Positions 1 to 36,355 of a DNA stretch of 36,355 bases are shown one piece after another. The translations under genes and the position numbers were made by a program. A model generated the notes under the pieces. The model made no database searches and was not told where the DNA came from. It saw only the letters and a program-made list of their open reading frames with translations. How positions within the stretch are numbered: position 1 is the stretch's first letter; each line of letters begins with the position of its first letter. Source of the DNA: Candidatus Methylomirabilota bacterium (lineage in GTDB: Bacteria > Methylomirabilota > Methylomirabilia > Methylomirabilales > 2-02-FULL-66-22); the NCBI GenBank assembly GCA_016180655.1, contig JACPAT010000119.1, positions 1 to 36,355 of the forward strand. The letters run 5' to 3'.

Positions 1-215
1 ACTGCTCGCGCATGAACCGGCGCAGAATAACCTTCATCTCCTCCGGCATCGCGACCTGGCCGCTCAGGTGCACGAGATCCCGGGTCTTCAGGTAGGCCAT
101 GCAGGGGGCACAGGCCTGCAGGTGCCGCTCCAGATCCGCAACCGCCTCGGGGCGGAGGGTCGCCTCCAGGTAGTCCGCCAGCACGTCCATGATGACGTCC
201 TTGCAGGTCAACACG
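1..215 (-). CDS. Putative anti-sigma factor with zf-HC2 zinc finger (3' end truncated by window edge)
   Basis: Minus-strand translation from GTG at 215: (M)LTCKDVIMDVLADYLEATLRPEAVADLERHLQACAPCMAYLKTRDLVHLSGQVAMPEEMKVILRRFMREQ; has the HxxxCxxC pattern typical of zf-HC2. Not in the supplied ORF list because it runs off the edge. Confidence 0.75.
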
Positions 216-270
216 TCCGGGTCCCCTCGCGGGCAATGCGGTCGCAGTCTACGGGGTAGGCATCGACCTG

Positions 271-949
271 TCAAGGACTGGGCGGCGCGCCCTTTCCGCT
301 GGAGCCTTCCCCTTCCGCCGCCTGTCTCTCGCTGACCTCGACCGGGATTCCGGCCTTGATCAGTCGTTCTTCAAAGACGCTCCGCCACCGCGGTGGAAGC
401 GCCCGGACCCGGAGGATCTCCCTGGCCCTCTCCAGGTTCCCCGGGTCGAAGAAGCGCAGGTGGTTCAATTCCCAGACTTTCAGGCACCCTTCACCGATCG
501 AGATGCGTTCGATGGGATCCCCCGCCCCGACCTCCCCCTCCTGCAGGACGCGCAGGTAGAAGCCGGTCCGACCGCTGGCCAGAAACCGCTTCGGAAATTC
601 GGGCAGCCCCATCCTGAGGCCGAGCTTGAAGCACGGGGCGCGCGGCTGGGTCACCTGAACCAGCGCATCCCCCACGCGAAAGACATCCCCGATGTGCGTG
701 GCGTGCTCCAGCATCTCCCGGACGGTGAAATTCTCGCCGAACTGTCCGAAGGGGAAGGCGTGGATAGGCGTACACCGCCTTGTAGATTCCTCCGTGGTTT
801 TCGCTGTCGGCCTGCCCATCCCCGTCCAGGTTCGCCACTCGAAGCCAGACCCGGCCCTTCACCGGCTCCTTGAAAATGCCTGTGGTCACCGTCCCGTTTC
901 GATGGGGCAGTTGCCTGGGCAGCGACACATTCACAGAGAGAAGCTTCAT
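271..949 (-). pseudogene. MOSC domain protein (YiiM-like), frame-disrupted by an internal deletion
   Basis: N-terminal half MKLLSVNVSLPRQLPHRNGTVTTGIFKEPVKGRVWLRVANLDGDGQADSENHGGIYKAVYAYP is in one frame; the C-terminal half FPFGQFGENFTVREMLEHATHIGDVFRVGDALVQVTQPRAPCFKLGLRMG is in another. The junction is near 758-766. Confidence 0.75.
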
Positions 950-1067
950 TCCCGGGTCTCCCTTGCGCCGAACGGCACGGCGGACAGCAGAGTGCTCGCA
1001 GGCACCATCGCCACCCCCTCGGCCGCCGGGACGGGGCTCGGCTGCCCCTGGCGAAGCCGCGCCGGGG

Positions 1068-1853
1068 TCATGGGATGAACTCCAAAAGCTCTCGAGCCCG
1101 CTTGGCATCCTTCATGAGCCAGTCCGCCAGATTTCGCGGCTCCTTTTCATCCAGCACCACGTGGAGCTCACGTCGGGCCTCCGCGATCCGCCCCTTCTTG
1201 ATGAGCGTCTTGGCCAGGCCCAACCGCATCCCGGTGAACTTCTGGTCCTGCTCCAGGCCCTTGCGGAACATCTGCTCGGCCTTGTTCAGGTCCCCACCCA
1301 GGAAACCCGGCACCTCGTAAAACACATTGCCAGCCAGAGCGTAGACGGCCGTGAACTGGGGGTCGAGGTCGAGGATGATCTGGATCTCCTCTTGGACTAT
1401 CGGCAGAAGAAAGAGCGAGCGTACCACCCCCTTGGTCTGGCCCCACCGGCCGGTGTTGGTGGCATACCAGAAGTGGGCCGCGGCATTCCTCGGATCCACC
1501 TCAACGGCACGCTTGGCGGCCTGGCGTCCTCGCTCATATGCGTCCAGCTTTTGTGAGTCGGTCACGGCGCGGATGTCCCCCCAGATAAAGCAGACCTGGG
1601 CCAGGGCCACGAGGTCATCCACGTCGGGATCGGCCTTGATCGCCTGCTCCAGCTGCTCTCGAATCGTGTCGAGTCGAGCCAGATTCTCATGGTACCGGCC
1701 AGAGAAGATGCGGACCTCCGCGACCAGCGGGGATCGCGCCCACACCGTCGGAACGCTCAGGAGCACCAGCAACACGCTGACAGCCAGGCATCGAAACACC
1801 GTCCGGGTGTGCGACGCGTGCGCTGTCAATGTGGATCCGAGACGCGGAGCCAT
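1068..1853 (-). CDS. TPR-repeat protein (TRAP transporter T-component/TatT-like)
   Basis: ORF 1068..1928, probable start at MAPRLGS (1853). N-terminal hydrophobic segment, then TPR-like repeats (AAKRAVEVDPRNAAAHFWYATNTGRWGQ, AEQMFRKGLEQDQKFTGMRLGLAKTLIKKGR). Confidence 0.6.
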   Translation of the reverse strand: MAPRLGSTLTAHASHTRTVFRCLAVSVLLVLLSVPTVWARSPLVAEVRIFSGRYHENLARLDTIREQLEQAIKADPDVDDLVALAQVCFIWGDIRAVTDSQKLDAYERGRQAAKRAVEVDPRNAAAHFWYATNTGRWGQTKGVVRSLFLLPIVQEEIQIILDLDPQFTAVYALAGNVFYEVPGFLGGDLNKAEQMFRKGLEQDQKFTGMRLGLAKTLIKKGRIAEARRELHVVLDEKEPRNLADWLMKDAKRARELLEFIP

Positions 1854-1870
1854 TTCTTCGCCCCAGTCGC

Positions 1871-3104
1871 TCAGCAGACGACCGTCGAGGCGCAGTCGGT
1901 CGTCACAGTGACCTGCTGGCTCTGACAACCATCCCCCGGAAACATCTGCGGCCCCGGTGCGGGCACGGACCCGGCACCGGGACGCTCACCGAAATCTGCC
2001 TCCCTCAGAGCTGGGGCCCCAATGGCCAGGTCAATCAGCTCCTGGACAGCCTTGGGACCCAGGGTTGGTGGTTCGATCCCGCACTGACGCAACAGGCGGC
2101 GCGCGATCCTGTCGTCGAAGTGAACATCCTGTTCCAGGTATTCGCGATATCCTGATAGCATTCGTTCGACCTTTCGCTCCAGCGGCGAGGGATGCGTGAA
2201 TGGGGTCTGGCGCGCGTCCAGCAGCCGGGGGCCTCGCAGGCCGAGCCGGCCGGTGATTATGGCCAGCACGGCCTCCTGGGTCGGTGCATTTGACACGACT
2301 AGGTGACAGGTCTCCCCTGCTGCGGCGGGATGGTCGGCCAGCGCCACCAGGGCGGCCGCCACCGTTTCCACCGGCACCAAGTGGAAGCCGGCCCGGGGGG
2401 CAGCCGCGATCCGAAGCGGCACATCGGCACCATTGGAGAGCCGGGCGATGGTTGCCATCAGGCGGATGAAGCGAAAGAACAGGTTGGAGGGGCAGCCCCC
2501 TGCCGTTTCCGGCGCCGCCCCGACCACGATGCTTGGCCGGAACACCCGGACGTCCACGCCCTGCCTGTCCCCCGCCCGCCGCAGGGCCGTCTCCGCCTCC
2601 AGCTTCACTTGCTCGTAGGGATTGTGGAACTCCTGGCCCACGTCCCCCTCCTGCTCCAGCACCGTGCCTGTGCGCCGCCCGCACACGTAGGCTGTGGACA
2701 GGTGGGCCCACTGGCGCAGCCGGCCCCCCCGGAGGCGATACAGCAGGGCGAGTGGTCCGTCCATGTGCCCGACCCGAAAGGCCAACGGGGATTCGGGGAA
2801 GAAGGTGGGATCGCCTGCGCAGTGGATCACCGTCTCCACCGTGGCCCGCAGGCGTCGCATGGTGGCCTCGGCGAGACTACAGCCCGGATGGGTGAGGTCG
2901 GCCCTCCACCACGTCGAGCAGGATTCCGTCGGGGACCTGCCCCGCTGCCACGGCCACGCGGTCATCCGCGGACTGGCTTCCCCGGCTTCGCGCCAGCGCC
3001 AGGATGGGCCGCCCGGCGCGCAGCAGCCGGCGCATGATCGCGCGGCCGATGAATCCCGTTGCGCCGGTGAGAAGGATCGGCGAGACCGGCATAGGCGCTC
3101 GCAT
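1871..3104 (-). pseudogene. NAD-dependent epimerase/SDR of thioester-reductase type, apparent +1 frameshift
   Basis: MPVSPILLTGATGFIGRAIMRRLLRAGRPILALAR (Rossmann GxTGFxG) in frame 2877..3104, continuing in frame 1871..3205 as DLTHPGCSLAEATMRRLRATVETVIHCAGDPTF...AHLSTAYVCG...NPYEQVKLEAE. One extra C near 2898-2904 breaks the frame. Confidence 0.75.
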
Positions 3105-3902
3105 TCAGCCAGCCTCCGGACGACCCGCGACACCTGATGGCATCGCCGCTTCCAGCCGGCGGTTCCGGGGCCACGGGCTCCCCGGGGGCCGGTCCGCCGG
3201 GCCACGCCAGCGCCGGGCGTAGCGTTCCGTGTTGAGTCTCAGGGTGTGCAGGAGCAAGATCCACACGATGAAGAAGAAGGTGCGCCACGGCCCACGAGCA
3301 AGAAATCGCCGGCCAGAGGTCAGCAGTGGCACCCGGATCAGCACGCTTCGCCCCTGCCGCTTCAGGCGCTGACTGAAATCCAGATCCTCCAGAAATTGGA
3401 GGTCTCGGTAGCCCCCCATCCGCCGGAACACAGACGCCCGAACGAAGATCCCCTGGTCGCCATAGTAATTGCGGGTGAGCCGGTATCGGACCCTGTTAAT
3501 CCAGGTGATCGTGCGCAGGCTCCAGCCTGGCTCCGCGAAGAGATGCTCGAAGGCGCCGCCCAGAGCGCGATCGTCGGACAGGACCTGTTCGATCAACTCG
3601 AGGGCGTTCGCCGGCGGAAAGGAGTCGGCGTGGAGGAAAGACAGTGCCTGCCCGCGCGCGGCCGCCGCGCCCGCGTTCATGAGGGCGGCGCGCGTGGAGC
3701 CGGCCGGCCAGAGGAGCCGCGCCCGTCCCGCCACCGCGCGCTCCGTCCCCTCTGGATCGCCGGAGGCGGCGACGACGACCTCGACCGCGCCGCTCCCCGC
3801 CGGGCCGCTCAAGTGGTCAAGGGTGCGCCCGAGCGCCGCGGCGTCGTTGCGGGCAGGAATGATGATGGAGAGTCGTGGGAGCATCAGGGTGTCAGGGATC
3901 AC
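3105..3902 (-). CDS. Family 2 glycosyltransferase, TIGR04283-like (rSAM/selenodomain-associated transferase 2)
   Basis: MLPRLSIIIPARNDAAALGRTLDHL...GSTRAALMNAGAAAARGQALSFLHADSFPP...FGxx-type segment NYYGDQGIFVRASVFRRMGGYRDLQFLEDLDFSQRLKRQG. Confidence 0.85.
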   Translation of the reverse strand: MIPDTLMLPRLSIIIPARNDAAALGRTLDHLSGPAGSGAVEVVVAASGDPEGTERAVAGRARLLWPAGSTRAALMNAGAAAARGQALSFLHADSFPPANALELIEQVLSDDRALGGAFEHLFAEPGWSLRTITWINRVRYRLTRNYYGDQGIFVRASVFRRMGGYRDLQFLEDLDFSQRLKRQGRSVLIRVPLLTSGRRFLARGPWRTFFFIVWILLLHTLRLNTERYARRWRGPADRPPGSPWPRNRRLEAAMPSGVAGRPEAG

Positions 3903-4033
3903 CCCTCAGGCTGTAGGTCCAGGTGGCAATGGAGGCACGGACACAAGACGAGCCTCCCCCCGCAGGGAGACCCCGCCAGAGTCCGCGCCAGCCCCTACGG
4001 CTTTAGACACCAACCCTCGCCGGAACGATTCGG

Positions 4034-4576
4034 TCATTCCTTCTCGGCGAGGAGACGCCGGATCATGGCTTCGGTCTCCTGGCAGGCACCCTCGCCGATG
4101 TGCCGGTAGCGGACGATCCCGTGCTGGTCCACCAGGATCGCCGTGGGCCAGGCCCGGATCCCGAAACGTCTCCAGATGGCCCAATCGTTGTCCTGGACCA
4201 CGGGATACCGGATGCCGAACGCCTTCACGGGGCCCGCAACCCTGGAATAGGATTTCTCCCAGAAGAACTCCGGCGTGTGGACGCCAACTATGGTGAGTCC
4301 TACCCTTTCGTACTTTTCGTGCCACACCCGCAACTGCGGGATCACGTTCCGGCAGTTGATTCAGCCGTAGGTCCAGAACTCCACGAGCACCACGCGCTGG
4401 CGAAGCCTGGATAGCGACAGCGCCTCGCTGTTGATCCAGGGGCCCCCGGTGATCTCTGGCGCGGGCTGCCCGATGCGCCGGGCCGCCTGCCCGCCTGTCC
4501 CCGGCAGCCATACCGCGAGCGTACCGGCCGCCGCCTGCGCCACCAGTACCGCGGTCTTCCGGGTCTTGGGTGCCAT
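4034..4576 (-). CDS. Thioredoxin/TlpA-DipZ-like redoxin, candidate selenoprotein (in-frame TGA at 4361-4363 in place of the first Cys of CxxC)
   Basis: In-frame join of ORFs 4361..4684 and 4034..4345 on the minus strand: ...GQPAPEITGGPWINSEALSLSRLRQRVVLVEFWTYG-(TGA)-INCRNVIPQLRVWHEKYERVGLTIVGVHTPEFFWEKSY...GIRAWPTAILVDQHGIVRYRHIGEG. Start proposed at 4576 (MAPKTRKTAVLVAQ..., signal-like). Confidence 0.8.
4331..4358 (-). promoter_or_regulatory. Candidate bacterial SECIS hairpin immediately 3' of the in-frame UGA
   Basis: Minus strand after UGA: AU-CAACUGC-C-GGA-ACGUGA-UCC-C-GCAGUUG. 7-bp perfect stem, C/C mismatch, 3-bp upper stem, 6-nt apical loop containing GU. Confidence 0.5.
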
Positions 4577-4986
4577 GCTGGCCTCCTTGGCTACGGGCAG
4601 CAAGATGAGGGATGCCACCGTGCTCAGGATAGCCATTAAAATCGGGAAAAAGTGTTTGCCCCCTGACATCCCTCCGAGGGCCATGGGGATCGGGTCGGCA
4701 CCGGGGCCCGGTCGCGGTTCGGCCCTTGGCTGCGGGGGCCTGCCGGAGGAGCTATCCGCGACTGGGCCGTGGCGAGCAGATTCCAGCGAACTGGCAGGAA
4801 AGCGTGGTGGAGGGTGTCTAGGAGGGCCTGGAACGGGCAGCCGTCCTGCTGCGGAACGGGAAGGGCCGATCTCCCTTGTGGGTCAGGGCCCGGCGATGAT
4901 ATAAGGATGAAGCGCGGTACAGGCCGAATACCATCGGGCCTGCTCTGACACGGGCGGACCAAACAGACACCGCCAAAGGAACGGGA

Positions 4987-5688
4987 GTGCTCGGGGATTG
5001 GATTCAGGCGGTCACGGGCTCCCTTTTCTGGGAATATCGCAGGATCCTCCTGTTCGGCCTGGCTACCAATTTCTACGTGTTCCTTCTCTCGGCGGTCCTG
5101 GCGATGGCCATGGGCCTGCTGGCCTGCCTGGCCCGCCTCAGCCCCCTGCGTGCCATCCGGTGGTGCGGAACCTTCTATGCGGAACTCTTCCGGAACACGC
5201 CGGAGTACGTTCTGCTGGTCTGGGTCCATTTCGTGCCGCCGTTGATCCTCACGCTGCTGCTCCGCACCAGGATCAACTTCAGCCCCCTCTTCTCTGCCGT
5301 GGTGGCCCTCGGCCTGGCCGCCAGCGGCTACTTCACCGAGACATTCCGGGCCGGCATCCAGTCCATCCCTCGCGGCCACGTCGAGGCCGCCCGCTCCACA
5401 GGATTGTCCGGCGCCCTCACCTTTCGCTGGGTGATCCTACCTCAGGCGGTCCGGAAGATGCTGCCGGAGGCCCTGAATCAGTTCATCTCTTTGTTCAAGT
5501 CCACCACCCTGGTATCCCTGATCGCGGTTCCGGACCTCATGTATCAGGTGTCCATGATCACCCAGGAGCAGATGCGGCCCATGCCCCTGTATTCCGGGGC
5601 GGCGATCATCTATTTCGTCATCATCCTGTGTCTGTCCGCGCTGGTGCGGAAGTTCAGCGAAGGCTGGCGCGCGGTCGGCCGGGCCTGA
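4987..5688 (+). CDS. Amino-acid ABC transporter permease (HisM/GltJ family)
   Basis: Multiple TM segments and EAARSTGLSGALTFRWVILPQAVRKMLPEALNQFISLFKSTTLVSLIAVPDLM, the EAA-loop signature of polar amino-acid permeases. Confidence 0.9.
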   Translation: MLGDWIQAVTGSLFWEYRRILLFGLATNFYVFLLSAVLAMAMGLLACLARLSPLRAIRWCGTFYAELFRNTPEYVLLVWVHFVPPLILTLLLRTRINFSPLFSAVVALGLAASGYFTETFRAGIQSIPRGHVEAARSTGLSGALTFRWVILPQAVRKMLPEALNQFISLFKSTTLVSLIAVPDLMYQVSMITQEQMRPMPLYSGAAIIYFVIILCLSALVRKFSEGWRAVGRA

Positions 5689-5703
5689 CCGGCACCCTGA
5701 CCC

Positions 5704-6363
5704 ATGGGAATGCTGCAGCGAATCCTCTGGAACAATCGTGGCGAATTCCTGGAAGGGCTCCTCGTCACCGCGGAGATCTCCCTGATCGCCATCGCCGTGG
5801 CCATGGCGGTCGGCCTGGTGATCTGTCTCGTCCGGATGTACTGCCGTCCGCTCCGCTGGCTGGCGCTCCTGTACATCGAGTTCTGCCGCAGTACACCCAT
5901 CTATGTCCAACTGATGTGGGTCAACTACGTGTGGCCGGAACTCTTCGGGTGGCCGCAGTCCTTTTTCGCGGCCGGCTGGGCCGCCCTGGCACTTCAGTCC
6001 AGCGGGTATCTGGCGGAAACCTTCCGATCAGGTATCGAGGGCGTTGCTCGCGGGCAGCGGGAGGCTGCCCTCTCCACGGGCCTCTCGCCCTTCCTGACCA
6101 TGCGGTGGGTCATCCTGCCGCAGGCAGTGCTGATGATGACCCCGTCGCTCATGAACCAGTTCCTGGTGGTGGTGAAGTCTTCGTGCCTGGTATCGGTGAT
6201 CGCCGTGCCCGACCTGATGTATCGGGCCCTGCGGCTCACGTCCATCTGGTTTGAACCCATCGAGATCCTTTCCTTTACGGCATTTCTGTATGTGGCCATC
6301 GTGTTCGCCCTTTCGGCGGCGATCAAATGGTATTCCGACAGGCTGCGCAGCCGGTATGCGTAG
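5704..6363 (+). CDS. Amino-acid ABC transporter permease (HisM/GltK family)
   Basis: EAALSTGLSPFLTMRWVILPQAVLMMTPSLMNQFLVVVKSSCLVSVIAVPDLMYRA. Confidence 0.9.
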   Translation: MGMLQRILWNNRGEFLEGLLVTAEISLIAIAVAMAVGLVICLVRMYCRPLRWLALLYIEFCRSTPIYVQLMWVNYVWPELFGWPQSFFAAGWAALALQSSGYLAETFRSGIEGVARGQREAALSTGLSPFLTMRWVILPQAVLMMTPSLMNQFLVVVKSSCLVSVIAVPDLMYRALRLTSIWFEPIEILSFTAFLYVAIVFALSAAIKWYSDRLRSRYA

Positions 6364-6443
6364 CGTGAGGGCCCCGTCACGCCAGCCGGAACCGGGGCCG
6401 GTGAGACACTGCATGTGGGCTCGTCCCACAGGGGGGAAACGCC

Positions 6444-7316
6444 ATGAACACGAAGCTCACGATCAGCAAACGAACCTTCATGAAGAGCGCGCTGGGGGTC
6501 GGAGGGCTTGGCCTGGCCGCCAAGCTGCTGGACGGAGTTGGATCCCCTCGGGAGGCCTATGCCCAACTCCTGGAGTCCGGGATTGACGAGAAATCTGCGT
6601 TGGCGCGAGTCAAGAAGGAGGGAAAGCTGAGGGTCGGCTATGCACAGACGCTGCCCTGGTTCCACAAGGAGGCAAAAACCGGCAGCCTGGCGGGGATCTA
6701 TTACGACGTCGCGGAGGCGTTGGCCAAGGAACTGGAGGTCAAGACGGAATACCAGGAGGTCAGTTGGGCCGATGCCACCGTTGCTCTTCGCAAGGGAGAC
6801 TTCGACGTGTTCGGCTCGTCCCTCTTCTACACCGTGCCCCGCGCCCTGGTCGTGAACTACACGGCCCCGCTGTGGCACAAGGGCCACCTGGCGGTCTCCC
6901 ACAAGGACAACGCCCGCCGCTTCAAGTCCACCGCCGATTTCAATCGACCGGATGTGACCTTCTCCATCAACGTGGGGACCCGGGAAGAACACGTCCTCAA
7001 GGTGATGTTCCCCAAGGCCAAGATCGTCACGACGTCAGGCCAGATCGTCCTGGCGGCCGAGCCCGTGCGGACAAAGAAGGCGGACCTGTGGGTGACCGGC
7101 GACCTCGACGCGCTCCTGTTCGCCAAGAAGAACAGTGCCTGGGCTCAGGTGGTTGACCCGAGCCACCCCTTCGGTCGTGGCGCCAACACTTGGGCCATCC
7201 GCTACGGCGATCCGGCGTGGAAGTTCTTCCTCGACATGTGGGTGGACAACGCGGTGGAAAGCGGGCTCGTCCAGCAGCGGTACGATTTCTACTTCAAGGA
7301 ACTCCAGGCGTCCTAG
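6444..7316 (+). CDS. Amino-acid ABC transporter substrate-binding protein
   Basis: KRTFMKSALGVGGLGLAAKL export signal; KLRVGYAQTLPWFHKEAKTGSLAGIYYDVAEALAKELEVKTEYQEVSWADATVALRKGDFDVFGSSLFYTVPRA is typical of SBP family 3. Confidence 0.88.
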   Translation: MNTKLTISKRTFMKSALGVGGLGLAAKLLDGVGSPREAYAQLLESGIDEKSALARVKKEGKLRVGYAQTLPWFHKEAKTGSLAGIYYDVAEALAKELEVKTEYQEVSWADATVALRKGDFDVFGSSLFYTVPRALVVNYTAPLWHKGHLAVSHKDNARRFKSTADFNRPDVTFSINVGTREEHVLKVMFPKAKIVTTSGQIVLAAEPVRTKKADLWVTGDLDALLFAKKNSAWAQVVDPSHPFGRGANTWAIRYGDPAWKFFLDMWVDNAVESGLVQQRYDFYFKELQAS

Positions 7317-7401
7317 CCTTGGCCCAGCACGCCTCGCAGGCGGCCCGTCGTCCTAGCGCCCGGTCGGGCGGCGGGCCGCCTCTCCATGAAAGGCCCACGA
7401 C

Positions 7402-8559
7402 ATGATCATTGACTGCCACACCCACGTGTTCCAGCACTGGGCGGGCGCCTGCGGCCACGAATCCCGGGAGATCCACTGGAAGTACATCCAGAAGAACGTG
7501 ACCCGGCCGGCCGCCAAGGTCCGCCGGGCCAGGGATGGTGCCCCGGGTGATGCCCGGGCCCTGTTCCGGGCCGGCGATAACACGTGGGCCGGTCTCCGGG
7601 ACGACATCCGGTTCCGGGTTGGACCCTTCGGGCGTCTGGAATATACCCTCGATGGCGAGGACTACTACATCCAGTACATGCCGGTGGGCATGACGCAGAT
7701 GGAGGCTCCCCCCGAGCTGCAGCTCGCCCAGATGTCCTACGTCGGTGTGGACCACTGCGTGCTCCAGACCGGGATGAACTACGGGGTGATGAATGACTAC
7801 AATGCCTTCTGCCAGCACCAGTATCCGGACAAGTTCACCGGGCTGTTCCAGGTGGATGAGCCCATGGCGGATACCCGCCGGTGGATGCAGGAGCTGGATC
7901 GGGCCCGGAACCGATTGGGACTGCGGGGGATCTACTACCAGCTCGACACCTTCAGCCGCTACGGCTTTCAATGGGCCTTTGATGATCCGCGCTTCGACGC
8001 CTTCTGGGAATCCCTCGCCCCACTCCGCATCCCCGTCTTTTTCGAGGCGTCCGCGGTGCCCGATTACGACGAGAAGAGCTACATCGCGAACATGGTGCGT
8101 CTCGACGGCGTCTTGACCCGCTTCCCCTCCATGCGATGGCTGCTCGTGATGGGCCCCCCGGTACAATTCTTCGCCAGGCACGGGAAGTGGGAGTTCCCGG
8201 ACGAGGTGGCCAGGGCCTATGGACGCGAGAACCTGCAGCTGGAGATCATGTTCCCCATCACCTGGGGGGGACTGTGGGAGTACCCGTACCCGGAGGCGCA
8301 GGCCCTCATCCAGGACCTCCGCAACCGCTACGGCGCGCAGAAGCTTCTCTGGGGCTCCGACATGCCCAACGTCGAGCGATTCTGCACCTACCGCCAATGC
8401 CTGGACTACCTGCGGAAGCACTGCGACTTCTTGAGTGCCCACGAGAAGGACCTGATTCTCGGCCGGAACGTGGCGGAACTCTGCGGGATCGGCAGGGAGC
8501 CATCCGCATCCGGCACTGGGGCGGTTTTTTTCCAGTCACGAGGAGAGAGAAGCCCATGA
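7402..8559 (+). CDS. Amidohydrolase family protein (amidohydrolase_2-like)
   Basis: Starts MIIDCHTHVFQHW; downstream GAQKLLWGSDMPNVERFCTYRQ and ILGRNVAEL, typical of amidohydrolase-2. Confidence 0.85.
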   Translation: MIIDCHTHVFQHWAGACGHESREIHWKYIQKNVTRPAAKVRRARDGAPGDARALFRAGDNTWAGLRDDIRFRVGPFGRLEYTLDGEDYYIQYMPVGMTQMEAPPELQLAQMSYVGVDHCVLQTGMNYGVMNDYNAFCQHQYPDKFTGLFQVDEPMADTRRWMQELDRARNRLGLRGIYYQLDTFSRYGFQWAFDDPRFDAFWESLAPLRIPVFFEASAVPDYDEKSYIANMVRLDGVLTRFPSMRWLLVMGPPVQFFARHGKWEFPDEVARAYGRENLQLEIMFPITWGGLWEYPYPEAQALIQDLRNRYGAQKLLWGSDMPNVERFCTYRQCLDYLRKHCDFLSAHEKDLILGRNVAELCGIGREPSASGTGAVFFQSRGERSP

Positions 8560-9680
8560 GCACGCGACCCGCCGCCGAAGTCGGCATGCCCCTGGATGCC
8601 GTGGACACTCCCGCCCTCTTGCTGGACCTCGACGCCTTCGAGCGGAACATCGCGCGCCTGGCGGGGGCCGTGGCCGATACCGGCGTCCGCCTGCGCCCCC
8701 ACGCCAAGAGCCATAAGTGCCCCGTGATTGCATTGCGCCAGATGGCCAGCGGGGCGGTGGGGGTCTGCTGCCAGAAAGTGAGCGAGGCCGAGGCCATGGT
8801 TTACGGCGGAGTCCCCGACGTCCTGGTGAGCAACCAGATTGTGGGGGCGCCCAAGATCGCGCGCCTGGTCGCGCTCGCCAAGCAGGCGCGCGTGGCGGTG
8901 TGCGTGGACGACGCCGCCAACGTGGCCGCCCTGAGCGAGGCCGCCAGTGCCTTCGGTGTGCGCCTGCCGGTCCTGATCGAGGTCAACGTGGGGGCGGAGC
9001 GCTGCGGCGTCGAGCCGGGCGAACCGGCCCTCGCCCTGGCCAAACAGATTGCCGCATCGCCGGGGTTACGGTTCGGGGGGCTGCAGGCCTACCAGGGCGC
9101 CGCCCAGCACATCCGGGACTATACCAAGCGGAAGGGGGCCATTGACGCGGCGGGAGAGAAGACCCGCCGAACCGTGGAGATGCTCGGGCACCACGGCCTG
9201 GCCTGCGATGTCGTCTCGGGAGCGGGAACCGGGACCTATCGATTCGAATCGGCCAGCGGAATCTGGAATGAGCTCCAGGCCGGCTCCTACATCTTCATGG
9301 ATGCCGACTATCTGCAGAATCTTGGGCCCGACGGGAAACCGGGAGGCGAGTTCGAGCAGAGCCTCTTCGTGTACGCCACGGTCATGAGCCGGCCGACCAA
9401 GGATCGAGCCGTCCTGGATGCGGGACTCAAGGCCTTGAGCGTGGATTCGGGGATGCCACGGGTGGCCGGCATGCAGGACGTGGAGTACATCCGGGCCTCC
9501 GACGAGCACGGCAAGCTCACGCTTCACGATCCCGGTCGCGTCCTCTCCGTGGGGAGCAAGCTGCGTCTCATCCCCGGGCACTGCGACCCCACAGTCAATC
9601 TGTATGACTGGTATGTGTGCTACCGGGGAAACCGGGTCGAGGCCCTCTGGCCCATCACCGCGCGCGGGGCCATCCTCTGA
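8556..9680 (+). CDS. PLP-dependent D-threonine aldolase/3-hydroxy-D-aspartate aldolase-like (DSD1 family, alanine racemase N-terminal fold)
   Basis: DTPALLLDLDAFERNIARLAG...VRLRPHAKSHKCPVIALRQ...GVCCQKVSEAEAM...GIWNELQAGSYIFMDADY...LRLIPGHCDPTVNLYDWYVC. ATGA overlap with the upstream gene. Confidence 0.88.
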   Translation: MSTRPAAEVGMPLDAVDTPALLLDLDAFERNIARLAGAVADTGVRLRPHAKSHKCPVIALRQMASGAVGVCCQKVSEAEAMVYGGVPDVLVSNQIVGAPKIARLVALAKQARVAVCVDDAANVAALSEAASAFGVRLPVLIEVNVGAERCGVEPGEPALALAKQIAASPGLRFGGLQAYQGAAQHIRDYTKRKGAIDAAGEKTRRTVEMLGHHGLACDVVSGAGTGTYRFESASGIWNELQAGSYIFMDADYLQNLGPDGKPGGEFEQSLFVYATVMSRPTKDRAVLDAGLKALSVDSGMPRVAGMQDVEYIRASDEHGKLTLHDPGRVLSVGSKLRLIPGHCDPTVNLYDWYVCYRGNRVEALWPITARGAIL

Positions 9681-9781
9681 CCCACCGCCGCACACCCGCA
9701 CCAGCCGGTACTCCCGTGGGGGCCGGATCCATGCAGTTCGGGGTCAGGCCTTGCTACCCCGATCGAACGGAGATGCACCCG

Positions 9782-10159
9782 TCACTCGTATCCGGCTTCG
9801 GACAGTTCGTCCTCGCCCAGGCCGAAGTGATGGCCGATCTCGTGCATCAGAGTGATGCGGATCTCCTTCCGGATCTCCCGCCGGGTGCGGGCGGCCGCCT
9901 CGATGGGCCGCTGGTAGATGACGATCCGGTCCGGCAGGACGCTCCCATACCAGGTTCCCCGCTGGGTCTGGGGCACCCCCTGGTAGAGGCCGAAGAGCGT
10001 TCCGCCCGGCTCGATCCCTGCGACCTCCAGATCCTCCCGGGTCGGCGCGCTCTCGACCATCACCTCCACGTTTTCCAGGCGCTCGAGGAAACGCGGCGGT
10101 AACGACTCCACCGCCTGGGTGACGAGCTTCTCAAATTCGGCCCGGCTCAAGCGTGCCAC
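9782..10159 (-). CDS. Metallopeptidase family protein (minimal zincin, possible Zn-binding HEIGHHFG)
   Basis: MARLSRAEFEKLVTQAVESLPPRFLERLENVEVMVE...EIRITLMHEIGHHFGLGEDELSEAGYE. Confidence 0.88.
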   Translation of the reverse strand: MARLSRAEFEKLVTQAVESLPPRFLERLENVEVMVESAPTREDLEVAGIEPGGTLFGLYQGVPQTQRGTWYGSVLPDRIVIYQRPIEAAARTRREIRKEIRITLMHEIGHHFGLGEDELSEAGYE

Positions 10160-10225
10160 CCTCTCCTTCCCCCAGTGTCACTGCCTTCCGCCTTCTGCCT
10201 TCTGCCCCCGCCCCCAATCCCGGGT

Positions 10226-10930
10226 TCACTCGTGCCATGCCCTTCGCCGCTGCCAGCCCCAGGGCACTGTCCGTCGCTTGAAGAGACCCACCAGGAGCAT
10301 GCCGACGGCGAACCCGCCGATGTGGGCGAACCACGCCACCCCGCCTCCCTGGAAGTTGAACGTCAGCAGGCCGTTGAAGAGCTGCACGACGATCCAGAAT
10401 CCCAGGACGATGACCGCGGGGATCTCGATCACCTGGGTGAAGAACCCCAGCGGGATCAACGTCAGGACCCTGGCGCTCGGGAACAGCAACAGGTAGGCCC
10501 CCAGCACCCCGGAGATGGCGCCGCTGGCCCCGACCATCGGGAGGCGGGAGGCCGGGTCGGGAAGGATCTGGGCAACCGCTGCCCCCAGGCCGGACAGGAG
10601 ATAGAAGATCGTGAACCGGACCTTCCCCATGGAGTCCTCGACGTTGTTGCCGAAGATCCACAGGTACAGCATGTTGCCCGCGAAGTGAAAGAACCCTGCG
10701 TGGACGAACATCGAGGTGAAGAGGGTGAGTTCCGGCGAGAAGGCACGCCCCACGACCTGGCACGCCCCCGTCATGCCGCAGGGGATCAGGCCGTAGTAGA
10801 AGATGAACCGCTGGCCTGCCAATGGCCCCAGCAGGAACTCCTTGAGATAGACGTAGGCATTCAGGCCGATGATGACCAGCGTCACCACGGGCGCGCGGCT
10901 GGTGGGAAGGTTATCCTTCAACGGAATCAT
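10226..10930 (-). CDS. Rhomboid family intramembrane serine protease
   Basis: MIPLKDNLPTSRAPVVTLVIIGLNAYVY...HAGFFHFAGNMLYLWIFGNNVED...GASGAISGVLGAYLLLFP...AHIGGFAVGMLL; catalytic GASG and H present. Confidence 0.93.
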   Translation of the reverse strand: MIPLKDNLPTSRAPVVTLVIIGLNAYVYLKEFLLGPLAGQRFIFYYGLIPCGMTGACQVVGRAFSPELTLFTSMFVHAGFFHFAGNMLYLWIFGNNVEDSMGKVRFTIFYLLSGLGAAVAQILPDPASRLPMVGASGAISGVLGAYLLLFPSARVLTLIPLGFFTQVIEIPAVIVLGFWIVVQLFNGLLTFNFQGGGVAWFAHIGGFAVGMLLVGLFKRRTVPWGWQRRRAWHE

Positions 10931-10960
10931 GCGGGTCTCGTGCGGCGACGGGATGCCATC

Positions 10961-11941
10961 CTACTGGCCGGGCGGGGCCTCGCCGGACTCTCCTCCCCCG
11001 AAATAGAGGTACCGATCCAGGGACCTGTTGAACTGGCTCCAGCCGGGATGCTGCGGATCAGGGTGGCTCTGCGCGAAATTGAGGAACGAGTTGACCTTGC
11101 CGTCCAGGTCCTCCGCGTAGTGCAAGACCAGTGCCTCGAGGGTCTTGGGCCGCTTGGGCGACCCCCATTCCAGCTCGCCGTGGTGGCTGAGGATGCAGTG
11201 GAGCAGCCGCTGTGCCAGAGGTTCCGGGAAGTCGGGGATGGCGCGGATCCGCTCCTCAACCAGCAGCGCCCCCAGGGTGATGTGACCCAGCAGGCGCCCC
11301 GCGTCGGTGTAGTCGAAGACCCGATCCCAGGACAGCTCGCGCACCTTGCCCACGTCATGCAGAATCGCCGCCGCCAGGAGGAGGTCGCGATCCAGTGCCG
11401 GGTAATACTCGGCCAGGAGACGACAGACCCCCACCACCGACACCGTGTGTTCCAGAAGGCCCCCCAGGACTGCGTGGTGGATGCTCTTGGCGGCCGGCGC
11501 GGCGACAAAGGCGGCGGCGAAGGCCTCGTCCGCCAAGAGGTCGCGGAGCAAGGATCGCAGGTGCGGCTCCTGGATGCCATCCACGACCTGCCGGAGGCGC
11601 GTGAGAAGCGCGGCCGGGTCCTGCGCGCTGCGGGGGAGATAGTCCTCCAGCGCGACCTCCTCGGCCGCGGCCTTGCGCAGGCGCGTGAGGGTGAGCTGGG
11701 GTTCCCGCTGGTACGTGCCGAGCAGGCCCTGCACCTTCACGATGTCGCCCTCGGCCAGGCCCTGGCTGGCTTCCTCCACCCCCTCCCACATCACGGCCGG
11801 CACCTGGCCGGTGCGGTCCGCCAGGACGAGGGTGAGGTACGGCTCGCCGCTCCGCCGCTGGCGCACCTCGACCTGCTTGGCCAGGAAGTACGAGGTGACC
11901 GGCTCCCCCTCGATCAGGTCGGCAACGAACGCTTTCCCCAT
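10961..11941 (-). CDS. 3'-5' exoribonuclease YhaM-like (OB fold + HD domain)
   Basis: YLTLVLADRTGQVPAVMWEG (OB) and KSIHHAVLGGLLEHTVSVVGVC...ILHDVGKVRE (HD). Confidence 0.88.
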   Translation of the reverse strand: MGKAFVADLIEGEPVTSYFLAKQVEVRQRRSGEPYLTLVLADRTGQVPAVMWEGVEEASQGLAEGDIVKVQGLLGTYQREPQLTLTRLRKAAAEEVALEDYLPRSAQDPAALLTRLRQVVDGIQEPHLRSLLRDLLADEAFAAAFVAAPAAKSIHHAVLGGLLEHTVSVVGVCRLLAEYYPALDRDLLLAAAILHDVGKVRELSWDRVFDYTDAGRLLGHITLGALLVEERIRAIPDFPEPLAQRLLHCILSHHGELEWGSPKRPKTLEALVLHYAEDLDGKVNSFLNFAQSHPDPQHPGWSQFNRSLDRYLYFGGGESGEAPPGQ

Positions 11942-12022
11942 GGGCTCCTCGGGTCCTTGTTACCAGAATCGCTGGAGGGGCGCAAGGCGAAACGCGGGGG
12001 AATCTTCGCTCCGCTTCGAGTT

Positions 12023-12751
12023 TCACCGCTTGGGTTCGATGAGGGGAACGAAGCGGACGGGGGCCACGCTTCTGGTGATGAGGCGCCCATGCGCCTTCCG
12101 GCCGTGGAGGAGCTCCTGATACCCGGAGGCCACGTCCACGGGAATGACCAGCCGGCCGCCCTCCTTGAGCTGGGCGATCAGGGCTTGCGGGATGTGCGTG
12201 GCGCCGGCCGTGACGATGATGGCGTCGAAGGGGGCCTCGTCCGGCCAGCCCTGATATCCATCCCCCGCCCTGACCTCCACATTGGTGTACCCGAGGGCCT
12301 TGAGTCGAGCCCTGGCGCCCGCCGCCAGCCCGGGCAGGATCTCGATCGTGTAGACCTGCTTCACGAGTTCCGCCAGGACGGCTGCCTGGTACCCGGACCC
12401 CGTCCCGACCTCCAGCACTCGCTCCGGTCCCCGGAGTTCCAGGAGCTGCGTCATCAGGGCCACGATGTAGGGCTGGGAGATCGTCTGGCCCTCGTCGATG
12501 GGGAGGGGGCGGTCCGCATACGCCTCCCCCGCCAGGGCGGGGCGGACGAAGCGGTGGCGCGGGATCCTGCCCAGGGCCCACAGGACGCGGGCGTCCGTGA
12601 TGTCCCGGGCCTTGAGCTGCCGCTCCACCATCTGCTGGCGGGCCCGCGCGAAGGCCGCCTCGTCCTCTGCGGCCGCGGGAGGCGCCAGCGCCAGGCACCC
12701 CGCGGCGATGAACCAGACCAGGCATCTCCGATGCATGCTCACGAAGTCCAC
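12023..12751 (-). CDS. pcm: Protein-L-isoaspartate O-methyltransferase
   Basis: MVERQLKARDITDARVLWALGRIPRHRFV...ADRPLPIDEGQTISQPYIVALMTQLLEL...VLEVGTGSGYQAAVLAEL; N-terminal signal peptide. Confidence 0.93.
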   Translation of the reverse strand: MDFVSMHRRCLVWFIAAGCLALAPPAAAEDEAAFARARQQMVERQLKARDITDARVLWALGRIPRHRFVRPALAGEAYADRPLPIDEGQTISQPYIVALMTQLLELRGPERVLEVGTGSGYQAAVLAELVKQVYTIEILPGLAAGARARLKALGYTNVEVRAGDGYQGWPDEAPFDAIIVTAGATHIPQALIAQLKEGGRLVIPVDVASGYQELLHGRKAHGRLITRSVAPVRFVPLIEPKR

Positions 12752-12772
12752 CGTTCCAAGAATATTTTTCTT

Positions 12773-14290
12773 TCAGGTCATCGTCTTGAGCTGCGCCTTG
12801 AGGATCTTGCCCGTGGCCGTCCTGGGGAGCTGGGACACGAGGGCGATCGCGCGCGGGACCTTGTAGTTGGCCAGCCGCTGCCGGCACCACTGGAGCAGCT
12901 CCTGCGCGTCGGCCCGCTGGCCGTCCCGCAGGACCACCAGGGCCCTGGGCACCTCGCCCCGCACCGGATCCGGGAGGCCGATCACCGCCGCCTCCGCCAC
13001 GGCCGGGTGGCTCGCCAGCGCGAGTTCCACCTCGCGCGGATAGACGTTGAGGCCGCCCACCAGGATCAGGTCCTTCTTCCGATCCACGATGTAGTAATAG
13101 CCGTCCTGGTCCACCCGCCCCAGGTCGCCGGTGTGGTACCAGCCGTCGCGCAGGACCTCGGCCGTCTCGGCCGGCCGGTTGAGATACCCCTTCATCACGT
13201 TGGGACCGCGCGCCAGGATCTCCCCGATCTCTCCCGGCGGCAGGGGGTGTCCCGCCTCGCCCACGATGCGAAGCTCCACCTGGGGGATGGCGGGCCCCAC
13301 CGACCCGACCTTGCGCACCCCCAGGGGCGGGTTCACCGTCAGGACCGGCGCGCACTCCGTCGGCCCGTACCCCTCGTAGATGGGCACGCCGTGCTTCGCC
13401 TCGAATGCCTCCAGGACGGCCGGCGGCAGCGGCGCCCCGCCGGAGATGCACAGGCGCCACAACGAGAAATCCAGCGGGGGGCGGGGCAGGCTGGCGAGGA
13501 CCGCGAACATGGTCGGGACGCCCGCGAAGAGCGTCACGCGGTGCTCGGCGATGGCCTTCAGCGTGAGATCCGGGGCGAAGCGGGGCTCCACCACGATGGT
13601 CGCCCCCACGCTGAGGGGTTCCAGGAACATGACGGTGGCGGCGAAGGCGTGAAACATGGGCAGCACGGTGAGGAACACGTCCTCCTCGGTCACGTGCAGG
13701 ATCTCGCGGAAGCTCTGGATGTTGGCCAGGAGATTCCGGTGCGTGAGCATCGCCCCCTTGGGCCGCCCGGTTGTCCCCGAGGTGTACAGGCAGGCGGCGA
13801 CATCCCCCCCGTCCACCTCGGGAGGGACCATCCCCCGCGGGAGGTCCCCGGGCGGCGTCCCGAGAGCGAGGTCACCCGCCTGCAGGCTGGTGGAGGCAGT
13901 GGCATCCAGGACCAGGGCCGGCAGGGCGCGTCCCAGGCCTTCCCGCGCGGCCCGCAGGACCGGGTAGGTCATTTCAATGCAGACCATGGCCGCCGGCGCC
14001 GCGTCCTCCAAGACGTACCGGACCTCCTCCGCCTTCGAGAGAGGATTCAAGGGAACGACCGTGGCCCCGGCCGCCAGGATGCCGAAGTAGCCCACGCCGA
14101 ATTCCGGCGCATTCGGGAGCATCAGGATCACCCGATCGCCCCGACGGGCGCCCACGCCCTGGAGGAGCCGCCCCAGGCTTCCCGCCTTCTCGGAGAGGTC
14201 GGCATACGACAGGCGCCGGTCCCGAAACACGAGCGCCGGCCGATGGGGAACACGGCCGGCGCTTGCGGCGAGCATGTCCAGCAGGGTCAT
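12773..14290 (-). CDS. Long-chain fatty-acid--CoA ligase (AMP-binding enzyme)
   Basis: YTSGTTGRPKGAMLTHRNLLAN, GYGPTECAPVLTVNPP, WYHTGDLGRVDQDGYYYIVDRKKDLILVGGLNVYPREVE, PRTATGKILK. Confidence 0.93.
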   Translation of the reverse strand: MTLLDMLAASAGRVPHRPALVFRDRRLSYADLSEKAGSLGRLLQGVGARRGDRVILMLPNAPEFGVGYFGILAAGATVVPLNPLSKAEEVRYVLEDAAPAAMVCIEMTYPVLRAAREGLGRALPALVLDATASTSLQAGDLALGTPPGDLPRGMVPPEVDGGDVAACLYTSGTTGRPKGAMLTHRNLLANIQSFREILHVTEEDVFLTVLPMFHAFAATVMFLEPLSVGATIVVEPRFAPDLTLKAIAEHRVTLFAGVPTMFAVLASLPRPPLDFSLWRLCISGGAPLPPAVLEAFEAKHGVPIYEGYGPTECAPVLTVNPPLGVRKVGSVGPAIPQVELRIVGEAGHPLPPGEIGEILARGPNVMKGYLNRPAETAEVLRDGWYHTGDLGRVDQDGYYYIVDRKKDLILVGGLNVYPREVELALASHPAVAEAAVIGLPDPVRGEVPRALVVLRDGQRADAQELLQWCRQRLANYKVPRAIALVSQLPRTATGKILKAQLKTMT

Positions 14291-14354
14291 CCTGTCTCCA
14301 GATACCCCGACGCTACCGGTCGCACGAAGAGCCGCGAGCCGAGAGCCCAGCCCG

Positions 14355-14384
14355 GATTATTCGCGAACATGCTCGCGAATAATC
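14355..14384. repeat. Perfect 12-bp inverted repeat with 6-nt spacer
   Basis: GATTATTCGCGA-ACATGC-TCGCGAATAATC. Confidence 0.8.
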
Positions 14385-14390
14385 GCGGGG

Positions 14391-14546
14391 AATGACCAAA
14401 TCCCAATGGCCAATGACCAATTGCGGATGGCAGTTCCGTGATGCTCCTTGACGGCGCGCTGCGGGACCCATCGCACCGCCCGGGGCGGGCGAGGTGCGAT
14501 GGGTGCCCCACCATCATTGGTCATTGGAAATTGGTCATTGGTCATT
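14391..14546. repeat. Composite element: two inverted heptad-repeat arms flanking a 12-bp-stem hairpin
   Basis: Left arm 14391-14421 AATGACCAAATCCCAATGGCCAATGACCAAT; right arm 14516-14546 is its reverse complement at 26/31 positions. Central hairpin ACCCATCGCACC (14466-14477)/GGTGCGATGGGT (14493-14504). Confidence 0.75.
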
Positions 14547-15593
14547 TGTGACCTCCTTGCACAGGTACACGTCCTGGATCGCGTTCAACAGATGCACCCC
14601 GTCCTTCATCGGGCGCTGGAAGGCCTTGCGGCCCGAGATCAGACCCATCCCCCCGGCCCGCTTGTTAATCACGGCCGTCCGGACCGCCTCGGCCAGATCG
14701 CTCTCCCCCGCCGACGCCCCGCCCGAGTTGATCAGGCCCACCCGTCCCATGTAGCAGTTGGCCACCTGGTAGCGGGTGAGGTCGATCGGGTGATCGGTCG
14801 TCAGCTCGGCGTACACCTTCTTGTGGGTCTTGCCGAAGTTCAGCGCGGTGAAGCCCCCGTTGGTTTCCGGCAGCTTCTGCTTCACGATGTCCGCCTCGAT
14901 GGTGGCCCCCAGATGGTTGGCCTGCCCCGTCAGATCCGCCGCCGCGTGGTAGTCCTTGTCGGCCGTCTTGAAGGCGGCGTTCCTCAGGTAGCACCATAAG
15001 ACCGTGGCCATCCCCAGTTCGTGGGCCCGCGTGAAGGCCAGGCTGATCTCCTGGATCTGCCGGCTCGACTCGGCCGATCCGAAGTAGATCGTGGCCCCCA
15101 CCGCCACCGCCCCCAGGTTCCAGGCCTCCTCCACCGTTCCGAAGAGGATCTGGTCGTATTTATTCGGATAGGTCAGGAACTCGTTGTGGTTGAGCTTCAC
15201 GATGAACGGGATCCGGTGGGCATATTTCCGGGCGACCGCTCCCAGCACGCCGAAGGTGGAGGCCACGGCATTGCACCCGCCCTCGAAGGCCAGCTCCACG
15301 ATCTTCTCGGGGTCGAAGTAGACGGGATTGGGGGCAAAGGAGGCGCCCGCCGAGTGCTCGATCCCCTGGTCCACCGGGAGGATGGACAGATATCCGGTGC
15401 CCGCCAGCCGGCCCGCATGGATCAGCGCCTGGAGGCTCCGCAGCACCTGCGGCGGCCGGTCCGAGGCGGCGTAAACCCGGTCCACCACGTCCGGCCCGGG
15501 GAGACGCAGGAGATCCCTGGGGATGCCCTTGCACTGGTGTTCCAGGAGCTGTTTGCCCTCCGATCCCAGCAGTTGCTCGATATCCTTCAGCAT
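14535..15593 (-). CDS. Class I fructose-bisphosphate aldolase (FbaB/DhnA type)
   Basis: [54 protein letters not shown]...[29 protein letters not shown]...[29 protein letters not shown]-type C-terminus. Start proposed at MLKDIEQLL (15593). Confidence 0.92.
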
Positions 15594-15701
15594 GGCCCGA
15601 CTCCTCCGCTCTGCGGCTCGCGTTCTGACGTTTCGATCTCCACGGTGTACGACACCCGCTCCAGCACGAAACACGAGGGATCCGGTCCCTCCCGGGGACC
15701 G

Positions 15702-16688
15702 TCATGCGTCGGGCAGGGCTTCAATCCGGCTGATGAACGCCGCGACCAGCTCGGGATCGAACTGGTCCCCGCTGTGCTTTTTCAGCTCTGCGAAGGCATG
15801 CCCCCGCCCGGTGCTGCGCCGATAGCTCCGGTCCGAGGTCATGGCTTCGAACGAGTCTGCGATGAGGATGATCCGGGACAGCAGAGGGATGGCCTCGCCC
15901 CGCAGGCCGTCGGGATAGCCCTGGCCGTCCAGGCGCTCGTGGTGGTGACGGATGACGTCGGCCACCTGGCTCAGCTCCTCGATCTGCCCCACGATCTCGC
16001 CACCCTTCGGCGCGTGGGCCTTCATCACCTCGAACTCCTCGGGCGTCAGGCGGCTGGGCTTGGTGAGAATGGAGTCCGGCACCCCGATCTTGCCCACATC
16101 GTGCATCCAGGCCGAGAGCTCCAGGACGTACTTCTCGTCGCCGCTGAGGCGGATGGCGTCGGCCACGATCATGGACAGTCGGGTCACCCGCATCGAATGG
16201 CGCGCCGTGTACGGATCCTTGGCATCCACGGCCGACGCCAGGGCCTTGATGGCCTCGAACAGCACCTGCGCCTCGCGCTCCTTCAGGCGGGCGACCTCCA
16301 GCCGCCGGCGGGTGAGGTTCCGCTCGATGACGATCGGCAACTCCCGGATGTTCACCGGCTTCGTCACGAAATCGCTGGCCCCTCGCTGGAGCGAGGCCTT
16401 GGCCAGCTCCACGTCGGTGTGTCCCGTGAGGAGCACGATGGGCACGTCCGGGTGGATGCGCGCCGTGGTTTCCGCCAGCTCGATGCCGGAGAGGCCCGGC
16501 ATGGCCTGATCCGTCAGGAGCAGGTCGAAGCGCTGCCAGCGCAGGAGTTCCAGCGCCTCTTCCCCCGAGGCGGCCGAGACCACCTCGTACCCCTGGAGGC
16601 GCAGGGAATCCTCCAGGGCCATGCGCATGGCCTCCATGTCGTCTACCACCAGGAGGCGGAAGGGTCGGGTCGGGGGCGCTGGAGTCAT
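15702..16688 (-). CDS. Two-component response regulator with HD-GYP phosphodiesterase domain
   Basis: REC: RLLVVDDMEAMRMALEDSL...LLLTDQAMPGLSGIEL...VLLTGHTD...TKPVN. HD-GYP: YTARHSMRVTRLS...ELSAWMHDVGKIGVPDSILTKPSRLTPEEFEVMKAHAPKGGEI...HHERLDGQGYPDGLRGEAIPL. Confidence 0.93.
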   Translation of the reverse strand: MTPAPPTRPFRLLVVDDMEAMRMALEDSLRLQGYEVVSAASGEEALELLRWQRFDLLLTDQAMPGLSGIELAETTARIHPDVPIVLLTGHTDVELAKASLQRGASDFVTKPVNIRELPIVIERNLTRRRLEVARLKEREAQVLFEAIKALASAVDAKDPYTARHSMRVTRLSMIVADAIRLSGDEKYVLELSAWMHDVGKIGVPDSILTKPSRLTPEEFEVMKAHAPKGGEIVGQIEELSQVADVIRHHHERLDGQGYPDGLRGEAIPLLSRIILIADSFEAMTSDRSYRRSTGRGHAFAELKKHSGDQFDPELVAAFISRIEALPDA

Positions 16689-16689
16689 C

Positions 16690-17904
16690 TCACGTGGACC
16701 GGAGCGGGGCCCCGCCCGGTGCGGGCGAGTCGCTCACGCGGTTCCCTCCTTGCTGCTTGCCGGCGTACAGGGCGCGGTCGGCCAGGTCCACCAGTTCCAG
16801 GCCCTCCTCGGAATCCACGGGATAGGTGACCAGGCCGAGGGTCACCGTCAATCGCCCGCCGGGCTGGCTCTCGCGGCCGAAGAAGGCATACTGTTCCACG
16901 GCGGCCCGCATCTTCTCGGCCACCACGGCCGCCCCCTGCTTGTTGATTTCCGGCAGGAGCACCACGAACTCCTCGCCCCCGAAGCGCCCCACCACGTCGG
17001 CCCGCCGGCTGTTGGCCAGGAGGAGGCGAGCCACCTCTTTCAGCGCCTCGTCCCCCCGCAGGTGGCCGTGGCTGTCGTTGTAGCCCTTGAAATCATCCAG
17101 GTCCAGCATGAGCAGGGAGAAGACACGCCGGTACCGGCGGGCGCGCTGGATCTCCTTCTCCAGGTTCTCGAAGAAGTGGCGCCGGTTGAACAGGCCCGTG
17201 AGATCGTCGCGGGCGGAGAGCTCCTTGGTCCGCTGGTAGAGCTGCGCGTTCTCCAGCGCCGCCGCCACCTGGTTGGCCACGGCCTGGAAGAGGTCCATGT
17301 CGCCCAGGCTGAACCCGTGCGGCTCGGGCTTCTGGGCGTTCAGGACCCCGATCACCTCGCGCCCCTTGATTCGCAGCGGGACGCAGATGAACGAGCCGTG
17401 CTGCTGCGGGAAACACTCCTGCTCCAGGAAGCGGGACTCGGCGCTGGCGTCGGGCACCAGCATGGCCTGGCCGGTCTGCGCCACCAGGCCGGAGATCCCC
17501 TCCCCGAGCCGGAGCGTCAGGCCCGGCCCCCCGTCCTCGGGGAGCCCGAAGGCCGCCTTGACCACCAGGCGCTCGCCCGCCTCGTCCAGCAGCATCAGGG
17601 AGTAGGCGTCAACGTGGAGGGACCGCCCGATCAGGTGCAGCGCCAGGCGGAACAGCTCCTCCATGTTCAGGGTCGCAGAGAGGGTCTTGCTCAGGTTCAG
17701 GAAGGTGTGCAGCTCCGCCACCTTCTCCCGGAGGGTGCGATTTTCCGCTTCCAGCTCGCGGTTCCCGTCCTGGAGGGACTCGATCTTCTCCAGGGCGCGG
17801 ATCTCCCGCGCCTGGCCCTGCACCTGGGCCTCGAGCTCCCGAATGCGCTGCTGGAGCGCCGAGTCGTCCGGCCGCGCCCCCTCGCCGCCTGCCGTCCGTT
17901 CCAT
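16690..17904 (-). CDS. GAF-GGDEF diguanylate cyclase with N-terminal coiled coil
   Basis: RDDLTGLFNRRHFFENLEKEIQRARRYRRVFSLLMLDLDDFKGYNDSHGHLRGDEALKEVARLLLANSRRADVVGRFGGEEFVVLLPEINKQGA (GGEEF). Confidence 0.93.
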   Translation of the reverse strand: MERTAGGEGARPDDSALQQRIRELEAQVQGQAREIRALEKIESLQDGNRELEAENRTLREKVAELHTFLNLSKTLSATLNMEELFRLALHLIGRSLHVDAYSLMLLDEAGERLVVKAAFGLPEDGGPGLTLRLGEGISGLVAQTGQAMLVPDASAESRFLEQECFPQQHGSFICVPLRIKGREVIGVLNAQKPEPHGFSLGDMDLFQAVANQVAAALENAQLYQRTKELSARDDLTGLFNRRHFFENLEKEIQRARRYRRVFSLLMLDLDDFKGYNDSHGHLRGDEALKEVARLLLANSRRADVVGRFGGEEFVVLLPEINKQGAAVVAEKMRAAVEQYAFFGRESQPGGRLTVTLGLVTYPVDSEEGLELVDLADRALYAGKQQGGNRVSDSPAPGGAPLRST

Positions 17905-17919
17905 GCTAGCCCGCCGACC

Positions 17920-18777
17920 TCAGTTCAGATAATCCTTCAGGTGGCGCGTCCGGGCCATCAGCCGGAGCTTCTGCTTGGCCCGCTCTTCGATCTGGCGAAT
18001 GCGCTCGCGGGACAGCTTGAGCCGGCGGCCCACCTCCTCCAGGGTCCGGGGCTCCTCGCGTCCCAGGCCGAAGCGCAGCTCGATCACCGCCCGCTCCCTC
18101 GGCTTCAGGTGGCGGAGCATCCGCTCCACCTCCTCGCGGAACGAGTGCGAGATGAGATCCTGGTCCACCGGGGGAATCACGCTCTTGCGGGCCAGCTCCA
18201 GCCCCAGATGCTCCTCGGCGTATCCGTTCTCGCTCAGCGAGGTGTGCGGCTGGGCCCCGCGCAGCACGTCCTCCATCTCCCCCGGCTCGAGGTGCATGGC
18301 CTCCGCCAGGGCCGCGTCGCTGGGCTCCTCCTGCCGTTCCTGGGTCAGGTCGGCGCGCAGCCCGCGGATCTTGGAGGCCAGGCGGGCCTTGCGGATGGGA
18401 AGCCGGACGGCGCTGCCCCCCGCGGCCAGGGCCTGCATGATGGCCTGCCGGATCCACCAGACCGCGTAGGTGATGAACTTGACCCCGTAGTCCGGCGCGT
18501 AGCGGCGCGCCGCCTCCAGCAGGCCCAGGTTCCCCTCGTTGATGAGGTCCAGCAGGGACAGGCCGCATCCCCGATAGCGCATGGCCACCTTGACCACGAA
18601 GCGGAGATTGGCCTCCACCAGCGCGCGATAGGCCCGTTCGTCTCCCTGCCGGATCAGGGCGCCCAGCCGGAGTTCTTCCTCCTTGGCCAGCAGGGGGATG
18701 CGCACGATCCGCCGGATGTAGGCGGCCAGCGCATCGTCGCTGATCTCCTCGTAGAAGGATGCCGAGCGTCGGGCCAT
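17920..18777 (-). CDS. RNA polymerase sigma-70 family factor (RpoD/RpoS-like, regions 1.2-4)
   Basis: DALAAYIRRIVRIPLLAKEEELRLGALIRQGDERAYRALVEANLRFVVKVAMRYRGCGLSLLDLINEGNLGLLEAARRYAPDYGVKFITYAVWWIRQAIMQAL...TLEEVGRRLKLSRERIRQIEERAKQKL. Confidence 0.95.
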   Translation of the reverse strand: MARRSASFYEEISDDALAAYIRRIVRIPLLAKEEELRLGALIRQGDERAYRALVEANLRFVVKVAMRYRGCGLSLLDLINEGNLGLLEAARRYAPDYGVKFITYAVWWIRQAIMQALAAGGSAVRLPIRKARLASKIRGLRADLTQERQEEPSDAALAEAMHLEPGEMEDVLRGAQPHTSLSENGYAEEHLGLELARKSVIPPVDQDLISHSFREEVERMLRHLKPRERAVIELRFGLGREEPRTLEEVGRRLKLSRERIRQIEERAKQKLRLMARTRHLKDYLN

Positions 18778-18853
18778 CCTGGCTCCGAGAGTGCTGCGGG
18801 TGGTGGAGGCAACGGGCCGGATCGGGAGCGGGATCGTCGGCCCTGACAGGCGG

Positions 18854-20320
18854 TCAGTTCTTCGGAGGGAGCACGGCGAACCGCGAGCTCCCGTCCCGCC
18901 GCACCAGGACCAGGAGGTTCTGCCCCCGGCGCATCTGGCCGAGGATCCGCGCGAAGTCGCGCGCATGCTTCACCGGCTCACGGTTCGCTTCCGTGATGAG
19001 ATCGCCCGGACGGATCCCGGCCCGGGCCGCGGGACCCGCCTCGTCCACGCTGGACACGATGACCCCGTCCGTGCCGTTCAGCCGGAGCTGTTCGCGGAGC
19101 TCGGGCGTCAAGTCCTGGACCGTCAGCCCGAACCGCTCCGCCGACTCGACGGGCGAGGGGGCCGGCGCCGCGGCGGCCGCCTCCGCAGGCTGCTCGCCCA
19201 GGACGATGGTGACCTCGACCGGCTGCTTTTCCCGCAGGACCTTCACCCGCGCCGGAGAGCCCACGGGGCTCTGGGCCACTTCCCGCTGGAGCTGGCGGAC
19301 GTTGGCGATCTTCGCCCCGTTGAACTCCTGGATGATGTCTCCGGTCTTCAGCCCGCCCCGCTCCGCCGGGCTGCCCGGCATCACGTTGCCAACCAGCACC
19401 CCGGCCTCCGGCTTCACCCCGAACTGCGGCGCCAGCTCTTCGGTGAGCTCCTGGATGCCCACGCCCAGCCAGGCCCGGACGACCCTGCCCTGGGCGAGGA
19501 GGCGATCCTTGATCTCCCGCGCCATGCTGATGGGGATGGCGAAGCCGATGCCCTGCCCCGTGGCCACGATGGCCGTGTTGATCCCGATGACCTCGCCGTT
19601 CAGGTTGACCAGGGGCCCGCCCGAGTTCCCCGGGTTGATGGAAGCGTCGGTCTGGATGAAGTCCTCATAGGTGGTGATGCCGACCTCGGAACGGCCCACG
19701 GCGCTGATGACGCCCACCGTCACCGTCTGGTCCAGGCCGAAGGGGTTGCCGATGGCGATGGCCCACTCGCCGATGCGGATCGCGTTCGAGTCCCCGAGCT
19801 TGGCCACCGGCAGGTCGTCGGGCGCGTCGATCTTGATCACCGCCAGATCGGTCTTGGGATCCTTGCCGATGACCGTGGCCGCGAACTTCCGCTTGTCCGA
19901 GAGGCGGACCTCGATCTGGTCCGCCTGCTCGATGACGTGGTTGTTGGTGAGGATGTAGCCCCGCTTGTCCACGATCACGCCGGAGCCCAGGCTCCGCCGC
20001 TCGCGCTGGGGCTGCTCCCCGAAGAAGCGCTCGAGAAAATCCTCGCCGAAGAAGTCCCGGAAGGGGCCCCGGAAGAAGGGGGGCGCCTGCGGGGCCCGGC
20101 GCCCCTCCTGCGGGCGGGGCCGCTGCGTGGTGGCGATGTTGACCACCGCCGGCTTGACGGCCTGGGCCACCTGGACGAAGGCATCCTGCAGGGTCTGCAG
20201 GGCGCTCCGGCCGTCCTGGGCCAGGGCCGGCAGACCGGAGGCGAGCACATAGACGGCGACCAGGGCGACCGCGCGAACGCGGCTGGCCCCGACTGACATG
20301 TTGCTGGCGGACATGGTCAC
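18854..20320 (-). CDS. Do-family periplasmic serine endopeptidase (HtrA/DegP) with two PDZ domains
   Basis: LGSGVIVDKRGYILTNNHVIEQADQIEVRLSDKRKF...DLAVIKIDAPDDLP...IQTDASINPGNSGGPLVNLNGEVIGINTAI plus PDZ GSPAERGGLKTGDIIQEFNG and AARAGIRPGDLITEANREP. Confidence 0.95.
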   Translation of the reverse strand: MTMSASNMSVGASRVRAVALVAVYVLASGLPALAQDGRSALQTLQDAFVQVAQAVKPAVVNIATTQRPRPQEGRRAPQAPPFFRGPFRDFFGEDFLERFFGEQPQRERRSLGSGVIVDKRGYILTNNHVIEQADQIEVRLSDKRKFAATVIGKDPKTDLAVIKIDAPDDLPVAKLGDSNAIRIGEWAIAIGNPFGLDQTVTVGVISAVGRSEVGITTYEDFIQTDASINPGNSGGPLVNLNGEVIGINTAIVATGQGIGFAIPISMAREIKDRLLAQGRVVRAWLGVGIQELTEELAPQFGVKPEAGVLVGNVMPGSPAERGGLKTGDIIQEFNGAKIANVRQLQREVAQSPVGSPARVKVLREKQPVEVTIVLGEQPAEAAAAAPAPSPVESAERFGLTVQDLTPELREQLRLNGTDGVIVSSVDEAGPAARAGIRPGDLITEANREPVKHARDFARILGQMRRGQNLLVLVRRDGSSRFAVLPPKN

Positions 20321-20407
20321 GCGAGCCTCCCGGCGCGTCAGAAATTCACGGGCGATCGGCCTTTCCTTCTAGCATACAGGACAGGTGCTGTCAAACCGCG
20401 TGGGGCC

Positions 20408-21589
20408 TCAACCGTCGCCGTGAACGATGTCGTCCGAAGTTCCGATCCTACCATCCGGCCCGGCGCTGATCAGGCTGATCCCGCCTCCGACCGCGGGTGC
20501 GGCGGGCCGAAGCTGGTAGGGATGCCCCCACGGATCCCGGAGGTGCCGCCCCCGGCCGAACGGCCCCAGGGCCTCCGGGCTGGTGGGGACGTCCCCCGTC
20601 GTTGCGGCGTACCGTTCCAGGTCGCGGGACAGCTCGGCCAGATCGGCTCGCGCGCGCAGCGACCGCACCCGGTCCAGCGACGCCCCCCTTGCCGCCGAGA
20701 GGGGAAAAATGCCCAGTGGCTCCGCCCGGAAGAGCACGAGATTCGCGACGAGCCAGGCGGCCAGCAGGCCCCACGCCACCCGGGGAGGCCAGGAGGGCAG
20801 TGCCAAGGAGGATCGCACCGGCAGGGGTGTGGCGGCGCGGGTCGGCGGACCCTCGGCCGGCGCCGGGGCCGGGACCGGGCCGATCGGAACGATGGCGCCG
20901 GCTTCGGCCAACGCTGCCAAGCCGCGCATCGCCTCGAATTCCCCCAGGCCACTGGCGTCCATGAGCTCCTGCACCGTGCGCTTGCCATCCACGAGGTCGA
21001 GCATCCGGACCTCGCCGGGCTCGATCTGTTTGGGATGGAGCTGACCGGCCCGGGAACCGATCCGGAACACCATGGCCGGGGATGGGATATTTTCCCGGAG
21101 TCTCGGCCACTCGTCCACTCGGCGGATCCCCTCCATCAACAGGCTCTCGGCGCCGCGGGGGCCGATCGTCCCGTCCGCCACTTCCACCGAAGGCTGCGAG
21201 ACGAACCGGTAGCGCCCGGTCCTCCAGCGGAAGACGCGGTACATCGCCTCCTCCACCTCCACGCTGAGGACGCGGTCCCACTCCTTCTGCGGAAGGAACC
21301 CCTTCTCGGCCAAAATAGCCTTCAGCTTCTTCCCCGTCTCCCGCTGAAGGGCGAGCGCCTCCTGGAGTCGCGCCAGCGTCAGCAGCCCCTGGGGCACCAG
21401 GAGCTGTACCATCCGCTGCTCCCACGAGAGGCGCGTGGACTGCGCCCACACCACTGCCCCCTCCTGGAAGATCATGCTCAGGGTGTCCTCTTCGCTCTCC
21501 ACGCCGAGCGTGCCGGTCTTGCGCTGCAGTCCGATCAGCTGCACGATGTCGGCGATGTGAAAATCCTTGAATGTGCCTTCCAACGCCAT
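20408..21589 (-). CDS. DUF4388 (PATAN) protein fused through a TM helix to a GspG-like pseudopilin C-terminal domain
   Basis: N-term MALEGTFKDFHIADIVQLIGLQRKTGTLGVESEEDTLSMIFQEGAVVWAQS (DUF4388); TM WGLLAAWLVANLVLF; C-term DLAELSRDLERYAATTGDVPTSPEALGPFGRGRHLRDPWGHPYQLRP...GISLISAGPDGRIGTSDDI. Confidence 0.8.
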   Translation of the reverse strand: MALEGTFKDFHIADIVQLIGLQRKTGTLGVESEEDTLSMIFQEGAVVWAQSTRLSWEQRMVQLLVPQGLLTLARLQEALALQRETGKKLKAILAEKGFLPQKEWDRVLSVEVEEAMYRVFRWRTGRYRFVSQPSVEVADGTIGPRGAESLLMEGIRRVDEWPRLRENIPSPAMVFRIGSRAGQLHPKQIEPGEVRMLDLVDGKRTVQELMDASGLGEFEAMRGLAALAEAGAIVPIGPVPAPAPAEGPPTRAATPLPVRSSLALPSWPPRVAWGLLAAWLVANLVLFRAEPLGIFPLSAARGASLDRVRSLRARADLAELSRDLERYAATTGDVPTSPEALGPFGRGRHLRDPWGHPYQLRPAAPAVGGGISLISAGPDGRIGTSDDIVHGDG

Positions 21590-21687
21590 GCGAGATCCTC
21601 ACGACCCGGTGCCAGTTCCGTGGACGCGTGGCCGAGGCGCGTCGATTGCCTTCCGTCGGTGCGTCCGCGTGCCCCGCTGCGGGCAAA

Positions 21688-23829
21688 TCAACCGGCTGCG
21701 CCGGCCGGCGCGCCCCGCCGCCACACGGACCAGGCGTACAGGGCCGCCAGCAGGACGAGGACTCCCGCCCAGCGGACCTGGCCCGGCAGCGGCACGACAA
21801 ACCGGAAGGTGGGTGTCAGCACGTCCAGCAGGAGCCCTTCGAGCAGCAGCCAGACGGCCGGCAGGCACAGGAGCAGACCCCGGATGAGGTGCCCCCGATA
21901 GAGGTCGCGGCCGCCCGGAACGAGGTTTCCCAGCAGCCGGACCCGGATGCGCTCGCGGCGCGCCCAGTCTTCCCCTGCCCGCATTCGGCGTGCCCGGACA
22001 AAGGCCGCGACCCCCTCCCGCGGCCGGAACGCGGCGGCGCAGGGGCTGCAGTAATCCTTTTCTTTCGGATGGGGCTGGCACCTCCTGCAGAAAGCCTCCC
22101 CGCATTGCTGGCATCGGCGAACCGGAGAGCTCCGGCCGCGCAGCGTCCCGTAGAACCAGAAGAGGACCAGGAGGGCCAGGGCGACGACCGGGAGCTGGCG
22201 CAGCCGCACGCCGCGGAGTGGCATCCCCCAGAGGCCCTCGGCCACGGCCTTCACCTCTCCGGTCCGGAAGGCGAGCCCTGCCACGAGGTCATCCCAGGGG
22301 ACCGGCTCATCCACGACGACCCCGGTCAACCCCTGTCCATGGAAATGAGAGAGGGTCCTGACCATGTGCGGGTCGAGGGCGAGGCTCTTTCGCTGGGCCT
22401 CCTCGGACCGATCGAGCTGGAGGCGCTGGGTGTATAGCGTGAAGAGGTTCATCTGGGCGGCCGCCGACCTGGGCGCAAGGTCGGCTGCACGGTGGTAGCT
22501 CTCCTCCGCTTCGGCGAGGCGACCGCCGAGGTACTGCAGGTTTCCCAACCCGACGTGCGCGAAGGCCGCCCGGGGCAACAGGTGGGCGGCCTGGGCCATC
22601 TCCGCCTCGGCCAGGGGCAGCTCACCGCGCCGCTTCAACGCCAGGCCGAGAGAGTAATGCGGCAGACCGCTGTTCGGCGCTTCCTGGGCCCACCGCGAGA
22701 GGTGCTGGACCAGCGTCTCCCCGCGCCCCCCCTGCTCCGCCGCCTGAACCAGAACGAACTCGCGCGAGGCCGCCAGCACGTGGCGAGCCGCGACTCGCTC
22801 GTACCCGAGTGGCAAGAGTGCCAGCATGGCCATCAGCCCTGACACCACGGTTCGCTCGCGCCGGCTCATGTAGGGCGCAGAGATCACGAGGGCCACGACC
22901 GCCGCCCAGAGCAGTCCCAGGCCGACGAGCAGAGGAAGGAGGAAGCAGAGGAGTGCCAGGCCCCCCTGGCTGGCCGGCGGGAAGGCGGAGAGGACGCGCT
23001 CGCGGAGGTCGTGGCCGAACAGCGGCTGGATCCGGACGGCCCGAAGGGCGGCCACCAGAACGAGCACCACCAGGAACGCGACCAGCAGGCTCAGGAGCAG
23101 GTTGCCGGTCACCCGGAATCTCGTTGGGGTGCTGCGCAGGGTGTGATACATGCCCCGGACGAGGTCCCGCCCGGCCGACAGGAGCCGCGTCTTGTCCGCC
23201 TGCCAGGTCAGGCTGGCGCGCCCGAAGAGGGCCTCGGGGGATTCCGGCGTATTGGCGACCGCGGCGTCATACAGGACCAGGGCCCGCGCCAGGTCGCCTC
23301 CCTCGGCGACCTCAGTGCCGCGCCGCATCAGTTCGTCCGTCAGGAGGGGAAAGCGTGCAAGGCCCCACGTCACCTGGATGGCCTGGAGGGCCCGCTCCTC
23401 CCGCTGGACCTCCTCCCACAGGTCGCGTCCCAGATACTCCTGCCAGAGAAGCCAGCGCACCAGGAACCGCGGCCCGGCAACCTGCCGGGCCCGCTCGAAG
23501 GCGGCCGCGGCCCCGGCCGGATCCTGCCCCTGGCGCATCAGCTCCCCCTGGGCCCAGTGGAAGAACGGGTTGTCCGTCTCGCGCGCCTGCAATGCCAGCA
23601 GCCGCTGCTGGACCTGGGCGAGCGTCTCGGGCGGCAGCCGGGGGCGCTCCCGGAGGTGCCGCGGATCCAGCTGGGGTACCTCGGCCAGAATCCGCAGACG
23701 AAGCTCGTGCGCCTCCCGAACCTCGGCCGCAGGGAACAGCTCGAGCCCGGCCGCGAGTCCCGGGCAGGCCACCCACAGACCCAGGCCGAGCGCCGCCGCC
23801 CGGGAGATTCTCCGTCCGCTCGCGGTCAC
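21688..23829 (-). CDS. Large membrane TPR protein with internal zinc-ribbon/B-box-like Cys cluster
   Basis: Signal-like N-terminus, TPRs (AEAEESYHRAADLAPRSAAAQMNLFTLY), several TM segments, CQQCGEAFCRRCQPHPKEKDYCSPCAAAF. Confidence 0.75.
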   Translation of the reverse strand: MTASGRRISRAAALGLGLWVACPGLAAGLELFPAAEVREAHELRLRILAEVPQLDPRHLRERPRLPPETLAQVQQRLLALQARETDNPFFHWAQGELMRQGQDPAGAAAAFERARQVAGPRFLVRWLLWQEYLGRDLWEEVQREERALQAIQVTWGLARFPLLTDELMRRGTEVAEGGDLARALVLYDAAVANTPESPEALFGRASLTWQADKTRLLSAGRDLVRGMYHTLRSTPTRFRVTGNLLLSLLVAFLVVLVLVAALRAVRIQPLFGHDLRERVLSAFPPASQGGLALLCFLLPLLVGLGLLWAAVVALVISAPYMSRRERTVVSGLMAMLALLPLGYERVAARHVLAASREFVLVQAAEQGGRGETLVQHLSRWAQEAPNSGLPHYSLGLALKRRGELPLAEAEMAQAAHLLPRAAFAHVGLGNLQYLGGRLAEAEESYHRAADLAPRSAAAQMNLFTLYTQRLQLDRSEEAQRKSLALDPHMVRTLSHFHGQGLTGVVVDEPVPWDDLVAGLAFRTGEVKAVAEGLWGMPLRGVRLRQLPVVALALLVLFWFYGTLRGRSSPVRRCQQCGEAFCRRCQPHPKEKDYCSPCAAAFRPREGVAAFVRARRMRAGEDWARRERIRVRLLGNLVPGGRDLYRGHLIRGLLLCLPAVWLLLEGLLLDVLTPTFRFVVPLPGQVRWAGVLVLLAALYAWSVWRRGAPAGAAG

Positions 23830-24113
23830 GTCCGCTTCACCGCTTCCAGGTAGCGCAGGCGCAGGTCGAAGAGGAGATCGTCCAGCAGCCTGGCCTCCGC
23901 GGCGGTCAGGTTCCCCGCCGTCTTGTGCTTCAAGACGTCCACCAGGTCAAGCACCTGCTTGGCCTGATCCAGGTCCACCTTCGCCTCCCCGCTGCCGGGG
24001 TCCGGCGCCGCCCCCAGGTGAACCAGGGCCGCCGTGCCCAGCATCAACACGAGGCCGCTGAAGGAGGCCCCGCTCGACTCGTCGGCCCGATGCTGCTCCC
24101 GCGCTTCCATCAC
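23826..24113 (-). CDS. DUF1844 domain-containing protein
   Basis: FSGLVLMLGTAALVHLGAAPDPGSGEAKVDLDQAKQVLDLVDVLKHKTAGNLTAAEARLLDDLLFDLRLRYLEAVK; overlaps the start of the downstream TPR gene. Confidence 0.85.
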   Translation of the reverse strand: MMEAREQHRADESSGASFSGLVLMLGTAALVHLGAAPDPGSGEAKVDLDQAKQVLDLVDVLKHKTAGNLTAAEARLLDDLLFDLRLRYLEAVKRT

Positions 24114-24454
24114 GCGCCCCCTGCGCGCTGGCCGCCCCGTCCCGCTCAGCGCAAGCTGTCACGTGCGGCCCGGGATCGCTCTCCGGGAACGGGTCCCCTC
24201 CGGCAGTCGGAGCTTAGCAACCGGATGGAGGTTTTCAAGACAATTCGTCTCTGGTCGGGCGAGACAGGCGGCACGAATGACCGCGGAGGTGGACTCAGCC
24301 CAAATATCTCACCGCCAAGACCGCAACGATCGCAAAGAGTCGCCAACTCTCATCAGGTCAGAGGAGCTGCTGGACCCAAATCTTCCGCGGCGCGTCTCCA
24401 AAGTTTTCCGGGTCCGCGCGGTGGATACGGGCAGTTCCTTTGCGTGCTTCGCGC

Positions 24455-24496
24455 ACCAATCCGCCGGGAGCGGATTGGTACCGGCAGTTGAACTGC
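24455..24496. repeat. Perfect 10-bp hairpin followed by a 13-bp palindrome
   Basis: ACCAATCCGC-CGGGA-GCGGATTGGT (24455-24479), then GCAGTT-G-AACTGC (24484-24496). Confidence 0.6.
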
Positions 24497-24579
24497 ACTG
24501 TTCGGGCTCAGGAGGATGCTGGAGTGCGCGGGCCGCCGGAGGTCCCATCCGGAAGGGACAGGTCACGAGCAGGCGTGGG

Positions 24580-25497
24580 TCAGGCGTCGACCTCCAGGCG
24601 CACCGCTCCCCCGGGGGCGATGCCCCACTGGCGCGCGAGATTGCCCTGGCGTGAGAACAACTCGAGATGGCCGGTGCTTCCGATGATGGCGCCCCGGCCG
24701 CCCGGGCCGGCCTCCCCGAAGAACTGGACGATGCCGCCCAGCGGGCGGCCGTCCAGGAGGACCCGGAGGGTACCCGAGACGCCGGCCGCGAACGCCTCCA
24801 CATCTTCGCGCCGGATGTTCGTGATGCAATTGCCGAAGCGATCGATCCACACCACCTGCCCCGTCAGGACTCCGACCGGGTCGAGACTGGGCCGCGGGAT
24901 TGTCAGGCGGACGGCGTCCGTGACCTCGGGCCCGAACCGCTCCGGCGGAACCCCCCGGGCCAGGTGGCCGGCCACGGGCGCAAACACGTCCCGGCCGTGG
25001 AAGGTCGCGCTCACCTGCTCCAGCAGGTACTCCCCCGCGGTGATGGCCCGGACCGACCGGGCGGTCCCATGGGACATGGGGTAGCTCAGCAGGCCGTTGT
25101 CCGGCGCCACGAAGAGGTGGTCGTCGATCTGGGCAAGGATGGGTCGCCGCGGCCCGCCGACTCCCGGGTCCACCACGGCCACATGAATCGTCCCCGCGGG
25201 AAAGAAGCGTACGGCCGAGTGGAGGAGGAAGCTGCCACCCAGGACGTCGTAGGCCGCCGTCTCGTGGCACAGATCCACCAGGGCGGCCGCGGGGCAGAGA
25301 CTCAGCATCACGCCTTTCATGATTCCCACGAACGGATCCTGGTGGCCGAAGTCCGTGAGCAACGTGATGATGGGGCGACGGTCCAGAGCCCTGTCGGTCC
25401 GCCGGAGTCCCCGCACGCCCTGGCGGGCCGCCGACAGGTCGGCTCGCGCACCCGCCTGTCTCCCCCGCGGCTCCTGCGAGCGCCTTCGGGCCATCAC
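24580..25497 (-). CDS. SAM hydroxide adenosyltransferase family protein (DUF62)
   Basis: PIITLLTDFGHQDPFVGIMKGVMLSLCPAAALVDLCHETAAYDVLGGSFLLHSAVRFFPAGTIHVAVVDPGVGGPRRPI...APDNGLLSY...WIDRFGNCITNI. Confidence 0.92.
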   Translation of the reverse strand: MMARRRSQEPRGRQAGARADLSAARQGVRGLRRTDRALDRRPIITLLTDFGHQDPFVGIMKGVMLSLCPAAALVDLCHETAAYDVLGGSFLLHSAVRFFPAGTIHVAVVDPGVGGPRRPILAQIDDHLFVAPDNGLLSYPMSHGTARSVRAITAGEYLLEQVSATFHGRDVFAPVAGHLARGVPPERFGPEVTDAVRLTIPRPSLDPVGVLTGQVVWIDRFGNCITNIRREDVEAFAAGVSGTLRVLLDGRPLGGIVQFFGEAGPGGRGAIIGSTGHLELFSRQGNLARQWGIAPGGAVRLEVDA

Positions 25498-25554
25498 CGG
25501 CTCACGTGATTTTCCATTGACTTTTCCCGGCCAACGGTCTAGAAGATGGGCGCG

Positions 25555-25641
25555 GCCGAAGTGGCGGAACTGGTAGACGCGCTACGTTCAGGGCGTAGTG
25601 GGGGTTCCCCCGTGGGGGTTCGAGTCCCCCCTTCGGCACCA
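25555..25641 (+). tRNA. tRNA-Leu (anticodon CAG), CCA encoded
   Basis: GCCGAAG...CTTCGGC acceptor stem, A discriminator and CCA; anticodon arm CTACG-TTCAGGG-CGTAG; long variable arm; T arm GGGGGTTCGAGTCCCCC. Confidence 0.95.
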
Positions 25642-25657
25642 CGCAGGTCTTCGCAGG

Positions 25658-25690
25658 AGCCGTGGCGGATCCGCCACGGCTTTCTGTTTT
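25658..25690 (+). terminator. Rho-independent terminator for tRNA-Leu
   Basis: 24-nt perfect palindrome AGCCGTGGCGGATCCGCCACGGCT followed by TTCTGTTTT. Confidence 0.8.
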
Positions 25691-25734
25691 GTGGGCTCTT
25701 CCTGACCTGTCGCCGACAGGCAGGTTCCCCTGCC

Positions 25735-25926
25735 TCAGGTCCCGCCCCTCCGCCACGCCGCCACCAGGAAGCACGCCACGCCCAGCCAGAAGAAGGTCAT
25801 GCCTCCCACCTTCAGGGAGAGGGCGCGGAAAAACGCCGCACCCGGTCCGACCTCCACGGATCCGGCCGCCGCCAGCGTGAACGCCAGGACCGAGAGGATC
25901 AACGCCATGACTCTCCACCGGCGCAT
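25735..25926 (-). CDS. Small two-TM membrane protein, hypothetical
   Basis: MRRWRVMALILSVLAFTLAAAGSVEVGPGAAFFRALSLKVGGMTFFWLGVACFLVAAWRRGGT; two hydrophobic segments, in line with the upstream minus-strand genes. Confidence 0.55.
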   Translation of the reverse strand: MRRWRVMALILSVLAFTLAAAGSVEVGPGAAFFRALSLKVGGMTFFWLGVACFLVAAWRRGGT

Positions 25927-25930
25927 GCCG

Positions 25931-26776
25931 TCACCTCAACCGGTCCTCGAACACCTCGGCCGTTGCCCGCTGCTCGAGGCCCGCCATGAAGGCCTTGAAG
26001 GTTTCCCGCTGCTTCTGCTGGATGAGCGACTGCCGAATGCGATCCTGCACCTCCTCGAAAGGCTGGATGGCAGTCGTGTGGGCGCCGCCCTTGAGGACGT
26101 GATAGCCGTACTGCGTCTTGATCACGGCGGACAGCTCCCCCTCCTTGAGCCGGAAGGCCTCCTCCTCGAACTCCGGCACGGTCTGCCCGCGGCCCAGGGA
26201 ACCGAGGTCTCCCCCCTTCTCCGCGCTCGCGGTATCCTGCGATTTCGCCTTGGCCAGTTCCGCAAAGTCTTTGCCGGCTTGGAGCTCCTGGAGGATGGCC
26301 TCGGCCTCCTCCTGGGTCTTCACCATGATATGGCTGGCCGCCACCGTCTCCGTGCCGAAGAGGGGCTTGTTCTCCTCGTACATCTTCCGCGCCTCTTCCT
26401 CGGTGACCCGGGCCACGGCGATGACCTTGTGCTTCAACAGCTCCTCGATCAGCACCTGCCGCCGGGCCTGCTCCAGCCGGGCCTTGACCCCCGGATCCGT
26501 TTCCAGACCCTCGGCCGCGGCCCCCTGGAGCAGGATCTCCTCTTGCACCATGCCGCGCAGCACATTCGTCCACTGCTCCGGCGGGACCGGCCCGCGCTCC
26601 TGCTGGAAACCCTCCAGGCGGAGCCTGAACTGGCCGTACGTGATCTCCACCTGGTTCACCCGCGCCACGACGCGGCTGGCTTCGGGCTCTGCGGCGGGCG
26701 GGGCCTCGGCGGCCGCACAGATCCCGCCCCCCACGCCGACCAGGAGACTTGCCAGTATCATCACCCACTGTCGCAT
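25931..26776 (-). CDS. Periplasmic peptidyl-prolyl isomerase (PpiC/SurA parvulin type)
   Basis: Signal peptide MRQWVMILASLLVGVGGGICAAAE; parvulin ASHIMVKTQEEAEAILQELQAGKDFAELAKAKSQDTASAEKGGDLGSLGRGQTVPEFEEEAFRLKEGELSAVIKTQYGYHVLK. Confidence 0.93.
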   Translation of the reverse strand: MRQWVMILASLLVGVGGGICAAAEAPPAAEPEASRVVARVNQVEITYGQFRLRLEGFQQERGPVPPEQWTNVLRGMVQEEILLQGAAAEGLETDPGVKARLEQARRQVLIEELLKHKVIAVARVTEEEARKMYEENKPLFGTETVAASHIMVKTQEEAEAILQELQAGKDFAELAKAKSQDTASAEKGGDLGSLGRGQTVPEFEEEAFRLKEGELSAVIKTQYGYHVLKGGAHTTAIQPFEEVQDRIRQSLIQQKQRETFKAFMAGLEQRATAEVFEDRLR

Positions 26777-26783
26777 GCCGACC

Positions 26784-27428
26784 TCACTTTCGCTCTCTCG
26801 CGTCGCCCGGGTCGTGCCGGGAGCGCGTGGGTTCAAGCGTCAGGGGGACCGGGTATTCGGCGATCGTGCCCGCGATCCCCTCGCTGCCGATCACATCCTG
26901 CACCACCACGTAGGCCCGCACCTTCTCCAGGATCTCCCGATCAATGGCGGCCTGCAGGGCCTCGGGGTCCCCGCGCTCCTCGTCAACGACCTCGACCAGG
27001 GGCAGCTCCCAGGTCTGCCGGTGGGGCGCGAAGGCATCCAGGCGGCAGAGGATCCCCCGCCGCCGGTTCACCAGCAGCGCCACCCAGAAATCCCCGGGCA
27101 GGCTTCCGATGGTGGCGCAGTCGGTCTGGCTCCAGATCAGGTCCATGTCGGCGTGGCTGTGCCACCACACGCGCACGCTCGCCACGTCTCCCCCCTCCGC
27201 CACGACGCGACCGAGGCACTCGAAGAGGGCGTCGGCGTCCAGTTCGGTGTCCGAGGCCGAGACCTTCTGGGACAGGAGGAACAGGTCGGTGATCAGGAGC
27301 CCCTCGCCATCCTCCTCCACGCTGCCGAGCCCCCCGATCTCCACCGGGCAGCGCTCCGCGTACAGGAGCAGCTTGTCCACAGCCCGGCGCCGGATCCGGA
27401 TCTCCCGGGGGGGGAGTGGCAGGGTCAC
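26784..27428 (-). CDS. JAB/MPN (JAMM) metalloprotease domain protein
   Basis: PVEIGGLG...VWWHSHADMDLIWSQTD matches the JAMM motif E...HxHx(7)Sx(2)D exactly (27120-27161). GTG start at 27428 overlaps the stop of the upstream gene (GTGA). Confidence 0.85.
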   Translation of the reverse strand: MTLPLPPREIRIRRRAVDKLLLYAERCPVEIGGLGSVEEDGEGLLITDLFLLSQKVSASDTELDADALFECLGRVVAEGGDVASVRVWWHSHADMDLIWSQTDCATIGSLPGDFWVALLVNRRRGILCRLDAFAPHRQTWELPLVEVVDEERGDPEALQAAIDREILEKVRAYVVVQDVIGSEGIAGTIAEYPVPLTLEPTRSRHDPGDARERK

Positions 27429-28561
27429 GGGGAGACCTCCGCCCAGAACGTCACGGCCTTGCGCCAATCGGCCGGGTTCACCGTCCTGAGGTACTGGAGC
27501 AGCACCTCGGTGGCGGCGGCGAATTCACGCTGGCCCAGGAGGCGCTGGACCCATTCCTGGATGTTGCCCAGACAGGCGCGCCCGTTCTCGACATGGGGGT
27601 GATCGTAGGTCTCGTACCGGTCGGTCAAATTCCGGAGAAAGACCCGCCCATCGAAATGGAGATCCAGGCGGAACCGTCCCAGCCGATAGAGCCGGAAGCC
27701 GTATTCGATGACGATGGGCTCGGTGAACACCTGCAGGGCCTCGTCGCTGACCCGGACCTCGACCACCCCGGGAAGGCTGGCGATGCGATCGAAGTCCCGC
27801 TCGAGCGCATCGGGCACCGCCTGGTACTGCTCGAGCTCCGACAGGCGTCGTTGGCCTCTGAGCAACCGGTGCTCCAGGTCGCGCATCTGGCGCCCGGACG
27901 TGCGGAGGTTGACCTCCAGTTCCGGGAGCTCCGCCTCCAGCGCCCCGGCCTCGATCCCCGACGCCTGGCCCTGCTCCGGGCGGCGCGCGCGCCAGAGGGC
28001 CGAGGCCCGCAGTCCTTCCATCTCCGTGGCCTGGCGGAGGCGACGCAGCCGGGCCTCGAGCGTGGCCGGACCCAGCCCCGTCAGCGCGGGCAGGAGGCTG
28101 TATCCCCCTTCCAGGCTCAGATCCAGGATCGCCCGCCCGAGGAGACGGGCGACGGGCGGCTCCTGCCCCAGGAGGTCGAAGAGCACGTACACGTCCGTCC
28201 CCAGGAGGAGGCCGACCGTCTGTCCCTCGCCATCCTGGAGGGGACGCCCCCAGCGGTTCCGGCCCGTGACGCTCCAGGCCGCTCGCCGCCCCAGTGACAG
28301 GGCGTACCCGCAGACCGCTGGAAACGTGGTGGGGCGGACCTCTGGCCCCAGCCCGAGCCATCCTGGGCGCCCCGGGAGCGCGAAGGGATGCAGGTACCAT
28401 CCCCGCCGTCCCCGCGGACGCACGACGCGGCGGCGCGAAATCTCCACGCACACCGGCACACCCAGGGCCTCCGTGTATTCGGCGAGAACGGGAGACAGCG
28501 CCTCGAGGCTCGCCTCGATGGGTCGGGAGATCTCGGGTTTCGGATCAGGCTGGGTCGTCAT
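27425..28561 (-). CDS. E2 (ubiquitin-conjugating)-like fold protein with uncharacterised N-terminal region and coiled coil
   Basis: C-terminal region FRLDLHFDGRVFLRNLTDRYETYDHPHVENGRACLGNIQEWVQRLLGQREFAAATEVLLQYLRTVNPADW resembles the E2 core (HPxV...G..CLxxI..W...VL..L....NPxD); candidate active Cys330 (codon 27572-27574). Confidence 0.7.
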   Translation of the reverse strand: MTTQPDPKPEISRPIEASLEALSPVLAEYTEALGVPVCVEISRRRVVRPRGRRGWYLHPFALPGRPGWLGLGPEVRPTTFPAVCGYALSLGRRAAWSVTGRNRWGRPLQDGEGQTVGLLLGTDVYVLFDLLGQEPPVARLLGRAILDLSLEGGYSLLPALTGLGPATLEARLRRLRQATEMEGLRASALWRARRPEQGQASGIEAGALEAELPELEVNLRTSGRQMRDLEHRLLRGQRRLSELEQYQAVPDALERDFDRIASLPGVVEVRVSDEALQVFTEPIVIEYGFRLYRLGRFRLDLHFDGRVFLRNLTDRYETYDHPHVENGRACLGNIQEWVQRLLGQREFAAATEVLLQYLRTVNPADWRKAVTFWAEVSP

Positions 28562-28689
28562 GGCATGCTGGGGTCGTTGGCGGCAGCCTACACCACGACC
28601 CCGCGGGCGTCAACTTCCCCGCGCGCGCGTGTGCGCCGCCGCGGCCGGCAGCGGCGAAGAGCCCGGCCCATCCCCTCGCGGGGCGGGCG

Positions 28690-29694
28690 TTACCGCACGG
28701 CTTGGCGCAGACGTTCGGCAGCCACCTCGGGTGGTACGGGATTGATGTAGATGCCGGTCCCCCACTCCAGGCCCAGGACCTGGGGCGGGCGCGGGACGAG
28801 CTCCAGGTGCCAGTGGTACTCCTCGCGAGTGAATTCGCCCAGGGGCGAGGAATGAAGGACGAGCGTGTAGGGCGGATCGTTCAGCAAGTGGCGAATGCGG
28901 GTAACGATTCCCTGGAGCGCCCGCGCCAGATCGCGCAGCACGGCCGTGCGGGTGGCGCCGAAATCGTGCGCGTGGTCGGTGGGAACGATCCAGGTCTCGT
29001 AGGGGAAGCGGGGGGCGAAGGGCGCGAAGGCCAGGACCGTGCCCTCCTGCAGGATGATCCGATGGCCGACGGCGCACTCCTGCTTGACCACGTCGCAGAG
29101 GACGCAGCGTTCCTTCCAGCGGACGTAGGTGCCGAATCCCCGCAGCTCCTCCTCGATGGCCGGGGGCACGAAGGGGCTGGCCACGATGTGGGAATGCTGG
29201 TGCTGGAAGAGGCTGGTGGGCAGGCCGTGGTTCTTGACCCAGATGACGTGGCGGAAGCGCGGGTCGTTCCGGAGATCGACGCTGCGCTGCTGGCAGGCCC
29301 GCAAGATCCGGTCGAGCTGGAGCACCTCCAGGGCCGCCCAGTGCTGGTCGTGCTCCGGCGTCTCGACCAGGATCTCGTGGGCCCCGATGGCGTTCATGCT
29401 GTCGTACATGCCCTCCGCGCTTTTCTCCAGGCCGCCCTCGATGTGCAGGATCGGATACCGGTCTGCCACGACCCGGACCCACCAGCCCCGCCCGTTGGCG
29501 GGGCTGCCCGGCTCCCGCTCGACGTGGATCTCCGGGCCGGCCTTGGCCTCGTTCCCCGGACAGAAAGGGCAGGCCTCGGCGGGAACGCCCGGCGGGCGCA
29601 CCGGCAAGCCAGGAAAGGGGAGTTCGGCACGGCTCGGGGAGATCACCACCCAGCGCAGGCTGACTGGGTCCCGACGGAGGCGAGTGTTTTCCAC
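28690..29694 (-). CDS. galT: Galactose-1-phosphate uridylyltransferase
   Basis: LRRDPVSLRWVVISPSRAELP...CPFCPGNEAKAGPEI...LPTSLFQHQHSHIVASPFVPPAI (HxHxH); CVLCDVV Zn motif. Confidence 0.93.
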   Translation of the reverse strand: MENTRLRRDPVSLRWVVISPSRAELPFPGLPVRPPGVPAEACPFCPGNEAKAGPEIHVEREPGSPANGRGWWVRVVADRYPILHIEGGLEKSAEGMYDSMNAIGAHEILVETPEHDQHWAALEVLQLDRILRACQQRSVDLRNDPRFRHVIWVKNHGLPTSLFQHQHSHIVASPFVPPAIEEELRGFGTYVRWKERCVLCDVVKQECAVGHRIILQEGTVLAFAPFAPRFPYETWIVPTDHAHDFGATRTAVLRDLARALQGIVTRIRHLLNDPPYTLVLHSSPLGEFTREEYHWHLELVPRPPQVLGLEWGTGIYINPVPPEVAAERLRQAVR

Positions 29695-29853
29695 GTGGTC
29701 GTCTCACCGATCAGGCTTACGATCGCAGGGACGCGATCGGGCGGACGGGCACTCAGGGCAATCAGCCACCGGATTGGATCACGAGCGGAGGCAGCCGCAG
29801 GCGTGCCCCGGATCGGACACGCCCCATCTGGATGATCGCAAGCACTCCGGAAC

Positions 29854-29980
29854 CAGGCTGGTCAAAAAGGTCCAGATGCAAGGAAGGCGCAACGTCGGGA
29901 CACGAGGCGTACTTCTATCCGTACGCCGCAGTGGAGCGACGAGCGTCTGACGCAGCAGATGGGCCTTTTTCACCAGCCTG
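29854..29980. repeat. 127-bp palindromic MITE/REP-like element
   Basis: Imperfect ~26-bp terminal inverted repeats CAGGCTGGTCAAAAAGGTCCAGATGC / GCAGATGGGCCTTTTTCACCAGCCTG and an apical perfect stem GGCGTAC...GTACGCC. Confidence 0.75.
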
Positions 29981-30220
29981 CTAATCCACCACCACGTTCG
30001 TCGTCGTCTTCAGCACCCCCGGCAGGCGATGGACGCGCGTGGTGAGGAACTCCCCCAGGGCGGCGACGTCCTGGGCCTCCACGAAGGCGATGACATCGTA
30101 GGACCCCGTGACGGCATGCGCCATCTTCACGCCGGGCAGCCTGGACGCCGCCTCCGCGAGCTGGCCGGCCTTCCCCGGCGTGGCCTCGATGAAGACGTAC
30201 GCGCTGATGGCCATGACCAC
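29981..30220 (-). CDS. Lrp/AsnC ligand-binding (RAM) domain protein
   Basis: MVMAISAYVFIEATPGKAGQLAEAASRLPGVKMAHAVTGSYDVIAFVEAQDVAALGEFLTTRVHRLPGVLKTTTNVVVD. Confidence 0.88.
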   Translation of the reverse strand: MVMAISAYVFIEATPGKAGQLAEAASRLPGVKMAHAVTGSYDVIAFVEAQDVAALGEFLTTRVHRLPGVLKTTTNVVVD

Positions 30221-30235
30221 CCTCCTTCCATGCCC

Positions 30236-31165
30236 TCACTCCGAGGTCCGGCGCCAAGCCGGGGGGCGGATGCCCCGCTGGGCGGCGGGGGGCGCGGCGG
30301 GCTGGTCAATCCCGGTGAGCACCAGGACCTCCGCGGCGACCTCTTCGATGGACTTGTCAGTCACATCCACCACCGGCCACCCCCACCGGGAGAACTGGCT
30401 CTGGGCGTATTCCAGCTCCGCCCAGATCAGCCGGGGGTCGGCGTACGGGAATTTCGGGGGAGTCTCCATCTGCTGCAGCCGGGCGCGTCGCAACTCCAGC
30501 AATCGTTCCGCCTTGATGGTGAGGCCCACGACCTTGCGGGGATCCAGGTGGGTCAACTCCTCCGGGAGCGGGAGCCTGGAGACGACGGGAACGTTGGCCA
30601 CCCGCAGCCCGCGCCCCGCCAGGAACATGCTGAGCGGCGTCTTGGAGGTCCGGGAGACACCCACCAGGATGATGTCCCCCTGCGGAAGACCTCGCGGGTT
30701 CTGCCCGTCGTCGTGCTTGACGGCGTACTCGACCACCTCGAAGCGACGCCGGTATTCCTGGTCCATCTCCCGAAAGAGGCCGGGCTTCGCCAGGGGCTGC
30801 AGCTGCAACAGATCTTCCAGACGGAGGAGGAGCGGCCCCAGCAGATCAATGGTCGGGACATCCCGCGCCCGCCCTTCGGTGAGCATCAGGTTGCGCAGGT
30901 CCGGCAACACCAGGGTATGGACGATGAGTCCCCGCAGCCTGGACGCCCTCTGGACGGCGGCCCGCACCCCGTCGGCCGTCCGGACGTGGGGCTGGACGTG
31001 CAGATCAACCTCCGCGCCCTGGAACTGGACCAGCGCCGCCTTCACGACCATCTCGGCCGTGCGGCCGGTCGCATCCGACACGATGAGGATCTGACGCGCG
31101 GCCCGACGCCTCGAGTGAGACCGTGAGATTTCGGATTTCGGATTTCGGATTTCGGATTTGGCCAT
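30236..31165 (-). CDS. Pyruvate, phosphate dikinase regulatory protein (kinase/PPPase, DUF299)
   Basis: ILIVSDATGRTAEMVVKAALVQFQ...EYAVKHDDGQNPRGLPQGDIILVGVSRTSKTPLSMFLAGRGLRVANVPVV...VVGLTIKAERLLELRRARL. N-terminus MAKSEIRNPKSEIS is encoded by the heptad repeat. Confidence 0.92.
   Translation of the reverse strand: MAKSEIRNPKSEISRSHSRRRAARQILIVSDATGRTAEMVVKAALVQFQGAEVDLHVQPHVRTADGVRAAVQRASRLRGLIVHTLVLPDLRNLMLTEGRARDVPTIDLLGPLLLRLEDLLQLQPLAKPGLFREMDQEYRRRFEVVEYAVKHDDGQNPRGLPQGDIILVGVSRTSKTPLSMFLAGRGLRVANVPVVSRLPLPEELTHLDPRKVVGLTIKAERLLELRRARLQQMETPPKFPYADPRLIWAELEYAQSQFSRWGWPVVDVTDKSIEEVAAEVLVLTGIDQPAAPPAAQRGIRPPAWRRTSE
31127..31161. repeat. Heptanucleotide tandem array: 4x GATTTCG + GATTTGG
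   Basis: Direct reading; lies inside the 5' end of the PPDK regulator ORF. Confidence 0.95.
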
Positions 31166-31265
31166 GGGAAATCAGGTCAGAGGAGAACAATTAGACGATT
31201 TCCGGGGTCGGACAGGTCTCGGAATGACCGGACTCAGATATCAGAATTCTTGGGCTTCGCGGGTT

Positions 31266-31303
31266 GAGACTCCGCCGGGGTAAACCCACCCGGCGGTCTC
31301 TTT
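31266..31303 (+). terminator. Terminator-like hairpin with short T tract
   Basis: GAGA-ct-CCGCCGGG-gtaaaccca-CCCGGCGG-TCTC-TTT. Confidence 0.5.
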
Positions 31304-31314
31304 AGTCGTCCGAC

Positions 31315-31349
31315 CTTGGTCATTGGGAATTGGTCATTGGTCATTGGAC
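31315..31349. repeat. Heptanucleotide array (ATTGGTC type)
   Basis: CTTGGTC ATTGGGA ATTGGTC ATTGGTC ATTGGAC; two bp from the Na/Pi gene stop codon. Confidence 0.9.
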
Positions 31350-31351
31350 GT

Positions 31352-32965
31352 TCACGCGTTCTCCAGGATGGGATAGGCCACCGCGGTGATGTGGGAATTG
31401 ATTCGCTTGAGGTTGGTCAGGACGTCCAGATGGATCTCGCTGGTGTCGATGGATTCGCGGTATCCCTCGTGCAGCCGCTGGATGTGGGCCTGGCGGAACT
31501 TGCGTTCGGTCTGGCTGATCTCCAGCTTCCGCTCCAGCACCTGCTGGCCCAGGGCCGGGTCGTTGCTGGCGAAGGCCGAGATGGCCAGCTCCAGGTTCTG
31601 GAGCACCTTCTTGTGGAGCAGGACGATCTCCTTGTACCCCGCCTCGGAGAAGTGGACCCCCTTGCTGAGCTTCTTCTTGGCCAGGTCCATCAGGTTCTTG
31701 TCCACGATGTCCCCGATATTCTCCATGTTGTTCCCGAAGGCGAGGATGCCGATCTCCCGCTTGCTCTGTTCGTCGGTCAGGCTCTGCTGGGAGAGCTTGG
31801 TGAGGTAGTGCTTGATCTCCCGGTCCAGGGTGTCCACCTGGTCGTCCTTCTCCTGGATGAATTCGATCAGCTCGGGGTCCTCGCCGGAGAACGTCGCGAT
31901 CGTCTTGGTGAACATGTCGGAGACGATGTCGGCCATTCGCAACGCCTCCCGGGTCGCCTGTCCCAGGGCCAGCGCCGGCGTCTCCAGCATGTGCTCGTCC
32001 AGGTACTTGGGGCCGAAGATCCCCTCCCCTTCTTTGTCCTCGGGAACCAGCCGGGAGATGAACCGGGCCAGCAGGGACGAGAACGGCAGGAACAGCGCGG
32101 TGATCCCCACGTTGAAGAGGGTGTGGGCGTTGGCAATCTGTCGCGCCGCATCGTTTGCGGTGAGCTGCACCAGCCGGACGAACGGCGGGATGAAGGGCAG
32201 GAACACCAGCACCCCGACCACCTTGAAGAAGATGTGGGCCAGGGCCACCCGCTTGGCCTCGGGCTTGGTGCCGATCGAGCTGGCCAGGGCCGTGGCGCAG
32301 GTCCCGATGTTCGCCCCGAAGATGACCGGGATGGCCGCGTGGGTGGGAAGCAGGCCTTGCAGGGAGAGGGTGATGGCCAGGCCGATGGTGGCCGCGGAGC
32401 TGTGCACCAGGGCCGAGAAGACCGACGCCACGATGATCCCGAGGAAGGGCTGATCCCCCAGCGAGACCAGGAGGGTCTTGACGATCTCGCTCTGGCGCAG
32501 GGGCACCATGGCGTCCGACATGACCTTCATGGCGAAGAAGATGAAGCCGAAGCCCAGGATCGCCTGGCCGACATACTTGAAGATCTTGCGCTTGGAGGCG
32601 AAGATCAGGAGGAAGCCGACGCCCACCAGCAGGAGGGCGTAATCGAAGATCTGGAACGCGATGAGCTGGACGGTGATCGTCGTCCCGATGTCGGCCCCCA
32701 GGATCACCCCGATGGTCTGGGTCAAATCCATCAGGCCCGAGCTGGCGAAGCCGACCAGCATGACGGTGGTGGCACTGGACGACTGGATGACGGCCGTGAT
32801 GAAGGCCCCCACCATCATTCCCTTGAAGCGGTTGTTGGTGATGGAGCCGAGGATCTGCCGCATCCGCCCGCCGGCGGCGAGCTGGAGCCCCTCCCCCACC
32901 AGCTGCATCCCGTAGAGGAGCAGGGCCATGCCCCCGAACAGCGTGATGAGCATCAGGTTCGTCAC
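31352..32965 (-). CDS. Na/Pi cotransporter family protein with C-terminal PhoU-like domain
   Basis: LITLFGGMALLLYGMQLVGEGLQLAAGGRMRQILGSITNNRFKGMMVGAFITAVIQSSSATTVMLVGFASSGLM (QSSSATT repeat), second repeat VFSALVHSSAATIGLAITLS; PhoU-like helices. Confidence 0.93.
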   Translation of the reverse strand: MTNLMLITLFGGMALLLYGMQLVGEGLQLAAGGRMRQILGSITNNRFKGMMVGAFITAVIQSSSATTVMLVGFASSGLMDLTQTIGVILGADIGTTITVQLIAFQIFDYALLLVGVGFLLIFASKRKIFKYVGQAILGFGFIFFAMKVMSDAMVPLRQSEIVKTLLVSLGDQPFLGIIVASVFSALVHSSAATIGLAITLSLQGLLPTHAAIPVIFGANIGTCATALASSIGTKPEAKRVALAHIFFKVVGVLVFLPFIPPFVRLVQLTANDAARQIANAHTLFNVGITALFLPFSSLLARFISRLVPEDKEGEGIFGPKYLDEHMLETPALALGQATREALRMADIVSDMFTKTIATFSGEDPELIEFIQEKDDQVDTLDREIKHYLTKLSQQSLTDEQSKREIGILAFGNNMENIGDIVDKNLMDLAKKKLSKGVHFSEAGYKEIVLLHKKVLQNLELAISAFASNDPALGQQVLERKLEISQTERKFRQAHIQRLHEGYRESIDTSEIHLDVLTNLKRINSHITAVAYPILENA

Positions 32966-33579
32966 GGCCGCCGCGCCCCCACCCTCTGCCCCCGGCCCGG
33001 GGCGCCGCGGAGGCTCCGGACCATGAGCATGATCTTCGCCGACATCTCCAGCGTGGTGGTGATCGAGAGCGCCTCTTCCAGGCTGCGACCCACCGCGAAG
33101 CTCCCGTGCCTCGCCACGATCACGATCCGATGGTCGCGGAGGTGGGCGGCCGCCCGGCGCCCCACTTCGGGAGACGCCACGGCGCGCCTCGCCCGGATCA
33201 CCGGAACCTCGCGAAGCAGGATGGCCCCCTCCGAGTCCAGGGGGATGAACCGATCCGTCACGAAGGAGAGCGCGATCGCCGAGGGGGGATGCGCGTGGAC
33301 GATCGCCTCCACCCCGGCGGTCGCATAGATGGCCAGGTGCGCCGGCAGTTCCATGGAGGCCCGCGGATGGCCAGGCTTGCCCGGGTGAAGCGGCGTCTCC
33401 ACGATATCCTCAGCCTCCAGGTGGTCCAGCCTCGACCCGGTCCGGGTGATGAATACACGGCCGTCCCGCCGGAGGCTGAGATTCCCCGCATGCAGGGAGA
33501 GCAGGCCGAGCGCCATCAGGTCCCGACCGACCCCCTGGAACTCCTTCACAATTGCCGCTCTTGTGTGTTGACGGCCCAT
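32962..33579 (-). CDS. Class II aldolase/adducin family protein
   Basis: RDLMALGLLSLHAGNLSLRRDGRVFITRTGSRLDHLEAEDIVE...AHLAIYATAGVEAIVHAHPPSAIALS. Confidence 0.88.
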   Translation of the reverse strand: MGRQHTRAAIVKEFQGVGRDLMALGLLSLHAGNLSLRRDGRVFITRTGSRLDHLEAEDIVETPLHPGKPGHPRASMELPAHLAIYATAGVEAIVHAHPPSAIALSFVTDRFIPLDSEGAILLREVPVIRARRAVASPEVGRRAAAHLRDHRIVIVARHGSFAVGRSLEEALSITTTLEMSAKIMLMVRSLRGAPGRGQRVGARRP

Positions 33580-33744
33580 CTCAGCAAAACCTGAAAGCAT
33601 CCACTGAGCCCTGAGGCCTCAAGTCATTGAAAACTGGCTCTGTGTAGCACATCCATCCCCCGCTGTCAAGGACGCCAGATCGCGGAGGATTCGCTGCGAG
33701 GGATCGCTTCCGGCCCGGGAGGGATCGCCGCCGGTTGCATCGCC

Positions 33745-34647
33745 TTACCCGATCCCCGTCGGTTGCCTGTCGGCGAGCCGGGCAAGCTTCGCGATGATCG
33801 GCGGGATGAGCCGCGTGGCGAGGTCGGTCCGGGAGCCCCCACCCAGGACGACCAGGAGCTTCCCCCCGCACACGCGTCCGGCCGTCTCCAGCATCACATC
33901 GGCGATGCCGAGGTACGCCGCCAAGGTCAACCCGAGGTCCCCGTAATCCCCCCGATGGGTGTCGAAGCCGAAGTACCAGACGATCAGGTCCGGCCGGAAC
34001 CGGTCGGCACGCGCCGGGAACGCCTGGCGCACCAGCGCCAGATACGCCTCGTCGGGGGGGCCATCCAGGCTCCAGGGGTCCGGGGCACCCACGTCCAGCT
34101 TGGTCCCGTCCGCAGACGCGGAGTCCGAGTCGCAGACACAGACGTGCAGGACCTCCGGGTCCGCCGCCACCAGATCCCGCGTCCCGTCGGCGTGATGCGC
34201 ATCCGTGTCCAGGATGGCCACGCGGCACAGCCGCCCGGTCCGCCGCGCCTGCCGCAGCGCGATCACCACGTCGTTGAAGCAGCAGTAGCCCCCGAAGAAA
34301 TTCCGCCCGGCGTGATGCCCGCCCGCGCCGATGAAGCAGAAGGCGTTGGCGAGTTCTCCGGCGGCGACCCGCCCCATCGCCTCCACGACGCCTCCCACGG
34401 AGACGCGCGCCGTGGATCAGAGGGGGTCCGCCTCCACCTGGGGGATCAGGCCCGGCTCGTGGGCCAGCAGGATCAGCGCATCCGTGGCCGGGGGGCACTC
34501 GCAGAGGGTAACGTGGGGGTGCCGGAGGAGCGGGTCGAGGGCCGCAGGGAAATCGGCAAGCCGCCGCCCCGTCGTCAGATAGCTCCGCCGGCTGAAGGAC
34601 GGATGGTAGTAGATCCCGGTGTTCCCACCGGTGGCCTGCACGCCCAT
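33745..34647 (-). CDS. Histone deacetylase-like amidohydrolase, candidate selenoprotein (in-frame TGA at 34417-34419)
   Basis: ORFs 34417..34674 and 33745..34398 are in the same frame on the same strand, separated by one TGA: TGIYYHPSFSRRSYLTTGRRLADFPAALDPLLRHPHVTLCECPPATDALILLAHEPGLIPQVEADPL-(TGA)-STARVSVGGVVEAMGRVAAGELANAFCFIGAGGHHAGRNFFGGYCCFNDVVIAL...ILDTDAHHADGT. Confidence 0.7.
34388..34406 (-). promoter_or_regulatory. Candidate bacterial SECIS hairpin 3' of the HDAC-like in-frame UGA
   Basis: Minus strand GCGUCUCC-GUG-GGAGGCGU: 8 bp (6 Watson-Crick, 2 G.U), 3-nt apical loop starting with GU, 18 nt after the UGA. Confidence 0.4.
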
Positions 34648-34687
34648 CGGATCCTTCTGCCCACCGCCCTCCACCGCCCGCCCCGCC

Positions 34688-35227
34688 CTATCCCGCGAAG
34701 GCCTGCATCATGACCGGGGCAGCCGCGCTCGCAAGGCGCTCCAGGAGTTGCTGGTCTTCGGGGCGAAAGTCCGGTCCCGCTTCCGCGGGACTCCTCCCGC
34801 GACGGCTGATCTCGATCACCGCCTGCGGCTTTCCCTCCGGACCATTCACGGCAACCGCCAGGAGTTTCTGGATGTCCCGGGGGACGGTCTCTTTGATCCG
34901 GATCCGCTCGTAGATTCCCAGGTGGGGCACGTCCCGCACGGTGTTCATCAGGACGCTCCGTCCCGTCTGGATCACGCGGCCGGCCAGGCTGGAGACCGTG
35001 ATGGGAAACGTATTCCGGCCCCCCTCGGCCAGCTCGGATGGGTACACGAACCGGAGCATGGTCCGCTCCCGGTTGAGCACCAGGATGGCCAACCCGTCGG
35101 GTTGGAGGGAGAAGGCCCTGGACAGCGTGGAGCTGAGGGCCTCCAGGACGTGCTCGCGCTGCGCGGCCGGGGGCTTGCCCGCCGCCGCCTCCAGGAGGAG
35201 GCCCAGTCCCCGCTCCAGCTCGTGCAT
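34688..35227 (-). CDS. GAF domain-containing protein
   Basis: LEALSSTLSRAFSLQPDGLAILVLNRERTMLRFVYPSELAEGGRNTFPITVSSLAGRVIQTGRSVLMNTVRDVPHLGIYERI...IQKLLAVAVNGPEGKPQAVIEISR...FRPEDQQLLERLASAAAP. Confidence 0.85.
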   Translation of the reverse strand: MHELERGLGLLLEAAAGKPPAAQREHVLEALSSTLSRAFSLQPDGLAILVLNRERTMLRFVYPSELAEGGRNTFPITVSSLAGRVIQTGRSVLMNTVRDVPHLGIYERIRIKETVPRDIQKLLAVAVNGPEGKPQAVIEISRRGRSPAEAGPDFRPEDQQLLERLASAAAPVMMQAFAG

Positions 35228-35390
35228 GGCTCCCCTCCCTCGCGCCTTGCCCCCTCGGACCGGAACCCCCGGCCCCTACCGGTCCTGCAACGCGCCCACG
35301 ATCTCCGTAAGGATATGCCGATGCACCCGCTCCCCCAGGGCCCGGGATGCCCTGGAGGCGTCCTCCATCACGCCGGACGGATGTCCCGGC

Positions 35391-35678
35391 TCACGGCAGG
35401 CTCTCGGGCAGGGGGAGGTTCAAGGGATTTGCCAGGTACCGGACTCGGCAGGCGCGACAGACCAGGTGCACTTCCTCGTGGAAGACCTCCTGCATCAGCT
35501 CGTCCGGATCCGCCTCCTCCATGGCCGCCACCAGCTCGTGCAGGCGCGCCTCCAGTTCCTCGGCCGTCTCCACGTGGGGCAGGACCCCGTCGAAATCGGC
35601 GTAGACCTGGATCTTCACCTCATAGGCCAGGCCGCCGTCCGGCATCTCCTTGCCGCACTTCTCGCACGACTTACTCAC
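35391..35678 (-). CDS. Zinc-ribbon (4-Cys) small protein, hypothetical
   Basis: MSKSCEKCGKEMPDGGLAYEVKIQVYADFDGVLPH...EEVHLVCRACRVRYLANP; two CxxC knuckles. Confidence 0.7.
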   Translation of the reverse strand: MSKSCEKCGKEMPDGGLAYEVKIQVYADFDGVLPHVETAEELEARLHELVAAMEEADPDELMQEVFHEEVHLVCRACRVRYLANPLNLPLPESLP

Positions 35679-35802
35679 GAGCGCCCCCGCTGGCCGCTGG
35701 GCCCGCTGACCTTCTTCTTCGAATCACACCTCACGCATTCCGCCCCCACCCAGCCCTCCCCTCCGCCTCCGGCGGACGGGGGAGGGTCTGGGAGGGGGGG
35801 CC

Positions 35803-36225
35803 TCACGTCTCCCGAATGAGGGCGGTCTCGTCGCAGCAGGCGAATTTTGCGCACTTGATGCAATCCTTCCAGATCTTCTGCGGCAGCTCCCGCTTGTCGA
35901 TGCTGCGGAATCCCAGCTTCTCGAAGAACCCCGGACGATAGGTGAGGGCGAAGACCCGTCGGACCCCGAGGCTCGCCGCCTCCACGAGACACGCGTTGAC
36001 CAGGGTCGCGCCCAGGCCCTTGCCCCCATGGGCTTCCTGGACGGCCAGGGAGCGGACCTCCGCCAAGTCTTCCCAGTACACCGAGAGGGCGCAGATCCCC
36101 ACCACCTCTCCGTCCACCTGGCAGACGAAGAAGTCCCGCAGATGCTGGTAGAGCTCGTTCAGGGTTCGCGGCAGGAGGTCTCCCCGCACGGCAAAGTGCG
36201 CCACCAGCTTCTGGATGGCGGGCAC
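35803..36225 (-). CDS. GNAT N-acetyltransferase (ArgA-type short N-acetyltransferase); true start probably further upstream
   Basis: LRDFFVCQVDGEVVGICALSVYWEDLAEVRSLAVQEAHGGKGLGATLVNACLVEAASLGVRRVFALTYRPGFFEKLGFRSIDKRELPQKIWKDC. The frame stays open upstream through the heptad repeat to the window edge (...ATSAIRNPQSEIAPSPLIRKARAEDVPAIQ). Confidence 0.88.
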   Translation of the reverse strand: MPAIQKLVAHFAVRGDLLPRTLNELYQHLRDFFVCQVDGEVVGICALSVYWEDLAEVRSLAVQEAHGGKGLGATLVNACLVEAASLGVRRVFALTYRPGFFEKLGFRSIDKRELPQKIWKDCIKCAKFACCDETALIRET

Positions 36226-36265
36226 GTCCTCCGCCCGCGCCTTCCGGATCAGCGGAGACGGCGCA

Positions 36266-36300
36266 ATTTCGGATTGCGGATTGCGGATTGCGGATGTGGC
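36266..36300. repeat. Heptanucleotide tandem array: ATTTCGG + 3x ATTGCGG + degenerate unit
   Basis: Direct reading; lies in the open 5' extension of the GNAT gene. Confidence 0.95.
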
Positions 36301-36355
36301 GGCTCGGCGCCCGCCTGCCTGCGCCGCCTTCGTCGCGGCAGGCAGGGCGCCCGGC

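Follow-up and report, generated by a model that had tools for sequence, protein, structure and literature searches.

We find that two overlapping genes encoding an E2-like protein and a JAMM/JAB metalloprotease, present in a 36,355-nucleotide stretch of DNA (the window, by which we mean the whole of this stretch), are likely to be one half of a reversible ubiquitin-like protein (Ubl) conjugation system that is split over two loci. The pair sits on contig C55 of a 3.87-Mb MAG (genome G000; 82% complete; Methylomirabilota/NC10), and contig C193 of the same genome carries, by gene calling, consecutive genes for a second E2, an E1 and a Ubl. An initial annotation of the window saw no E1 or Ubl beside the pair, and proposed either a minimal variant or a system relying on a distant E1 and Ubl. 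Neither gene is indeed present in the window, and genome-wide alignment searches for E1 and Ubl matched the C193 copies only. The second proposal is thus the one that stood, with an E1, a GG-ending Ubl and a second E2 on C193, and a minimal system without E1 and Ubl was rejected, since both are present in the same genome. What we describe is probably a conserved, reversible Ubl conjugation system, encoded at two loci, whose E2 family is unrecognised by the libraries used. The features of both loci are collected in Table 1.

Table 1. Features of the E2-JAB pair in the window and of its candidate partners on contig C193
Feature	Position	Strand	Details
E2-like gene	27425-28561	minus	ATG start, 378 aa
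N-terminal domain, residues 1-160	28082-28561	minus	conserved, no recognised family; alpha/beta in full model
Helical coiled-coil region, residues 165-248	27818-28069	minus	
Stretch folded as E2 core, residues 241-378	27425-27841	minus	AlphaFold pLDDT 86.5, pTM 0.81
Predicted active site, His321-Pro-His323 through Cys330 codons	27572-27601	minus	invariant in 22 homologues
GTGA stop/start overlap	27425-27428	minus	JAMM GTG start shares bases with E2-like stop
JAMM/JAB metalloprotease gene	26784-27428	minus	GTG start, 214 aa
JAMM metal-binding motif HSH-x7-S-x2-D	27120-27161	minus	partner Glu30 at 27339-27341
Second E2	C193 8359-9534		391 aa; 40% identical to window E2
ThiF-type E1	C193 7734-8393		219 aa; found by ThiF search of assembly
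ThiS/SAMP2-like Ubl	C193 7466-7705		79 aa; C-terminus VPKIRGG-CA

Our analysis of the pair confirmed the two open reading frames and their GTGA junction as initially reported. The open reading frame listing offers a longer TTG start for the JAMM gene, and its homologues begin at the GTGA overlap. A 4-bp GTGA or ATGA (RTGA) overlap is present in all 11 linked E2-JAB pairs, found in families f1, f2, f3, f4 and f8 and in one f7 genome, and because it is kept in every one of these pairs we do not attribute it to chance. Like the initial annotation, we predict from this overlap that the two genes are translationally coupled. Both genes are under purifying selection, with dN/dS values of 0.19 for the E2-like gene and 0.23 for the JAB gene, and 0.15 for the neighbouring galT, when compared with a congener at 77% identity; across pairs with 67-77% identity, dN/dS ranges from 0.19 to 0.25.

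In the model of the full-length E2-like protein (mean pLDDT 77), an alpha/beta domain at the N-terminus is followed by a long coiled coil and then by a C-terminal domain, and the core modelled alone shows a helix, a beta meander, the HPH motif, the Cys loop and two helices, i.e., a UBC-like order. When all PDB chains were searched, the best fold matches were UBE2L6 and UbcH8 for the full model and UbcH7 for the core, with E values of 0.04-0.09 at best and TM-scores up to about 0.45, which are not significant alone. A profile alignment against four human E2s spans 85 collinear columns and matches the catalytic Cys positions to each other and HPH to HPN (E 0.015); this score was equalled by 6 of 400 column shuffles, the top four of which span only 8-34 columns. 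A UBC fold is backed by the confident core model, the human-E2 matches in the PDB and the profile alignment, each of which is weak alone. No model in Pfam, PADLOC or NCBIfam matches the protein, PDB sequence searches with it returned coiled coils or noise only, and a Prok-E2_B search gave 0 matches in the phylum, a result that carries no information since the control genomes were silent too. The E2 motif quoted in the initial annotation is present, and H321, P322, H323, C330, L331, G332 and W366 are invariant in 22 E2 homologues. None of the outcomes that the annotation had named as refuting its reading was seen, with Cys330 invariant, a UBC-like topology in the core model, and the two genes linked in relatives. 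We regard the E2 assignment as likely, not proven, resting as it does on the fold evidence, on the conserved H321, H323 and C330, and on the company of E1, Ubl and JAB genes.

The JAMM motif quoted for the second gene also holds up, since its glutamate, HSH, serine and aspartate are intact in every one of the 19 intact JABs that were called, which represent 18 distinct loci. The window JAB scores under the cut-off for Pfam Prok-JAB (the best member of its family reaches 2.2e-4), and its nearest solved structure in a profile search is the archaeal deubiquitinase CsRpn11 (1.9e-4). JABs of the window family also occur remote from E2 in genomes with E2 loci (L080, L081, L082, L083, L084, L085 and L086); these lie in a few recurring gene settings, and one is in G029, where no E2 was found.

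The C193 partners answer to the searches that had been proposed at the outset, for a ThiF/E1 and for a small GG-ending protein. The E1 matches Pfam ThiF (1.3e-24), and in its family, with lengths of 215-226 aa, the GCGGIG ATP site and the active Cys in PCTA/SCTA are invariant. The Ubl matches Pfam ThiS (3.8e-6), its family profile matches PF1061 (1.2e-6) and SAMP2 (2.8e-6) in the PDB, and KI[RK]GG is present in every Ubl aligned (77-83 aa). No RING-type E3 was identified. A ThiS-like Ubl could belong to a sulfur-carrier or other small-molecule pathway, in which it would form a thiocarboxylate and the "E2" would be an acceptor enzyme, as in CysO/Mec+ or MoaD/MoaE chemistry, and there are indeed small ThiF enzymes and JAB proteases with roles in such pathways (Iyer 2006, PMC1779556). 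We consider this improbable, since a separate, ordinary sulfur-carrier cluster is present on contig C24, with CysM-type synthases, MoaD-like proteins, a MoeB-like E1 and its own JAB, whereas the C193 E1 is without a rhodanese domain, no sulfur gene is linked, and E2-like motifs would be unexpected in such a pathway. The genes of the C24 cluster (L091, G000:C24:8000-22000) lie at about 5441-9771, and its MoeB-like protein has a fused Ubl-like N-terminus.

Our survey of 95 genomes of the phylum showed that the E2 profile matches 21 of them, with the match in G005 confined to the N-terminus, and that E1 is present in 16, all 16 of which also carry E2. A strong Ubl is found in these 16 E1 genomes and in G005. 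Those E2 genomes without E1 (G003, G023, G025 and G058) have an incomplete assembly or an E2 at a contig edge, and every f3 and f4 genome searched has E2. In addition, a wider contig scan with a single query sequence returned only three near relatives, those with names being Candidatus Methylomirabilota/NC10 MAGs. Three layouts are seen. The first is a single E2-JAB-E1-Ubl operon, as in G007, G013 and G092, and also in G019 (Ubl at C292:156-386); complete four-gene operons of this kind occur in relatives from three other families. The link to prokaryotic Ubl systems made in the initial annotation is supported. The second is E2-E1-Ubl with the JAB remote or absent, and the third comprises two loci, E2-JAB and E2-E1-Ubl, as in the window's own genome and in G001, G012, G018 and G025 (E1 cut by the contig end). 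For example, in G012 the E2-JAB locus is located mid-contig, about 17 kb from both ends, and E1 and Ubl are found on another contig only.

Two further observations concern particular genomes and neighbours of this order. The E2-JAB genes and the sizes of their flanking genes are nearly identical in L044 (G058:C51) and L075/L076 (G092), despite the assignment of these genomes to families f7 and f8; G058 is the only f7 genome with E2, and the likeness would stem from contamination of a MAG or from a recent transfer. Pairs of adjacent 20S proteasome alpha/beta-like genes have a patchy distribution across the order, and a link to the 20S proteasome was rejected, as these pairs do not track the E2 system; G018 (99% complete) has both E2 loci, yet a single match of HslV kind.

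In the two-locus genomes E2 and JAB are always apart from E2, E1 and Ubl, and our analysis of E2 history bears on what this separation may mean. Recent in-paralogy of the window E2 and the C193 E2 is disfavoured (AU p 0.043). The window clade has a long branch in the E2 tree, where its grouping with E2s from other E2-JAB loci is weak (53/64), and E2-E1-Ubl copies from families f1 and f3 group together. An old E2 duplication followed by a division of labour is plausible, and the two E2s might differ in purpose. The same separation, long branch and weak grouping, and the evidence against recent in-paralogy, would also suit a window pair that acts as a de-conjugating or editing arm. Its E2 would then no longer be charged with Ubl, but would use its UBC fold to hold Ubl, or an E2 loaded with it, and so offer conjugates to the JAMM protease, with the C193 E2 conjugating. 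We think this unlikely, as none of the E2-JAB copies has lost the catalytic Cys or either His, and the one E2 of single-locus genomes must do everything. As a tentative possibility, there may be two specialised E2 paralogues at unlinked loci, one for E1/Ubl-coupled conjugation and one for deubiquitinase-coupled editing, of an E2 family sequence-unrelated to known ones.

The C-terminus of the Ubl provides a candidate connection between the two loci. All 11 genomes with Ubl residues beyond GG carry a JAB of the window family, and in G008, G015 and G021, which have E2 but no such JAB, the Ubls end exactly at GG. This association (Fisher p 0.03) leans mostly on one family without JAB, to which all three JAB-less genomes belong. 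Since the C193 Ubl has a two-residue tail, and since the source genome has no JAB of this family besides the window gene, we predict that the window JAB matures the distant Ubl. At the window locus of the congener G005 (L030:2570-3424, METI01000002.1), E2 residues 1 to about 110 are fused in frame to the JAB near a 13-bp repeat, AGGATGGCGAGGG, of which the window pair has two copies (28224-28236 and 27301-27313), and at the other locus of this genome (L077) the Ubl is kept and E1 and E2 are lost. Loss at both loci fits one system, and an assembly error is possible.

Based on homology, we infer the following mechanism for a system split between the window and C193. The C193 E1 would adenylate the Gly-Gly end of the 79-aa Ubl and then hand the Ubl, from the active Cys of its PCTA/SCTA motif, to an E2. 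The window E2, if it uses the C193 E1 and Ubl, would be charged with the Ubl through a thioester at Cys330, which lies in its C-terminal UBC-like core, and its N-terminal domain and coiled coil may select the target or assemble a complex. The coupled JAMM protease would cut the two extra residues after the Ubl Gly-Gly (RGG-CA), and would also strip the Ubl from targets.

The surroundings of the pair bear on the role of such a system. Its same-strand neighbours are galT upstream and a gene for a SurA/parvulin-type protein downstream, and we counted galT, the parvulin and a kinase/pyrophosphorylase as housekeeping. A tRNA-Leu (CAG) gene is located at 25555-25641 on the plus strand, past the 3′ end of the parvulin gene and opposite to it. 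The neighbours in other genomes, likewise counted as housekeeping, are genes that we take to be a DUF2203-like gene and an NTPase. Searches of plasmids, phages and viral contigs gave no matches, including none for the E2 on plasmids, and a mobile-element or phage origin was rejected on this basis. These chromosomal housekeeping surroundings, together with the lack of matches in phages, viruses and plasmids, favour a role in regulation or quality control rather than in mobile phage defence. Defence against phages in the manner of Bil or CBASS would be consistent with the same four components being present in Bil (PMC11354881), and the E1 scores against the PADLOC E1-E2 and BilD models, as is expected of any ThiF protein. 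We regard defence as highly improbable, given that PADLOC returns no meaningful E2 or Ubl match and a JAB match of just E 0.01-0.03, that the neighbours are housekeeping genes, that plasmids, phages and viral contigs gave no match, and that the system is conserved across whole families, e.g., in all f3 and f4 genomes searched.

Comparison with described systems indicates where this one differs. Searching the literature for ubiquitin in Methylomirabilota, and for bacterial E2s among MAGs, brought up nothing relevant, and among operon types 6a-6e, in the portion of Iyer 2006 consulted (PMC1779556), none has the E2-JAB-E1-Ubl combination found here. One comparable system is the PRTRC cassette of plasmids, which is probably operon type 6d of that paper, with the Ubl PRTRC_C, the E2-like PRTRC_B, the JAB PRTRC_A and a ThiF protein. 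Both systems have the order E2-JAB-E1 with tight or overlapping junctions, a standalone ThiF homologous over its full length (hhalign 4.8e-17, 195 columns), and a G.xC.G loop in the E2, the PRTRC_B query being confirmed by the annotations of its matches. In hhalign comparisons, however, the E2 match is limited to this 10-residue loop, the E2 N-terminus is dissimilar, the Ubl has no similarity to PRTRC_C, and the JAB match is weak. PRTRC moreover resides on plasmids and is accompanied by ParB, E and F genes, none of which was seen linked in our gene-called loci, and membership was rejected since the Ubl, the E2 N-terminus and the ParB/E/F partners disagree.

Bil (BilABCD) shares the four activities Ubl, E2, JAB and E1 (PMC11354881), but BilA has two Ubl domains, BilD has inactive and active adenylation domains and a Cys domain, and BilB has a CEHH motif (PMC11354881), whereas here a single small Ubl, a small E1 and HPH..C in the E2 are present. 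CBASS Cap2/Cap3 has an E1-E2 fusion and a cGAS-like nucleotidyltransferase, whereas E1 and E2 are separate genes here and no linked nucleotidyltransferase was recognised; both Bil and CBASS membership were rejected by architecture. The archaeal SAMP system is similar in that SAMP2 and its relative PF1061 are the nearest PDB matches of our Ubl, and in having a JAMM protease, although SAMP conjugation works without an E2 (PMC11354881). The Caldiarchaeum ubiquitin operon (Ub, E1, E2, RING and Rpn11) encodes a Ub precursor from which the residues after Gly-Gly are removed (PMC6043591). Its Rpn11-like JAMM protein represents the nearest solved relative of our JAB, but this operon is archaeal, with a eukaryote-like E2 and a RING E3 of a kind we did not identify here.

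The present system adds to these an E2 family unrecognised by Pfam, NCBIfam and PADLOC, and a compact, apparently chromosomal four-gene Ubl system in Methylomirabilota, in which, owing to the split between E2+JAB and E2+E1+Ubl, five small proteins would be enough for a direct test of E2 specialisation. The bacterial systems studied so far are mostly tied to phage defence or plasmids; the system described here looks like housekeeping, and could reveal bacterial Ubl tagging outside immunity.
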